Of a DNA stretch of 64,000 nucleotides, positions 1 through 64,000 are shown one piece after another. The stretch is from Dissulfurirhabdus thermomarina. Lineage in GTDB: Bacteria; Desulfobacterota; Dissulfuribacteria; Dissulfuribacterales; Dissulfurirhabdaceae. The stretch covers positions 124,001 through 188,000 of the forward strand of contig NZ_JAATWC010000001.1 of assembly GCF_012979235.1 (NCBI RefSeq). Reading direction: 5' to 3'. Every line of letters starts with the position of its first letter. Position 1 is the first letter of the stretch. Below the pieces are notes generated by a model. That model saw nothing but the letters and a program-made list of their open reading frames with translations, made no database searches and was not told the origin of the DNA. The translations under genes and the position numbers were made by a program.

Positions 1-620
1 CGCCCTGCGTCGTCCACCGTGACCACGCCGGAACGGAGGTTACGGGCCAGGTGCCGCTGGATCTGTTCCATGCGGCGCAGGTCCACCCTCGCCTCGGACA
101 GCTCCTGCTGGGCGGAGCGCAGCCGCTGGGCGAGGGCGATCCCCAGGGCGGCGGTGAGGTTGAAGGCCGCCATGTTGAGAAAGAAGGTGAAGGCCCGCTC
201 CGGGAGCCCGGGGCCGGGCCGGGGGGGCCAGTAGAGGAGGGCGAAGGTGATCGTCGAGAGCACCGCCGACGTGGTGCCCCCGGCCCGGCCGCCCAGGAGG
301 CAGGCGGTGATGATGGCCACCGGGTAGAGGAAGGTGAGAGGGCTTTCCGCCCGCCCCGTCCAGAGGACCAGGAGGGTGACGAGGACCACGTCGGAGACCA
401 CCTGGGTCCAGACCAGGGCCCGGATGTACCGGCGCCAGGCGGCCCAGGCGAAGAAGAGGGCGGAGGCCGCCAGGGCCGCGACCCCGAGCCCGTAGAGCCC
501 GGCGACGAAGGTGCCGGTCCCGGGGGCCGCCGAGGGCCAGGAGAGGACGAAGGCGGCCAGGAGCCCCAGGAGGGCGAGGCGGCCGGCGGTGATCCAGGGC
601 AAGAGGCGCGGGTCGGGCAT
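1..620 (-). CDS. pilS: PilS/NtrB-type membrane sensor histidine kinase, N-terminal part (truncated by window edge)
   Basis: The reading frame starts with ATG at 620 and runs off the left edge of the window, giving 206 residues without a stop. About six hydrophobic segments fill roughly residues 10-165. A charged helical linker follows (residues 165-195), then the start of a PAS-like fold (LRSGVVTVDDAG). This is the layout of PilS, the sensor kinase that sits in the inner membrane and controls pilin transcription through PilR. The kinase core itself lies outside the window, so the assignment rests on topology and on position: the start codon lies only 3 bp after the stop of pilR, on the same strand. 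The gene order pilR-pilS is reversed relative to the common pilS-pilR order. Another NtrB-family kinase is possible. Confidence 0.75.
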   Translation of the reverse strand, partial: MPDPRLLPWITAGRLALLGLLAAFVLSWPSAAPGTGTFVAGLYGLGVAALAASALFFAWAAWRRYIRALVWTQVVSDVVLVTLLVLWTGRAESPLTFLYPVAIITACLLGGRAGGTTSAVLSTITFALLYWPPRPGPGLPERAFTFFLNMAAFNLTAALGIALAQRLRSAQQELSEARVDLRRMEQIQRHLARNLRSGVVTVDDAG

Positions 621-623
621 CGT

Positions 624-2054
<1,431 letters not shown>

Positions 2055-2101
2055 GGGACGGATGCTCCACCCTTACTCATCGACCGCGGGGGCGGGGGGG
2101 T

Positions 2102-3403
2102 TTAGCGGGCGGCGGGGGCGAGGCGGCCGTCGAGATCGTGGACGGGGGTCCCGGCGAGGAGCGTGAGTACGGCCCGGCCGGTGAGGGTGCGGCCGAGGAA
2201 GGGGGTGTTGTGGCTGCGGGAGCGGAGGTTTTCGGGGATCACCGCGAAGGGCCGATCAGGGTCGATGGCGCACAGGTCCGCGGGGGCGCCCACCTGGAGG
2301 CTCCCGCCCTCGATGCCGAGGATGCGGGCCGGCGCCGTGGACAGGAACCGGAAGAGGTCGAGGGGGGAGAGGGCGTCCGCGCGCACCAGGTCGAGGGCCA
2401 GGGGGACGGCGGTCTCGAGGCCGATGACGCCGTTGGCGGCCAGGGCGAACTCGCACTCCTTCTCGAGGACGCTGTGGGGGGCGTGGTCCGTGGCGATGGC
2501 GTCGAGGGTGCCGTCGCGGAGGCCCTGGATGACGGCCTCCCGGTCGGCCTCGGTCCGGAGCGGGGGGTTCATCTTGGCCAGGGTGTTGTAGCCGGCCACC
2601 GCCTCCTCGGTGAGGGAGAAGTAGTGGGGAGCGGTCTCGGCGGTCACGGCGATACCCGCCTCCTTGGCCCGGCGGAGGATCTCCACGGCCCCCGCCGTGG
2701 AGACGTGGGCCACGTGGAGGCGGGCCCCGGTGAGGGCGGCGAGGCGGACATCCCGGAAGACGGCGACTTCCTCGGCCGCGGCCGGGGTGCCGGCAAGGCC
2801 CAGGAGGGTGGAGACCCGGCCCTCGTTCATTACCCCGGTGGCGAGCGCCGGTTCCTCGGCGTGGGAGATGACGAGTGCGCCGGCGCTCCGGGCGTATTCC
2901 AGGGCCCGCCGCATCATTTCGGGGCTCTCCACGGGGCGGCCGTCGTCGGAGAAGGCCACGGCGCCGGCGTCCAGGAGGTCGAAGAACTCGGTGAGCTCCT
3001 TCCCCGCCTGGCCGCGGGTGACGGCGGCCACGGGGTGGACCCGGGCGCTCCCCGCGGCCGCGGCCCGGTCGAGGATGAACCGGGTGACGGCGGCGGAGTC
3101 GTTGGGGGGGCGGGTGTTGGGCATGGCGGCCACGGCGGTGAAGCCGCCGGCGGCGGCCGCCGCCGTGCCCGTGGCGATGGTCTCCTTGTATTCCTCGCCG
3201 GGTTCCCGGAGGTGGACGTGCATGTCCACGAGGCCGGGGCCGAGCCAGGCGCCCGAAAGGTCCGTCACGATGGCGCCCTCGGGCGGGGGGATGCCCCGGC
3301 CCAGGGCGGCGATGCGCCCGTCGGCCACCAGGAGGTCCCCGGCCTCGTCCAGGTTCGAGGCCGGGTCGAGGAGCCGGGCGTTTCTGAGCAGGACGGGCTT
3401 CAC
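2102..3403 (-). CDS. pyrC: dihydroorotase
   Basis: 433 residues, the size of class I (Bacillus-type) dihydroorotase. It converts carbamoyl-aspartate to dihydroorotate in pyrimidine synthesis. The N-terminal zinc motif DMHVHLREPG, the substrate motif MPNTRPP and the catalytic-Asp segment AIATDHAPH are all visible. The chosen start is GTG at 3403, 7 bp after the pyrB stop, with GGAGGG overlapping the end of pyrB. It forms an operon with pyrB. In some bacteria class I dihydroorotase associates with aspartate carbamoyltransferase; the adjacency is compatible with that but does not prove it. Confidence 0.95.
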   Translation of the reverse strand: MKPVLLRNARLLDPASNLDEAGDLLVADGRIAALGRGIPPPEGAIVTDLSGAWLGPGLVDMHVHLREPGEEYKETIATGTAAAAAGGFTAVAAMPNTRPPNDSAAVTRFILDRAAAAGSARVHPVAAVTRGQAGKELTEFFDLLDAGAVAFSDDGRPVESPEMMRRALEYARSAGALVISHAEEPALATGVMNEGRVSTLLGLAGTPAAAEEVAVFRDVRLAALTGARLHVAHVSTAGAVEILRRAKEAGIAVTAETAPHYFSLTEEAVAGYNTLAKMNPPLRTEADREAVIQGLRDGTLDAIATDHAPHSVLEKECEFALAANGVIGLETAVPLALDLVRADALSPLDLFRFLSTAPARILGIEGGSLQVGAPADLCAIDPDRPFAVIPENLRSRSHNTPFLGRTLTGRAVLTLLAGTPVHDLDGRLAPAAR

Positions 3404-3410
3404 GGGCGGT

Positions 3411-4334
3411 TCATCCCTCCCGCACCAGGAGCGAGAGCAGGGCCATGCGCACGGCGACCCCGTTGGTCACCTGGTCGAGGATCACGGAGCAGGGGCCGTC
3501 GGCCACCTCCGGGCTGATCTCCACCCCCCGGTTCAGGGGGCCCGGGTGGAGGACCAGGGCGCCGGGCTTGGCCAGCGCCGCCCGCCGGCGGTCCAGGCCG
3601 TAGCGGGCGGCGTACTCGCGGAGGGAGGGCAGCAGATTCTGCCCCATGCGCTCCCGCTGGATGCGCAGCATGATGACGACGTCCGCCCCCTCCAGGGCCT
3701 CTTCCATTCGGAGCGTCACCCTGGCGCCCAGGGCGGCGGGGTCCGGGGGGAGCAGGGTGGCCGGGCCGCAGATGACCACCTCGGCGCCCATCTTGGAGAA
3801 GGCCAGGATGTCGGAGCGGGCCACGCGGCTGTGGGCGATGTCGCCGACGATGGCGACCCGGAGGCCCTGGAGGCGGCCCAGGCGCTCCCGGACGGTCATG
3901 AGGTCCAGGAGGGCCTGGGTGGGGTGCTCGTTGGTGCCGTCGCCGGCGTTGATCACGGCGGCGTCCACGTGCCGGGCCATGAGGTGGGGGGCGCCGGAGG
4001 CGGGGTGGCGCAGGACCAGGACGTCGGGGCGCATGGCCTCGATGTTGCGGGCCGTGTCCACCAGGGTCTCCCCCTTGACGAGGCTGCTGGTGGCGGCGGA
4101 GATCCCCACGGTGTCGGCGCTCAGGCGTTTCGCCGCCATCTCGAAGGAGAGACGGGTCCGGGTGCTCGGCTCGAGGAAGAGGTGGACCACCGTGCGGCCC
4201 CGGAGCGGGGGCACCTTCTTGATGGGGCGGTCGAGGATCTCCTTGAGGGAATCGGCGGTGTCGAGGATCGTGGTGATGTCCCCGGGGGCGAGCTGGGAGA
4301 TGCCCAGGATATGGCGGTGGCCGAAGGGGTTCAC
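3411..4334 (-). CDS. pyrB: aspartate carbamoyltransferase catalytic subunit
   Basis: 307 residues, full length for the catalytic chain. The carbamoyl-phosphate signature [11 protein letters not shown] and the second motif HPTQALLDL are present, as is HPGPLNRG near the C-terminus. It catalyses the first committed step of pyrimidine synthesis. No pyrI regulatory chain gene is adjacent, so this is probably a PyrI-independent enzyme. Translation appears to start at GTG 4334. The likely Shine-Dalgarno GGAGG lies 12 bases upstream, inside a small hairpin followed by eight T residues, which may control expression (see the separate entry). pyrC follows after 7 bp. Confidence 0.95.
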
Positions 4335-4337
4335 GCC

Positions 4338-4359
4338 AAAAAAAATCCTCCGTGGAGGA
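4338..4359 (-). promoter_or_regulatory. hairpin plus U8 tract in the pyrB leader (attenuator-like)
   Basis: On the minus strand TCCTC-CACG-GAGGA forms a 5-bp stem with a 4-base loop. Eight T residues follow directly, then GGC and the GTG start of pyrB. The 3' arm of the stem is also the only good Shine-Dalgarno sequence. The arrangement can act either as the lepB terminator or as a leader that hides the pyrB ribosome-binding site. The stem is short, so intrinsic termination would be weak. Confidence 0.45.
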
Positions 4360-4468
4360 GGAAGGAATCCGCCGTCGGGGACGGCAAGCGGTGGGCGGAG
4401 GCCGGCGCGGCGATCATGATCTTCAGCAGTAGCACAGCCCGGCGGCGCTCGTCAAGGCGGCCGGCGGG

Positions 4469-5164
4469 CTAGCGGATGCGGTCCCCGATGCGGTGGAGGC
4501 GCGAGACGAAGTCGTCCCAGTTGTGGGCCATGTAGGCGAAGCAGCCGAGGACCGGGACCCCGGTGGGGTTGGGGCACGACCAGTAGATGAGGACGGCCTT
4601 TCCGAGGACGTCCCGGATGGGCACGAAGCCCCAGAAGCGGCTGTCGGCGCTGTGGTCGCGGTTGTCGCCCATGACGAAGAGGTGCCCCTCGGGGACCACC
4701 ACGGGGCCGAAGTTGTCCCGGCGCGGGGCGAGGACCGGGCCCTCGTCGTACTGGACCCCCGGGGGGTCCGGGAAGGGGGCGCCGTTCACGTACACGCGCT
4801 TGTTGATGACCTGGACCCGGTCGCCGGGCACGCCGATGACCCGCTTGATGTAGTCCTTGTCGCGGTCGAGGGGATAGACGAAGACGATGACGTCGCCCCG
4901 TTGCGGCGGGTGCCCCGGGATCCACGTCGCCCGGGTGAAGGGGTTGCGGACCCCGTAGGCGAACTTGTTGACCAGGATGTGGTCGCCCACGAGCAGGGTC
5001 CGTTCCATGGACCCGGAGGGGATCTGGAAGGCCTGGATCACGAAGGTGCGGATGAAGAGGGCGAGCACCAGGGCGATGAGGATCGCCTGGGCATACTCCC
5101 AGAAGACGCCGCCGGCGGCGGACCACTGGCCGGATTTGCCGCGGAAGAAGGCCATGGCCGGCAT
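4469..5164 (-). CDS. lepB: signal peptidase I
   Basis: 231 residues from ATG 5164; a longer form from a TTG at 5191 is possible but has no clear ribosome-binding site. One membrane segment lies near residues 25-45. The catalytic serine box IPSGSMERTL, the lysine region RDKDYIKRVIGVPGD and the box E motif MGDNRDHSADSR are all present. The enzyme cleaves signal peptides from exported proteins on the outer face of the inner membrane. It lies between lepA upstream and pyrB downstream on the same strand, the lepA-lepB pairing seen in many bacteria. Here repeat element A separates lepA and lepB. Confidence 0.95.
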   Translation of the reverse strand: MPAMAFFRGKSGQWSAAGGVFWEYAQAILIALVLALFIRTFVIQAFQIPSGSMERTLLVGDHILVNKFAYGVRNPFTRATWIPGHPPQRGDVIVFVYPLDRDKDYIKRVIGVPGDRVQVINKRVYVNGAPFPDPPGVQYDEGPVLAPRRDNFGPVVVPEGHLFVMGDNRDHSADSRFWGFVPIRDVLGKAVLIYWSCPNPTGVPVLGCFAYMAHNWDDFVSRLHRIGDRIR

Positions 5165-5263
5165 CTTATTCCCGGAACCGGTGCTTGGCAACGGGGGCGG
5201 CGCCGCGTGGCGGTGTGCGGGGGGCTCGCCCGGGCCTGCCGGGATATGCGGCCATCAGACCTT

Positions 5264-5419
5264 GGGGGCCCTGGTAAAAAGGTCTCTGAGTGGACGGCTC
5301 AGCAAAAATCGCCAATGCACGGCGCGGGGATGTCGCGGAATGAAGCGTACTTACAAGTACGCCGCACGACGAGAACATCCGAAGCAACGCAGCGGCCCGC
5401 GACCTTTTGCGGCGCCATC
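5264..5419 (+). repeat. dispersed palindromic element, copy A (between lepA and lepB)
   Basis: A 156-bp element. It shares with copies C and E the blocks TCTGAGTGG, GGCTCAGCAAAAATCGCC, GATGTCG, GAACATCCGAAG and the terminal GCCATC. The perfect central palindrome is GCGTACTT-AC-AAGTACGC. It is flanked directly by the 7-bp repeat AGACCTT (5257-5263 and 5420-5426), a candidate target-site duplication. The right end supplies two bases of the lepA stop codon. The left flank also carries GCCATC before AGACCTT, so a 13-bp direct repeat (5251-5263 and 5414-5426) is seen in total. Confidence 0.85.
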
Positions 5420-7214
5420 AGACCTTCAGGACGCTCAGGAAGGCCTCCTGGGGGATCTCCACGGATCCCACCTGCTTCATGCGCTTCTTGCCGGCCTTCT
5501 GCCGCTCGAGGAGCTTTCGCTTCCGGGTGATGTCGCCCCCGTAGCACTTGGCCGTCACGTCCTTCCGGAGCGGGGGGATCCGTTCCCGGGCGATGACGCG
5601 GCCGCCCACGGCGGCCTGGATGACCACCTCGTAGAGCTGGCGCGGGATCACCCGCCGGAGGCGCCCGGCCAGGTCCCGGCCGCGGTAGTAGGCCTTCTCC
5701 TTGTGGACGATGACGGAAAGGGCGTCCACGGGCTGGCGGTTGATGAGGATGTCGAGCTTGACGAGGTCGGCGGGCCGCCAGCCGATGAAATCGTAGTCCA
5801 GGGAGGCGTAGCCGCGGCTGGCGGACTTGAGCCGGTCGTAGAAGTCGAGGACGATCTCGTTGAAGGGCATCTCGTAGGTGAGCAGCACCCGGTCCGGCGT
5901 GAGGTAGCGCATGCCGGCCTGGGTGCCGCGCTTCTCGTCGCAGAGGCGCATCACGGCCCCGACGTACTCCTTCGGGAGGTGGATCTCCGCCCGGACGTAG
6001 GGCTCGGCCACCTGGGCGATCCGGTCCGGTGGAGGCATCTGGGCCGGGTTGTGGATCTTCGTGACGGTGCCGTCCGCGAGCGTGACCTCGTAGGGGACGG
6101 CGGGGGCCGTGCTGATGAGGGAGAGCTCGAACTCGCGCTCGAGGCGCTCCTGGATGATCTCCATGTGGAGCAGGCCGAGAAATCCGCACCGGAAGCCGAA
6201 GCCCAGCGCGGAGGAGGTCTCGGGCTCGTAGGAGAAGGCCGGGTCGTTCAGCCAGAGCTTTTCCACGGCCTCCTTGAGCTGGTCGTACTGGGCGGAGTCG
6301 ACGGGATAGAGGCCGCAGAAGACCATGGCCTTCACCGGGCGGAAGCCGGGCAGGGGCGCCGAGGCGGGCCGCCGGGCCCCGGTGATGGTGTCCCCGACCC
6401 GGGTGTCGCGCACCGACTTGATGGCGGCAGTCAAAAATCCGACGTCGCCGGCCCCCAGAACGTCGCGGTCTACGGCATCCGGGGCGAAGTGGCCCACGCG
6501 GCTCACCTCGTATTCCTGGCCGGTGGACATCATCCGGATCCGGTCGCCGGGCCGGATGGCCCCGTCCACCACGCGCACCAGGACCACGGCCCCCTGGTAG
6601 GAGTCGAACCAGGAGTCGAAGATCAGGGCCCGAAGCGGACCGGCCGGGTCGCCCCCGGGCGGGGGGATCCGGCGCACCACGGCCTCGAGGATCTCTTCGG
6701 TGCCGAGGCCCTCCTTGGCGCTGGCGAGGATGGCCGCCGAGGCGTCGAGGCCGATGATGTCCTCGATCTCCCGGCGGACGCGGTCGGGGTCGGCACTGGG
6801 GAGGTCGATCTTGTTGAGCACGGGGATGATCTCGAGGTCGTTTTCGAGGGCGAGGTAGACGTTGGCGAGGGTCTGGGCCTCGACCCCCTGGGAGGCGTCC
6901 ACCACAAGGAGCGCCCCCTCGCAGGCGGCCAGGCTCCGCGAGACCTCGTAGCTGAAGTCCACGTGGCCGGGGGTGTCGATGAGGTTGAGGGCGTAGGCCT
7001 CCCCGTCCGCGGCCCGGTAGGAGAGGCGGACCGTCTGGGCCTTGATGGTGATGCCCCGCTCCCGCTCGATGTCCATGCGGTCCAGGAACTGGGCCTTCAT
7101 CTGGCGGGCGGAAACGGTGCCGGTGGCCTCGAGCAGGCGGTCGGCGAGGGTGGATTTGCCGTGGTCGATGTGGGCGATGATGGAGAAGTTCCGGATGCGG
7201 GGGGCCTCGGGCAT
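5418..7214 (-). CDS. lepA: elongation factor 4 (back-translocating GTPase LepA)
   Basis: 598 residues, the standard length. The G domain at the N-terminus shows [11 protein letters not shown] (G1), DTPGHVDF (G3) and NKIDLPSAD (G4). The EF-G-like domains and the LepA-specific C-terminal part ending near [16 protein letters not shown] follow. LepA acts on stalled or mistranslocated ribosomes. The start is ATG at 7214. A sigma-70-type promoter ends 6 bases upstream, so the mRNA may be leaderless. The stop TGA at 5418-5420 is shared with the end of repeat copy A: the last bases of the gene are a duplicated target sequence plus the GA of the element. Confidence 0.97.
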
Positions 7215-7220
7215 GGCGCG

Positions 7221-7249
7221 AATTTACCCTGCGGGCCCCCAAAAGCCAA
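7221..7249 (-). promoter_or_regulatory. lepA promoter (sigma-70 type)
   Basis: The minus strand reads TTGGCT (7249-7244), a 17-bp spacer, then TAAATT (7226-7221). The predicted transcription start, about 7 bases after the -10 box, falls on the ATG of lepA at 7214. There is no room for a leader or Shine-Dalgarno. Confidence 0.55.
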
Positions 7250-7444
7250 TCCCGGGGAGGGGCACCGGGGCGTTGACGGCGTTTTCAGCACCTGCTTGGT
7301 CTGTAATTTGCTAACAATTGAGTCGGCTGCAGACGCGCTCCCGACGAAATGCGCCTGCATGCGTCCCGATTGACGAGAACCGTTCAAGAGTTTTATGGGG
7401 GATGCCGAAGGAAGAAGAGGTAAAACCGGAAGGGCGCTTTGTAC

Positions 7445-7473
7445 TGGACAGGACCACTTTACCATTATATAGG
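7445..7473 (+). promoter_or_regulatory. pilM operon promoter (sigma-70 type)
   Basis: TGGACA (7445-7450) and TATAGG (7468-7473) are separated by 17 bp in a locally AT-rich patch before pilM. The predicted start near 7480 leaves a leader of only about 10 bases, and no clear Shine-Dalgarno precedes the ATG at 7491. No sigma-54 -24/-12 pair fits here. Confidence 0.5.
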
Positions 7474-7490
7474 GTATTAAATCCGCCGAC

Positions 7491-8570
7491 ATGAAACTCT
7501 CCTCCCTCGCCAGCAAGCTCAAGGGGCGCCCTGCCCGGGTCCTCGGCCTTGATGTGGGTTCGCATTCCATCAAGCTCGTGGAACTCGTGGAGTCCGGGGG
7601 CGGCCTGGTGCTGCGGCGGGTGGGCAAGGCCTTGCTGCCGCCGGGGGCCATCGCCGACGGTTCCATCCAGGACCGGGACGAGGTGATGGAATCCCTGACC
7701 GCCCTTCTCGGCAACCTCCAGCCCAAGACGCGCCGGGCCGCCACCTCCATCGCAGGCTACTCGGTGATCGTCAAGCGGATCACCGTCCCCTACGCCACCG
7801 AGCGGGAGATCGAGGACAACCTGGTGGCCGAGGCGGAGAACTACGTCCCCTTCGAGATCGAGGACGTCTACGTGGACTTCTACATCCTGCGCAGCCCAGG
7901 GGAGGGCGAGAAGCCGGAGTCCGAGATCTTCCTCGTGGCCGCCAAGAAGGAGGTGGTGGACGACTACGCCACGGTGATCCAGGACGTGGGGCTCACACCC
8001 GCCGTGGTGGACGTGGACGCCTTCGCCATGGGCAACGCCTTCGAGAACGCCTACGGCAAGGTGGCCGAGGCGGTGGCCCTGGTGGACATCGGGGCCAGCA
8101 AGACCAACCTGAACGTGGTGGCCAAGGGGCAGTCGCTCTTCGCCCGGGACATGGCCTTCGGCGGCCGGCAGCTCACCGAGGCCATCATGGAGGCCACCGG
8201 CCTGGACTACCCGGAGGCGGAGCGGCTCAAGATCTCGGGCACCAACGACGCCGCCCTCCAGTCCGAGGCGGCGTCGGTCTGCCAGCGGGTCTGCCGTGCC
8301 TGGGGGGCGGAGATCCGAAAGGCCGTGGACTTCTTCGTGGCCAACGCCCAGGCCGAGGAGAAGCCGACCCGGATCCTCCTGAGCGGGGGCACCGCCCTCA
8401 TGCAGGGTCTCGACCGGTTCCTCGGGCAGGAGGCCAAGCTTCCCGTGCAGGTCTTCGAGCCCTGGCGCAACATCTCGGCGGAGAAGGGCGTCGACGCGCG
8501 GTATCTCGCGGCGGTCGGGCCCCAGATGGCCATCGCCACCGGGCTGGCCCTGAGGACGGCCGACCTATGA
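7491..8570 (+). CDS. pilM: type IV pilus assembly actin-like ATPase PilM
   Basis: 359 residues, typical for PilM. The actin-like phosphate-binding motif lies near the start (LGLDVGSHSIKLVEL) and the second motif in ALVDIGASKTNLNVV. The adenosine-side motif ILLSGGTALMQGL lies near the end. PilM is a cytoplasmic protein that binds the N-terminal tail of PilN and links the pilus motor to the inner-membrane alignment complex. It is the first gene of pilM-N-O-P, and the pilN ATG overlaps its stop by 4 bp (ATGA). The start ATG is supported by the immediate FtsA-like N-terminus. Confidence 0.95.
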   Translation: MKLSSLASKLKGRPARVLGLDVGSHSIKLVELVESGGGLVLRRVGKALLPPGAIADGSIQDRDEVMESLTALLGNLQPKTRRAATSIAGYSVIVKRITVPYATEREIEDNLVAEAENYVPFEIEDVYVDFYILRSPGEGEKPESEIFLVAAKKEVVDDYATVIQDVGLTPAVVDVDAFAMGNAFENAYGKVAEAVALVDIGASKTNLNVVAKGQSLFARDMAFGGRQLTEAIMEATGLDYPEAERLKISGTNDAALQSEAASVCQRVCRAWGAEIRKAVDFFVANAQAEEKPTRILLSGGTALMQGLDRFLGQEAKLPVQVFEPWRNISAEKGVDARYLAAVGPQMAIATGLALRTADL

Positions 8571-9151
8571 TCCGCATCAACCTCTTGCCGGTTCGGGAAT
8601 GGCGGCGCCGGGAGGTGGTGCGCCAGCAGGTCTCCATCTTCTTCTTGAGCGAGATCCTCCTCCTGGTGGCCCTGGTGGCCGTGTTCATCACGGTCCAGGG
8701 CACGGTCGCCGGGTACCGCAGCGATGTCGCCGCCCTCCGGGCCGAGAAGCAGAAGCTCGACTACGTCACCAAGAAGATGCGGAAGGCCGAGGCCAAGCGG
8801 CGGGAGGTGGAGCGGAAGTTCGCCTCCATCGAGTCGCTCCAGCAGGGCCGCTCCTTCACGGTGCGGGTCCTCGACGAGCTCATCTCCACCATGCCCATGG
8901 ACCGCGTCTGGCTCCGCCAGCTCACCCTCAGCGGCACGCGGCTGAACATGAGCGGCGTGGCCCTGGACAACCACACGGTGGCCCTCTTCATGCGGCGGCT
9001 CAAGGCCTCGCCCTACTTCACCTCGGTGAATCTCAAGAACACCTCGCGGGTCAATGTCAAGGGGCACGATCTCATGAACTTCGCCCTGGACGTGGGGCTC
9101 CAGGACCCGAAGGTCCCCGCCGGGGCGAAGAAAGGAGGCGGCAAGCGGTGA
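8567..9151 (+). CDS. pilN: type IV pilus assembly protein PilN
   Basis: 194 residues. A short cytoplasmic N-terminus (MIRINLLPVREWRRR) carries the INLLP motif that binds PilM. A single membrane helix (about 28-48), a coiled coil (about 55-95) and a periplasmic ferredoxin-like domain with MPMDRVWLRQL follow. It forms a heterodimer with PilO in the inner membrane. Overlaps pilM by 4 bp and pilO by 4 bp, so translation is probably coupled. Confidence 0.93.
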   Translation: MIRINLLPVREWRRREVVRQQVSIFFLSEILLLVALVAVFITVQGTVAGYRSDVAALRAEKQKLDYVTKKMRKAEAKRREVERKFASIESLQQGRSFTVRVLDELISTMPMDRVWLRQLTLSGTRLNMSGVALDNHTVALFMRRLKASPYFTSVNLKNTSRVNVKGHDLMNFALDVGLQDPKVPAGAKKGGGKR

Positions 9152-9960
9152 ACGTCCCCCGTCTCAGCGCCCTCATCCCCGCCAGCTTCTACCAGGCGGT
9201 CTACGGGATGCCGAACCTCTACAAGGTGGGTATCCTGCTCGCCGCCTGGGTTGTCCCGCTGGCCGCCTTCTGGTTGCTCTACCTGAACGGCACCCTGAAA
9301 GAGATCGACGGCTTGAAGGACGAGATCCCGAAGCTCCGGCAGGAGATCGCCGACCTCCAGGAAAAGGAGCGGCACCTGCCCGAGGTGGAGGCCGAGGTGA
9401 AGGCCATGGAGGGGCTCCTCGCCACGGCCATGAAGCTCCTCCCCGAGCAGAAGGACATCCCCTCGGTCCTGACCGAGATCTCCTCCCTGGGCAACGAGGC
9501 CCGGCTCGAGTTCCAGTCCTTCCAGCCCCAGCAGGAGGTGAAGAAGGGATTCTACGCCGAGATCCCCGTCTCCCTCCGGTTCCGGGGCCCCTTCTTCAAC
9601 ACCCTGGCCTTCTTCGACCGGGTGGCCCGGATGGCCCGCATCGTGCACATCCGGGAGCTCCGGATGGGCGGCGCCGCGCCGAGTTCCGAGATCTGGAGCC
9701 TCACCGGGGAGGGCGGCCCCATGAAGGGCGGCCGGAAGGCCGGGGGCAGGGCGGCTCCCGCCGCCGGCGCTCCCGGCGCCCCCGGCGCGCCGGGGGGCGC
9801 CACGGGAGGGGGCGCCGGGGAGGATGCGGGGGTCCAGCGGGGGGCCACCTGGGTCTTGAATACCTCGTGCCAGGCGGTGACCTACCGTTTCTTGAGCCCA
9901 CAAGAACAGGCGGCCGCGGCCAAGGCCCGGCGGGGCCGGCGGGGCCGGCGGCGGAGATGA
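9148..9960 (+). CDS. pilO: type IV pilus assembly protein PilO
   Basis: 270 residues from GTG 9148, which overlaps the pilN stop and has GGAGG 9 bases upstream. A membrane helix at about residues 27-47 precedes a coiled coil (about 50-85) and a periplasmic domain with the PilO-typical segment EIPVSLRFRGPFFNTLAFFDR. The region around residues 190-225 is an insertion rich in Gly, Ala and Pro, with repeated GAP triplets. The C-terminus ends in a run of Arg and Gly residues, which is unusual for PilO. It sits between pilN and pilP as in the canonical order. Confidence 0.92.
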   Translation: MNVPRLSALIPASFYQAVYGMPNLYKVGILLAAWVVPLAAFWLLYLNGTLKEIDGLKDEIPKLRQEIADLQEKERHLPEVEAEVKAMEGLLATAMKLLPEQKDIPSVLTEISSLGNEARLEFQSFQPQQEVKKGFYAEIPVSLRFRGPFFNTLAFFDRVARMARIVHIRELRMGGAAPSSEIWSLTGEGGPMKGGRKAGGRAAPAAGAPGAPGAPGGATGGGAGEDAGVQRGATWVLNTSCQAVTYRFLSPQEQAAAAKARRGRRGRRRR

Positions 9961-9967
9961 CGGAACC

Positions 9968-10609
9968 ATGGCGGTCCTGAAGCAGATCATCGGGGAGGGC
10001 GGGCACCCCGCCGGGCGGCGCCTCTTCCTGCTGTGCGCCGTGTTGATCTCCGTGGTGCCGGGCCTTGCCGGGTGTGACACGCTTTCGGGCCTCCTCGGGG
10101 GAAGGGGCACGCGAAAGGCCCGCCCGGCGCCGAAGGCCAAGGTGGCGCAGAAGGTCCCGACGTCCAAGCGGGTGAAGGAGCTCGAGGCCCGGCTCGCCCG
10201 GCTGCTCGCCCCCGAGGCCTACCGGTTCTCGCCGGCGGGCAAGCCCGACCCCTTCCGCCCCTTCATGGAGGTCGCCGGGACGGGCCCCCAGAAGTCCCCG
10301 GCCCGCTCGAAGAAGGGGCCGGGCCCCGGCGCCAAGCCCGAGAAATGCGCCACGGTCCTCGAGTGCATCGACGTCGGCCAGCTCACCCTGGTGGCCATCG
10401 TCCGCGAGGCCGACGGGACCCGTCTGGCCATGGCCCAGGACGCCGCCGGTGTCGGCTATACCCTGCGGGAGGGCGACCGCGTGGGCTACCGGGGCGGGCG
10501 GGTCACCCGTATCCTCAAGGACCGGGTGGTGGTGACCGAGAAGGTGGAGAACGTCCAGGGGAAACTGGTGCCCATGGACCGGGTCCTGCTGCTATATCCG
10601 GAGGAATAG
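9968..10609 (+). CDS. pilP: type IV pilus assembly lipoprotein PilP
   Basis: 213 residues. A signal sequence ends in a lipobox (GLAGC) with the lipidated Cys36. A flexible basic linker follows, then the PilP beta-domain (about 130-213) with LTLVAIVREADG, GYTLREGDRVGYRGG and LKDRVVVTEK. PilP connects the PilNO platform to the outer-membrane secretin. It starts 8 bp after pilO and the next gene follows after 3 bp. Confidence 0.93.
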   Translation: MAVLKQIIGEGGHPAGRRLFLLCAVLISVVPGLAGCDTLSGLLGGRGTRKARPAPKAKVAQKVPTSKRVKELEARLARLLAPEAYRFSPAGKPDPFRPFMEVAGTGPQKSPARSKKGPGPGAKPEKCATVLECIDVGQLTLVAIVREADGTRLAMAQDAAGVGYTLREGDRVGYRGGRVTRILKDRVVVTEKVENVQGKLVPMDRVLLLYPEE

Positions 10610-10612
10610 AAG

Positions 10613-12343
10613 ATGAAATGCCAGAAGCGGCATGAAGGGCTGTGGATGCTGGCGGGGCTCCTGGCGCTCCTCGCCCTCGGCGGGCCGGGGTCCCTCCGGG
10701 CGGCCGGGACGGGCGCCGCCGTGAACAAGGACGTGGCGGACTGGCTCGCGGAGCTCAAGCAGCCCCCGGCCGCCAACGCCACGGCCGAAAAGTCCGAGGC
10801 CGCGCCCGCCGGCAAGGCGAAGGCCTCGGCCGCCGCGCCGGCCGCGCCCTTCGGGCTCGAGGGGCTCTACGGCGATGCGAAGCGGATCAGCGTGGACTTC
10901 TACAAGGTGGACCTCCACAACGTCTTCCGCCTGCTCGGGCAGATCAGCGGCAAGAACATCGTGGTGGACGAGTCGGTCCGCGGCACGCTGACCCTGGCCC
11001 TCCAGGATGTCCCGTGGACCTTCGTTCTGGACGTCATCAAGAACCTCAAGAACCTCGGCAGCGAGGAACGCTTCAACACCATCATGATCTTTCCCCGGGG
11101 CAAGGCCCTGAACTGGACCACCGACGAGGCCACCGGGGCCAGCGGACAGGTCATGGTGCGGTCGCCGGTCATCCAGGCGGTCCCGAAGAAACCCACGGCC
11201 AAGGTCGAGGCCAAGGCGCCGGAACGGCAGCTCGAGATCAAGCGGACCCTCCAGGCCGGGATCTCCTCCGCCGATCTCCTCGAGGCCCAGAAGTACATCG
11301 GCCAGGGCAAGCAGGCGGAGCGGCGCGGCGAGTTTTCCCGCGCGGTCCGGTTCTACGACAAGGCCCTCCAGAAGTGGCCCACCAACGTGACCCTGGCCAA
11401 GAAGCTGGCGGCGATCTGCCTCGGCCGCCTCGGGGACAACGTGGGGGCGCTGCGCTACGCGCGGCTCGCGCTCAAGGCCTCGCCGGTGGACACCGGCGCC
11501 GCGGTCTACGCGGCCCTGGCCCTCTCCCGGCTGGGCAAGGCGGCCGAGGCCCGGGTCTACTACGAAAAGGCCCTCCTGACCCGCTCTCCCTCTCCCTTCG
11601 CCCTCTACAACTACGCGGTGTTCTCCGAGCAGCAGGGCTCCTACCGGGCCGCCCTCCGGCTCATCGAGCGTTACGAGGCCATCGCCGGGGTCACGGGGGA
11701 GACCCTCCTCATGAAGGCCCGGCTGCTGGCCCGGCTCGGCAAGACCCGCCGGGCCATCCAGGAATACGAGGCCTTCCTCAAGGCCGGGGCCCGGCAGCCC
11801 GAGAAGATGCGGCGCTACGCCGAGGCGGAGCTGGCCAGGCTCAAGGCCGAGGAGGCGGCCCGCCGCGAGCGCGAGGCGGTGGAGGCGGCCCCCGTGCCGC
11901 CGCCCGTGGCGCCGCCGGAGGTGATCCCCGTGCCCGAGGGGCCGCCGGAGGCCCCGCCCCCGGCCGAGTCGGCCCCGATGCCGGCGGAGGCCGTCCCGGA
12001 GATCCGCGAGATGCTGGAGGAGGTGACGACGCCCGAGGAGGCACCTGTGCCGCCGCCCGAGGCGCCGGCCTCGACCATGGAAGCGGTTCCCGAAACGGCG
12101 CCCGCCCCGGCGGAAGCGCCGCCCGAGGCGACTCCGGCCCCGGAGGCGCCCGCGGCCCCGGCACCGCCGGCCGCGGAATCCGCCCCGGCTCCCGGCGTCG
12201 CCGCCGAACCCGCCGCCCCCGAGGCGGAGGCCCCGCCCCCGGCCGAGTCGGTGCCCGAGGTGCGGGAGCTGCTCGACCAGGTCCTGGAGTCCGGCGAGGC
12301 GGCCGGTGGTCCCGCCAACGACACCGGCGGGCCGACACCCTAG
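10613..12343 (+). CDS. exported STN-domain and TPR protein of the pilus operon
   Basis: 576 residues. After a signal peptide (about 1-31) comes an STN/secretin-short domain at about 85-150 (KRISVDFYKVDLHNVFRLL, GKNIVVDESVRG, LQDVPWTFVLDVI), the fold found at the N-terminus of PilQ secretins. At least four TPR-like repeats follow (about 220-420). The last 150 residues are a low-complexity tail of Ala, Pro and Glu. The gene lies exactly where pilQ is expected, but the secretin pore is encoded by the next gene. It may be a periplasmic or outer-membrane assembly factor, perhaps combining PilQ N-domain and PilW/PilF-like functions. That role is inference; the domains are visible. Confidence 0.75.
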   Translation: MKCQKRHEGLWMLAGLLALLALGGPGSLRAAGTGAAVNKDVADWLAELKQPPAANATAEKSEAAPAGKAKASAAAPAAPFGLEGLYGDAKRISVDFYKVDLHNVFRLLGQISGKNIVVDESVRGTLTLALQDVPWTFVLDVIKNLKNLGSEERFNTIMIFPRGKALNWTTDEATGASGQVMVRSPVIQAVPKKPTAKVEAKAPERQLEIKRTLQAGISSADLLEAQKYIGQGKQAERRGEFSRAVRFYDKALQKWPTNVTLAKKLAAICLGRLGDNVGALRYARLALKASPVDTGAAVYAALALSRLGKAAEARVYYEKALLTRSPSPFALYNYAVFSEQQGSYRAALRLIERYEAIAGVTGETLLMKARLLARLGKTRRAIQEYEAFLKAGARQPEKMRRYAEAELARLKAEEAARREREAVEAAPVPPPVAPPEVIPVPEGPPEAPPPAESAPMPAEAVPEIREMLEEVTTPEEAPVPPPEAPASTMEAVPETAPAPAEAPPEATPAPEAPAAPAPPAAESAPAPGVAAEPAAPEAEAPPPAESVPEVRELLDQVLESGEAAGGPANDTGGPTP

Positions 12344-12358
12344 AGCGGAGTGCATGAC

Positions 12359-14017
12359 ATGGATACCCGTATGAGAGTGGTGCCCGAGAAGAAGGTTCTC
12401 CTGGTGCTGGCGGCCGCGGCCGGTCTCCTGGCCCTGGCCGGCTGCGGCGCTTCCGGCCAGAAGGCCGCGCCTCCGGCCCCCGCCGCCGCCGGCCAGGCGG
12501 CGGGCGCCGCCCCGGCCGAGGCGGCCCCCGCCGCCTGGAACCCCCAGTACAAGATCCAGGACGTGGAGCTGCCCAACGAGCCGGTGGTCCTCAAGGAAGA
12601 GCTCCCCAAGATGAAGGTGGGGGCCGACATCGAGGCCCGAAACGGCACCGTGGTCCTCCGGGACCTCATCAAGGGGCTGGCCGAGCTCAAGAACATGAAC
12701 GTGAGCTGGGCGAGCGACGTGAACCAGCAGGCCCTGGTGGATGTCGACATCAAGGCGGAGGACGACTTCTTCACCGCCATCTCGAACATCCTGCGCCAGC
12801 TGGACTATTTCTTCGAGTACAAGGGCAACACCATCATCGTCAAGTACAAGGAGACCAAGCGCTACTACCTCCCCATGCCCTTCGTGAAGGCCAACTACAG
12901 CAGCAACGTGGGCGGTGACCTCCTCGGCGCTGCCGAGGGGGCCTCCGGGGTGATGAAGGGGACGCTCCAGGTGAACCACTCCGGCGACTCCGTGGACCTC
13001 TGGGCCACGGTGGAGCAGAACCTCGACAAGCTGCTCCAGCTGGCGGCCACCCAGGCGGCCGCCCCGGCCTCGGGGACCGCCGCGGCCCAGGGCCAGCAGC
13101 AGGGCGGCGCCAACGCGCCACCCCCGCCGACGCAGGCCACCGCCGACCGCCAGGGCTTCTACTACACCATCGACAAGCCCCTCGGGATCGTGACGGTCAC
13201 GGCTCCCCGCTCCATCCAGGAACAGGTGGCCAACTATATCACCAACCTCAAGACGGAACTCTCCCGCCAGGTGGTCATCGAGGCCCGCATCATCGAGGTG
13301 CGGCTGAACAAGGAGCACCAGGAGGGGATCGACTGGAGCGAGCTCCTCAAGAATTCCGCCTTCGCCGCCTTGGTGGACTTCGGCGACCTCGGGCAGATCT
13401 ACCCGCGCCAGGGGATCAAGTTCATCAGCGACGTCTTCCTCGATTCCAAGTCCTTCGGGATCCTGGTGGACTTCCTGGACGAGTTCGGGGACGTCCGGGT
13501 CCTCTCCAATCCGAAGCTCTCCCTCATGAACGGGCAGCCCGCCATGATCACCGTGGGTGACAGCGTCCGCTACATCGACAAGGTGGAGTCCAACGTGGAC
13601 CCCGAGACCCGGATCATCACCTACACGGTCACCACGGCCAGCGTCCTCTCCGGCCTGGGCTTCTCGGTGATGGCCAACATCGCCGACAACGAGGAGGTGA
13701 TCCTCCAGATCACCCCCGTGACCTCCCAGCTCCAGGAGCCCATCGAGTACCGCTCCTTCGGCCAGGTGGGGAACGAGAACGAGGTGGGCCTCCCCCGGGT
13801 GAAGCTCCGGGAGATGACCACCATGGCCCGGGTGAAGAACGGGCAGCTGCTGGTGATCGGCGGCCTCATCGACGACACCACGGGGACGGAGGTCATCAAG
13901 GTGCCCCTCCTCGGCGACATCCCCTTCATCGGGCGCTACCTCTTCACCAACACCCGAAAGTACGACAACAAGCGGGAGCTCGTCATCCTGCTCCGGCCCG
14001 AGATCACCCAGATCTGA
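12359..14017 (+). CDS. type IV pilus/MSHA-type secretin lipoprotein (PilQ/MshL family)
   Basis: 552 residues from ATG 12359, which has GCGGAG 8 bases upstream; a GTG at 12350 is a weaker alternative. The lipobox LALAGC places a lipidated Cys29. A short N domain (VVLRDLIKGLAELKNMNVSW) and an N1-like domain precede the secretin domain (about 330-552), with VVIEARIIEVRL, the pore-forming region and the terminal GGLIDD...PFIGRYLF motif. It forms the outer-membrane channel for the pilus. It is shorter than classical PilQ and lipidated like MshL. It ends the pil operon and is followed by a strong terminator at 14041-14073. Confidence 0.88.
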   Translation: MDTRMRVVPEKKVLLVLAAAAGLLALAGCGASGQKAAPPAPAAAGQAAGAAPAEAAPAAWNPQYKIQDVELPNEPVVLKEELPKMKVGADIEARNGTVVLRDLIKGLAELKNMNVSWASDVNQQALVDVDIKAEDDFFTAISNILRQLDYFFEYKGNTIIVKYKETKRYYLPMPFVKANYSSNVGGDLLGAAEGASGVMKGTLQVNHSGDSVDLWATVEQNLDKLLQLAATQAAAPASGTAAAQGQQQGGANAPPPPTQATADRQGFYYTIDKPLGIVTVTAPRSIQEQVANYITNLKTELSRQVVIEARIIEVRLNKEHQEGIDWSELLKNSAFAALVDFGDLGQIYPRQGIKFISDVFLDSKSFGILVDFLDEFGDVRVLSNPKLSLMNGQPAMITVGDSVRYIDKVESNVDPETRIITYTVTTASVLSGLGFSVMANIADNEEVILQITPVTSQLQEPIEYRSFGQVGNENEVGLPRVKLREMTTMARVKNGQLLVIGGLIDDTTGTEVIKVPLLGDIPFIGRYLFTNTRKYDNKRELVILLRPEITQI

Positions 14018-14040
14018 CGCGGCCGTGCCAACGCCGCCAC

Positions 14041-14073
14041 GGCGGGCGCCCCTGCGGGGCGCCCCGCCTTTTT
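14041..14073 (+). terminator. rho-independent terminator of the pil operon
   Basis: GGGCGCCCC (14044-14052), loop TGC and GGGGCGCCC form a perfect 9-bp stem extended by further GC pairs, followed by TTTTT at 14069-14073. Confidence 0.85.
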
Positions 14074-14100
14074 GGGGCGGGGAGGGCTTTTCATAACTTA

Positions 14101-14129
14101 TTGACTTTATTTGCGAAGGGTGGTTAATT
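14101..14129 (+). promoter_or_regulatory. nikR promoter (sigma-70 type)
   Basis: TTGACT (14101-14106), a 17-bp spacer and TTAATT (14124-14129) lie in an AT-rich patch right after the pil terminator. The predicted start is near 14136, which supports ATG 14169 as the nikR start. Confidence 0.65.
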
Positions 14130-14168
14130 GGGGCGGTGCGACGACCGCGCGGAAAGGATCCTTCGCCC

Positions 14169-14612
14169 ATGCCCCGCCCCAAGAAGTCCCCCGCCCTGGT
14201 CCGGTTCGGGGTCTCCATCCCGGGGGAGCTCATTCGGGCCTTCGACCGGTACCTCGATGAACGGGAGTACCGGAACCGGTCCGAGGCCATCCGGGACCTC
14301 ATCCGCGAGCGGCTCGTGGAGCAGGAGTGGGAGCTCGAGGCCGAGGGGCGCGAGGTCATCGGCACCATCACCTACGTCTACGACCACCACCGGCGGGAGC
14401 TGGTGGACGCCATCCTCGAGATCCAGCACCACTTCCCCGAGGAGGTGGTGGCCTCCCAGCATGTTCACCTCGACCACCACAACTGCCTCGAGGTGGCCAT
14501 CGTCAAGGGCGGGGCCGCCGCCCTCCGCCGCCTGGCCGACAAGCTTCGGGCCCTCAAGGGCATCAAGCACTGCCAGCTCACCATGACCACCACGGGGGCC
14601 TCCCTGACCTGA
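14169..14612 (+). CDS. nikR: nickel-responsive transcriptional regulator NikR
   Basis: 147 residues from ATG 14169. An N-terminal ribbon-helix-helix ([20 protein letters not shown], about 10-50) is followed by an ACT-like metal-binding domain. The high-affinity nickel ligands are all present: His87, His98, His100 and Cys106 ([13 protein letters not shown]), with the same spacing as E. coli His76, His87, His89 and Cys95. NikR represses nickel uptake genes when nickel is plentiful. No nickel transporter or hydrogenase gene is adjacent, so its targets lie elsewhere. A GTG at 14136 would extend the protein, but it coincides with the predicted transcription start. Confidence 0.95.
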
Positions 14613-14676
14613 AGCCGCCGGGGCCGCCGCCCGGGCCGGCACCCGCCGTGTGCCCCCGGCCGCGAGGAGAGATTGC

Positions 14677-17130
14677 ATGACCGAGCAGGGTGAAACCTTC
14701 CACAGGCAGCAGCGCGACATCGCCGAGGAACTGCGGCGGTCCTACCTGGACTACGCCATGAGCGTCATCATCGGCCGGGCGCTGCCCGACGTCCGCGACG
14801 GCCTAAAACCCGTGCACCGGCGGATCCTCTACGCCATGCACGAGCTCAAGAACGACTACAACAAGCCCTACAAGAAGTCGGCCCGGGTCGTGGGCGACGT
14901 CATCGGCAAGTACCACCCCCACGGGGATCAGGCGGCCTACGACACCATCGTGCGCATGGCCCAGGACTTCGCCATGCGCTACCCCTTGGTGGACGGCCAG
15001 GGCAACTTCGGGTCCATCGACGGCGATTCCGCCGCCGCCATGCGCTACACCGAGGTGCGGCTGACTCGGCTGGCCCACGAGCTCATGGCCGACCTCGAGA
15101 AGGAGACGGTGGACTTCCAGCCCAACTACGACAACTCCCTCCAGGAGCCGGTGGTGCTGCCCACCAAGGTGCCCAACCTCCTGGTCAACGGCTCGGCGGG
15201 CATCGCCGTGGGGATGGCCACCAACATCCCGCCGCACAACCTGGGCGAGGTGGTGGACGCCCTGGTTGCCCTCATCCGGGATCCCAACGCCACCGTGGCG
15301 GACCTCATGGCCCATCTGCCCGCCCCGGACTTTCCCACCGGCGGCTTCATCTGCGGCCGAAGGGGCATCCAGGAGGCCTACGAGACGGGCCGGGGCATCC
15401 TGAAGCTTCGGGCCCGGGCCACCATCGAGAAGCAGGCCAAGGGCAACCGGGAGCACATCGTCATCACCGAGATCCCCTACCAGGTGAACAAGGCGAAGCT
15501 CGTGGAGCGGATCGCAGAGCTGGCCGCCGCCAAGAAGATCGAGGGGATCGCCGAGGTCCGGGACGAGTCCGACCGGGAGGGCCTCCGGGTGGTGGTGGAG
15601 CTCAAGCGGGACGGGGTGGCCCAGGTGGTGCTGAATCACCTCTACAAGCACACCCCCATGGAGACGAGCTTCGGGATCATCTTCCTCGCCATCGTGAACG
15701 GCCGGCCGGAGCTCCTGAACCTCAAGGAACTCCTGGGGCACTTCATCCAGCACCGCCGGAGCGTCGTCATCCGCCGGACCACCTACGACCTCCGGAAGGC
15801 CGAGGCCCGGGCCCACGTCCTGGAGGGCCTCAAGACGGCCCTGGACCATCTGGACGCGGTGGTGGCCCTCATCCGCGGCTCCCGGAGCCCCCGCGCGGCC
15901 CGGGAGGGCCTCATGGAGCGGTTCGGGCTCACCGAGATCCAGGCCCAGGCCATCCTCGACATGAAGCTCCAGCGGCTCACCGGCCTGGAGCGGGAGAAGA
16001 TCCTCGAGGAATACGCGCAGGTCCTCAAGGACATCGAGCGGTTCCGGCAGATCCTGGCCAGCGACGCCCTGGTGCTCGAGATCGTGGAGGAGGAACTCCT
16101 GGCCCTGAAAGAGACCTACGCCGACCCCCGCCGGACCGAGGTGGTGGGCGACCCGAAGGAGATCCGCCTCGAGGACCTCATCGTCGAGGAAGACATGGTG
16201 GTCACCGTCTCCCACGGCGGCTACATCAAGCGCAATCCGCTCAGCCTCTACCGGAGCCAGCGGCGCGGGGGCAAGGGGGTCACCGGGCTGGACAGCCGGC
16301 GTGAGGACTTCGTCTCGCACCTCTTCGTGGCCTCCACCCACGACTACTTCCTCTGCTTCAGCAACCTCGGGCGGCTCTACTGGCTCAAGGTCTACGAGAT
16401 CCCGCAGGCCGGGCGCATGAGCCGCGGAAAGGCCCTGGTGAACCTCCTCCCCCTCGACCGGGAGGCCGGGGAGCGGATCGCCGCGGTGATCCCGGTCCGC
16501 TCCTTCGACACCGGCCAGTTCGTGGTCATGGCGACCCGGCTGGGCACGGTGAAGAAGACCCCGCTCGAGGCCTTTTCGCACCCCCGGCCGAAGGGGCTCC
16601 TGGCCGCCACGGTGCACGAGGGCGACGAGATCATGGCCGCGGCCCTCACCGGGGGCGACGAGCGGATCTTCCTCTGCACCCGGGACGGGATGAGCATCCA
16701 CTTCCCCGAGACGGACGTCCGCCCCATGGGCCGGCTGGCGGCCGGTGTGCGCGGCATCCGTCTGGCGCCCGGCGACGCGGTGGTGGCCATGGAGGTGCAC
16801 GGCACCGACGAGGCCACCTTGCTCACCGTGACCGAAAAGGGCTATGGTAAAAGGACACCGGTGGAGGAGTACCGCCTGCAGTCCCGGGGCGGGAAGGGGA
16901 TCATCAACTTCAGGGTCGGACCCAAGACGGGCAAGGTCGTCGGGGCCCTCCTGGTCCAGGAAAGCGACGAGGTCATGCTGGTGGGCGCCAGCGGGAACAT
17001 CATCCGGTTCTCCGTGCGGGATATCCGCGCCATCGGCCGGTCCACCCAGGGCGTCCGGCTCATCCAGCTGGCCGACGGGGATCGGCTGGCGGCGGTGGCC
17101 AGGCTGGCCGAGCAGGACGACGAGGCGTGA
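14677..17130 (+). CDS. gyrA: DNA gyrase subunit A
   Basis: 817 residues from ATG 14677, preceded by GAGGAGA. The catalytic tyrosine lies in [11 protein letters not shown], and the coiled-coil gate and C-terminal beta-propeller are present. The GyrA box QRRGGKG separates it from ParC. In the quinolone-determining region the usual GDSAVYD reads GDQAAYD, so the residue equivalent to E. coli Ser83 is Gln85. gyrB is not nearby. Gyrase introduces negative supercoils together with GyrB. Confidence 0.97.
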
Positions 17131-17272
17131 GGGCGTCGCGGCCATCGGGGAGCGGGGTCGCGGGCGTGCCGCCAGCGGGGCACCTCCCCGGCCGCCGGGC
17201 CCGAAGATCTTGCGCCGTGCACGTGGCCGCCCGGCCGCGGCGGGGCGTGAACCCGTTGCGAGTCCACCAGGG

Positions 17273-18286
17273 ATGAAACGAGTCGGCGTCATCGGGGCGG
17301 GGAGCTGGGGCACGGCCTTGGCCCTGTTGCTGGCCCGGAAGGGCCACGAGGTGGTCCTATGGGCGCGCCGGCCCGTTCACGCCAGCAAGCTCGACCGCAG
17401 CCGGGAAAATGCCTCCTATCTTCCGGGGTTTCCGCTCCCGCCCGAGATGGTGATCACCTCGGACCTCGCCGACGTGGCGGAGGCGGAACTCCTCCTCGTG
17501 GTGGTCCCCTCCCACGGGCTGCGGGAGGTGGCTGGGGCGCTGGCCCCGCACCTGTCGGGGGGCGGCCCGAAGGCCGTGGTCTCCGCCGCCAAGGGCATCG
17601 AGAACGGGACCCTCCGGACCATGACCGACGTGCTCCAGGAGGAGCTGCCGCCCGAGGCGGGGGCCCGGGTGGCGGTGCTCTCCGGCCCGAGTTTCGCCCG
17701 CGAGGTGGCCGCCGATCTCCCCACCGCGGTGACCGTGGCGGCCCAGGACCACCGGGTGGCCGCCTGGGTCCAGGAGGTCATGGCCACCGGGAGCTTCCGG
17801 GTCTACACCAGCACCGACGTGGTGGGGGTGCAGCTCGGCGGGGCCCTCAAGAACGTCATGGCCGTGGCCGCCGGGATCTCCGACGGCCTCGGGTTCGGCA
17901 CCAACACCCGGGCCGCCCTGGTGACCCGGGGGCTGGCCGAGATGGCCCGTCTCGGCGTGCGGCTCGGGGCCAATCCCCTGACCTTCGCCGGTCTGGCGGG
18001 CCTGGGGGACCTGGTCCTCACCTGTACCGGGGATCTCAGCCGGAACCGGCAGGTGGGGCTCCGGCTCGGCCGGGGGGAGGCCCTCCAGGCCATCCTCGAC
18101 GACATGAACATGGTGGCCGAAGGGGTGAAGACCTCCCGGGCCGCCAGGGACCTCGCCGCCCGGCACGGCGTGGAGATGCCCATCACCGAGCAGGTATGCC
18201 GGGTCCTGCACGAGGGGTTCGACCCGCGGGAGGCGGTTCGGGAGCTCATGCTCCGGCCGCCCCGGGCCGAGGCGGAATTCGTCTGA
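17273..18286 (+). CDS. gpsA: glycerol-3-phosphate dehydrogenase [NAD(P)+]
   Basis: 337 residues from ATG 17273. The N-terminal Rossmann motif is GVIGAGSWGTALA. The catalytic lysine region is GGALKNVMAVAAG, and GDLVLTCTGDLSRNRQVG is the family signature in the C-terminal domain. The enzyme makes sn-glycerol-3-phosphate from dihydroxyacetone phosphate for membrane lipids. A 142-bp gap separates it from gyrA; the universal stress protein gene follows after 44 bp. Confidence 0.96.
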   Translation: MKRVGVIGAGSWGTALALLLARKGHEVVLWARRPVHASKLDRSRENASYLPGFPLPPEMVITSDLADVAEAELLLVVVPSHGLREVAGALAPHLSGGGPKAVVSAAKGIENGTLRTMTDVLQEELPPEAGARVAVLSGPSFAREVAADLPTAVTVAAQDHRVAAWVQEVMATGSFRVYTSTDVVGVQLGGALKNVMAVAAGISDGLGFGTNTRAALVTRGLAEMARLGVRLGANPLTFAGLAGLGDLVLTCTGDLSRNRQVGLRLGRGEALQAILDDMNMVAEGVKTSRAARDLAARHGVEMPITEQVCRVLHEGFDPREAVRELMLRPPRAEAEFV

Positions 18287-18330
18287 GGCGTTGCCGGGGG
18301 CGGCACTCCGGCGCGCGACCGGGAGGTATC

Positions 18331-18786
18331 GTGGAGATCCGGAAGATCCTTTTCCCCGTGGACCTGGCCGACCCGGCCGGGGCCGAGGCGGTGGCGGCGC
18401 GGGTCCGCGCCTTCGCCGAGGCCTTCGGGGCCGAGGTCCTGGCCGTCCACGTGGTGGCGGAACTCGCCGACATGAGCGGGCTGTCGGTGCCCGCCGAGAC
18501 CCTGTCTGGCCTCGAGGCCGACGCCGTGGCGGGGGCCGAGCGGAAGCTCGCGGCCTTCGTGGCGGACCGCCTCGGCGGCCTGCCCGTGGCCACCCAGGTC
18601 CGCCTGGGCGACGTGGCGGAAGAGCTTCTGGCGGCCGTCGGCGACTCCGGTGCCGACCTGGTCATCATGGGCACCCACGGCCGCAAGGGGCTCGACTGGG
18701 TGGTCTTCGGCAGCGTGGCCGCGCGCCTGGTGCGCGCCGCCGCCGTGCCGGTGCTCACCGTGAACCCCGGCACGGGCGCCGGCTAG
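18331..18786 (+). CDS. universal stress protein (UspA family)
   Basis: 151 residues from GTG 18331, with GGGAGG 7 bases upstream. It begins with the typical RKILFPVDLADPA. The ATP-binding signature GTHGRKGLDWVVFGS and the closing strand AVPVLTVNP show a single complete Usp domain. Proteins of this kind bind ATP and modulate stress survival; no specific partner can be named. The UPF0280 gene starts 5 bp downstream, so the two are probably co-transcribed. Confidence 0.9.
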   Translation: MEIRKILFPVDLADPAGAEAVAARVRAFAEAFGAEVLAVHVVAELADMSGLSVPAETLSGLEADAVAGAERKLAAFVADRLGGLPVATQVRLGDVAEELLAAVGDSGADLVIMGTHGRKGLDWVVFGSVAARLVRAAAVPVLTVNPGTGAG

Positions 18787-18791
18787 GCCGG

Positions 18792-19535
18792 ATGGGCCGG
18801 GCCGGGCCGGCGGAAGGCGAGCGCTTCTACCGGGCGGCCATGCGGCGCCCGGGGCTGGCGGCCTTCCGGGTGCGCCACCGCGAGACGGACCTCCACGTGC
18901 AGGCCGAGCGCCCCGTGCCGGAGGCGGTCTCGCGGTGGATCATCGAGGCCCGGACCGGCATCGAGACCTACGCGCGGCGCCGCCCGGGTTTTGTCGAAGC
19001 CCTGGAGCCGTGGCCCGAAGACCCCTTCGCTCCGCCCGTGGTCCGGGAGATGATCCGGGCCGGGGCGGCCGCCGGCGTGGGGCCCATGGCCGCGGTGGCC
19101 GGGGCCATCGCCGAGTACGTCGGCCGCCGGCTCCGGGAAGAGACCGGCGGGGAGGTCATCGTGGAGAACGGGGGCGACCTCTTCGTCTGGACCCACGGCC
19201 CCGCCACGGCGAAGGTCTGGGCCGGGGATTCCCCCTTCAGCGGCCGGGTGGGGCTGCGCCTCGCCCCGGCAAAGATGCCCTTGGGGCTCTGCACGTCCTC
19301 GGGCAGGATCGGCCATTCCCGGAGCTTCGGCCGGGCCCACGCCGTCACCGTGGCGGCGCCCGTGGCCGCCCTGGCCGATGCCGCGGCCACGGCGGCGGCG
19401 AACTGCGTCGCCGGCCCTGCCGACGTGGATGCGGCCCTGGCGCTCCTCCAGCGGATCCCCGGGGTGTCCGGAGGGCTGGTGATCGTCGGCAGGCGGCTCG
19501 GCGCCTGGGGGGACATCGAGCTGGCACCTATCTGA
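18792..19535 (+). CDS. UPF0280 family protein (ApbE-like fold)
   Basis: 247 residues from ATG 18792. It matches the uncharacterised UPF0280 family, related to the flavin transferase ApbE, by the segments FRVRHRETDLHVQA, GPMAAVAGAIAEYVG, EVIVENGGDLF and LCTSSGRIGHS. The biochemical role of the family is not established; homologues are common in anaerobic bacteria and archaea. Located 5 bp after the Usp gene. Repeat copy B begins 20 bp after the stop. Confidence 0.88.
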   Translation: MGRAGPAEGERFYRAAMRRPGLAAFRVRHRETDLHVQAERPVPEAVSRWIIEARTGIETYARRRPGFVEALEPWPEDPFAPPVVREMIRAGAAAGVGPMAAVAGAIAEYVGRRLREETGGEVIVENGGDLFVWTHGPATAKVWAGDSPFSGRVGLRLAPAKMPLGLCTSSGRIGHSRSFGRAHAVTVAAPVAALADAAATAAANCVAGPADVDAALALLQRIPGVSGGLVIVGRRLGAWGDIELAPI

Positions 19536-19554
19536 CGGGGGCGCGGCCATGGGG

Positions 19555-19741
19555 GATGGCGTCGCGAGAATCACCAATCACGGTGGTGCTTCAAGCCTCT
19601 CGGCCCCTCGTGGTCCCCGGCGACGCCTCGTTCCCCGCGATGGTCGCGCCCTCTCCTCGGCGATTCTCGCCTATCCATCCTCGCGCCTTGCTTGTGGCGA
19701 TTTTTGCTGAGCCATCCACTCAGAGGACTTACGAGGCCATC
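19555..19741 (-). repeat. dispersed palindromic element, copy B (at the start codon of the MBL gene)
   Basis: A 187-bp copy in the opposite orientation to A. The ends GATGGCGTCGCGAGAATC and CTCAGAGGACTTACGAGGCCATC-like are conserved, as is the block GCGCCTTGC...GGCGATTTTTGCTGAGCCATCC. The middle is divergent and longer than in other copies. It is flanked by ATGGG (19549-19553 and 19742-19746), a candidate target duplication that contains the start codon of the downstream gene. Confidence 0.75.
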
Positions 19742-20521
19742 ATGGGAGGCGACCTTCTGGAACTCATCATCCTCGGATCCGGGACGTGCGTTCCCTCCCT
19801 CCGCCGGGCCGGGCCGGCGGTCTGCCTCCGGGCCGGCGGGCGGACCCTCCTGGTGGACGCCGCCGCCGGCACCCTCCGGCAGCTGGTGCGGGCGGGCGTC
19901 GCCCACGACCAGGTGGATGCCGTCCTTTTCACCCACCTCCATCCCGACCATGTGGGGGAGTTCGTTCCCTTCCTCTTCGCCATGAAGTACGCCCCGGGCT
20001 ACCAACGCGAGGCGCCGGTCACGGTGCTGGCCGCCCGGGGCTTCTCGGCCTTCTACGGGCACCTCCAGGCGGCCTTCGGCCGGTGGGTGGAGCCGGGCCC
20101 GGGCCGGCTCGAGGTGCGGGAGCTGCCGGTCTCCGGCCCCGCGGAGACGGAACTCGGCCCGCTCCGCGTTTGCAGCGGGCCCACGCGCCACACGCCCATG
20201 AGCCTCGGGTACCGGGTGGAGACGCCGGCGGGGCGGTCGGTGGTCTTTTCGGGCGACACGGATGTCAGCCCCGAGCTGGTGGCGCTGGCCGCCGGGGCGG
20301 ACATCTTCGTATGCGAGTGCGCGGCCCCGGAAGGGCACAAGGTGGAGGGGCACCTGACGCCCTCGGAGGCGGGGCGGATGGCGGCCGAGGCCGGGGTCGG
20401 GCGCCTGGTGCTCACGCACTTCTACCCCGAATGCGACGCCCATGACCTCGTCACGCCCTGTGCCCGGTTCTACGACGGCCCGATCCTGGTGGCGGAGGAC
20501 TTCCTCCGGCTCGCCGCATGA
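19742..20521 (+). CDS. metallo-beta-lactamase fold hydrolase, ribonuclease Z-like
   Basis: 259 residues from ATG 19742. It starts with the typical LELIILGSGTCVPS. The zinc-binding motif THLHPDHVGEF, a later FSGDTD and the distal LTHFYPE are visible, as in the ElaC/RNase Z-like branch. The substrate is unknown. The annotated ATG lies at the very edge of repeat copy B. The probable Shine-Dalgarno GAGG (5 bases before the ATG) belongs to the element end, so the insertion may have replaced the native translation signal. Confidence 0.85.
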   Translation: MGGDLLELIILGSGTCVPSLRRAGPAVCLRAGGRTLLVDAAAGTLRQLVRAGVAHDQVDAVLFTHLHPDHVGEFVPFLFAMKYAPGYQREAPVTVLAARGFSAFYGHLQAAFGRWVEPGPGRLEVRELPVSGPAETELGPLRVCSGPTRHTPMSLGYRVETPAGRSVVFSGDTDVSPELVALAAGADIFVCECAAPEGHKVEGHLTPSEAGRMAAEAGVGRLVLTHFYPECDAHDLVTPCARFYDGPILVAEDFLRLAA

Positions 20522-20613
20522 AGGGGATGTTGCCCCGCGCCGCGCCGGCCGGAGCGCGAGGGGCTTCAGGTTTTCGGGCGGCTGGGCCGAAAAGGGAGGT
20601 GTCGGGGCGGCCG

Positions 20614-20642
20614 TTGACAAAACGGCGCCTTTCGACTAGGCC
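20614..20642 (+). promoter_or_regulatory. possible promoter of the DUF2914 gene
   Basis: TTGACA (20614-20619) is a perfect -35 box. The hexamer 17 bp later, TAGGCC (20637-20642), is a poor -10; an AT-rich stretch at 20646-20655 lies too far away. The start site is therefore uncertain. Confidence 0.35.
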
Positions 20643-20723
20643 AGAGAATAAAATAACAGGCCGGCCCGCCCCTTGGGGCGACCCCGGCAGGACGCAACGC
20701 AAGCGGAAAAGGAGAGTGGATCC

Positions 20724-21119
20724 ATGAAACCGAGAGGCCTCATCTGGTTGCTGGTCGTGGCGGCGCTGTTCTTGCTCCCCTTCCTGGCCCAGGCCCAGGA
20801 ACTCCAGGTGCACGATGCCGCCATCGCCACGTTCATCGAGGATCGCATGCCCCAAGGGGTGGGCGAGACCTTCCCCGCCGACGTGGGCAAGCTCTACGCC
20901 TTCACCCGCATCGTCGGGGCCGAGGCAGAGACCACGGTGACCCACAAGTGGTACCACGGCGACCAGCTGATGGCCGAGATCACCTTGCCCGTCCGGTCCA
21001 ACAACTGGCGGACCTGGAGCAGCAAGAACATCTGGCAGGGGTGGACCGGCCAGTGGCGGGTGGACGTCGTGGGGCCGGACGGAACGGTGCTCAAGTCCAT
21101 CACCTTCACCATCCAGTAG
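20724..21119 (+). CDS. exported DUF2914 domain protein
   Basis: 131 residues from ATG 20724, preceded by AAGGAGA. A signal peptide (about 1-24, ending AQAQ) leads into a compact beta-domain with LYAFTRIVG, THKWYHGDQ, WRTWSSKNI and GQWRVDVVGPDG. These are hallmarks of DUF2914, a small domain common in Deltaproteobacteria. Its function is not established. It forms a single-gene unit between its own probable promoter and a clear terminator. Confidence 0.85.
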   Translation: MKPRGLIWLLVVAALFLLPFLAQAQELQVHDAAIATFIEDRMPQGVGETFPADVGKLYAFTRIVGAEAETTVTHKWYHGDQLMAEITLPVRSNNWRTWSSKNIWQGWTGQWRVDVVGPDGTVLKSITFTIQ

Positions 21120-21142
21120 TCCCGGTTCTCGACACGACCGCA

Positions 21143-21174
21143 GGGCGACGGGCCTTTGCCCGCCGCCCTTTTTT
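21143..21174 (+). terminator. rho-independent terminator of the DUF2914 gene
   Basis: The stem GGGCGACGGGC / GCCCGCCGCCC (one A-C mismatch, loop CTTT) is followed by six T residues at 21169-21174. Repeat copy C begins at the next base. Confidence 0.85.
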
Positions 21175-21326
21175 GATGGCCCCGGGGAAAGCCCTCTGAG
21201 TGGATGGCTCAGCAAAGATCGCCAGGTGCAAGCCGCAAGGATGTCGGGGTGTGGAGCGTACGGTACGCCGCAATGACGAGAACATGCGAAGTGCCGCGGC
21301 CCCCCGCGCATCTCGACGACGCCATC
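21175..21326 (+). repeat. dispersed palindromic element, copy C
   Basis: A 152-bp copy in the orientation of A. It starts GATGGC and ends GCCATC, with CTCTGAGTGGATGGCTCAGC, AAGATCGCC, GGATGTCG and GAACATGCGAAG. The central palindrome is GCGTAC-G-GTACGC. Runs of T flank both ends (21169-21174 and 21327-21331), possibly a TTTTT duplication. It lies between the DUF2914 terminator and the YkgJ-like gene. Confidence 0.83.
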
Positions 21327-21424
21327 TTTTTGTCTCGTGCGCGGCCTTTCCGGTTGTGCCGGGCGGGAGGGACGTTGTACAAGGGAGGCAGGAGCCGGGC
21401 GGGGGAGCCAGGGGAGGAGGCGCC

Positions 21425-22096
21425 GTGGGGGCGGATCGGCCGGGGGCGGCTGCCGGTTGGCAGGAGGAGGGCCGGGATCTCTGGCGGCGCCTCGTCCGCC
21501 CCGACCGCCACGCCCTGCTGCTCGACCGGGACCTCCTCGCCGACCTCGATGCCTATGGCCTTTCCGGCCTGCTCCGGGAGCGGGAGGGGTGGCTGCACCC
21601 GGCGGTCCCCTGGGAACTCCTCCTCGACGACTACCTGCTTCCCGAGGTGCTCTTCCACTACGCGGCGCTGCTCCGGCTGGGGGTGCTCCCCGTGCTCGAG
21701 GCGGCGGCCGCCCGGCCGCCCGAGCCCGACGGGTGCGGGCGGTGCGGGGCCTGCTGCCTCTCCATGGCCTTCACCATCGAGACCCGGGCGGCGGACGTCC
21801 GGCGGCTCCGGGCCTTCCTCCGGGCGCCCGGGGTCGGGATGACGCCCCGGCGGGCCGCGGTCCTCGCCGGCAGCCTCGCCCGGGCCTGGTGCGGGGCGCG
21901 GCGGGTGGGGGCGGGCGAGGGGATGCTCCTGGCCTGCCCGCTTCTTGCCCGGGCGGGGAAAGGGGCCGCGGCGTGCGCCGCCTATGCCGCTCGGCCCGAG
22001 GTGTGCCGGGGCTTTTCCCGGGCACAGTGCGAGCGGTTCCTGGAGGAGCGCCGGCGCTGGAAGGAGCGGCGCCGGGCGACAGCCGCCGGGGAGTGA
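21425..22096 (+). CDS. YkgJ-like Cys-rich (Fe-S/zinc-chelating) protein
   Basis: 223 residues from GTG 21425, which follows GGGAGGAGG closely. The core is CGRCGACC, a pair of distal cysteines (LLACPLL) and a CR..FSRAQC tail, the arrangement of the YkgJ/CxxCxxCC family thought to bind a metal or cluster. The first 100 residues are not recognisable beyond predicted helices. Function unknown. It is convergent with the flx operon: its stop lies 28 bp from the flxA stop. Upstream frames continue into repeat C but lack a ribosome-binding site. Confidence 0.75.
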   Translation: MGADRPGAAAGWQEEGRDLWRRLVRPDRHALLLDRDLLADLDAYGLSGLLREREGWLHPAVPWELLLDDYLLPEVLFHYAALLRLGVLPVLEAAAARPPEPDGCGRCGACCLSMAFTIETRAADVRRLRAFLRAPGVGMTPRRAAVLAGSLARAWCGARRVGAGEGMLLACPLLARAGKGAAACAAYAARPEVCRGFSRAQCERFLEERRRWKERRRATAAGE

Positions 22097-22124
22097 GGTC
22101 CGGAGCCGCCGAACGTCCGCCGGA

Positions 22125-22958
22125 TCAATACTCGGCGGGCAGCCGCCGGACCTCGGCCCGGGTGAAGACGGGGCCGTCCGTGCAGACGGTGGCGGGCCCC
22201 ACGGTGCAGTGGCCGCAGACCCCGAGCCCGCACTTCATCCGGTTCTCCAGGGAGAGGTAGACCTGCTCGTCGCGCCAGCCGAGCTTCTCCAGCGGCGGCA
22301 TGGTGAACTTGATCATGATGGGGGGGCCGCAGACCAGGGCGGCGGCGTTGTCCGGCGGCGGCGCCACCTGCTCGGCCACCGCCGGGACGAAGCCCACGAG
22401 CCCGTCCCAGCCGGGGGCCTCCCGGTCCACGGTGACGTGGACGGCAAGGTCGTCTCGGGCCGCCCAGGCCTCGAATTCCTTCCGGTAGAGGAGCATGCCC
22501 GGGGTGCGCGCCCCATAGATCACCGTGATACGGCCGTAGTCCGAGCGGTGGGCGAGCAGGTGCACCAGGGCCGCCCGGAGGGTGGTGAAGGCGAAGCCGC
22601 CGGCGATGATGACGATGTTCTTCCCCCTGAGGGCGTCCAGGGGAAAGCCGTTTCCCAGGGGGCCGCGGACGCCGATCCGGGCGCCGGGGTGCATTCGGTG
22701 CAGGGCGGTGGTGACCACGCCGGCCCGGTTCACCGTGAAGAGAAGGTGCCCGGTCTCCTCCGGCGCCGAGGCGATGCCGATGGGGATCTCGCCCTTTCCG
22801 GCGAGGGAGAGCATGGCGAACTGGCCGGGGACGTGGCGCCAGCGGGTGCGGTCGGCCTCCCGTTCGAGCACGAGGCGGAAGGTCTTGAGGCTGCCGTCCT
22901 CGGTCTCCACCACGATGTCGTCGATCCGGGCGGGAAGGGGGATGTAGGGGTTCTCCAT
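22125..22958 (-). CDS. flxA: FlxA-like FAD/NAD(P)H oxidoreductase subunit
   Basis: 277 residues from ATG 22958. A flavin-binding beta-barrel (about 1-100, with HVPGQFAML) and a ferredoxin-reductase NAD-binding fold (about 105-220) precede a C-terminal 2Fe-2S site, KCGLGVCGHC plus a later Cys. This matches the electron-entry subunit FlxA of FlxABCD-HdrABC and the gamma subunits of sulfhydrogenases. The proposed role is oxidation or reduction of NAD(P)H and transfer of electrons to the FlxB/FlxC clusters. It is the last gene of the hdr-flx operon, 11 bp after flxB. Confidence 0.85.
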   Translation of the reverse strand: MENPYIPLPARIDDIVVETEDGSLKTFRLVLEREADRTRWRHVPGQFAMLSLAGKGEIPIGIASAPEETGHLLFTVNRAGVVTTALHRMHPGARIGVRGPLGNGFPLDALRGKNIVIIAGGFAFTTLRAALVHLLAHRSDYGRITVIYGARTPGMLLYRKEFEAWAARDDLAVHVTVDREAPGWDGLVGFVPAVAEQVAPPPDNAAALVCGPPIMIKFTMPPLEKLGWRDEQVYLSLENRMKCGLGVCGHCTVGPATVCTDGPVFTRAEVRRLPAEY

Positions 22959-22969
22959 GGTCCGGGTCC

Positions 22970-24010
22970 TCAGGCGCCGCGGCCGGCGAAGGCGAGCATC
23001 TCCCGCAGGACCTCGCGCACGTCGATCCCCACCGGGCACTCCCGGATGCAACGCCCGCAGCCCACGCACGAGAAGGGGCCGTAGCGGTCCGGGAAGTAGC
23101 GGAACTTGTGGAGGAACCGGTTCCGGACGCGCTGGAACTTGGCCCCCCGCGGGTTGTGCCCGGAGGCGTGCCGGGTGAAGAGCGGGAACATGCAGGAGTC
23201 CCAGTAGCGGATCCGCCGGCCGCGGCCGCGGAGCGTCTCGTCCTGGATGTCGAAGCAGTAACACGTGGGACAGAGGAAGGTGCAGGCCCCGCAGTTGAGG
23301 CAGGGTTCCGCGACCCGGCCCCAGAAGGGGGCGCCGTGCAGCGCGAGGAGGTCCACGGCCGCCAGGGGCGGGCGGGGGTCCGGGGCGCGGCCGGCCGCCC
23401 GCCGCGAGGCCTCCCGGCGCGCCGCGAGGCCCTCGGCGTCGGCCGCCGCCGCCGGCCGGCCTGCCTCGGGCGCCGCCCCTTCCCCCTTCGCCGTCAGGAC
23501 CTCCACGAGGAGGTCGCCGCCGTCCGCGGGGTGGAGCAGGAGGTCCAGCCCCTCGGTCCCGAGGGGGTCGCCCCCGGTCCACCGGCAGAAGCAGGTGCCG
23601 CAGGTCTCGGCGCAGGCCGCGCCGATGAGCACCGTGGCCCCGCAGCGGGCCTGGAAGTAGGGATCCCCGGCGAATGGGAGGGCGTTCAGCACGACGCTTC
23701 GCGCGTCGCAGGGCCGGACGCCGGCCAGGACCACCCGCCGGCCGGCCTCGAGGCGGGGCGGGCGGAGGACGTGGGCCTCCGGATCGTCCCGGCGCGTGGA
23801 GAAGACGGCCAGGGTCTCGGGCTGGGGGAAGAAGAAGGTCTTCAGGGGGGCCTTCGGCGGACCGGGGGCCTCGTCCGGGGTCTCGCCCGGGGCGAGGGAG
23901 GCCAGGGCCGGCCCCTCGGCCGTGGCCTTCGGGCCGAAAACCTCGGCGTCGCGGCCGAGGGCCGCGAGCCAGTCCGCGAGGGCCTGCCGGGGGAGGCGAA
24001 GGAGCTTCAT
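22970..24010 (-). CDS. flxB: FlxB-like 4Fe-4S dicluster electron-transfer subunit
   Basis: 346 residues from ATG 24010. The C-terminal half has two 4Fe-4S motifs, CLNCGACTFLCPTC and CVGCGRCIRECPVG. The N-terminal half contains the cysteine-rich segment CAETCGTCFC, as in hydrogenase/sulfhydrogenase beta subunits. A low-complexity stretch rich in Ala and Arg sits near the middle. Its likely role is wiring electrons between FlxA and the Hdr core. The start codon overlaps the flxC stop by 4 bp. Confidence 0.8.
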   Translation of the reverse strand: MKLLRLPRQALADWLAALGRDAEVFGPKATAEGPALASLAPGETPDEAPGPPKAPLKTFFFPQPETLAVFSTRRDDPEAHVLRPPRLEAGRRVVLAGVRPCDARSVVLNALPFAGDPYFQARCGATVLIGAACAETCGTCFCRWTGGDPLGTEGLDLLLHPADGGDLLVEVLTAKGEGAAPEAGRPAAAADAEGLAARREASRRAAGRAPDPRPPLAAVDLLALHGAPFWGRVAEPCLNCGACTFLCPTCYCFDIQDETLRGRGRRIRYWDSCMFPLFTRHASGHNPRGAKFQRVRNRFLHKFRYFPDRYGPFSCVGCGRCIRECPVGIDVREVLREMLAFAGRGA

Positions 24011-25068
24011 GCCGGTTCCTCCTCCCGGGGCGGGGGCCCCTCGGGGCCCGCCCCGCCGCCCGGCCCGGCGGTGAGGAACTCGTCCGGGTCGTCGGGCCGG
24101 AAGGCGGCCAGCGGGAGCGGGGCCCCGGGGTCGAGGCCGGCCTCCGTCCCGAAGAGCTCGAGGACGTCCTTTTCGAGCTTCTTGGTGAGAAGCCGGAGCC
24201 GGATCCCCATGGGGCAGGCGCTCTCGCAGGCCCCGCAGTCCGTGCACCGTCCCGCACAGTGGTAGGCTCTGAGCAGGTGAAAGAGGGCGGTGTCCGCCGG
24301 GTCGAGGCTCTTTCCCACCCACTGCGGCCGGGAGTCGTCCACGAAGCAGGTGGGGCAGTAGCAGAGGGGGCAGACGTTGCGGCAGGCGTAGCAGCGGAGG
24401 CACGGGGCGATCTCCCGGCGGAACCAGGCCCAGCGGTCCTCCGGGGTCATGGCCTCGATCTCCGCCACCTGGGCGTAACGGTCCACTCCGGTGCGCTCCA
24501 CGGGTTCGGCCAGGAGCCGGTCGTAGACCACCGGGGTCGGGTGGACGCAGGTCCGGCAGTTGTCGCGCACCACCTCCCAGCGGGGGATCGTCTCGTGGAG
24601 GCCCGGGCCTTCCACCCGCAGCTCGTGGGCCCCCTCCTCCACGCGCCGGATCTCGCGCCCCCCGACGCGGCGGAGGACCTTCCGGCGGTCGATCATGCCC
24701 CGGCTCGGGATGCCGAGGATCACCAGGCGCTCCCGCCGGACCCGGCCCTCCTGGATCTGGACCACGATGTTGCGGGACCAGCACCCCGTGGCCACCACGG
24801 CCACCTTGGGAAGCGGCCCCTCGGGCGGGGGGTCCTTCGGCCCCCGGGGCGGTTCCACGGCGGCGAGGATCTCCGGGAGGAGGTTCGCCGGGTTCATCAC
24901 GCAGAAGCCGTTCCATGTGAGGCGGTCGGCCTCCGCCGGTGTCCGGGCGGCGAAGGGGCGCGTGGTCATGGGCAGCGGCCCCGGGGCGAAGCCGAGGACG
25001 GCGGCCACCTCCCCGGCGGCCAGGAGCTCCCGGGCCGCGGCGCGGATCTGGCCGGCGAGGTCAGGCAT
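24007..25068 (-). CDS. flxC: FlxC-like 4Fe-4S electron-transfer subunit
   Basis: 353 residues from ATG 25068. The Fe-S motifs are CLRCYACRNVCPLCYC and CTDCGACESACPMG. The N-terminal domain contains GFCVMNPANLLPEIL and TGCWSRN. The overall plan resembles flxB, so the two may share ancestry. The order hdr-flxD-flxC-flxB-flxA is that described for sulfate reducers. The start overlaps the flxD stop by 8 bp, with GGAGGTGA just upstream. Confidence 0.8.
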   Translation of the reverse strand: MPDLAGQIRAAARELLAAGEVAAVLGFAPGPLPMTTRPFAARTPAEADRLTWNGFCVMNPANLLPEILAAVEPPRGPKDPPPEGPLPKVAVVATGCWSRNIVVQIQEGRVRRERLVILGIPSRGMIDRRKVLRRVGGREIRRVEEGAHELRVEGPGLHETIPRWEVVRDNCRTCVHPTPVVYDRLLAEPVERTGVDRYAQVAEIEAMTPEDRWAWFRREIAPCLRCYACRNVCPLCYCPTCFVDDSRPQWVGKSLDPADTALFHLLRAYHCAGRCTDCGACESACPMGIRLRLLTKKLEKDVLELFGTEAGLDPGAPLPLAAFRPDDPDEFLTAGPGGGAGPEGPPPREEEPA

Positions 25069-25513
25069 GTCTCACCTCCGGCAGGGTCTTCGCCAGGCGC
25101 CGGGCCGGGCCGAGGGCCCGGACCCCTTCGGTGACCTCGCGGGCGAGGGCGGCGAACTGCTCCCCCTCCGAGGCGGAGATCCAGGCGAGGCGGACGCGGC
25201 CCGGCTCCACGCCCACGAACTCGAGCAGCCGCTTCAAGAGGGAGAGGCGCCGCCGGGCCACCAGGTTGCCCTGGAGGTAGTGGCAGTCGCCGGGGTGGCA
25301 GCCCGAGACGAGGACCCCGTCGGCCCCGGCCTTCAGGGCGTCGAGGATCATCTCGGCGCTCACCCGGCCGGAGCAGGGGACGCGGACGATCCGGAGGCTC
25401 GGCGGGTAGGCGAGGCGGCTGACCCCGGCGAGGTCCGCCCCCGCGTAGCTGCACCAGTTGCAGAGGAAGGCGACGATCCGCGGCTCCCATTGCCCGGGCG
25501 CGGTCCCGGTCAT
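25061..25513 (-). CDS. flxD: FlxD/MvhD-type iron-sulfur delta subunit
   Basis: 150 residues from ATG 25513, which overlaps the hdrA stop (TGATG) with GGAGG upstream; an ATG at 25525 with GAGGAG is equally possible. It has the MvhD fingerprint: FLCNWCSYAGAD, the single-Cys VPCSGRV, and SGCHPGDCHY. MvhD hands electrons to HdrA. In some anaerobes the second Cys of GCHPGDC is selenocysteine; here it is an ordinary TGC-type Cys codon. It is the bridge between the flx and hdr halves of the operon. Confidence 0.9.
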   Translation of the reverse strand: MTGTAPGQWEPRIVAFLCNWCSYAGADLAGVSRLAYPPSLRIVRVPCSGRVSAEMILDALKAGADGVLVSGCHPGDCHYLQGNLVARRRLSLLKRLLEFVGVEPGRVRLAWISASEGEQFAALAREVTEGVRALGPARRLAKTLPEVRHA

Positions 25514-28500
25514 CACTGCCTCCATGGCGACTCCTCCAGGCAGGCCTCCACGGCCGCCAGGATCTCGGCGTTGTCGAGGTTGGGGAGGGTCACGGCGCCG
25601 GAGCGGCACCCGGCCGTGCACGCCCCGCAGCCCTTGCAGAGCCCCGGGTCCACCACGGCGGCCCCGGCGGCCGGGTCCACGGTGACGGCGTGGTAGGGGC
25701 AGACGGCCTCGCAGACGCCGCAGGCGGTGCAGCGGGCCGGGTCCACCACGGCGGTGATGGGCTCGGCCGCCACGGCCTCGCGCGCCAGCACCCGGGCCGC
25801 CCGGGCCGCCGCCGCCTGGGCCTGGGCCACGGATTCCTCGATGGGTTTCGGGTAGTGGCAGAGCCCGGCCAGGAAGACCCCCTCGGTGGCGAAGTCCACG
25901 GGGCGGAGCTTCATGTGGGCCTCGAGGAGGAACCCGTCGGCGCCCACCGCGCACTTGAAGAAGCGGGAGAGGGCCCCTGCGTCGGCCCGGGGCCGGATGG
26001 CGGTGGCCAGGACCACGAGGTCCGGGTGGAGCCGGAGGTCCCGGCCCAGGATGGGTTCCCGGACGGTGACCTCGAGGCGGCCGCCGGCGGCGGTCACCTC
26101 CGGCGGGCGATCCAGGTCGTAGCGCACGAAGACGATCCCCCGCGCCCGGGCCTCCTGGTAGAGGTGCTCGCGCCGGCCGTAGGTGCGGATGTCGCGGTAG
26201 AGCATGAAGATGTCCGCGTCCGGGTGGCGGGTCTTGAGCTCGAGGGCCTGCTCGATGGCGTGGGTGCAGCAGACCCGGCTGCAGTAGGGGCGCTCGGGCA
26301 CCCGGGAGCCCACGCAGTGGATGAAGACCGCCTGGGAGAGCCCGGCGGGGCCGGCCGCGTCTTCGGCGAGGCGGCGGTCGAGCTCGAGGAGGGTCATCAC
26401 CCCGGGGTGGTCGCCGTGGCCGAACCGCCAGGGGTCCTCCGGCCGCCACGGCTCGCCGCCCACGGCGATGACGGCGGCGCCGTGGGCCACCTCGGTCCCG
26501 TCCGAGAGCCGGGTCCGGAACCGGCCCACGGAGCCCTCCACCCCGGCCACGGTGACGCCCGTCCGGAGGTCGACGAGGGGGTGGCTGGCCACGCGGGCCG
26601 AGATTTCCTCGAGCCAGGGGGCCACCGGGTGCCCCTCCCAGGTGCGGGAGAGGGCCCGGGCCTGGCCGCCGAGCGCGGCCTCGCGTTCCACCAGGGTCAC
26701 GGGGAAGCCCTGGTCCGCCAGGGCCAGGGCGGCGCTCATGCCCGCCACCCCGCCGCCCACCACCAGGGCCCGCCGGGTCACCGGGACCCGCCGCTCGGGC
26801 AACGGCCGGTGTTCCCGGACCCGGGCCACGGCCATCCGGACGAGGTCCTTGGCCTTCTCCGTGGCCAGGTCGGGCCGGTCGGGGTGCACCCAGGCGTCCT
26901 GGTCCCGGATGTTGGCCATCTCGAAGAGGTGGGGGTTCAGGCCCGCGGCCCGGAGGGTGGCTTGGAAGAGGGGCTCGTGAGTGCGCGGGGAGCACGAGGC
27001 CACCACCACCCGGTTGAGCCGCTCGCGGCGGACGGTCTCGGCGATCTGGTCGATGGTGTCCTGGGAACAGGTGAAGAGGTTGTCCTGGGCGAAGACCACG
27101 TCCGGGAGGGTCCTCGCGTAGTCGCGGACGGCGGGGACGTCCACCACGGCGCCGATGTTGACCCCGCAGTGGCAGACGAAGACCCCGATACGCGGCGGTT
27201 CGGCCGAAACGTCCCGTTCCTCGGGGTAGGTCTCCTCCCGGGAGGCCTGCCAGCGGACCGGCGCGAGCAGTCGGGCCGCCTCGTGGGCCGCGGCCCCGGC
27301 CTCCACCACGGTCTGGGGGATGTCCTTGGGCTCCGTGGCCGCGCCGCAGGCGAAGACCCCCGGGCGCGAGGTTTGGACCGGGGCGAAGGGGTCGGTCCGG
27401 ATGAACCCGTCCGGGTCGAGTTCCACCCCGAGCCGGCGGGCGAGCTCCGTCGCCGCCGGGTCCATCTCGAGGCCCACGGAGAGCACCACGAGGTCGAAGG
27501 TCTCCTGCCGGATCTCCCCGTCGTCGTCCATGAAGCGGAGGGAGAGGCCCCCCGGGGTCGCCGCGGGGAGCACGCTGTGGACCCGGGCCCGGTGGAAGCG
27601 GACGCCCTCGGCGGCGGCCCGCTGGGCGTAGGCTTCGAAGCCCTTGCCCGGCGTGCGAAGATCCATGTAGAAGACGTGGGCCTCAAGGTCGGCTCCCAGG
27701 TGCTCCCGGGCGATCACCGCCTGCTTGACGGCGTACATGCAGCAGACCGCCGAGCAGTAGGGCCGGTTGCACCGGTGGATGTCGCGGGAGCCCACGCACT
27801 GGAGCCAGGCGATCCGCCGGGGCGCGGCCCCGTCGCCCGGCCGGGCCGGGTGCCCCATGCACGGGCCCGAGGGCGAGAGCAGGCGTTCGAACTCCATGGC
27901 GGTCACGACGTTGGGCAGGCGGCCGTAGCCCGTGAAATCCAGGGCGCCGGGGTGGAAGGGGGCGAAGCCCGGGGCCAGGATCACGGCCCCCACGTCGAGG
28001 TCGAGTTCCTCGGCCCGATCGTCGAAGTTCACCGCGTCGGCGGGGCAGGCCTCGATGCAGAAGCCGCAGCGGCCGGGTTTCTTGAGGCGGATGCAGTGGT
28101 CGGGGTCGATGGCGTATTTCAGCGGGACGGCCTGGGGATACTTGAGGTAGGCGGCCTTGCGCCGGCCGAGGCCCAGGTCGAACTCGTCCGGGACCTGCTT
28201 GGGGCACTTGTCCGCGCAACGGCCGCAGGCGATGCAGCGGTCGGGGTCGATGTAGCGCGGGTGGCGGCGGAGCCGGGCCCGGAAGGCCCCGGGTTCGCCC
28301 TCCAAGGCGAGGACCTCGGTGAGGGTGTAGAGGTCGATGTTCCGGTGGCGGCCGCACTCCACCAGCTTGGGGGAGAGGATGCAGGCGGAGCAGTCGTTGG
28401 TGGGAAAGGTCTTGTCCAGCTGGGACATCCGGCCGCCGATGGCCGCGGTCCGCTCCACGAGGTGGACCCGGAAGCCCGCGTCGGCGAGGTCCAGGGCGGC

Positions 28501-28557
28501 CTGGACCCCGGCGATGCCTCCGCCCACCACGAGGACGCCGCCCGCCGGGGCGCTCAT
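25513..28557 (-). CDS. hdrA: HdrA-type FAD/Fe-S subunit, long form with duplicated flavin module
   Basis: 1014 residues from ATG 28557, longer than the about 650 of methanogen HdrA. Order: an N-terminal HdrA-like FAD module (GGGIAGVQAALDLAD, about 8-25) with NDCSACILSPKLVECG; ferredoxin motifs CIACGRCADKCP and CGFCIEACP (about 105-160); then a complete HdrA-like unit starting about residue 425 (FVCHCGVNIG) with a second FAD motif (GGGVAGMSAALALAD). C-terminal clusters are CTACGVCEAVCP and CKGCGACTAGC. HdrA is the flavin subunit that can bifurcate electrons between ferredoxin and the HdrB site. Four-bp overlaps with both neighbours indicate tight coupling. Confidence 0.92.
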   Translation of the reverse strand: MSAPAGGVLVVGGGIAGVQAALDLADAGFRVHLVERTAAIGGRMSQLDKTFPTNDCSACILSPKLVECGRHRNIDLYTLTEVLALEGEPGAFRARLRRHPRYIDPDRCIACGRCADKCPKQVPDEFDLGLGRRKAAYLKYPQAVPLKYAIDPDHCIRLKKPGRCGFCIEACPADAVNFDDRAEELDLDVGAVILAPGFAPFHPGALDFTGYGRLPNVVTAMEFERLLSPSGPCMGHPARPGDGAAPRRIAWLQCVGSRDIHRCNRPYCSAVCCMYAVKQAVIAREHLGADLEAHVFYMDLRTPGKGFEAYAQRAAAEGVRFHRARVHSVLPAATPGGLSLRFMDDDGEIRQETFDLVVLSVGLEMDPAATELARRLGVELDPDGFIRTDPFAPVQTSRPGVFACGAATEPKDIPQTVVEAGAAAHEAARLLAPVRWQASREETYPEERDVSAEPPRIGVFVCHCGVNIGAVVDVPAVRDYARTLPDVVFAQDNLFTCSQDTIDQIAETVRRERLNRVVVASCSPRTHEPLFQATLRAAGLNPHLFEMANIRDQDAWVHPDRPDLATEKAKDLVRMAVARVREHRPLPERRVPVTRRALVVGGGVAGMSAALALADQGFPVTLVEREAALGGQARALSRTWEGHPVAPWLEEISARVASHPLVDLRTGVTVAGVEGSVGRFRTRLSDGTEVAHGAAVIAVGGEPWRPEDPWRFGHGDHPGVMTLLELDRRLAEDAAGPAGLSQAVFIHCVGSRVPERPYCSRVCCTHAIEQALELKTRHPDADIFMLYRDIRTYGRREHLYQEARARGIVFVRYDLDRPPEVTAAGGRLEVTVREPILGRDLRLHPDLVVLATAIRPRADAGALSRFFKCAVGADGFLLEAHMKLRPVDFATEGVFLAGLCHYPKPIEESVAQAQAAAARAARVLAREAVAAEPITAVVDPARCTACGVCEAVCPYHAVTVDPAAGAAVVDPGLCKGCGACTAGCRSGAVTLPNLDNAEILAAVEACLEESPWRQ

Positions 28558-29798
28558 GCCGCCGCCTCCCGGACCAGGGCCCGGACGATCCAGTTCCAGA
28601 GGTGGGTGGTCTGCCAGGAGCCGCCGTAGTGCGCGCAGAGGTCCAGGATCTGGCTGTGGCAGTTGTGGCACGGCGTGATGACCACGTCGGCGCCGGTCGC
28701 GGCGAGCTGCTCGAACTTGAGCCGCCCGTAGCGGCGGCGGTTCTCCACGAAGCCGGCCTGGAGGGCCCCGCCCCCGCCCCCGCAGCAGTAGTTGTTGGAG
28801 CGGTTGGGCCAGGGTTCCACGAAGTTGGCCTCCCCGGCCACGGCCCGGACCACGAACCGGAGGTCCTCGGCCACCTCGTCCCCGAGGCCCTGGCGGACCA
28901 GCTTGCACGGGTCCTGGACCGTGAACCGAAGCCCTTCGGTGTTCCAGGAGGGGTCCACCCGGAGCCGCCCCTCCCGGATCCACCGGGCGTAGAGGGTGAT
29001 GATGCTGACGAGCTCGAACTTGTGGGGGATCCGGAACCTTCGCAACCCCTCCAGGGTCGCGTAGAACATGTGGCCTCACTCGGTGTTGATGTAGTACCTC
29101 ACGCCGAGGGAGTCCACCATCTCCGCCTGGCGCCGTACGGTGAGCTCCCAGTCCGCCGGGTCGCCGGGGAAGAGGCAGTAGTTGGCCCCGTCCCACCAGC
29201 GGGAGGCATAGGTCCAGTCGACGCCGGCGGCGTGGAGGATCTTCCACAGGTGGACCATCTCCTCGGGCTCCACCGTGGGTTCCTTGGCATTCTGGTTGAG
29301 GAAGTACTCGGCGCCGTGCTTGTCGATGGGGGCCTGGAGGTCGGCCCATTCCGGCTCGTTCCGCCGGACCTCCTCCAGGACGTCCCCCACCACCCAGACG
29401 AAGTCCTCGTCGGGGATGCCGGTGCTGTTGGAGGCCTTCTGGAGATCGCAGGAGCGCTGGAGGTTCCTGGGGCGCCGGTCCCTGGGGCGCATGCCGCGGA
29501 GCTCGTAGACGATGCGCCCGACGTCGATCCCCATGGGGCAGGCGTACTTGCACCGCTGGCACATGGTGCAGGCGTAGATCCAGTCGGTGGCGAGGACGTC
29601 GTCGTCCTGCCCGAAGACGAGGAGGCGGAGGAGCCTTCGGGGATCCATGCCCTCGAGGCCGCTGGCCGGACAGCCGCTGACACAGAGTCCGCAGGTGAGG
29701 CAGTAGTCCAGGCGGCCGTCGGGGAGGGCTCCGAGGATCCGCTCCTTGAGGCGGGTGCGGAGCCGATCGAGGTCGAGCGGTTTGGGAGCGTCGGCCAT
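28554..29798 (-). CDS. HdrC-HdrB/DsrK-like Fe-S protein with in-frame UGA (candidate selenoprotein, Sec241)
   Basis: Read through the TGA at 29076-29078, the frame from ATG 29798 gives 414 residues. The N-terminal part has two 4Fe-4S motifs (CLTCGLCVSGCP, CTMCQRCKYACP), as in HdrC. The rest matches the DsrK/HmcF/HdrD family: VDWTYASRWWDGANYCLF, then INTE-U-GHMFYA where the family has ECGH, and a full CCG domain (QDPCKLVR, NYCCGGGG, TPCHNC). The frame is identical on both sides of the TGA and no native Shine-Dalgarno is needed for the distal part. A SECIS-like hairpin follows and selA is in this window. The stop overlaps hdrA by 4 bp. A nonsense mutation or sequencing error is the alternative; it would split a catalytic subunit exactly at one cluster ligand. 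Confidence 0.82.
29042..29060 (-). promoter_or_regulatory. candidate bacterial SECIS element
   Basis: Fifteen bases after the UGA the mRNA reads GCGACCC-UGGAG-GGGUUGC: a 7-bp stem with one G-U pair and a 5-base apical loop. The loop starts 22 bases after the UGA and has G as its second base. Distance, stem and loop fit the published general model of bacterial SECIS elements. Confidence 0.65.
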
Positions 29799-29956
29799 AG
29801 TGCACTCCGATGATGGCGTCGCACGGCGTCGCCAACTGATCGAGTTGCGTCGAATACGCCCGTTCCCGTGACGGCACTTCGGACCCCGGCGCTCGGGGCC
29901 TCCTTATCTTATGAACCCCATCGCCGAAGGGTTGTCAAATCCCCGGCCCGCCTTCC

Positions 29957-29985
29957 TTGACCCCGGGCGGGGGCGACCGTATAGT
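29957..29985 (+). promoter_or_regulatory. rnr promoter (sigma-70 type)
   Basis: TTGACC (29957-29962), a 17-bp spacer and TATAGT (29980-29985). Six bases then separate the -10 box from the ATG at 29992, so the predicted start coincides with the start codon. The 193-bp gap between the divergent hdr operon and rnr shows no other feature. Confidence 0.7.
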
Positions 29986-29991
29986 GCCCGC

Positions 29992-32151
29992 ATGCGGACG
30001 TCAGCCAAAGGCCGCGGCCGTCGCGGCCCGGGCGCGCCGCTCGAGGACCGGCTCATCTCCGCCCTCGAGACCGCGGGCCGCCCCCTCTTCCGGCGGGAGA
30101 TCCTCCACCTGGCCCACGTGCGGCCCGAGGACCGGGCGGCGGCCCGGAAGGCCCTCTCCGGCCTGGTGCGCCGGGGGGCGCTCCTCCTCATGAAGGGCCG
30201 TCGCTACGGCCTTCCGCACCTCATGGACCTCGTCGCTGGCCGCCTGTCCGTTCACCCCGACGGCTTCGGCTTCGTCATTCCCGATCCCGGCCAGAAGGTC
30301 ACCGAGGACCTCTTCATCCCCCCGAAGGGCCTCAAGGGCGCGGTCCACGGCGACCGCGTGGTGGCCCGGGTGGAGGGGCGGCGCGGGAAGCGCTTCGAGG
30401 CCTCCATCCTCCGGGTGGTGGAGCGCCCCCTCGACCGCGTGATCGGCACCTTCCGGCGCGGGCGGAACGTGGCGGCGGTCATCCCCGAGGACGATCGGCT
30501 CCTCTTCGAGGTCATCATCCCGCCCGGGGCCGACGGGGGGGCGCGGCCCGGCGAGGTGGTGGTGGCGGAGATCGCCGACTTCTCCCCCGAACACCGGAAC
30601 CCCGAGGGCCGCGTGACGGAGGTCCTGGGCGACCCTGCGGATCTGGCGGTCCAGACCCGGATCGTCATCCACAAGTACGAGCTCCCCCACGACTTTTCCC
30701 CGGCGGCCCGGGACCAGGCCGAGGCCCTGCCCGACGCCGTCACCCGGGACGACCTCGCCGGCCGGAAGGACCTCCGGGAGCTCCCCCTGGTCACCATCGA
30801 CGGGGCGGACGCCCGGGACTTCGACGACGCGGTCTGCGTGCGCAAGACCCGGACGGGCTACACCCTCACCGTGGCCATCGCCGACGTCGGCCACTACGTC
30901 CCCGCGGGATCCCCCCTGGACGAGGACGCCCTGGCCCGGGGCACCAGCGTGTACTTTCCCGGGGCCGTGGTGCCCATGCTGCCCGAGTCGCTCTCCAACC
31001 ACCTCTGCAGCTTGGTGCCCGGCCAGGACCGCCTGGCCATGGCGGTGGAGATCGCCTACGACCGGGCTGGCCGGCCGCGCTGGAGCCGGTTCTTCAAGGC
31101 CGTGATCCGCAGCCACCGCCGCTTCACCTACACGGAGGTGAAGGAGGTCCTGGTGGACCGCGACCCGGCGGCCGTGGCCCGGAACCGGGAACACCTGGAC
31201 CACCTCGAGTGGATGGCGGAGCTGGCCGGGCACCTTTCCCGGCGCCGCCGGCGCCGCGGCAGCATCGACTTCGATCTCCCCGAGCCCGCCGTGGTCCTGG
31301 GGCTCCGGGGAGAGCTCGAGGCCATCGTCCGGCGGGAGCGGAACCTGGCCCACCAGATCATCGAAGAGTTCATGATCGCCGCCAACGAGGCGGTGGCGGC
31401 GCACCTGGCCGAGCGCCGCATCCCGGTGCTCTACCGGGTCCACGAGGAGCCCGATCGCGCCAAGGTCCGCGACTTCGTGGAGTTCGCCCGTTCGGCGGGC
31501 CTGGACGTGGCGGCCCCGGAGGAGCTGACACCGCGGTGGTTTCAGGAGGTCCTGGCCCGGGCCGAGGGGACGCCCCAGGAGTACGTGGTGAACGCGGTGC
31601 TGCTCCGGTCCATGCAGCAGGCCGTCTATTCCCCGGTCAACTCCGGGCACTTCGGCCTGGCCTCCCCGGCCTATCTCCACTTCACCTCCCCCATCCGCCG
31701 GTACCCGGACCTGGTGGTCCACCGGGTGCTGAAGGCCAACCTGCGCGGCACGCGCAAGCGGCCCGTCTACGGCGAGGACCGGCTCGAGGAGCTGGGCCGG
31801 GCCTTGTCCGCCCGGGAGCGGACGGCCTTGGAGGCCGAGCGCGAGATGCTCGACCGGCTCAAGGTCCGGTTCATGGAGGGCCGGGTCGGCGAGGTCTTCG
31901 AAGGGGTCGTCTCCGGGGTGGCCTCCTTCGGCTTCTTCGTGGAGCTCCGGGACGTCTTCGTGGAAGGGGCGGTCCGCCTGGTGGACCTCGCCGACGACTA
32001 CTACGTCCTTGAGGAGAACCGCCACCGCCTGGTGGGGAAGCGCACCGGGCGCACCTTCCAGATCGGCCAGGTGGTCCGGGTCTCGGTGAAGGCGGTGAAC
32101 GTGGCCCGGCGCCACATCAACTTCGAACTGGTCCCGGACGACGCCTCCTAG
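29992..32151 (+). CDS. rnr: ribonuclease R
   Basis: 719 residues from ATG 29992. An N-terminal winged helix (about 10-75) is followed by cold-shock OB folds (LSVHPDGFGFVIPD). The RNB catalytic domain has the acidic signature IDGADARDFDDAV, with HFTSPIRRYPDLVVHR in its distal part. A C-terminal S1 domain closes the protein (GEVFEGVVSGVASFGFFVEL). It degrades structured RNA 3' to 5' and joins RNA quality control. A GTG-type upstream start at 29911 would extend the protein across the promoter and is unlikely. ligA follows after 12 bp. Confidence 0.95.
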   Translation: MRTSAKGRGRRGPGAPLEDRLISALETAGRPLFRREILHLAHVRPEDRAAARKALSGLVRRGALLLMKGRRYGLPHLMDLVAGRLSVHPDGFGFVIPDPGQKVTEDLFIPPKGLKGAVHGDRVVARVEGRRGKRFEASILRVVERPLDRVIGTFRRGRNVAAVIPEDDRLLFEVIIPPGADGGARPGEVVVAEIADFSPEHRNPEGRVTEVLGDPADLAVQTRIVIHKYELPHDFSPAARDQAEALPDAVTRDDLAGRKDLRELPLVTIDGADARDFDDAVCVRKTRTGYTLTVAIADVGHYVPAGSPLDEDALARGTSVYFPGAVVPMLPESLSNHLCSLVPGQDRLAMAVEIAYDRAGRPRWSRFFKAVIRSHRRFTYTEVKEVLVDRDPAAVARNREHLDHLEWMAELAGHLSRRRRRRGSIDFDLPEPAVVLGLRGELEAIVRRERNLAHQIIEEFMIAANEAVAAHLAERRIPVLYRVHEEPDRAKVRDFVEFARSAGLDVAAPEELTPRWFQEVLARAEGTPQEYVVNAVLLRSMQQAVYSPVNSGHFGLASPAYLHFTSPIRRYPDLVVHRVLKANLRGTRKRPVYGEDRLEELGRALSARERTALEAEREMLDRLKVRFMEGRVGEVFEGVVSGVASFGFFVELRDVFVEGAVRLVDLADDYYVLEENRHRLVGKRTGRTFQIGQVVRVSVKAVNVARRHINFELVPDDAS

Positions 32152-34182
<2,031 letters not shown>

Positions 34183-34185
34183 ACG

Positions 34186-35190
34186 ATGGCACCGGAGGAG
34201 ACGACCCAGGCGGCGGCCGGGGAACAGCTGCCCCAGGACAAGATCTCGGAGATCGCCCGCCGGGCCCTCAAGGGGCTCGTCGCCAAGGGCAAGGCGCCCA
34301 TCCCCCCGGTCTACGAGAAGGCCTTCTACGACGAGGCCCTGAAGCTCGGGGAGGAAGGCCTCGTGGCCTTCCTCCAGGCCAAGCTCCCCCCGGGTCAGGC
34401 CGCCCAGGCCATGGCCGAGCGCCTCGCTGGCGTCATGACCAACCTGGGCGACACCATGAAGCAGTACAAGGAGCGGCTCGACGTCCACAGCGAGCACATC
34501 GAGGGGCGGAAGAAGTCTCTGGAGGACGCCCTGGCACCGGAGGTCTGGGCCGTGCTGCAGCAGGAGGTGGGGGCGCTCCTGAGCGCCAACGCCCTCATGC
34601 GCGAGCAGGTGGAGGCCTCGGAGCGGCGCCTCGAGGCCCACAAGCAGGAGGTGGCCGAGCTCCAGCGCCGGGTCCGGTTCGACGCGCTGACGGGGGCCTT
34701 GAACCGCGGAGCCTTCGAGGAGGACATCGCCGACGAGTACGCCCGGTGCCGCCGCTACGACCGGCCCTTCACCCTCATCATCGCCGACATCGACTGCTTC
34801 AAGAAGGTGAACGACACCTACGGCCACACCATCGGTGACGAGGTCCTCAAGTACTTCGTCCGGATGATCTCGCAGGAGGTCCGGGAGATCGACCGGGTCT
34901 ACCGCTACGGGGGGGAGGAGTTCGTGGTGCTGCTGCCCGAGACCGACTTCGACGGGGCCCTGGTGGTGGCGGAGCGGCTCCGCTCCCGCGTGGAGTCCCG
35001 CGTCCTCAAGTGCAAGGGCGACGAGGACATCAGCCTCAAGATCACCGCCTCCTTCGGCGTCACCACCGGGGGGCCGGAGGACGCCAATCCCAAGGCCGTC
35101 CTGGCCCGGGCCGACAAGGCCCTCTACAAGGCCAAGGAAGAGGGCCGGAACCGGGTGGTGGGCCTCCGGCCGGGCGGCGGCGCGGCCTGA
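34186..35190 (+). CDS. diguanylate cyclase (GGDEF domain)
   Basis: 334 residues. The first 150 residues are helical with no recognised sensor fold (QEVGALLSANALMREQVEAS, coiled coil near 120-155). The GGDEF domain (about 165-325) has an intact active site, YGGEEFVVLL, and an I-site RxxD (REID) five residues before it. It should therefore make cyclic di-GMP and be subject to product inhibition. No membrane segment, so cytoplasmic. It starts 4 bp after ligA. Cyclic di-GMP would be a plausible input for the type IV pili encoded in this window, but that link is inference. Confidence 0.92.
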   Translation: MAPEETTQAAAGEQLPQDKISEIARRALKGLVAKGKAPIPPVYEKAFYDEALKLGEEGLVAFLQAKLPPGQAAQAMAERLAGVMTNLGDTMKQYKERLDVHSEHIEGRKKSLEDALAPEVWAVLQQEVGALLSANALMREQVEASERRLEAHKQEVAELQRRVRFDALTGALNRGAFEEDIADEYARCRRYDRPFTLIIADIDCFKKVNDTYGHTIGDEVLKYFVRMISQEVREIDRVYRYGGEEFVVLLPETDFDGALVVAERLRSRVESRVLKCKGDEDISLKITASFGVTTGGPEDANPKAVLARADKALYKAKEEGRNRVVGLRPGGGAA

Positions 35191-35203
35191 GCGGGGGAGA
35201 TCC

Positions 35204-35482
35204 ATGGCGGACATCCGAATCCACGCGTGGGTGAGCGGCCGGGTCCAGGGGGTCTTCTTCCGGGCCTCCACCCGGGACGAGGCCCGGCGGCTGGGGCTTT
35301 CCGGCTGGGTCCGCAACCTGCCGGACGGGCGGGTGGAGCTGGTGGCCGAGGGGCCCGAGGCGGCGGTCCGGGCGCTGGAGGCCTGGTGCCGACAGGGGCC
35401 GCCCTACGCCCGGGTGGACCACCTGGAGGTCCGGGAGGAGCCGGTCTCCGGCGCCTTCGAGGGCTTCGAGGTGCGCTACTAG
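35204..35482 (+). CDS. acyP: acylphosphatase
   Basis: 92 residues, the usual size. The catalytic Arg lies in VQGVFFRAST and the catalytic Asn in GWVRNLPDGRVEL, both in the conserved family blocks. It hydrolyses carboxyl-phosphate bonds of acyl phosphates. It sits 14 bp after the GGDEF gene and overlaps the next lipoprotein start by 1 bp, so it is part of the rnr-ligA run. Confidence 0.94.
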   Translation: MADIRIHAWVSGRVQGVFFRASTRDEARRLGLSGWVRNLPDGRVELVAEGPEAAVRALEAWCRQGPPYARVDHLEVREEPVSGAFEGFEVRY

Positions 35483-35874
35483 TGGCGCGTCGTTTCCTCG
35501 CGGCCGTTGCGCTCTCCTGCCTGCTCGCCGGGGCCGCGGGCTGTGCCCGGGTGCACCTCGACCTCGTGGCCGATGAGCCCCCCGCCTGCCTGAACGACCC
35601 CGTGGCCGTGGACCTTGCCGTCCTCCGCCACTTCCGGCGCGAGGCACGGGCCCACTTCGGGCTCTTCGGCCTGGTCACCTGGAAGGATCTCCCCCTGGCC
35701 GAGGTGGTCCGGGAGGAGGTCGCCGCCGCCGGCGGCGACGCCGTGATCAACCTCACCGTCACCGGCCGGCAGGGCCTCTGGGAGATCCTCCTCGGCCTTC
35801 CCCTCAGCCCCCTCTGGACCGCCCGGTCCTACGTGGTGGAAGGCGACGTGGTGCTGCTGCCCGCCCGGAAGTAG
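35482..35874 (+). CDS. small lipoprotein of unknown function
   Basis: 130 residues from GTG 35482, which overlaps the acyP stop. A signal sequence ends in the lipobox AGAAGC. The mature part holds NDPVAVDLAVLRHFRREA and a block GDAVINLTVTGRQGLWEI, reminiscent of small outer-membrane lipoproteins of the YbjQ/TRL-like type, but I do not recognise a named family. It ends the operon that begins at rnr. Confidence 0.7.
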   Translation: MARRFLAAVALSCLLAGAAGCARVHLDLVADEPPACLNDPVAVDLAVLRHFRREARAHFGLFGLVTWKDLPLAEVVREEVAAAGGDAVINLTVTGRQGLWEILLGLPLSPLWTARSYVVEGDVVLLPARK

Positions 35875-35944
35875 GCCCCGCCCTTTCCCGCCGCTTCGCG
35901 CCCCGGCGGCCGGCCCTTCTCCGGTCTTTCCCCCCGGCCGGCTT

Positions 35945-35971
35945 TATGATTTCGACCCCGCGTGTCGATAA
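35945..35971 (+). promoter_or_regulatory. possible sigma-28-like promoter of the chemosensory operon
   Basis: GTCGATAA (35964-35971) matches the sigma-28 -10 consensus at 7 of 8 positions. TATGATTT lies 11 bp upstream, only 5 of 8 to the -35 consensus. The 206-bp gap before cheY also has a TATGAT that could serve a sigma-70 promoter, without a good -35. Confidence 0.3.
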
Positions 35972-36080
35972 AAAAACAGCATGCCGCGCACCGCGGCGGG
36001 GTATTTTGCGCCCTCCGGCGCGTTCCGGATCCCCCGGGCCGGGCCCGGCCCCGGGGAGGCGTCCAGACGAGGAGACAGGC

Positions 36081-36452
36081 ATGAAGGCGCTGGTCGTTGA
36101 CGACTCCCAGGCCATGCGGAAGATGGTCCGGGCCGGCCTCGAGGAGCTGGGGATCTTCGACGAGATCCACGAGGCGGCCGACGGGGCCCAGGCCCTGGCG
36201 AAGCTCCGGGAGGTGGGGCCCGTGGATATCGTGCTGCTCGACTGGTACATGCCGGAGATGGAGGGCTACGAGTGTCTCCTCAAGATCCGGGAGAACGCCG
36301 CCTGGAACGACGTGAAGGTGATGATGGTGACCACGGAGAACCAGCAGGAGAACGTGATCCGGGCCGTCATGGCCGGGGCCAACGAGTACCTCATGAAGCC
36401 CTTCACGGCGGACATGCTGGGCGAGAAGGTCCGGATGGTGCTGGGCGTATGA
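36081..36452 (+). CDS. cheY: CheY-type single-domain response regulator
   Basis: 123 residues from ATG 36081 with AGGAGACAGGC upstream. It is a receiver domain only: VVDDSQAMR acidic pocket, phosphoacceptor in VLLDWYMPEMEGYE, the conserved Thr in MVTTENQQ and the Lys in YLMKPF. It is expected to be phosphorylated by the CheA encoded downstream and to act on a motility output. It overlaps cheB by 4 bp (ATGA). Confidence 0.93.
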   Translation: MKALVVDDSQAMRKMVRAGLEELGIFDEIHEAADGAQALAKLREVGPVDIVLLDWYMPEMEGYECLLKIRENAAWNDVKVMMVTTENQQENVIRAVMAGANEYLMKPFTADMLGEKVRMVLGV

Positions 36453-37507
36453 GTATGATCAAGGTCCTCGCGGTGGACGATTCCGCCGCCTTCCGGCGGA
36501 TCCTCACCGAGGCGCTGGCCTCGGACCCCGGCATCCAGGTGGTGGGGACGGCGGCCAGCGGCCTCGAGGTGCCGGACCTCGTCCGCGCCAAGCACCCGGA
36601 CCTCCTGGTACTGGACGTCGAGATGCCCGGCATGGACGGCCTCCAGACCCTGGATGAACTCCGCCGCCAGCACCTCCGCGTGGGGGCCATCATGTTCTCG
36701 GCGCTCACGTCGGAGGGGGCCGCCACCACCCTGGAGGCCCTGGCCAAGGGGGCCTTCGACTTCGTGCCGAAGCCCACGGGCACGGGGGCCTTCGTGGAGA
36801 GCATCCGGCGGATCAAGGCGGAGCTCATCCCGAAGATCCACGCCTTCGCCACCCGCCGCGCCGGCCGGGCGGCGGGCGCCGCGGCCCCGGCCGCCCAGCC
36901 AGCACCCCGCCGGACCGTGGCGGTCCGTCCGGAGGCGGTGGCCATCGGGATCTCCACCGGGGGCCCCAACGCCCTGAACGAGGTGATCCCCCGGCTGCCG
37001 GCGGGTCTGCGGGTCCCGGTCCTCCTGGTGCAGCACATGCCGCCGGTCTTCACGGCCCAGCTGGCGCGGCGGCTCGACGAGCGCTCCCCGGTTCGGGTGG
37101 TGGAGGCCGTCCAGGGGCAGCGGGTGGAGCCCGGCACGGTCTACATCGCCCCCGGGGACCAGCACATGGAGGTCCGGGGCCGCGGCGACGGACGGATCAT
37201 CCACCTCCACCAGGGGCCGCCGGTGAACAGCTGCCGGCCCTCCGCGGACGTCCTCTTCCGGTCCGTGGCCGAGGCGTACGGGGGACGGGCGCTGGCGGTG
37301 GTGATGACGGGCATGGGGCAGGACGGGCTCGAAGGGGCGCGGCGCCTCCGGGAGGCCGGTGGCCGGGTCATCGCCCAGGACCGGGAGACCTGCGTGGTCT
37401 GGGGGATGCCCCGGTTCGTGGCGGAGGCGGGCTTGGCCGACGAGATCCGGCCCCTCGGGGAGATCGCCTCCGCCATCCAGCGGGTGGTGGGGCTGCAGGC
37501 GGCGTGA
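36449..37507 (+). CDS. cheB: chemotaxis protein-glutamate methylesterase CheB
   Basis: 352 residues from ATG 36449. A receiver domain (about 1-120, LLVLDVEMPGMDG) is followed by a linker rich in Ala and Pro and the esterase domain. The catalytic triad motifs are visible: serine in GISTGGPNAL, histidine in LLVQHMP and aspartate in MTGMGQDGLEG. It removes methyl groups from receptor glutamates and opposes CheR. Translation is coupled to cheY. Confidence 0.95.
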   Translation: MSMIKVLAVDDSAAFRRILTEALASDPGIQVVGTAASGLEVPDLVRAKHPDLLVLDVEMPGMDGLQTLDELRRQHLRVGAIMFSALTSEGAATTLEALAKGAFDFVPKPTGTGAFVESIRRIKAELIPKIHAFATRRAGRAAGAAAPAAQPAPRRTVAVRPEAVAIGISTGGPNALNEVIPRLPAGLRVPVLLVQHMPPVFTAQLARRLDERSPVRVVEAVQGQRVEPGTVYIAPGDQHMEVRGRGDGRIIHLHQGPPVNSCRPSADVLFRSVAEAYGGRALAVVMTGMGQDGLEGARRLREAGGRVIAQDRETCVVWGMPRFVAEAGLADEIRPLGEIASAIQRVVGLQAA

Positions 37508-37577
37508 TGGGACGGGTTCGACCGGACAGGGATCACCGCGGCTGCCGGCCCACCGGCCCGGCGACCAGGGAGCGAGC

Positions 37578-38414
37578 ATGATCACCCCGGAACAGTTCAG
37601 CTTCTTCGCCGACCTGGTCAAGGCTGGAAGCGGCATCGCGCTCAACCCGGGCAAGGAATACCTCCTGGAGAGCCGGCTGAACGAGCTGGCGCGGTCCTTG
37701 GGGCTGGACGGCCTCGACGAGCTCTACCGGAAGGCGCGGCACGAGATGACACCGAGCCTCAAGGAGGCCGTCGTCGAGGCCATGACCACCAACGAGACCT
37801 ACTTCTTCCGCGACCAGCATCCCTTCGAGGCCCTACGGAAGGAGATCCTGCCCGGCATCCTCGACCGGAACCGGCCCGGCCGGCGGCTCAGGATCTGGAG
37901 CGCGGCCTGTTCCACGGGCCAGGAGCCCTACAGCATCGCCATGGTGCTCCGGGAGCACTTTCCGGAGACCGCGGCCTGGCACGTGGAGATCCTCGCCACC
38001 GACATCTCGGCCAGGGCCCTGGAGAAGGGGCGGGCCGGGCGCTTCACCCAGGTGGAGGTCAACCGCGGCCTCCCGGTGACGTACCTCCTCAAGTACTTCA
38101 AGCAGGACGGGGCCTTCTGGATCGCGGACGAGGCCCTCCGGAAGCTGGTCCGGTTCCAGCAGCGGAACCTCCTCGAGCCCTTCGCGTCCCTGGGGGCCTT
38201 CGACGTGGTCTTCTGCCGCTACGTCCTGATCTACTTCGACACCGAGACCAAGAAGGCCATCCTCGATCGCCTGGCCCGGGCCCTCCGGCCCGGGGGGGTC
38301 CTCTTCCTCGGCGCCACCGAGACCCCGGTCTGGCTGCCCGAGGGCCTGGCGAAGGAGGTCCACGGGAAGACCTACTGCTGGCGGCGGAAGGACCCGGCCG
38401 CCGCGGATGCGTAG
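37578..38414 (+). CDS. cheR: chemotaxis protein methyltransferase CheR
   Basis: 278 residues from ATG 37578. The N-terminal helical domain has [10 protein letters not shown]. The SAM-binding domain carries [30 protein letters not shown] and [14 protein letters not shown]. It methylates receptor glutamates. It starts 70 bp after cheB. The downstream mcp start at 38443 lies 28 bp after its stop. Confidence 0.95.
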
Positions 38415-38442
38415 GCTCACCCCGGGCCTGGGAGGAGACGAA

Positions 38443-40329
38443 ATGGAACAGCTCATGGATTGGCTCAGGAGTTTCTCCATCCGGGTGCGCCTTGCGGCGC
38501 TCATCGTCCTGGCGCTCGCGGCCATGGCCGTGGTGGGCGGCGTGGGGCTGTGGGGCCTCCACCGCATGGAGGCCGCCGTGGTCCGCATGAAGTCGGCCTC
38601 CCGGTCCGTGGCCGCGAGCCTGGAGCTTTCGCGCCAGGTGGCGGAGGTCAACCGGCTCACCAACGTCTACCTGCGGACCGCGGACCCCGCGCTCAAGCCC
38701 CGGATCGAGGCCGGCGTGCAGGCGCTTTCGGGGATGGTCTCCGAGGCGGACCGGGGGCACATCCAGCGCTTCCGGGAGGGGATCAAGACCATGGCGATCC
38801 GCCTGGACAGCCTCGCCGAAAACCGCGACAAGCTGCTCGTGATCCTGGGGAGCCTCACCGCCGCCCTCGAGGCCGCCGCCCGGACCGCCGGAAGCGGCGG
38901 CCCGGAGGCCGCCGTCCGCAAGGCCGGGGAGGTGGCCCGGCGCCTCGTGCCCCATGCCTGGGCCGTGCTCGAGGGCAAGGGAGACGCGGCCGCCGGGGAG
39001 GTCTCGCAGGAGCTGGAGGCGGCGGCGGGGATCCTCGGCCGGGCGGCCAAGGGCAGGCCCGCGGCCGAGGCGCGGGCCCTCATGGCCCTCCGGGAGGCCT
39101 TCTTCGACATGGAGGACATGCTCGGCACGGTGATCGCCATCCGGAAGAAGGTGGACGGCACCTCGGCCCTCCTCATGGAGAACCTCTCCGCCCTTTCCCG
39201 CTCGGTGGAGGAGCGGGTCCTCGCCGAGAGCCGCGCGGCCTCTGACCTCGCCCGCCAGGCGGCTTCCGTGGGCCGCCTCGGCACGGGGGTGACCGTGGGG
39301 GCGCTGCTCTTCGACCTTCTCTTCTTCCTGGTCCTGGGGGCCCTCTTCCTCCGCTCCATCCTGGGGCCCCTGGACGGGTGGGTCCGCATCCTCCAGGACG
39401 TGGCCGGCGGGGATCTCATGCGGCGGGCCCCCGCCCGGGGCGACGACGAGTTGACGGGCCTGGCCCGGCATCTCAACGCCTTCCTCGACCACATCAGCAC
39501 CGTGGTGGGAAACGTGACCCGGACCTCCCGGGAGGTGGGAGACAGCTCCCAGGCCCTCGGCGGACTCTCCCAGCAGATGCTCTCCGAGGCGGAGCGGGCG
39601 GCCGAGGCCGCCCGGGCCGTCCACGAGGAGACGTCGGCCATGGGGCAGCGGATCGAGGAGACCGCCGAGATGGTGGCCAACCTCTCCGTGGCCACCGACG
39701 AGATCGCCAAGACCACCGGCGGGAGCGCCGAGCTCGCCAAGTCGCTGGAGGGCCACATCGGCCGCAGCCGCGGTGTCATCGAGGAACTGGCGGCCCGGAC
39801 CCAGCAGATCGGGGATGTGATCGACCTCATCCGTTCCATCGCCGAGCAGACCAACCTCCTCGCCCTGAACGCCACCATCGAGGCCGCCCGGGCCGGGGAG
39901 GCCGGCAAGGGCTTCGCCGTGGTGGCCAACGAGGTGAAGGAGCTGGCCAAGCAGACCGCCGACGCCACCGAGCGCATCGCCCCGCTCATCACGGGCATCC
40001 AAGAGGAGGTGGCCCATGCCGTGGCCAGCATCGCCGAGAGCGTCAAGGCCACGGAACAGATGCGGGATGCCACCAACACCGTGGCGGCGGCGGTGGAGGA
40101 GCAGACCGCCACCTACCAGGAGATCAACGCCCACGTCCAGGGCGTCCGGGAGGGCACCGCGGTGGTGGGCGAGAAGGTGGAGGTCCTCTCCCGGGAGGCC
40201 GCCCAGAATCTCGAGGAGGCCCAGGCCCTCCAGGAGCAGGCCGCCGGTCTCAGCCGGCAGGCGGAGGAACTCCGCCGGATCATCTCGGGTTTCCGGGTCT
40301 CGGAACGGTTCACGGAGGGGGCGGCATAG
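38443..40329 (+). CDS. methyl-accepting chemotaxis protein
   Basis: 628 residues from ATG 38443, which follows GGAGGAGACGAA; an upstream ATG at 38407 lacks this signal. Membrane helices at about 15-37 and 285-310 bound a periplasmic helical sensor domain of about 250 residues. A HAMP domain and the cytoplasmic signalling coil follow, with the hairpin tip [20 protein letters not shown]. The ligand cannot be deduced. The C-terminus has no CheR-tethering pentapeptide. Being encoded between cheR and cheA, it is probably the dedicated receptor of this pathway. Confidence 0.93.
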
Positions 40330-40350
40330 GCCCGCGCAAGGAGACGGCCC

Positions 40351-43047
40351 ATGGGCATGGAAGAAGAGATCCTCAAGGACTTTCTCGCCGAGTCCAAGGA
40401 GAACCTGGAGCGGCTGGACCAGGAGTTCGTGGAGCTCGAGCAGAACCCCGAAGACGCCGAGCTCATCAAGAGCATCTTCCGGACCATCCATACCATCAAG
40501 GGGACGGCGGGGTTCTTCGGCTACACCACCCTGGAGGGGATCGCCCACTTCTCGGAGGACATCCTCTCCAAGCTGCGCGACGGCGTGGTGAAGGTGAACG
40601 AGGACATCACCACGGTGCTGCTCCAGTCGGTGGACCACATCAAGGCCATCCTGGCCAACCTCGAGCAGCAGGGGAAGGAGCCCGACGACGTCGCCTACCT
40701 GGACTTCATCGTGGACCTCCGGAACTTCGCCGAGAAGGTGGGCAAGGGCGAGGTCCCCGCCGCGCCGGCTGCTCCTCCGGCCCCGGAATCGGCCCCGGAA
40801 CCGGCCGCGGCTGCCGAGGTGGCACCGGAGGCCGCCGCCGAGGCCCCGGCCGAGGCCCAAGGGGCGGCGCCCGGCGGGGAAGGGGGAGAGGCCCCCCCGG
40901 CCCCCGAGGCGGCGCCGTCTCCGCCGCCGAAGAAGGCCGCGCCCGCCGCCCCGCCGGGCGCCGCCCGGGCGCCGCAGCTCACCGAGACCCACGTCCGGAT
41001 CGACATCCACCTCCTGGACAAGCTGATGAACCTGGCCGGGGAGCTGGTGCTCTCCCGCAACCGGATGGTCCAGATCGCCAATGCCCTGGACGAGCCGGAG
41101 CTCCTGAAGGCCAACCAGCGGATGAGCCTCGTGGTGACCGAGCTCCAGGAGCAGATCATGAAGACCCGGATGCAGCCCATCGGGAACGTGTTCAACAAGT
41201 TCCCGCGGATCGTCCGGGATCTCGCCAAGAACGCGGAGAAGCAGGTGCAGCTCCAGATCGAGGGGGCCGAGACGGAGCTCGACCGCTCCATCATCGAGGT
41301 CATCAAGGACCCCCTCACCCACATGGTGCGCAACTCCATCGACCACGGCATCGAGGCTCCGGAGATCCGCATCCAGAAGGAGAAACCCCCGGTGGGCACC
41401 CTGGTGATGCGGGCCTATCACGAGGGCGGCCACGTCATCATCGAGATCCAGGACGACGGCGCCGGGATCGACCCCGCCCGGGTGACGGCCAAGGCCGTGG
41501 AGCGCGGGGTGCTGACGCCGGAACAGGCCGCGGCGCTCTCGGAGCACGAGGCCCTCATGCTGGTCTTCCAGCCCGGGTTCTCCACGGCGGAGAAGGTGAC
41601 CAACATCTCCGGCCGCGGGGTGGGCATGGACGTGGTGAAGACCAACATCGAAAAGCTCGGCGGGACGGTGGAGCTCGAAAGCCGCCTGGACCACGGCACC
41701 ACCGTCCGGGTGAAGATCCCCCTCACCCTGGCCATCATCCCGGCCCTCATCGTCCAGGCCGCCGACCAGCGCTACGCCATCCCGCAGATCAACCTGGTGG
41801 AGCTGGTGACGCTCTCCCCCGAGGCCCTGCGCCGGGACGTCCAGGTCATAGGCGGCTCCGAGTTCTACCGGCTCCGGGGCGACATCCTCCCCCTGGTCCG
41901 GCTTCGCCAGGTGCTGGGCCTGCCCCCCGGGGGGGGGGACGGGCGGCTGAGCATCGTGGTCCTCAACTCCGGCGGCCGGAACTTCGGCCTCGTGGTGGAC
42001 GGCATCAGCGATTCCGAGGAGATCGTGGTCAAACCCCTCGGCCGCCACCTGAAGCACATCCGCGCCTACGCCGGGACGACCCTCATGGGGGACGGGCGGG
42101 TGGCCCTCATCCTCGACGTGGTGGGGATCGCGGCCTCCATCAACATGCGGGCCGAGGACACCCTGGCCAAGGGCGTCCTGGCGGAGGGGACGGCCGCCGG
42201 CGAGCAGGAGCGCCAGTTCCTCCTCATCTTCAACGTGGCCCCCGGGGAGTTCTTCGCCATACCCCTGGCCATGGTGAACCGCCTCGACAAGATCCGCGCG
42301 GCGGACATCGAGGTGGTGGGCGGCCGGGAGGTCCTCAAGTACCGGGGGCACTCCATGCCCGTCATCCGGCTCGAGAACTTCCTGCCCGTCTCGCCCCTCC
42401 CCGAGCAGGAGTACTACCACCTGATCGTCTTCCACATGAACGAGAAGGACGTGGCCTTCCTGGTCTCCAACATCGACGACAGCGTGGAGGTCGCCGTGGA
42501 GGTGGAGGAGCACACCTTCAAGCAGCCCGGGCTCCTGGGGTCGGCCATCGTCAAGGACCGGACCACCCTCTTCGTGGACGTCTACCGGGTCATCGAGACC
42601 TACGATCCGAACTTCTTCGATCGGCCCGGCGGGGAGGAGGGGCGCCGCGTCCGCATCCTGCTCGCCGAGGATTCGGCCTTCTACCGGAACATGCTGACCT
42701 CGTACCTCACCGCCGCCGGGCACGAGGTGATCGCGGCCGAGGACGGGGCGGAGGCCTGGCGGCTGCTCCAGGAAGAGCAGGTGGACCTCGTCATCACGGA
42801 CATCGAGATGCCCAACATGGACGGCCTGGAGCTGACCCGGAAGATCCGGGGCTTCCCCCGGACCCAGTCCCTCCCGGTGATGGCGGTGACGTCCCTCTCC
42901 GGCGAGGCGGACCGGCGCCGCGGTCTCGAGGCCGGCGTGGACGACTACCAGGTGAAGCTCGACCGTGACCTCGTCCTCGACGCGGTGAAGCGGCTGGCGG
43001 GGGCGGCCCTCGAGCCCGCCGGGGCGGAAGGAGGCGCGACGGCATGA
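40351..43047 (+). CDS. cheA: hybrid chemotaxis histidine kinase CheA with tandem CheW-like domains and receiver
   Basis: 898 residues from ATG 40351 with AAGGAGA upstream. Order: HPt domain (about 1-105, phospho-His in HTIKGTAGFFGY), a long Ala-Pro-Glu linker (about 130-205), dimerisation region, ATPase (NSIDHGIEAPE, DDGAGIDPARV, GRGVGMDVV). A CheW-like domain (to about 595), a second CheW-like domain (about 610-755) and a C-terminal receiver (about 768-885, ITDIEMPNMDGLE) follow. The composition resembles FrzE-type CheA-CheY hybrids. The receiver may be a phosphate sink or an output domain. cheW overlaps its 3' end by 4 bp. Confidence 0.95.
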   Translation: MGMEEEILKDFLAESKENLERLDQEFVELEQNPEDAELIKSIFRTIHTIKGTAGFFGYTTLEGIAHFSEDILSKLRDGVVKVNEDITTVLLQSVDHIKAILANLEQQGKEPDDVAYLDFIVDLRNFAEKVGKGEVPAAPAAPPAPESAPEPAAAAEVAPEAAAEAPAEAQGAAPGGEGGEAPPAPEAAPSPPPKKAAPAAPPGAARAPQLTETHVRIDIHLLDKLMNLAGELVLSRNRMVQIANALDEPELLKANQRMSLVVTELQEQIMKTRMQPIGNVFNKFPRIVRDLAKNAEKQVQLQIEGAETELDRSIIEVIKDPLTHMVRNSIDHGIEAPEIRIQKEKPPVGTLVMRAYHEGGHVIIEIQDDGAGIDPARVTAKAVERGVLTPEQAAALSEHEALMLVFQPGFSTAEKVTNISGRGVGMDVVKTNIEKLGGTVELESRLDHGTTVRVKIPLTLAIIPALIVQAADQRYAIPQINLVELVTLSPEALRRDVQVIGGSEFYRLRGDILPLVRLRQVLGLPPGGGDGRLSIVVLNSGGRNFGLVVDGISDSEEIVVKPLGRHLKHIRAYAGTTLMGDGRVALILDVVGIAASINMRAEDTLAKGVLAEGTAAGEQERQFLLIFNVAPGEFFAIPLAMVNRLDKIRAADIEVVGGREVLKYRGHSMPVIRLENFLPVSPLPEQEYYHLIVFHMNEKDVAFLVSNIDDSVEVAVEVEEHTFKQPGLLGSAIVKDRTTLFVDVYRVIETYDPNFFDRPGGEEGRRVRILLAEDSAFYRNMLTSYLTAAGHEVIAAEDGAEAWRLLQEEQVDLVITDIEMPNMDGLELTRKIRGFPRTQSLPVMAVTSLSGEADRRRGLEAGVDDYQVKLDRDLVLDAVKRLAGAALEPAGAEGGATA

Positions 43048-43559
43048 CGGGCGCACACCAGCATCTTCCGGCAGCGGCGGACCCGGCCTCCGGAGAGGTC
43101 CGGGCCCGGGAGGCGGAGCAGTTCGTGACCTTCCACTTCGGGCGGCATCTCTTCGGCCTCCCCATCGACGAGGTGATCGAGATCAACCGGGCCCTGGAGA
43201 TCACGCCCGTTCCACTCGGCCCGCCCTACGTGGCCGGGGTGGTGAACCTCCGGGGCCAGATCCTCACCGCCATCCACCTGGCCCGGCGGGTCGGCCTGGC
43301 CGACGCGGAGGAGGAACGGGGCACCTACAACAACGTGATCATCGGGGACCGGGACGAGCCGGTGAGCCTCCTGGTGGAAGAGATCGGCGACGTCATGTCC
43401 ATCCCGGCCCTCCTCATCGAGCCGCCGCCCCCGCTCATCTCGGGCATGAACGTCCGGTTCGTGAAGCAGGTCTGCAAGCTCCAGGATCGGCTGCTCATCA
43501 TCCTGGACGGCGAGGCCCTCCAGCAGGGAGAGGCGGAACGGGGAGCGGAACGGGAATAG
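43044..43559 (+). CDS. cheW: chemotaxis coupling protein CheW
   Basis: 171 residues. A single CheW domain follows a short N-terminal extension: VTFHFGRHLFGLPIDEVIEI, LGPPYVAGVVNLRGQIL and LVEEIGDVMSIP. It links the receptor to CheA. Its ATG overlaps the cheA stop. The DnaJ-like gene follows after 27 bp. Confidence 0.95.
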   Translation: MTGAHQHLPAAADPASGEVRAREAEQFVTFHFGRHLFGLPIDEVIEINRALEITPVPLGPPYVAGVVNLRGQILTAIHLARRVGLADAEEERGTYNNVIIGDRDEPVSLLVEEIGDVMSIPALLIEPPPPLISGMNVRFVKQVCKLQDRLLIILDGEALQQGEAERGAERE

Positions 43560-43586
43560 GGCCGGGGCGGCGGGGGCCGGGGCACG

Positions 43587-44564
43587 ATGGATCCATGGGA
43601 GCTGCTCGGGGTGCCGCGGTCCGCGACCCTGGACGAGATCAAGCGGGCCTACCGGGAGCGGGCGCGGCGGTGCCACCCGGACGCGGCCGGCGGCGGCCCG
43701 GCCCGCGCGGAGGAGTTCCGGCGGCTCCGGGCGGCCTACGAGGCCCTGGTCCGCCGTGCCTGGCGCGGCGGGGCGGTCGAGCCGGCGGCTCCGCCTGCCG
43801 GGGACGGCACCTTCCTGTTCCTCGAGGTGTCGGCCCGGGAGGCCCTGGCCGGCACCCGGCGGGACGTGGAGGTCGCAGACCGGGAGGTCTTCTGCCCCGT
43901 CTGCGACGGTGCGGGCCGGCGGCCCGGGCGGGGCGAGCGTGCCTGCCCGGCGTGCGGCGGCACGGGGTCCGACCTCCTCCCCTGGGGGGAGGGGCACCTC
44001 CGGGTCCTGTGCACGACCTGCGGCGGGACGGGCTTCGTCGGCCGCCCGGTGTGCGACCGGTGCGGGGGGCGGGGCCGGGTGCTCCGCCGGCGCCGGGTCG
44101 CGGTGCGGCTCCCGCCCGGGGTCCGGGACGGGACGGTGCTGCACCTTCCGGGGCAGGGGCCGGCCCACGGCGAGGGGGCGGAACGCTCCCCCCTCTACGT
44201 GGAGGTCCGGGTCCGCTTCCCCCCGGGCTGGCGGCTCGAGGGGAACGACGTCCACGCGCCGGTGGCGGTGGACGTCTGGACGGCGCTCCTCGGCGGCCAG
44301 GTGGCCGTCCCCACCCTGGAGGGGCACGTGCTGGTGCAGGTGCCCGCCGGATCGGGCGACGGGTGTCGCCTCCAGGCGCCGGGAAAGGGCTGGCGCGACG
44401 CCGCCGGGCGGCGCGGGGACCACGTGGCCCGGGTGCGGCTCCGGCTGCCCCGGCGGCCCGGCCCGCTGGCCGAGGCCCTGGTCCGGTGGCTCCGGGCGGT
44501 GTGGCCTGTGGCGGGTATGGAGGGACGGCGCGCGCTCCCTCCCGCCGGGGACGAAAGGGACTGA
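43587..44564 (+). CDS. DnaJ-like co-chaperone lacking the Gly/Phe linker
   Basis: 325 residues, shorter than canonical DnaJ (about 375). The J domain (about 1-52) has the HPD motif in RCHPDAAGGG. Four CxxCxGxG-type zinc repeats follow (CPVCDGAG, CPACGGTG, CTTCGGTG, CDRCGGRG), then the substrate-binding beta-domains. The Gly/Phe-rich segment normally between J domain and zinc finger is missing. It is placed inside the chemosensory operon rather than with dnaK. It may serve a specific client, but nothing in the sequence shows which. Confidence 0.85.
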   Translation: MDPWELLGVPRSATLDEIKRAYRERARRCHPDAAGGGPARAEEFRRLRAAYEALVRRAWRGGAVEPAAPPAGDGTFLFLEVSAREALAGTRRDVEVADREVFCPVCDGAGRRPGRGERACPACGGTGSDLLPWGEGHLRVLCTTCGGTGFVGRPVCDRCGGRGRVLRRRRVAVRLPPGVRDGTVLHLPGQGPAHGEGAERSPLYVEVRVRFPPGWRLEGNDVHAPVAVDVWTALLGGQVAVPTLEGHVLVQVPAGSGDGCRLQAPGKGWRDAAGRRGDHVARVRLRLPRRPGPLAEALVRWLRAVWPVAGMEGRRALPPAGDERD

Positions 44565-44573
44565 GGCGCTCCA

Positions 44574-45788
44574 ATGGACCTCTTCATCGGCCGCCAGCCC
44601 ATCTTCGACCGCTCCCAGCGGGTGGTGGCCTACGAGCTCCTCTACCGTTCCGGCCGGACCAACGCCTTTCCCGGCCTCGACGGCAACGAGGCCACCTCCC
44701 GCCTCCTCTTCAACGTCTTCAACTCGCCCTCCCTGGACGCCATAACGGGCGGCCGCCGGGTCTTCGTGAACTTCACCCGGGATCTTCTGCTCTCCGGGGC
44801 CCCGGTCCCCATCGCGCCGGAGCTGCTCACCGTGGAGATCCTCGAGGACATGGAGGTGGACCGGGCCCTGATCGCCGCCTGCCGGGATCTCCTGAGACGG
44901 GGCTACCGCCTCGCCCTGGACGACTTCGTCCTCACCGACGCCACCGCCGAGCTGGTGCCCCTGGCCTCGGTGATCAAGGTGGACTGGCGGGCCACGCCCC
45001 CCGAGAGGGTCCGGGAGCTGGTGGCCCGGCTCTCGGGGCGGAACCTGGCGCTCCTGGCCGAGAAGATCGAGACCCGCCAGGAGTTCGACCAGGCCCGGGC
45101 CATGGGGTTCCACTACTTTCAGGGCTTCTTCTTCCGACGCCCGGTCATCCTCCAGCGGACGGAGGTCCCGGCCAGCCACTGGTCCTACCTCCAGATCCTC
45201 CAGGCCCTCCAGCACCCCCGCCTCGACTTCGCGGAGGTGGAGAAGATCGTGGCCGCCGACGCCACGCTCACCCTGAAGCTCCTCCGCTACATCAACTCCG
45301 CCGCCTTCGCCCTCCAGTCGAAGATCTCCTCCATTCGGCAGGCCATCGTGCTCCTGGGGGAGCGCAACGTCCGCCAGTGGCTCTCCCTCTTCGTCATGGC
45401 CCGCATGGGCGACGACAAGCCACGGGAGAACGTGACCCTCGCCTGCATCCGGGCCCGGTGCGGGGAGCTCCTCGCCCGGCGGCGGCGCCAGGCCGACAAG
45501 GCCCCCAGCGTCTTCCTGCTCGGCGTCCTCTCGGTGCTCGACACCCTCATGGGCCGGCCCCTTGCGGAACTCCTCGAGGGGCTCCCCCTCGACCCCGACA
45601 TCGTGGAGGCCCTGCTCCGGGCTCGGGGCCCGCTGGCCGACTACCTCCGCCTCATCATCGCCTACGAGCGGGGGCTCTGGCCCTCGGTGGAGCGGTTGGC
45701 CGAGGGGATGGGGCTCGACCCGGCGGAGGTGACGGAGACCTACCTCGAGGCCATCAAGTGGGCCGAGGAGTTCATGCAGGTGGCCTGA
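44574..45788 (+). CDS. degenerate EAL plus HDOD domain protein (YuxH-like)
   Basis: 404 residues. The N-terminal EAL-like domain (about 1-195) begins FIGRQPIFDRSQRVVAYELLYRS and has KVDWRATPP and LLAEKIET. The catalytic DDFGTG loop reads DDFVLTD, so phosphodiesterase activity is doubtful. The C-terminal HDOD domain (about 200-400, INSAAFALQSKISSIRQAIVLLG) is common in signalling proteins linked to motility. It starts 9 bp after the DnaJ-like gene and ends the operon, overlapping the convergent radical SAM gene by 17 bp. Confidence 0.88.
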   Translation: MDLFIGRQPIFDRSQRVVAYELLYRSGRTNAFPGLDGNEATSRLLFNVFNSPSLDAITGGRRVFVNFTRDLLLSGAPVPIAPELLTVEILEDMEVDRALIAACRDLLRRGYRLALDDFVLTDATAELVPLASVIKVDWRATPPERVRELVARLSGRNLALLAEKIETRQEFDQARAMGFHYFQGFFFRRPVILQRTEVPASHWSYLQILQALQHPRLDFAEVEKIVAADATLTLKLLRYINSAAFALQSKISSIRQAIVLLGERNVRQWLSLFVMARMGDDKPRENVTLACIRARCGELLARRRRQADKAPSVFLLGVLSVLDTLMGRPLAELLEGLPLDPDIVEALLRARGPLADYLRLIIAYERGLWPSVERLAEGMGLDPAEVTETYLEAIKWAEEFMQVA

Positions 45789-47139
45789 GGCCGGGCGCCG
45801 GGAGGGCGTCGAGGCAGGGGTTGAAGTAGCCGATCCGAAGGGCCGGGAAGCGGGCGGCAAGCCGCCGGACGAGGGCCCGGACCCCGATCCGCGGCTCGTC
45901 CGCCCGGTCGGGGACCTGTTCCAGGAACCAGTCGGGGTCGATGTTGTGGTTCCGGAGTTGGATGAGATCCAACCCCAGTTCCCCGACCAGGTCTTCCAGG
46001 GCCGCCGCCTCCGCCTCCTGGTCGCTCAGCCCGGGAAAGACGAAGTAGTTCAGGCTCACGAAGAGCCCGGCCCGCTTCGCCCGCCGCCAGGTCTCCACCA
46101 CGTCGTCGAAGACATAGCCCACCGGCCGGTAGTAGGCGGCGTAGCGGTCGGGCCGGGCGCTGTTCAGGCTGATGCGGAGGCTGTCGAGCCCGGCGGCGGC
46201 GAGCCGCTCCACGGCGCCGGGACGGCTCGCGTTGGAGTTGAGGTTCACGGTGCCGCGGCGGGTCCGGGCCCGGATGGCCCGGATGGCCTCCTCGAGGAGC
46301 GCGGCCTGGAGGAGCGGCTCCCCCTCGCAGCCCTGGCCGAAGCTCACCACGGGGCGCGGTGCCCGCTCGAGGTGGGGGACGGCCACCCCGGCGATCTCGT
46401 CCGCCGTCGGGGTGAAGCGGATGCGTTCCTGGGGCCGCTGCGGGCCCCCGGGTCCCTGGAGGGAGAGGCAGCCCAGGCACCGCGCGTTGCAGGCGGGTGA
46501 GGCGGGCAGCGGGGCCTCCCACCGGCCGAGAAAGTAGTTCCGGGCGGCGGGGCAGGCGTAGGTGAGGGCGCATTTCCCCAGGTGTTGCACCAGGCGGTTT
46601 CCGGGCGCCGCCTTCATGGCGGCGGCGGCCCGGCGCCGGATCCGTTCCGGGTCGAACCGGGCGGGGTCCTGGCGGGGGTCGGGGTCGCTCCGGAATCCGG
46701 CCGCCCAGAACCGGCCCTTCCACCACCCCACCGCCGTGTAGGCGAAGAGGGGGAGGGGGGCGAGATCCGGCCGGGTCCGCTGGAAGGCGGCCAGGGCGGT
46801 CTGGGTGTGGGCCGGGGCCATGAAGGCCGCCACGGCCTGGACCGGGGCGCCGGGGCGGAAGGGGTCTTCGTCCAGGGCCACCATCTCGTCCCGGTCCGGG
46901 TCCCAGCCCACGGGGCGGCGCTCCGGCAGCACGAAGAGCTCGCTCCCCTCCGGGAGCGGGATCAGGTCCTCCGGGGGCACGGGATGGAAGAGGCGGCCGC
47001 TCCGGCCCGCCATGCGAAGCCCGGGGTAGTCGAAGATCCGCCCCCGGGTGTCGGCGCAGACGAGGTGCGGGATGCCGTCGGGATGAGCCGGGCGCCGGGG
47101 TGGGCGCCTTTGGCGATGGCGTCGGGCGGGTTTCGGCAT
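45772..47139 (-). CDS. radical SAM protein of unknown substrate
   Basis: 455 residues from ATG 47139; the basic first 20 residues may not all be translated. The 4Fe-4S radical SAM motif is CNARCLGC at about residue 215. SFGQGCEGEPLL and NLNSNASRP match core strands of the SAM-binding barrel. The N-terminal 200 residues carry a separate conserved-looking region (HLVCADTRGRIFDYPGL, CALTYACPAARNYFLGRW). Homologues with this layout are unassigned to my knowledge. A promoter at 47191-47220 reads toward it. Its 3' end overlaps the EAL-HDOD gene tail to tail. Confidence 0.82.
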   Translation of the reverse strand: MPKPARRHRQRRPPRRPAHPDGIPHLVCADTRGRIFDYPGLRMAGRSGRLFHPVPPEDLIPLPEGSELFVLPERRPVGWDPDRDEMVALDEDPFRPGAPVQAVAAFMAPAHTQTALAAFQRTRPDLAPLPLFAYTAVGWWKGRFWAAGFRSDPDPRQDPARFDPERIRRRAAAAMKAAPGNRLVQHLGKCALTYACPAARNYFLGRWEAPLPASPACNARCLGCLSLQGPGGPQRPQERIRFTPTADEIAGVAVPHLERAPRPVVSFGQGCEGEPLLQAALLEEAIRAIRARTRRGTVNLNSNASRPGAVERLAAAGLDSLRISLNSARPDRYAAYYRPVGYVFDDVVETWRRAKRAGLFVSLNYFVFPGLSDQEAEAAALEDLVGELGLDLIQLRNHNIDPDWFLEQVPDRADEPRIGVRALVRRLAARFPALRIGYFNPCLDALPAPGLRPPA

Positions 47140-47190
47140 GGGCGGGTTGAGGGGCCGGGCCCTTCCAGGTTAACTTGGGGCGGCGCGGGC

Positions 47191-47220
47191 AGTATAGCGG
47201 CCCGCCGGGGGGGTGTCCAA
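47191..47220 (-). promoter_or_regulatory. promoter of the radical SAM gene (sigma-70 type)
   Basis: The minus strand reads TTGGAC (47220-47215), an 18-bp spacer and TATACT (47196-47191), giving a leader of about 45 bases to the ATG at 47139. Confidence 0.55.
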
Positions 47221-47306
47221 CCGGGAGGCCCGAGGGCCCTCGGCCCGCCGCCGGGGAGGGCCGCGCGGTCGTGCCCCGCTCCGGCCGCGCGCGAGTGCGC
47301 CATGAT

Positions 47307-47459
47307 CATGCCGTCACAAAAAGTCGCGGGCTTCCTTTGTTTTGGATGCCCGCGTCATTGCGGCGGAGCCAAGTGCGCCTCATTATGTGGCATCCTCGCG
47401 CCTTGCGGCAGGCGATTCTTGCTGAGCCATCCACTCAGAGGACTTTTTGCGGGGCCATC
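47307..47459 (-). repeat. dispersed palindromic element, copy D (at the start codon of pepP)
   Basis: A 153-bp copy in the orientation of B and F: GCCGTCACAAAAAGTCGCGGG at one end, ATCCTCGCGCCTTGC, CTTGCTGAGCCATCCACTCAG and CTTTTTGCGGGGCCATC at the other. The central palindrome has decayed. Flanked by ATGAT (47302-47306 and 47460-47464), a candidate target duplication containing the pepP start codon. Confidence 0.83.
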
Positions 47460-48590
47460 ATGATGGAAGATCTCACATCGGAGCGGGCGGCCCGGCAGCG
47501 GCGCCTTTCCCGGTTCAGGTCCGTGATCCGGGCCCGGGGGCTCGACGGCTTTCTCGTCACCTCGCCCGAGAACCGGCGCTATCTCAGCGGGTTCCGGGCC
47601 GGGGACCCCGCCCTGGACGAATCCGCCGGCTGGCTCCTCGTCCTCCCCGGGGAACAGCTCCTCTTCACCGACGGCCGCTACGAGGTCCAGGCCCGCTCGG
47701 AGGCCCCGGGGTGGCACGTGGTGGTGGCCCGGCGGGGTCTTGCCCGGGCCCTGGGGCGCTACCTGGGGCGCGGCGGGGTCCGGCGGCTCGCCTTCGAGCC
47801 GGATTTTCTCACCGTGGCCGGGCACGAGGCGGTCCGGCGCGCCCTGCCGGGGGCCGAGCTCGTGGCCCTGGCCGACGTGCTGCCCCGGTTCCGCGCGGTG
47901 AAGGACCCGGTGGAGGCCGCCGCCGTCCGCCGCGCGCTGGAGGCGGCCGAGGCGGTCTTCGAGGAGGTGGCCGCCGGGATTCGGCCGGGCGTCACGGAAC
48001 GGGAGGTGGCCTGGCGCATCCTGGAGGGGCTCCACCGGCGGGCCGAGGGTCCGTCCTTCCCGCCCATCGTGGCCTCCGGCCCCAACGGGGCCCTGCCCCA
48101 CGCCGAACCCGGCGACCGGCCCCTCCGGGAGGGGGAGCCCGTGGTGATCGACATGGGGGCGCGGCTCGGCGGCTACTGCTCCGACATGACCCGCACGGTC
48201 TTCCTCGGGCGGCCCGACCCGGAGTTCGCCCGGATCTACGGTGTGGTGCGGCGGGCGCAGCTGGCGGCGCAGGGTGTCATCCGGGCCGGTCTCCCCGCCC
48301 GGGAGGCCGACGCCGCCGCCCGCCGGGTGATCCGCGAGGCGGGCTACGGGGAGCGCTTCGTCCACGCCCTGGGGCACGGGGTGGGCCTGGCGGTCCACGA
48401 GGCCCCGGGCCTCTCCCCCCGCAACCGCCGCCGGCTCCAGGCCGGCATGGTGGTCACGGTGGAGCCGGGGATCTATCTCCCCGGGCGGGGCGGGGTCCGC
48501 CTCGAGAACATGGTGCTCGTCACCGCCGGGGGGGCCGAGGTCCTCGGCCGGCAGCCGGGCTACCTGGACCTCGGCGGCCATGGCGGCTGA
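47460..48590 (+). CDS. pepP: Xaa-Pro aminopeptidase / M24 metallopeptidase
   Basis: 376 residues from ATG 47460 (47463 is an alternative). An N-terminal creatinase-like domain (LDGFLVTSPENRRYLSGF) is followed by the pita-bread catalytic domain. The metal ligands are visible: VVIDMGARLGGYCSDMTRT (two Asp), LGHGVGLAVHE (His), VEPGIYL (Glu) and GVRLENMV (Glu). It cleaves N-terminal residues before proline. The start codon sits at the edge of repeat copy D, whose end GGGGCCATC may serve as a weak ribosome-binding site. tatC overlaps its end by 11 bp. Confidence 0.92.
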   Translation: MMEDLTSERAARQRRLSRFRSVIRARGLDGFLVTSPENRRYLSGFRAGDPALDESAGWLLVLPGEQLLFTDGRYEVQARSEAPGWHVVVARRGLARALGRYLGRGGVRRLAFEPDFLTVAGHEAVRRALPGAELVALADVLPRFRAVKDPVEAAAVRRALEAAEAVFEEVAAGIRPGVTEREVAWRILEGLHRRAEGPSFPPIVASGPNGALPHAEPGDRPLREGEPVVIDMGARLGGYCSDMTRTVFLGRPDPEFARIYGVVRRAQLAAQGVIRAGLPAREADAAARRVIREAGYGERFVHALGHGVGLAVHEAPGLSPRNRRRLQAGMVVTVEPGIYLPGRGGVRLENMVLVTAGGAEVLGRQPGYLDLGGHGG

Positions 48591-49350
48591 GGCGCCGGCG
48601 GGGGGCGGCGCCGGGGCGGCCGCCCAGGCGGAACTCAGCCTGGTGGAGCACCTGGCCGAGCTCCGCCAGCGGCTCGTCCGGTCCCTCCTCGCCGTGGCCG
48701 TGGGCACCGGGGCGGCCTATGCCGTGATCGACCCCCTCTTCACGGTCTTCTCACGGCCGCTCCTCGACGTCCTCCCCGCGGGGAGCGCCCTCATCTTCAC
48801 CTCGTACCCCGAGGCCTTCTTCACCTACCTCAAGCTCGCCTTCACCGTGGGTGTCTTCCTCGCCAGCCCCTTCGTGCTCTACCAGGCCTGGGCCTTCGTG
48901 GCCCCGGGCCTCTACGCCCACGAGCGGCGGCTGGCCCTGCCCTTCGTGGTCTTCGGGACCCTCTTCTTCGTGGGCGGCGGGGCCTTCGGCTACTTCGCCG
49001 CCTTCCCGGCGGCCTTCCGCTTCCTGGCGGGGTATGCCTCGGACGGGCTCGAGCTCCTGCCGTCCCTGGGGGAATACTTCTCGCTGGTGGTGCGGCTGCT
49101 CCTCGCCTTCGGCGCGGCCTTCGAGCTTCCGCTGGTGATGGTGCTCCTGGCGCTGGCCGGGGTGGTGGACGCCCGGATGCTCCACCGGGGGCGCAAGTAT
49201 GCCGTGCTCCTCATCTTCGTGGCGGCCGCGGTGCTCACCCCCACCCCCGACGTGGTGAACCAGTGCGTCCTGGCCGGCCCCCTCTGGCTCCTCTACGAGC
49301 TGAGCGTGGGGCTCGTCTGGCTGGTGGGCCGCCGCCGGCGGCGGGCATGA
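48580..49350 (+). CDS. tatC: Sec-independent translocase component TatC
   Basis: 256 residues with six membrane helices. The family signature LVEHLAELRQRL opens the conserved part, and FVAPGLYAHERR follows the second helix. GVVDARMLHRGRKYAVLL lies in the distal half. TatC recognises twin-arginine signal peptides in the inner membrane. tatA/tatB are not adjacent. It overlaps pepP by 11 bp and is followed immediately by a bidirectional terminator shared with the convergent pilin gene. Confidence 0.95.
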   Translation: MAAEAPAGGGAGAAAQAELSLVEHLAELRQRLVRSLLAVAVGTGAAYAVIDPLFTVFSRPLLDVLPAGSALIFTSYPEAFFTYLKLAFTVGVFLASPFVLYQAWAFVAPGLYAHERRLALPFVVFGTLFFVGGGAFGYFAAFPAAFRFLAGYASDGLELLPSLGEYFSLVVRLLLAFGAAFELPLVMVLLALAGVVDARMLHRGRKYAVLLIFVAAAVLTPTPDVVNQCVLAGPLWLLYELSVGLVWLVGRRRRRA

Positions 49351-49352
49351 AA

Positions 49353-49379
49353 AAACGCCGGGCAGGTCGCCCGGCGTTT
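49353..49379. terminator. bidirectional rho-independent terminator between tatC and the pilin gene
   Basis: AAACGCCGGGC (49353-49363), loop AGGTC and GCCCGGCGTTT (49369-49379) form an 11-bp perfect stem, with an A run on the left and T residues on the right, suited to both strands. Confidence 0.85.
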
Positions 49380-49402
49380 CGGATGGCGGCGCCTGGGGCC
49401 GG

Positions 49403-49942
49403 CTAGATGTCGAGGGTCCAGTTGCCCGTCACCGTGGTGGTGCCGTTGGCGTCCGGCCAGTCGGCGGCGGAATCCCCCCGGATGAAGGTCCCCTGGGTGC
49501 CGTTGGCCGAGCCGTCGATGATCTTGTCGAGGGCCACGGCCACGTCGGTGGGGATCGAGGCGGCCACGAGCGTGGGGAGCCCGTCGCTGTTCTTGCTGAA
49601 GGTCAACGTCACGTTGCCCGCCGCGTATTCACCGGCGATCTCCCGCTTCGTGGGGTCCGGGCTCTTGATGAGGGTCTTGGGGTTGATACCGACCTTTTTG
49701 AGGGTGCTGATCATGGTGGTGTCCACGGCACCGCTCAGGCGCTTCCCGGTCCGGTCGTAGTAGCTTACCCCGATGCTGTACCACTTCCCGAGGAAGCCGG
49801 AGTAGAAGTTCTTCACCTGGGCGGACTGGATGAGGTCGCGGCCCTTCATGACGGCGCCCAGGATGAGGCCGATGATGACGAGCACCACGGCGAGTTCGAT
49901 CAGGGTGAAGCCCTGGCGGTTGGCAAGGTGACGGGTACGCAT
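49403..49942 (-). CDS. type IV pilin-like protein
   Basis: 179 residues from ATG 49942 with GGAGG upstream. A 10-residue basic leader ends in Gly before the prepilin peptidase site, giving a mature N-terminus FTLIELAVVLVIIGLILGAV with the conserved Glu5. The C-terminal globular domain (about 50-179) has no cysteine pair. It could be the major pilin or a minor one; similarity to MSHA-type pilins would fit the MshL-like secretin. It lies 35 kb away from the pil operon as counted in this window. Upstream is a perfect sigma-28-like -10 octamer (GCCGATAA at 50010-50003) without a matching -35. Confidence 0.88.
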   Translation of the reverse strand: MRTRHLANRQGFTLIELAVVLVIIGLILGAVMKGRDLIQSAQVKNFYSGFLGKWYSIGVSYYDRTGKRLSGAVDTTMISTLKKVGINPKTLIKSPDPTKREIAGEYAAGNVTLTFSKNSDGLPTLVAASIPTDVAVALDKIIDGSANGTQGTFIRGDSAADWPDANGTTTVTGNWTLDI

Positions 49943-50124
49943 TTTCCAAGACCTCCTCGAGTACAGGTAGGGGAGCCGACTGGCAACTCTCGTCTAGTGG
50001 GCTTATCGGCGGCCCCCCCCGTCTCCCTTAAAGGTTTTTTTGGGAGGGGAGGGCGCGGATCCGGCGGGCGAGCGGGCAAGGCAAGGCCGCGGCACGGCCG
50101 GTGCCCGGGGCGCGGCACCCCCAC

Positions 50125-50155
50125 AAAAAGGGGCGTCCCCATCGGGACGCCCCTT
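50125..50155 (-). terminator. rho-independent terminator of the por operon
   Basis: On the minus strand AAGGGGCGTCCC, loop GATG and GGGACGCCCCTT form a 12-bp stem, followed by T residues (50129-50125). It lies 30 bp after porB. The rest of the 242-bp gap up to the pilin gene is GC-rich and shows no gene. Confidence 0.85.
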
Positions 50156-50184
50156 GTCTGAACGGGTTCCTTCGGCGGCCGCCG

Positions 50185-51123
50185 TCAGGAGACCTCGGCC
50201 AGGCGGGCGATGCGCTCGTACTCGGCGTCCACCCGGCGCTGGATGTAGGCGATCTGGTCGTCCTTGAGGTGCCGGAACCGGCGCTGCCCCTTGAAGTACT
50301 CGGTGACGGGCTTGGGCTTCGAGATCTTGCGGCTCAGGATGTACTTTCCCTCGATCACCTCGTAGAGGGGGAAGATCCGCGTGTCCACGGCGAGCTTGGC
50401 GAATTCCACCGAGCGTTCGCCGGCGGAGCCCCACCCGGTGGGGCAGGGGGAGAAGATGTGGACGTAGGCCGGGCCCTTCACCAGGGCCGCCTTCTTGACC
50501 TTGTTCATGAGGTCGAGGAAGTAGGCCGGGGAGGCCGTGGCCACGTAGGGGATCCCGTGCGCCGCGGCGATGGCCGGGATGTTCTTCTTCCAGGTGTACT
50601 GGCCGAAGCTCTCCGTGCCCGGCGGGCTGGTGGTGGTCATGGCCCCGTAGGGGGTGCAGCCCGAGCGCTGGACACCCGTGTTCATGTAGGCCTCGTTGTC
50701 CACGCAGACGTAGAGGAAGTCGTGGCCGCGTTCCATGGCGCCGGAGAGGGCCTGGAGGCCGATGTCGCCGGTGGCGCCGTCGCCCCCGAGGGCCATGATA
50801 TCCACGTGCCGCTTGGGGATCTTGCCCTTCCTCGCCATGGCCTTCCGGGCCGCCTCGACACCGGAGGCCACCGCCGCCGCGTTCTCGAAGGCGATGTGGA
50901 GCCAGGGCACCCGCCAGGCCGTCTGCGGGTAGGGGGATGTGATGATCTCCATGCAGCCCGTGGCGCTGCAGACGATGACGTTCCGCCCCAGGGCCTTCAT
51001 GACCATCCGGAGGGCGAGGACCTCGCCGCAGCCCTGGCAGGCTCGGTGGCCCGGGGCCAGGGGCTCGTCCTTGGGGAGGTTCTTGACGGTGAAGCCTTTG
51101 AATTTCTCGAGTTCGGGTATCAT
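50185..51123 (-). CDS. porB: 2-oxoacid:ferredoxin oxidoreductase, beta subunit
   Basis: 312 residues from ATG 51123. Thiamine-diphosphate subunit: cluster-binding CQGCGE near the N-terminus, the ThDP/Mg motif GGDGATGDIG, and DNEAYMNTGVQRSG. With alpha, delta and gamma genes in one operon it forms a four-subunit enzyme that decarboxylates pyruvate (or another 2-oxoacid) to acyl-CoA with reduction of ferredoxin. Pyruvate is the most likely substrate but cannot be proved from sequence. Last gene of the operon; its start overlaps the porA stop by 4 bp. Confidence 0.92.
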   Translation of the reverse strand: MIPELEKFKGFTVKNLPKDEPLAPGHRACQGCGEVLALRMVMKALGRNVIVCSATGCMEIITSPYPQTAWRVPWLHIAFENAAAVASGVEAARKAMARKGKIPKRHVDIMALGGDGATGDIGLQALSGAMERGHDFLYVCVDNEAYMNTGVQRSGCTPYGAMTTTSPPGTESFGQYTWKKNIPAIAAAHGIPYVATASPAYFLDLMNKVKKAALVKGPAYVHIFSPCPTGWGSAGERSVEFAKLAVDTRIFPLYEVIEGKYILSRKISKPKPVTEYFKGQRRFRHLKDDQIAYIQRRVDAEYERIARLAEVS

Positions 51124-52298
51124 TTTTCGCGCACTCCGATCACTTCGTAGAGTTCCCTGGGCCGCTTCCGGGCCTTGGCCTGGGCCTTTTCGACGATTTC
51201 CTCGAAGGTCTCGACGGTGACGTCGCGCCCGCCGAGCCCGGCGACGAAGCTGAAGATCTTCGGCGCCCCGGGCACCTTGTAGAAGACGGCGCGGAGATCC
51301 TCGCCCACGGGCCCGCAGGGGGCGCCGGGCGGGAGGCACCGGTCGATGACGGCGAGCACCTTGGCCTTCCCCGCGGCCTTGCGGAACTCCTGGGCCGGGA
51401 AGGGCCGCCAGAGGCGGATGCGGACGAGGCCCACCTTCTGTCCCTTCTCGCGCATGGCGTCCACGGCGGTCATGGCCGTCTCGGAGATGCTGCCCATGGT
51501 CACGAGGAGGGTCTCGGCGTCCTCGCTCCGGTAGGTCTCCACCGGCTGGTAACGGCGGCCGAAGAGCTCGGCGAACTCGTCCCAGGCCTTGAGGATCACC
51601 TTCTTCGAGGCCTTGAGGGCCTGGTCGTGGGCCACCTTGGCCTCGGTGTAGACTTCGGGGATCCCCACGGGGCCCATGGTGATGGGCTTTTTCGGGTCGA
51701 GCCGGTACCTCGGCTTGAAGGGGGGCAGGTATCGGTTCACCTCTTCCTGGTCGAGGATCTCGATGGGCTCGATGACGTGGCTCAGGGTGAAGCCGTCGAT
51801 GTTCACGATCATGGGGAGGGAGACCCGGCGGTCCTCGGCCACCCGGAAAGCGTGCAGGGTGAGGTCGAAGGCCTCCTGGCCGTTTTCGGCGAAGGTCTGG
51901 ATCCAGCCGATGTCCCGCTGCACCATGATGTCCTGGTGGTCGTTCCAGATGCTGATGGGGGCCGAGAGCGCCCGGTTCGCCACCACCATGACGATGGGAA
52001 GGCGCATGGTGGAGGGGATGTAGAGGATCTCGCTCATGAGGGAGAGCCCCTGGGAGCTCGAGGCCGTGAAGGTCCGGGCCCCGGCGGCGGAGGAGCCGCA
52101 GCAGCAGCTCATGGCCGAGTGTTCGGACTCCACCGGGACGAACTCGGCGTCGAGCTTGCCGTTGGCCACGTCCTCGGACAAATGCTCGACGATGTGGGTC
52201 TGGGGCGTGATGGGATAGGCGGCCACGAGGTCCACGTCGGCCAGCTTGACGGCCTCGGCCACCGCTATCGAGACTTCGATTCCAACGCGTTTAGCCAT
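51120..52298 (-). CDS. porA: 2-oxoacid:ferredoxin oxidoreductase, alpha subunit
   Basis: 392 residues from ATG 52298 (a longer frame to 52343 overlaps porD and is unlikely). Hallmarks: AYPITPQTHIVE, FVPVESEHSAMS, the GARTFTASSSQGLSLM segment and MRLPIVMVVANRALS. It carries the pyrimidine-binding half of the ThDP site and pairs with PorB. porD ends 5 bp upstream. Ferredoxin reduced by this enzyme could feed or receive electrons from the Flx-Hdr complex; this link is inference. Confidence 0.93.
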   Translation of the reverse strand: MAKRVGIEVSIAVAEAVKLADVDLVAAYPITPQTHIVEHLSEDVANGKLDAEFVPVESEHSAMSCCCGSSAAGARTFTASSSQGLSLMSEILYIPSTMRLPIVMVVANRALSAPISIWNDHQDIMVQRDIGWIQTFAENGQEAFDLTLHAFRVAEDRRVSLPMIVNIDGFTLSHVIEPIEILDQEEVNRYLPPFKPRYRLDPKKPITMGPVGIPEVYTEAKVAHDQALKASKKVILKAWDEFAELFGRRYQPVETYRSEDAETLLVTMGSISETAMTAVDAMREKGQKVGLVRIRLWRPFPAQEFRKAAGKAKVLAVIDRCLPPGAPCGPVGEDLRAVFYKVPGAPKIFSFVAGLGGRDVTVETFEEIVEKAQAKARKRPRELYEVIGVREK

Positions 52299-52303
52299 GA
52301 TGC

Positions 52304-52594
52304 TTACTCCTCCGGGACCATGGTGATGGCGTCCTTGGGGCATTCATGGGCGCAGATGCCGCACCCCTTGCAGTATTCCATGTCCGCCACGTAGTAGCCG
52401 TCTTCCGTCTGGCTGTAGGCCATGTCGGGGCAGAAGATCCAGCACATGCCGCACTTGATGCACTTTTCGCGGTCGGTGACGGGCCGTTGCGAACGCCAGT
52501 CGCCGGTCCGGAACTTGGCGGTGCTGCCGGGCTCCAGGACGTGGCACCCGAAGGTGATGGTCTTCCAACCTATGATGGCGTCGGTCTTTGCCAT
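52304..52594 (-). CDS. porD: 2-oxoacid:ferredoxin oxidoreductase, delta subunit (ferredoxin)
   Basis: 96 residues. Two 4Fe-4S motifs, CIKCGMCWIFCPD and CKGCGICAHECPK, sit in the standard ferredoxin spacing after a 35-residue N-terminal extension typical of PorD. It moves electrons from the ThDP site to external ferredoxin. Located between porG and porA. Confidence 0.93.
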   Translation of the reverse strand: MAKTDAIIGWKTITFGCHVLEPGSTAKFRTGDWRSQRPVTDREKCIKCGMCWIFCPDMAYSQTEDGYYVADMEYCKGCGICAHECPKDAITMVPEE

Positions 52595-52652
52595 GTCGTG
52601 ACTCCTTGTCGTGCGTGTTGCGGGCGGCCGGGCGCCGCCGCCCGTGGCGGCT

Positions 52653-53198
52653 TCAGCACACCACGGTCTCTTCGTAGGCCCGGTGGAGGGCCGCCTTGTT
52701 CTTCTCGGCCAGGCGCCCGAAGCGGTGCTCCAGGGCCTCCTCCAGGGCGGACATCCCCACGAGGCCCGTGGCCTTCAGCAGGGCCCCGAGCATGGTGGTG
52801 TTGGTGATGGGCAGTCCCAGGACGTCCATGGCGATCCGGTTGGCGTCCACCAGGGCGAGCCGGCCCTTGATGCCGAACTCCTTTCGGACCTCCGCCTCCG
52901 CCTTGTGGGAGTTGAGCACCACGATCCCGTCGTCCTTGAGCCCGGCGGTGACGTTCACCAGGGACGGGAGGGCCCCGTCGAGGACGAGGACGATGTCGGG
53001 GTGGTAGACCTTCTCCCGGGTGCGGATGGGGGCCTCGCTGACGCGGATGAAGGCGGCGACGGGCGCCCCCCGCCGCTCCGGCCCGAAGCTCGGGAATGCC
53101 TGGGCGTAGCCCCCCTCGTTGATGGCGGCGATGGCGACCAGCTCGGCGGACGTGACGCCGCCCTGTCCGCCCCGGCCGTGGATCCTGACTTCTTTCAT
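52653..53198 (-). CDS. porG: 2-oxoacid:ferredoxin oxidoreductase, gamma subunit
   Basis: 181 residues from ATG 53198, the start of the conserved region (KEVRIHGRGGQGGVTSAELV). ERRGAPVAAFIRVS is a second family block. It is the first gene of porGDAB, 58 bp before porD. The operon is read from a good promoter at 53330-53358 with a leader of about 125 bases. No regulator binding site is recognisable in that leader. Confidence 0.93.
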   Translation of the reverse strand: MKEVRIHGRGGQGGVTSAELVAIAAINEGGYAQAFPSFGPERRGAPVAAFIRVSEAPIRTREKVYHPDIVLVLDGALPSLVNVTAGLKDDGIVVLNSHKAEAEVRKEFGIKGRLALVDANRIAMDVLGLPITNTTMLGALLKATGLVGMSALEEALEHRFGRLAEKNKAALHRAYEETVVC

Positions 53199-53329
53199 CG
53201 CGGTTTCTCCTGCCTGTTCCTGAAGTGATGTGCGGTGCGCGCGGAAGGGGCCCCGGCCCCGGGCCGCGCCGGAATCCCTCGAACGCCGAGCGCCGGAGGG
53301 ATGATGAACCGGAAGGATCAAGTTTGACC

Positions 53330-53358
53330 TGTTAACATGCCCGGTTTTTCTTTGTCAA
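53330..53358 (-). promoter_or_regulatory. porGDAB promoter (sigma-70 type)
   Basis: The minus strand reads TTGACA (53358-53353), a 17-bp spacer and TTAACA (53335-53330). The -35 box overlaps the stop codon of the upstream TPR gene (53355-53357). Confidence 0.7.
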
Positions 53359-55258
53359 GGCGTTCCGGGCGGCGGCAAGCGGCGGAGGAGCCGTGCCAGG
53401 CGGCGGGCGGTCTCCGGGGGGAGCCCGCCCCGGTCCTCGGCCTGCCGTGCCAGGCGGCGGGCGGTCTCCGGGTCGCCCCCGGGTTCCAGGTACCCCGCGG
53501 CGAGATCCACCAGGGTCTCGGCGTCCTCCGGGTGCCGTGCCAGGGCGCGGGTCCAGGCCTCCCGGGCCTCGGGCCACCGGCCGAGCCGGAAGAGGGCGCG
53601 CCCGAGGACCCGGAGCAGGGGCAGCGGGGCGTCGTCCCGGCGGCTCCGGGCCAGGGGCGCGGCCAGTTCCAGGGCCGCCTCGGGCCGGCCGGCGGCCAGT
53701 CGCGCCTCGGCCAGCCGGGTGCCCACCAGGAGGTCGCCTTCCCGGATCCGCCATGCCAGCTCGAGACGGTCGGCGGCCTCCCGGGCCCGGCCGCGCCGGA
53801 GGAGGGCGCCGCCCAGATTGTAGTGGGCCATGAAGTCGTCCGGGGCCAGCTCCGCGGCCCGGCGGAAGGCCCCCTCCGCCTCGGCGTGGCGGCCCATCTC
53901 CCCCAGGCAGACCCCGAGGCTGTTGTGGAGGTTGGCGCTTTCCGGGTCGAGCCGGAGCCCCGCCCGGTAGGCGCGGCAGGCCCCGGCAGGGTCGCCCCAG
54001 GCCAGCAACTCGTCGCCCTGGACGTTCCGGGTCACGGCATCGAAGACCACGGCCTCGGGGGCGGGGAGCAGCAGGGCATGGGCATAGGCCCAGAGGGCCG
54101 CGGCCGCCAGCCGGCCGGGCCGGAGGGTGGGGATCTCGGCCCCGGAAAGGCCCACCGGCGGGGCCTCGCCCCAGAGGCCCCGGGCGGCCTCCCGGATGCG
54201 GGCGCCCGCTTCCCGGAGGGCCCCCCGGGCCCCGGGCGCCAGGAGGAGGAAGGCCGCCGCCGGCCCGGCCGGCACCGCCTCGGCGCCGACCCGGTCCGCC
54301 AGCTCGACGGCGGGCGGCCCTTCCCCCCCGGGGCGGCGGAGATAGGCCACCCCGCGGGCCCGGCGCGCCCGGAGCCGCCCCTGGACCGCCGCCACGGCGG
54401 CCGCCGCGTCGGAAAGCCCGAGGCGCCGCTGCCAGGCCTCGAGGTCGGAAAGCCCCAGGACGGCGGTCTCCAGGGCCTCCGCCGCCCGCCGGACCCGGTC
54501 GAGCCGGCGAAGTTGCGCCTCGGGCGGGGCTCCGGCGGCGAGGGGGGCCGCCAGGGCGGCCTGGACCCGCAGCCCCCGCCGTCTTCCCGGGGCGGCCAGC
54601 CGGCGGAGGCCCTCGCGGAGGCGCTCCGGATCGACCCCCGGGAGCAGGAAGAGATCCCCCCGCGGGGTGGCGCCCAGCCATTCCGGGGTCGTCTCGGGCC
54701 AGAGGCCGGCGAGGAGGACGGCGGCCCGGCGGCCTGGCCCTCCCGCCTCCGTCCCGGGGCCGCCGGCGAGGGAGAGGGAGAGGAGCGCCCCCGGCGGCCG
54801 CCGCCGGCCGTCGTCGGCCAGGGCCAGGGCCGCGTAGCGGGGCATCCGCCCGTCCGCGGCCCGGCGCGTCTCGCGGAGGAGGGTGGCGAATTTCTCCTGC
54901 ACCGCCTCCCGGAGGAGGGGCAGCCACCTTTCCGCCTCGTCCGGGCCCACGGCCCGGCTGACGCCCTCGAGCACCAGGGCCCCGTACGGGGGCGGGTCCC
55001 CGAGAGGCACGAGGACGCGGAGGCCGACGCGGTCCCAGAAGGCCTCCCCCCGGGCCAGGGCCTCGGCGGCCCGGGCCCGCTGCCGGTCGGAGAGCCGGAG
55101 GGCGTCGAGGACGGCCCCGGCGGGATCCCCGGCGTGGAAGGCCCCGCCGGCGAAGGCCAGGTGCCCGGCCAGCCACTCGAGGACCAGGGGCGCGAGGCGG
55201 CCCGCCTCCCTGGCCCCAGCCGTCGATGGCGTGCCGCCCCAAAGGGGCGCCTGCTCCC

Positions 55259-55262
<4 letters not shown>
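53355..55262 (-). CDS. TPR protein coupled to selA
   Basis: 635 residues from ATG 55262, which overlaps the selA stop by 4 bp. The last 230 residues are TPR repeats (for example ANLHNSLGVCLGEMGRHAEA and FMAHYNLGGALLRRGR). The first 400 residues are Arg/Ala-rich. Two segments (RGDLFLLPGVDPERLREGL and FLLLAPGARGALREAG with VGLSGAEIPTLRPG) look like decayed GGDEF-type folds without the catalytic motif; this is a weak reading. Near the C-terminus an 18-codon unit containing PETARRLAR is duplicated at DNA level. Function unknown. Its coupling to selA suggests a role near selenocysteine metabolism or simple co-expression. Confidence 0.75.
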
Positions 55263-56678
<1,416 letters not shown>

Positions 56679-56680
<2 letters not shown>

Positions 56681-57152
56681 GTTGCGACTGTCGCTCCTGT
56701 GGGTCGGAAAGACCCGGGAGACCTGGCTCAAGGCGGGGCTCGACGCCTACCTCTCCCGCCTCGGCCATTATATGACCGTTTCCGTGCGCGAAGTAAAGGA
56801 CGCCCGGCCCGGCGGCCGGGGCGGCCGTGCCGCGGCGGTGCGGGCGGAAGGCCACCGGCTGCTGGCCGCGGTGCCCCCGGGGGCGCATCTCGTGGCCCTG
56901 GACGAGCGGGGGCGGGCCTTCGACTCTCCCGGGTTGGCCGCCTTCCTGGGCGCCCTGGAGGACCGGGGAGTCCGGGACCTCGCCGTGGCGGCGGGGGGCG
57001 CCTACGGGCTCGACGCCGCGGTCCTCGACCGGGCGGAGACGGTGCTTTCGCTCTCGCCGCTTACCCTCACCCACGAGATGGCGCGGCTCGTCTGCGTGGA
57101 ACAGCTCTACCGCGCCTGCACCATCCGGGCCGGGACCCCTTACCACCACTGA
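56679..57152 (+). CDS. rlmH: 23S rRNA (pseudouridine1915-N3)-methyltransferase RlmH
   Basis: 157 residues from ATG 56679. It is a SPOUT methyltransferase: the N-terminal strand LRLSLLWVGKTRETW, ALDERGRAFDSPGLAAFL, the knot segment LAVAAGGAYGLD and the invariant C-terminus GTPYHH. It modifies pseudouridine 1915 in helix 69 of 23S rRNA. It is transcribed divergently from selA with overlapping start codons; its own promoter must lie inside selA. Confidence 0.94.
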
Positions 57153-57178
57153 GGGGCGCGGCGCCGAGGGGGACGGTC

Positions 57179-57403
57179 TCAGCCGGCCTCCACCGAGGTG
57201 ACCTCGGGGACCTCGCTCTTGAGCATCCGCTCGATCCCGGCCTTGAGGGTCATCTGACTCATGGCGCAGCCCTTGCAGGCCCCGGTGAGGCGGACGGTGA
57301 CCACGCCGGTGGCCTCGTCCACGCCGAGCAGTTCCACGTCGCCCCCGTCCCGCTGGAGCATGGGGCGGACCTTGGAGAGTGCGGCTTCGACCTTGGCTTT
57401 CAT
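57179..57403 (-). CDS. NifU C-terminal domain Fe-S scaffold/carrier
   Basis: 74 residues, only the Nfu domain: [18 protein letters not shown] and the cluster-binding CxxC in [14 protein letters not shown]. Such proteins hold or deliver 4Fe-4S clusters, in keeping with the many Fe-S proteins encoded here. It lies 26 bp from the convergent rlmH stop and 101 bp downstream of pyrE. Confidence 0.92.
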
Positions 57404-57504
57404 CTCGTGACCTCGCTGTCGATGATGGGATCGCGGGGGTCGCCGCGGACGGCGACCCGCCGAAATTTTCGTCGTTCCGGGGCCGCCCGGAGGCGCGGCC
57501 CCCC

Positions 57505-58071
57505 TCAGGCCCGCCTGAGGTCCTCCAGGGTGAAGAGGGCCTCCAGCCGGTGGCCGGCCGCCGCCAGGGCCTCGGCGCCGCCCTCGCCCCTGTCCACCAC
57601 GGTGAGCACCCGGGCCACCCGGTAGCCTTCGGCCTCGGTGCGTCGGACGGCCTCGAGGAGGGTCCCCCCGGTGGTGACCACGTCTTCCAGGAGCGCCACC
57701 GGGCTGCCCTCGGGGATGTTGCCCTTCCCCTCGATCCAGGAACCCGTGCCGTGTCCCTTGGGACGCTTGCGGATGATGAAGGCCGGCAGGGGGCGGCCCT
57801 CGAGGTGGCTCACCACCGCCACCGCCGTCACCAGGGGGTCGGCCCCCAGGGTGACGCCGCCCACGGCGGCCACCTCGGCCCCGCCGCCGGCCAGGCGCTC
57901 GAAGAGGAGCCGCCCGCAGAGATAGGCCCCCTCGGCCGAGAGGGTGGTCTGCTTGCCGTCGATGTAGTAGGGGCTCGTCCGCCCCGAGGTGAGGCGGAAG
58001 GTGCCCTCCCGGTAGGAGAGGCGGCGGAGGAGGCGGCGGAGGCGTTCCCTGGGGTCGGCGGCGTCGGGCAT
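57505..58071 (-). CDS. pyrE: orotate phosphoribosyltransferase
   Basis: 188 residues. The PRPP-binding motif is [18 protein letters not shown], and the orotate region [16 protein letters not shown] is near the N-terminus. It makes orotidine-5-phosphate from orotate and PRPP, the step after dihydroorotate oxidation; pyrB and pyrC lie at the other end of the window. It starts 3 bp after the purB stop, so pyrimidine and purine genes are co-transcribed. Confidence 0.95.
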
Positions 58072-58074
58072 GGC

Positions 58075-59373
58075 TCAGGTGTCGGCGAAGACCCGGCCGA
58101 AGATGGTGTCCACGTGTTTCAGGTGATAGCCGAGGTCGAAGATGGCCTCGATCTCGGCGGGCGAGAGGTGGGCGGCGAGATCCGGGTCGGCGAGGAGCAG
58201 CTCTTTGAATTCGCCCTTGCCCTCCCAGACCTCCATGGCCCGGCCCTGGACGATCCGGTAGGCCTCCTCGCGGCTGACCCCCTTCTGCGTGAGGGCGAGC
58301 AGGACCTGCTGCGAGAAGATGAGCCCCTTCAGGAGGTGCAGGTTCCGGTGCATCCGCTCGGGATAGACCACCAGGCGGTCGAGGAGGCCCGTCAGCCGCG
58401 CGAGCATGAAGTCGGCGGTCACCAGGGCGTCCGGGCAGCTGAAACGTTCCACGGAAGAGTGGCTGATGTCCCGCTCGTGCCAGAGGGCCACGTTCTCGAG
58501 GGCCGGCACCACGAAGGACCGGACCACCCGGGCGAGCCCCGTGAGATTCTCGGAGAGGATGGGATTGCGCTTGTGGGGCATGGCCGAGGAGCCCTTCTGT
58601 CCCTTTCGGAAGGGTTCCTCCGCCTCCAGCACCTCGGTGCGCTGGAGGTGGCGGATCTCCACGGCGATCTTCTCCACGGAGCTTGCCAGGAGGGCGAGGG
58701 CGCAGAACATCTCGGCGTAGCGGTCGCGCTGGATCACCTGGTTGGAGGCCGGGGCGGGCTTGAGGCCCAGGCGCCGGCAGACGTAGGCCTCGACCCTGGG
58801 GTCCACGTGGGCGAAGGTGCCCACGGCGCCGGAGATCTTCCCGTAGGCCACGGTTTCGCGGGCGGCCTCCAGCCGGCGCCGGTTCCGCCGCATCTCGTCG
58901 TACCAGATGGCCAGCTTGAGCCCGAAGGTGACGGGCTCGGCGTGGATCCCGTGGGACCGGCCGATCATGACCGTGTCCTTGTGTTCCAAGGCCCGCCGGC
59001 GGAGGACCTCGAGGAGGGCGTCCATGTCCTCAAGGAGGATGTCCATGGATTGACACAGGCGCACCGCCATGGCGGTGTCGAGCATGTCGGAGGAGGTGAG
59101 CCCCCAGTGGAGGTAACGGGCGGAGGGGCCGACATGCTCCGCCACGTTGGTGAGGAAGGCGATGACGTCGTGGCGGGTCTCTTCCTCGATCTCGGCGATC
59201 CGGGCCACGTCGAAGCGGCCCTTCTCCCGGATGTCGCGGGCGGCCTCGGGGGGCACCACGCCGATCTCCGCCCACCCCTCGGCGGCCAGAGTCTCCACCT
59301 CGAGCCAGGTGCGGTACTTGTTCTCCTCGGTCCAGATGGCCGCCATGCGGGGGCGGCTGTAGCGTTCGATCAT
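58075..59373 (-). CDS. purB: adenylosuccinate lyase
   Basis: 432 residues from ATG 59373. Family signature [11 protein letters not shown] in the flexible catalytic loop, with [16 protein letters not shown] and [13 protein letters not shown] as the other two conserved regions. It works twice in purine synthesis: release of fumarate from SAICAR and from adenylosuccinate. The frame stays open upstream to 59724 without a ribosome-binding site; the chosen ATG gives the standard [14 protein letters not shown] start. The promoter at 59498-59526 leaves a leader of about 120 bases. Confidence 0.96.
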
Positions 59374-59497
59374 GGCGTCTTCCCGGTGGCGGCGGGGCGG
59401 TTGCCCGGACTGCCGGAGTCTCTGGAACCCGGCCGCGGCCGGGTGCCGGGCCGGCGGCGCGGCGGCTCGGGGACCGCTGCGGGCCCGGATGCCCGGC

Positions 59498-59526
59498 ACT
59501 ATAGCAAAGGGCCGGGGACGGAACAA
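59498..59526 (-). promoter_or_regulatory. purB promoter (sigma-70 type)
   Basis: The minus strand reads TTGTTC (59526-59521), a 17-bp spacer and TATAGT (59503-59498). It lies in the 320-bp gap (59374-59693) between purB and the divergent small ORF. On the plus strand of the same gap TTGCCG (59568) and ATAACG (59591) could form a weak promoter for that ORF. Confidence 0.6.
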
Positions 59527-59693
59527 GGCGGCGGCCTCCCCGGCCGGGCTCAGGAATTCCGGGCCGGTTGCCGATAAGAAGAATGAAGTCATAACGAGTC
59601 TAGAGTGGGGTGCCGCCGCCCACGGCCCTTGCGGCGTCATCGAGAACGGATCTTGCAAGGATGCAGACCGAGTGTCACGGCAGGGAGGCTGAC

Positions 59694-59873
59694 ATGAAAC
59701 GATCCTACTGTCACCACGGCGCACGCGACATCCTGGCCCATTACCTCTCCCCGTTGCACCTCTTCTCGCCGGTCATCCGGTGTGCCTGCCGGACACGATT
59801 CGCTCCGGTCCGCTGGATCCTCTGCGGCGTGGTCAGCGGCTACGACCGCATCTACAAGAGTTTCATGGTGTGA
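59694..59873 (+). CDS. small hypothetical protein
   Basis: 59 residues from ATG 59694, with a good GGGAGG 5 bases upstream. Cysteine-rich and aromatic, with HYLSPLHLFSPVIRC followed by a basic helical stretch and a C-terminal YDRIYKSF. The PLH segment recalls short conserved proteins of Deltaproteobacteria that I cannot name. Codon use is less GC-rich than in neighbours. The stop TGA at 59871-59873 runs into the left end of repeat copy E (TGATGGC), and the last codons ATGGTG belong to the candidate target duplication of that repeat. The original 3' end may therefore have been altered. Confidence 0.5.
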   Translation: MKRSYCHHGARDILAHYLSPLHLFSPVIRCACRTRFAPVRWILCGVVSGYDRIYKSFMV

Positions 59874-60016
59874 TGGCCTCGCGAAAGGTCTCCTGAGCGG
59901 CTGGCTGGGCAAAGATCGCCGGATGCAAGGCGCGAGGATGTCGAGGAAGGAGGCGTACGCTACGGTACGCCGCAATGAGACAGCATCCGAAGCCCGCGGC
60001 TTTTTGCGACGCCATC
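59872..60016 (+). repeat. dispersed palindromic element, copy E
   Basis: A 145-bp copy in the orientation of A and C. It runs from GATGGCCTCGCGAAAGGTC to GGCTTTTTGCGACGCCATC, with AAAGATCGCC, GCAAGGCGCGAGGATGTCG and CATCCGAAGCC. The central palindrome is GGCGTAC-GCTACG-GTACGCC. It is flanked by ATGGTGT (59865-59871) and ATGGGGT (60017-60023), six of seven bases alike. Confidence 0.85.
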
Positions 60017-60310
60017 ATGGGGTGGCGGCATAACGGTTGTGGGCGTGGTCCGTGCTTCGCTGCGATGACGTCGCGACGTGCCGGCTGCCTGGGAGGCGCC
60101 GCCCGCCCCCCGGCGTTCTGGACGTGGTGTTTCGTTCCTCGAGGTCTTCGTGGTTCGTTCTTTTCCGGCGTCGCCGCCCGGCGGGCCGGTTGCCCTGATG
60201 GCCACAGGCTGGAGCGGTCACCGGGGAATCGCCGGGGCAGGTGCCCCAATTTTCAGGGTCCCCGGTGGGCGCCCGGTTCAAATCCCACAGCCCGGATGCT
60301 ATCCTGAGGC
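60017..60310. other. gene-poor gap between repeat E and rlpA
   Basis: No convincing gene or promoter. A T-arm-like segment GGTTCAAATCCCAC at 60271-60284 is not part of a foldable tRNA. A GC-rich palindromic patch (GGGGCAGGTGCCCC, 60234-60247) is of unknown meaning. Confidence 0.5.
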
Positions 60311-61129
60311 ATGTCGTCGCTTATCCGTATGGCCCGGCAGGTGGTTTTTTTCTTTGCGGCGACCGTGCTCGCCGCCGGCCCGGCCGGATGCGGCTACACC
60401 CGGCCGGGCGCCGGGGCGGCCGTGGAGGTCTTGCCGGGTGGCGACACCGGGACCCAGCGCCCCTACCGCGCCTTCGGCAAGGTCTACCGGCCCCTGGCCT
60501 CGGCCCGGGGCTACCGCGCCGAGGGGGTGGCCTCGTGGTACGGGCCGGACTTCCACGGCCGCCGGACCGCCAACGGTGAGACCTACGACATGCACGCCCT
60601 TACCGCCGCCCACCGGACACTTCCCATGGGTACCCGGGTCCGGGTGGTGAACCTCGACAACGGGCGCTCGGTGGTGGTCCGGATCAACGACCGGGGGCCC
60701 TTCGTCCGCGGCCGCATCATCGACCTGAGCTACGCGGCCGCCCGGAAGCTCGGCATGATCGGCCCCGGCACCGCCCGGGTGCGCATCGAGGCCCTGGCGC
60801 CCGCCGGGCCCGCCCCCGGCCGGGGAGGGGTGACCACGGCCGGGGGCGGGCCGAAGGCGCCGCCGGTTTCCACTCCCTCCCCGGCCGCCGGCCCGGGCCG
60901 GGTCTTCTACGTCCAGGTCGCCACCTTCCAGGACCGGGCAAAGGCCCGGAAACTCCAGGCGGAGCTGGCCGCCACCTTCCGGGGGGTCGAGGTGGTGGCC
61001 CTCCGGCGGGACGGGGCTACCTTCTACCGGGTCCAGGTCTTGGCGGCCACCACCCTGGAGGGGGCGAAGCAGTTCGAGTCACAGCTGGCCCGGATGGGCT
61101 ACGAGGCCGCCTTCGTGGTCCGGCGGTGA
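60311..61129 (+). CDS. rlpA: RlpA-like septal lytic transglycosylase lipoprotein with SPOR domain
   Basis: 272 residues. A lipobox (GPAGC, Cys about 27) marks an outer-membrane lipoprotein. The RlpA double-psi beta-barrel (about 70-160) has [19 protein letters not shown] and the catalytic-site [11 protein letters not shown] proline-rich linker leads to a C-terminal SPOR domain (about 195-270, [16 protein letters not shown]) that binds denuded septal peptidoglycan. It starts at ATG 60311 with a poor Shine-Dalgarno; ATG 60329 is a possible alternative. The gene stands alone. Confidence 0.93.
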
Positions 61130-61153
61130 ACCCGGCCGGCGCGGCGTCCGCGC

Positions 61154-61182
61154 TTGACAGCCGGCCCGGCGGGGCGTAGTCT
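61154..61182 (+). promoter_or_regulatory. promoter upstream of repeat F and gspG (sigma-70 type)
   Basis: TTGACA (61154-61159), a 17-bp spacer and TAGTCT (61177-61182). A transcript from here would carry all of repeat copy F and a structured region before the gsp genes, a leader of more than 300 bases. Confidence 0.55.
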
Positions 61183-61205
61183 AACGTATTGAATTTTCAA
61201 AGATT

Positions 61206-61360
61206 GATGACTTCACAAAAAGGTCGCGCGCCATGGTGCCGCTTCGGATGTTCTCATCATCGCGGCGCGCCTAACTGCGCCTCATTCCTCGACATTCTCG
61301 CGCCTTGCATGTGGCGGTTTCTGCTGGCCCATCCACTGAGAGGATTTTTGTGAGGCCGTC
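61206..61360 (-). repeat. dispersed palindromic element, copy F
   Basis: A 155-bp copy in the orientation of B and D: GATGACTTCACAAAAAGGTCGC at one end (shown here as separate blocks GATGACTTCAC and AAAAAGGTCGC), CTTCGGATGTTCTCATCAT, CCTCATTCCTCGACATTCTC, GCGCCTTGCATGTGGCGG, ATCCACTGAGAGG and GGCCGTC. The central palindrome is GGCGC/GCGCC. No flanking direct repeat is evident for this copy. Confidence 0.82.
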
Positions 61361-61368
61361 CCAAACAA

Positions 61369-61474
61369 CTTGAGCCTATCGACGAGTTGCCGGCGCCGCA
61401 GATGGCCCGTCAGGGGGCGCCCCGAAGGGCGGCGGGGCGAACCCGCCCATGATCTCAAGTCCCAGGCGACTTGG
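61369..61474 (+). promoter_or_regulatory. structured leader upstream of gspG
   Basis: CTTGAG (61369-61374) can pair with CTCAAG (61454-61459), enclosing hairpins CGCCC-CGAA-GGGCG and GGCGGG-GCGAA-CCCGCC. CAAGTC (61456-61461) can instead pair with GACTTG (61468-61473). The two pairings exclude each other. No known riboswitch class is recognised. Confidence 0.35.
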
Positions 61475-61633
61475 CCCAATGCATCTCAGGGCCGCCACGG
61501 ATCCAGGAGGATGAGTGACATGGCTGCGACCCTCCATACCAACGCCCGGACCACCCCGAAAGTGCGTGCCGAGATCCCTCCGGCGCCGCCGGAGACCGGC
61601 CGTGCCCGGCGCCGGGCGGGCCTTGGAGGCGGC

Positions 61634-62071
61634 ATGCGCCGGCGCGCGCGGCATCCCTCTTTCCGGGCGCGGGCGGGGTTCACCTTCCTCGAGGTGATCG
61701 TGGTGGTGATCATCATCGGGCTCCTCGCCTCGCTGGTGGCCCCGAAGTTCTTCAAGCGGATCGGCCAGAGCCGGGTCAAGACGGCCCGGGCCCAGGTGGA
61801 GCTCTTCGGCGCCGCCCTCGATTCCTTCCGGCTCGACGTCGGGCGCTATCCCACCACCGAGGAGGGGCTCGAGGCCCTGCGCACCAACCCCGGCGGGCTC
61901 AAGGCCTGGGCCGGTCCCTACCTCCCCAAGGCGGTCCCCGCCGACCCCTGGGGGCACCCCTACGTCTACCAGAGCCCGGGGGAGCACGGCGACTACGATC
62001 TCCTCAGCCTCGGCCGCGACGGGGCGCCCGGGGGCGAGGGGGAAGACGCCGACATCGTGAGCTGGGAATGA
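61634..62071 (+). CDS. gspG: type II secretion system major pseudopilin GspG
   Basis: 145 residues from ATG 61634, with GGAGG upstream and a 15-residue basic leader. The frame is open upstream, and ATG 61520 with AGGAGG would give 183 residues with an unusually long leader. The prepilin site is G-FTFLEVIVVVIIIGLLASLV. The GspG-specific parts are AALDSFRLDVGRYPTTEEGL and DPWGHPYVYQSPGEHGDYDL. It builds the periplasmic pseudopilus of the type II secretion machine. gspE overlaps its end by 4 bp. Confidence 0.92.
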   Translation: MRRRARHPSFRARAGFTFLEVIVVVIIIGLLASLVAPKFFKRIGQSRVKTARAQVELFGAALDSFRLDVGRYPTTEEGLEALRTNPGGLKAWAGPYLPKAVPADPWGHPYVYQSPGEHGDYDLLSLGRDGAPGGEGEDADIVSWE

Positions 62072-63693
62072 GGCCGTTTCTCGGCGCGTTCAAGAAGGCG
62101 GCGGCCCCCCGGCCCCGGGCCGGGGCCGGGGCCCCGCCGCCTCCCGCCGGGCCGGGCCCGGGCGAGGCCGCGGCCGCCGATCTCTTTCCGCGGGTGACGG
62201 CGGCCGACTTCCCCGAAAAGCCGCCCCTGGTCAACGGCCTGCCGCCGCGTCTCATGCGCCGGTGGCAGGTGGTGCCCCTCGAGGTGAGCGAGGCCGAGGT
62301 CCGCGTGGCCATGGCCCGGCCCGGGGACCTCTACCTCCGGGAGATCCTGGCCGCCGTCTACGGGCGGCGGGTTCGCCCTCTCCGCGCCGAGCCCGACGAC
62401 GTCCTGGCCGCGGTCTATCGCTGGTACGAGGCCGAGGTGGACCTCGAGGGGGGCGGGGCCGAGGACGAGGCCGCCACCGACGACGCGCTCTGGGACGACC
62501 CGGAACAGCTCCGGGACCTGGCCACCGAGGCCCCGGTGATCCGCCTGGTGAATCACTTCATCGGCCAGGCCCTCGAGGCCGCGGCCTCGGACATCCACTT
62601 CGAGCCCTACCGGGACCACATGAAGGTCCGGTTCCGGATCGACGGGGTCTTGAACGACGTGGAGACCGTGGCCAAGAAGCTCCAGCCCGCCATCACCTCG
62701 CGCCTCAAGCTCATGGCCAAGATGAACATCGCGGAGATGCGCCTGCCGCAGGACGGGCGCATCAAGGTGCGCGAGGGCCGGCGGGAGGTGGACATCCGGG
62801 TCTCCACGCTCCCGACCCTCTTCGGCGAGAGCATCGTGCTCCGGCTCCTCAACCGCGAGGAAGTGCGCTTGGACCTCGAGACCCTCGGGCTCCCGGGGGA
62901 CGTCCGGGCTTCCTTCGAGCGGGCCATCCTCCGGCCCCACGGCCTGGTGCTGGTCACCGGCCCCACCGGCAGCGGCAAGACCACCACCCTCTACGCGGTG
63001 ATCCACCGGATCAACCAGCCGGAGAAGAAGATCGTCACCGTGGAGGACCCGGTGGAATACCAACTCGACGGCGTCAACCAGATCCAGGTCCGGCCCCGGA
63101 TCGGGCTCACCTTCGCCTCGGCGCTCCGGACCATCCTCCGCCAGGACCCGGACGTGATCCTCGTGGGGGAGATCCGCGACGCAGAGACCGCGGAGATCGC
63201 CGTCCAGTCGGCCCTCACCGGCCACCTCGTCTTCTCCACCCTGCACACCAACGACGCGGCCAGCGCCGTGACCCGCCTCCAGGAGATGGGAGTGGAGCCC
63301 TACCTCCTGTCGTCGTCCCTGCTCGGCGTCCTGGCCCAGCGGCTCGTCCGTCGCGTCTGCCCCCGGTGCGGGGCACGGGAGCCGCTGGCGCCGGAACTGC
63401 GCGCGGAGATGGCCGAGGCCGTGGGTGCCGCCGGGGCGGAGATCCCGGGGGAGGTCGTCCGGGGGCGCGGGTGCCCGGAGTGCGCCCAGACGGGTTACCG
63501 GGGGCGGATGGGCATCTTCGAGTGGCTCGAGGTGGGCGACGGCGTCCGCCGACTCATCCTCCAGGAGGCCGACAGCGGGCGGATCGCCGAGGCGGCCCGG
63601 GCCGAGGGGATGCGTTCCCTCCGCCAGGACGGCCTCCGCAAGGTCCTGGCCGGGGAGACCACCCCCGAAGAGGTGATGCGGGTCACCCAGTGA
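62068..63693 (+). CDS. gspE: type II secretion system ATPase GspE
   Basis: 541 residues. The N-terminal region (about 1-150) has a Pro/Ala-rich start and an MshEN-like domain (RRWQVVPLEVSE). The ATPase core shows Walker A GPTGSGKTTTLY, Asp box, Walker B ILVGEIRDAETAEIA and the His box LVFSTLHTNDA. A four-Cys zinc module (CPRCGAREP, CPECAQTGYRGR) is typical of GspE/PilB. It powers pseudopilus assembly from the cytoplasmic face. Translation is coupled to gspG. The order gspG-gspE-gspF is unlike the common gspE-F-G. Confidence 0.93.
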   Translation: MRPFLGAFKKAAAPRPRAGAGAPPPPAGPGPGEAAAADLFPRVTAADFPEKPPLVNGLPPRLMRRWQVVPLEVSEAEVRVAMARPGDLYLREILAAVYGRRVRPLRAEPDDVLAAVYRWYEAEVDLEGGGAEDEAATDDALWDDPEQLRDLATEAPVIRLVNHFIGQALEAAASDIHFEPYRDHMKVRFRIDGVLNDVETVAKKLQPAITSRLKLMAKMNIAEMRLPQDGRIKVREGRREVDIRVSTLPTLFGESIVLRLLNREEVRLDLETLGLPGDVRASFERAILRPHGLVLVTGPTGSGKTTTLYAVIHRINQPEKKIVTVEDPVEYQLDGVNQIQVRPRIGLTFASALRTILRQDPDVILVGEIRDAETAEIAVQSALTGHLVFSTLHTNDAASAVTRLQEMGVEPYLLSSSLLGVLAQRLVRRVCPRCGAREPLAPELRAEMAEAVGAAGAEIPGEVVRGRGCPECAQTGYRGRMGIFEWLEVGDGVRRLILQEADSGRIAEAARAEGMRSLRQDGLRKVLAGETTPEEVMRVTQ

Positions 63694-63767
63694 CGAGGGG
63701 GGCCGCCGCCGAGGTGCCGCCATGAAGCACACGCCATCCCTCCGCGGGCGGGAGTGAGCGTTCCGCC

Positions 63768-64000
63768 GTGCCGACCTTCTCCTACGAGGCCATCGACGGG
63801 CAGGGCCGCCGCGTCCAGGGGACCGCCGTGGCCGCCGATCGGGGCGCCGCGGCGGCGGAACTGGCGGAGCGGGGCCTCCAGCCCATCCGGCTCCGGCGCC
63901 TGCCCGCCGTCCTCGGGGTCCGGCGCCCGGCCCGGCCCGCTCTCTCCGCCGAGGAACTCTTCCGCATGACCAAGGAGCTGGCGGATCTCCTCGCGGCCGG
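63768..64000 (+). CDS. gspF: type II secretion system inner-membrane protein GspF, N-terminal part (truncated by window edge)
   Basis: The frame begins at GTG 63768 and is open to the end of the window (77 residues). The N-terminus PTFSYEAIDGQGRRVQGT and the later LSAEELFRMTKELADLLAAG are typical of GspF, the platform protein of the inner membrane. It follows gspE after 74 bp. Only the first cytoplasmic domain begins here. Confidence 0.85.
   Translation, partial: MPTFSYEAIDGQGRRVQGTAVAADRGAAAAELAERGLQPIRLRRLPAVLGVRRPARPALSAEELFRMTKELADLLAA

Follow-up and report, generated by a model that had tools for sequence, protein, structure and literature searches.

How can a gene remain translatable when a repeat ends exactly at its start codon, and how did the repeat come to lie there? 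We examined this question for a 187-bp repeat between two co-directional genes in a window of 64,000 nt (the whole stretch of DNA analyzed, C1:124001-188000 of a 2.46-Mb genome in 34 contigs). The explanation that we consider probable as a whole is that a MITE-like element was inserted at the start of an MBL-fold gene, that the insertion duplicated the ATG and supplied a GAGG motif ahead of it, and that insertions at such gene junctions are filtered by selection.

Locus anatomy

In sequence order (19536-19760), the stop of a UPF0280-like gene is followed by CGGGGGCGCGGCC, ATGGGG, the 187-bp repeat and ATGGGAGGCGAC, with which the MBL-fold gene starts. The upstream gene matches NCBIfam NF003323 (E = 3e−77; 259 bits, cut-off 271), and the downstream gene matches Pfam PF12706 (E = 6e−21), its NCBIfam matches being under the curated cut-offs. 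The features are as follows.

18792..19535, + strand: UPF0280/PRK04334-like gene, upstream and co-directional (gene call; stop codon TGA at 19533-19535)
19537..19541, + strand: presumed native Shine-Dalgarno (SD) sequence GGGGG, 7 nt 5′ of the left ATG copy and now orphaned (from sequence)
19549..19554, + strand: left copy of the target duplication, ATGGGG, the relic start codon
19549..19710, + strand: relic open reading frame (ORF), predicted only, running from the old ATG for 53 codons within the element to TGA at 19708-19710
19555..19741, + strand: MITE-like element (Repeat B), 187 bp (nhmmer catalogue and genome search)
19555..19566, + strand: 5′ terminal inverted repeat GATGGCGTCGCG, the non-SD end
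19730..19741, − strand: 3′ terminal inverted repeat, the SD-bearing end (TACGAGGCCATC on the + strand)
19733..19736, + strand: GAGG, candidate Shine-Dalgarno sequence from the element, 5 nt 5′ of the ATG
19742..19747, + strand: right copy of the target duplication, ATGGGA, with the start codon ATG at 19742-19744 (orthologue starts)
19742..20521, + strand: MBL-fold metallo-hydrolase gene (RNase Z / cyclic-nucleotide phosphodiesterase-like)

A preliminary description of the locus had placed ATGGG on both sides of the element and GAGG 5 bases ahead of the ATG, and both observations hold: the two copies lie at 19549-19553 and 19742-19746, the right one opening the MBL-fold gene, and GAGG occupies 19733-19736. 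The repeat does end at the start codon with a GAGG-bearing terminus, but the terminus reads TACGAGGCCATC instead of the proposed GCGAGGCCATC, and the family register GATGGC...GCCATC sets the element's boundaries at 19555-19741. Likewise, the proposed target duplication that keeps the ATG is real, with a length of 6 bp (ATGGGG/ATGGGA, 5/6 positions) and not 5 bp; the shorter length was dropped, since flank identity in the family peaks at 6 bp.

Repeat family, target duplications and orthologous junctions

A genome search with the element as query gave 44 matches, and a related variant gave 41. The terminal pattern TGATGGCNTCGNNAAAA has 155 matches in the genome (0-1 for the reversed control). 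A profile-built catalogue (nhmmer), which was drawn from the stretches around repeat matches (308 kb for the first set) rather than from the full genome and in which some ends are degraded, holds 102 copies, with both ends recognized in 87. The family numbers about 100 copies in the 2.46-Mb genome. Five of the other copies lie in the window.

5270..5419, − strand: family copy with an uncertain 3′ boundary; the gene that ends at 5418 owes the completion of its TGA stop to the terminal GA of this copy
21175..21326, − strand: family copy (nhmmer catalogue)
47307..47459, + strand: copy with the 3′ end CGGGGCCATC directly before the ATG of the gene that starts at 47460 (5′ end degraded)
59872..60016, − strand: family copy (nhmmer catalogue)
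61206..61360, + strand: family copy (nhmmer catalogue)

At 47302-47465, the junction reads CGGGGCCATC-ATGATGG and ATGAT occurs on both sides. Completion of a neighboring gene's in-frame TGA by the initial GA of the element, preceded by a T (5418-5420 in the window), recurs in this genome at C1:679000, C2:274511, C3:192104, C1:304717 and C5:151446, and is found in another genome of the phylum (G159) as well. One copy runs from C12:66796 to the contig end (L209); the assembly may thus be broken by some copies.

The 49 cleanly paired copies are 132-236 bp long, are bounded by GATGGC...GCCATC ends and are all intergenic. Short length, terminal inverted repeats, dispersed intergenic copies (102 in the catalogue), a target duplication of fixed length and the absence of a transposase gene, for which the element is too short, are features of MITEs; the 187-bp copy holds only the 53-codon ORF and a read-through frame. 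The element is thus a non-autonomous, MITE-like transposable element. No autonomous partner with the same ends is evident in the sampled segments, and transposases of the family searched, PF01609, are absent from the genome. A consensus scan detected neither a promoter nor a terminator inside the element. We also considered a structured RNA and rejected it: the element folds no better than shuffled sequences (z = −0.65) and has no Rfam match.

The two ends are unequal in 40 of the 49 paired copies, one being of a G-type (GATGGCGTCG) and one of a C-type that reads outward CGAGGCCATC, and the element therefore has a direction. The 3′ end of the family reads GAGGCCATC; its GAGG is 5-9 nt from start codons that lie immediately outside the element, and the 5′ end has no GAGG.

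Identity between the flanks of the 49 paired copies reaches its peak, 0.57, at a length of exactly 6 bp; for other lengths it is 0.24-0.36. Flanks match at 5/6 or more positions in 17 copies (8 perfect, 9 at 5/6), while about 1 would be expected from shuffled pairs. Examples of duplicated targets are ACAGGT(T), ATGGGT(T), AAGGAT, CTTCAT and TTCCTC, and the 6-bp target consensus, roughly ATNNTT, is nearly palindromic. The ATGGGG/ATGGGA pair at the MBL locus fits this duplication with one mismatch; because family copies share the 6-bp duplication, we take the duplicated ATG to be real.

Relatives with a UPF0280 gene directly upstream of the MBL-fold gene lack the repeat, and their distance from the UPF0280 stop to an anchor in the MBL-fold gene is mostly 9-43 nt; a few have longer, unrelated spacers. 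If the insert is removed, the same distance at the present locus is 25 nt, and the expected sequence of the empty site before insertion would be TGACGGGGGCGCGGCCATGGGRGGCGAC. A clear GGAGG-type site is found at the junction in several relatives. The closest of these orthologous loci has 68% protein identity, a divergence that leaves a true empty site outside the comparison.

Could the ATGGG match be a coincidence, with no insertion at the MBL start codon? Agreement at 5/6 or more positions arises in about 2% of shuffled pairs, and the divergence of the orthologous loci leaves some room for this reading. However, 6-bp duplications occur family-wide in the same register and the orthologous gaps hold no repeat, and we regard coincidence as exceedingly improbable. 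As far as sequence comparison can tell, the anatomy, the family's duplications and the element-free orthologous junctions show an insertion between two genes of an operon, as the preliminary description had proposed.

Where the MBL-fold gene starts bears on a second alternative, in which initiation occurs inside the element, at the ATG at 19556, and adds an N-terminal extension of 62 residues, as with in-frame Rickettsia palindromic elements. The frame is indeed open from 19556 to 20521 (321 codons). Orthologues, however, start at the equivalent of 19742: their start codons fall between −4 and +1 codons from the anchor, with the present one at −4, and a true start downstream of 19742 is not borne out either. 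Gene calling by codon usage (custom script) also selects 19742, with or without Shine-Dalgarno scoring, and no well-spaced Shine-Dalgarno sequence precedes 19556. We therefore give little credence to initiation within the element and return to an insertion that kept the start at 19742.

Orientation at start codons and the candidate ribosome-binding site

Ends of family copies that lie within 10 nt of a start codon are strongly one-sided: 12 are 3′ ends and 1 is a 5′ end when genes are called without Shine-Dalgarno scoring (binomial test, P = 0.0034), and 12 and 0, respectively, when they are called with it (P = 0.0005). Among strictly intact copies, the ratio is 9:1 (P = 0.02); these orientation P values are all from small samples. 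Among copies between co-directional gene pairs, 16 of 20 are parallel to the genes if they abut tightly, versus 12 of 28 if the fit is looser (Fisher's exact test, P = 0.017). Beyond 10 nt, start:stop ratios are alike for both ends and orientation is unbiased.

Uniform intergenic insertion predicts about 5.9 start-adjacent ends per end type, and the observed sum of 12-13 is as expected, only one-sided. We rejected targeting of start codons because an overall excess is lacking (13 observed, about 12 expected). Start-adjacent insertions without such an excess point to selective tolerance rather than targeting, and it appears that insertions are lost if the end adjoining the start codon is the wrong one, selection filtering junction insertions that are random. 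The approximately 10 other copies that adjoin start codons in the same orientation suggest that tolerance is limited to that orientation. We infer from the bias that junction insertions survive mainly with the GAGG end toward the start, the opposite end having no ribosome-binding site to offer.

Near stop codons (within 10 nt), there are 5 3′ ends and 16 5′ ends. The number of 5′ ends near upstream stops exceeds the expected 5.9, and start-adjacent junction insertions explain only some of them. This excess would fit a transposase that favors one orientation when inserting at gene junctions, from which the bias could arise without translational selection. Such a preference is nevertheless unlikely in our view, given the unbiased orientation more than 10 nt from genes and the near-palindromic target. 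The family-wide pattern is more informative than the single MBL case.

What the tolerated end offers to a start codon can be read from the start-adjacent copies. In nearly all of them, the start codon follows the GAGG of the 3′ end at a distance of 5 nt (start at +0) to 9 nt (start at +4). GAGG or GGGG is present in 11 of the 12 start-adjacent 3′ ends, with anti-Shine-Dalgarno duplex energies mostly of −5.9 (genome median, −6.6). The motif's conservation near starts does not differ significantly from that elsewhere (11/12 versus 50/79, P = 0.095). In some folding windows, predicted RNA folds pair GAGG partly or wholly, with a result that varies with the window.

At the MBL locus, the insertion occurred where the start codon forms part of an ATGGGR target, between the neighboring operon genes, and the 6-bp duplication left an intact ATG on the MBL-fold gene. 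The Shine-Dalgarno-like GAGG of the 3′ end GAGGCCATC would thereby have come to lie 5 nt ahead of this ATG, so the gene could remain translatable with its native site displaced 193 nt further upstream. The native upstream region has a duplex energy of −8.6, and its GGGGG is now about 200 nt upstream of the MBL start. In two other copies (C2:134147-134303 and C4:231577-231731), the presumed former sites AGAGG and GGAGG (AAGAGGCCGACC-ATG and GGAGGCCGCAA-ATG) are readable in the left flank, separated from the gene by the element. Even overlaps between genes have been split. At C2:268212-268431, the duplication ATGAAG corresponds to an ATGA stop/start overlap, with the stop in the left copy and the start in the right copy. 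The copy at C2:274357-274511 splits a GTGA overlap: its own GA completes the TGA of the upstream gene, and GTGA is retained in the right copy of the duplication. At C5:25463-25641, a third copy splits an ATGA/GTGA overlap with both genes intact.

The preliminary description had also proposed that the element may have replaced the native ribosome-binding site. Displacement of GGGGG, the proper spacing of GAGG and the preference for GAGG ends at starts (12 versus 0-1) lend this proposal indirect support. Replacement by the element is thus a statistically supported reading of the sequences, from which we infer a role for its candidate site in translation. An alternative is translational coupling, with initiation at the relic ATG 19549 from the native Shine-Dalgarno sequence, termination at 19710 and re-initiation at 19742. 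The native GGGGG is still 7 nt from the relic ATG, and the 53-codon relic ORF ends 31 nt before the new ATG. Both processes could act together, but coupling would leave the genome-wide preference for GAGG ends at starts unexplained, and we consider it improbable. In the reading that we prefer, with GAGG as the replacement site, the element seems not to seek start codons; selection would filter insertions that fall at junctions at random.

Wider distribution and comparison with known systems

Among relatives from the same order, and through the phylum as a whole, the distribution of the terminal pattern is bursty, with hundreds of ends in three genomes (G159, G290 and G324) and few in most; controls are near zero. 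As a repeat signature, the TGATGGCNTCGTAAAAAG terminus is found phylum-wide, and its copy number shows strong bursts in scattered genera. Terminus positions 6-7 vary, and many genomes therefore have GAAG, GACG or GAGA ends in place of GAGG. In G159, where ends are mostly of the GAAG/GAGA type, the start-adjacent fractions (GAGG 2/22, GAGA 1/61, GAAG 0/63) have the same direction but are few and not significant; the termini of another genome (G015) read GATGGTYTCG (outward GAGA/GAAA), and it is no fair replicate. We tentatively advance, as a conjecture with somewhat less than an even chance, that the terminus of a phylum-wide MITE lineage acts in this genome as a portable ribosome-binding site and that, with the 6-bp duplication and the terminal GA, the element can split even ATGA/GTGA overlaps while keeping the stop, the start and a translation signal, making operon junctions safe landing sites in one orientation.

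Compact bacterial operons offer mobile elements few harmless landing places. Should the end of a transposon also act as a ribosome-binding site, with the start codon restored by the duplication, junction insertions could be nearly neutral, which would help to explain the build-up of elements in operons and altered expression of downstream genes. For annotation, the risk is that a start next to such a repeat is wrongly called within it.

One point of comparison comes from Geobacter, which belongs to the same broad group. Our literature search, of incomplete coverage, found no precedent for MITEs with a Shine-Dalgarno or ribosome-binding-site role. According to a review (PMC10969869), bacterial MITEs lie between genes, have direct repeats and provide promoters, IHF sites, RNase sites or small RNAs; in a term search, that review mentions neither the ribosome nor start or stop codons. 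By its description, the Chunjie MITE of Geobacter uraniireducens resembles the present family in being short (178-235 bp), with terminal inverted repeats and direct repeats, and in having dozens of intergenic copies besides partial ones (PMC10969869). It differs in that it is not known to show a start-codon duplication or a ribosome-binding end; its presence within an operon is reported to have left that operon undisturbed. MITEAba12 of Acinetobacter is likewise non-autonomous, with terminal inverted repeats, target duplications and a possible effect on neighboring genes, but its duplications are 9 bp, its length is 111-114 bp, its proposed effect is through outward promoters and its partner, ISAba12, is known (PMC6382973). 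Rickettsia palindromic elements are also small repeats that may join coding frames; they are often in frame inside genes (review PMC10969869), whereas the 49 paired copies of this family are all intergenic. Set beside this family by description, pneumococcal BOX elements are interspersed repeats at gene borders too, and BOX encodes the stop codon in 36 cases; BOX is, however, a modular repeat of another bacterium, and its ORFs lack good Shine-Dalgarno candidates (PMC3049150).
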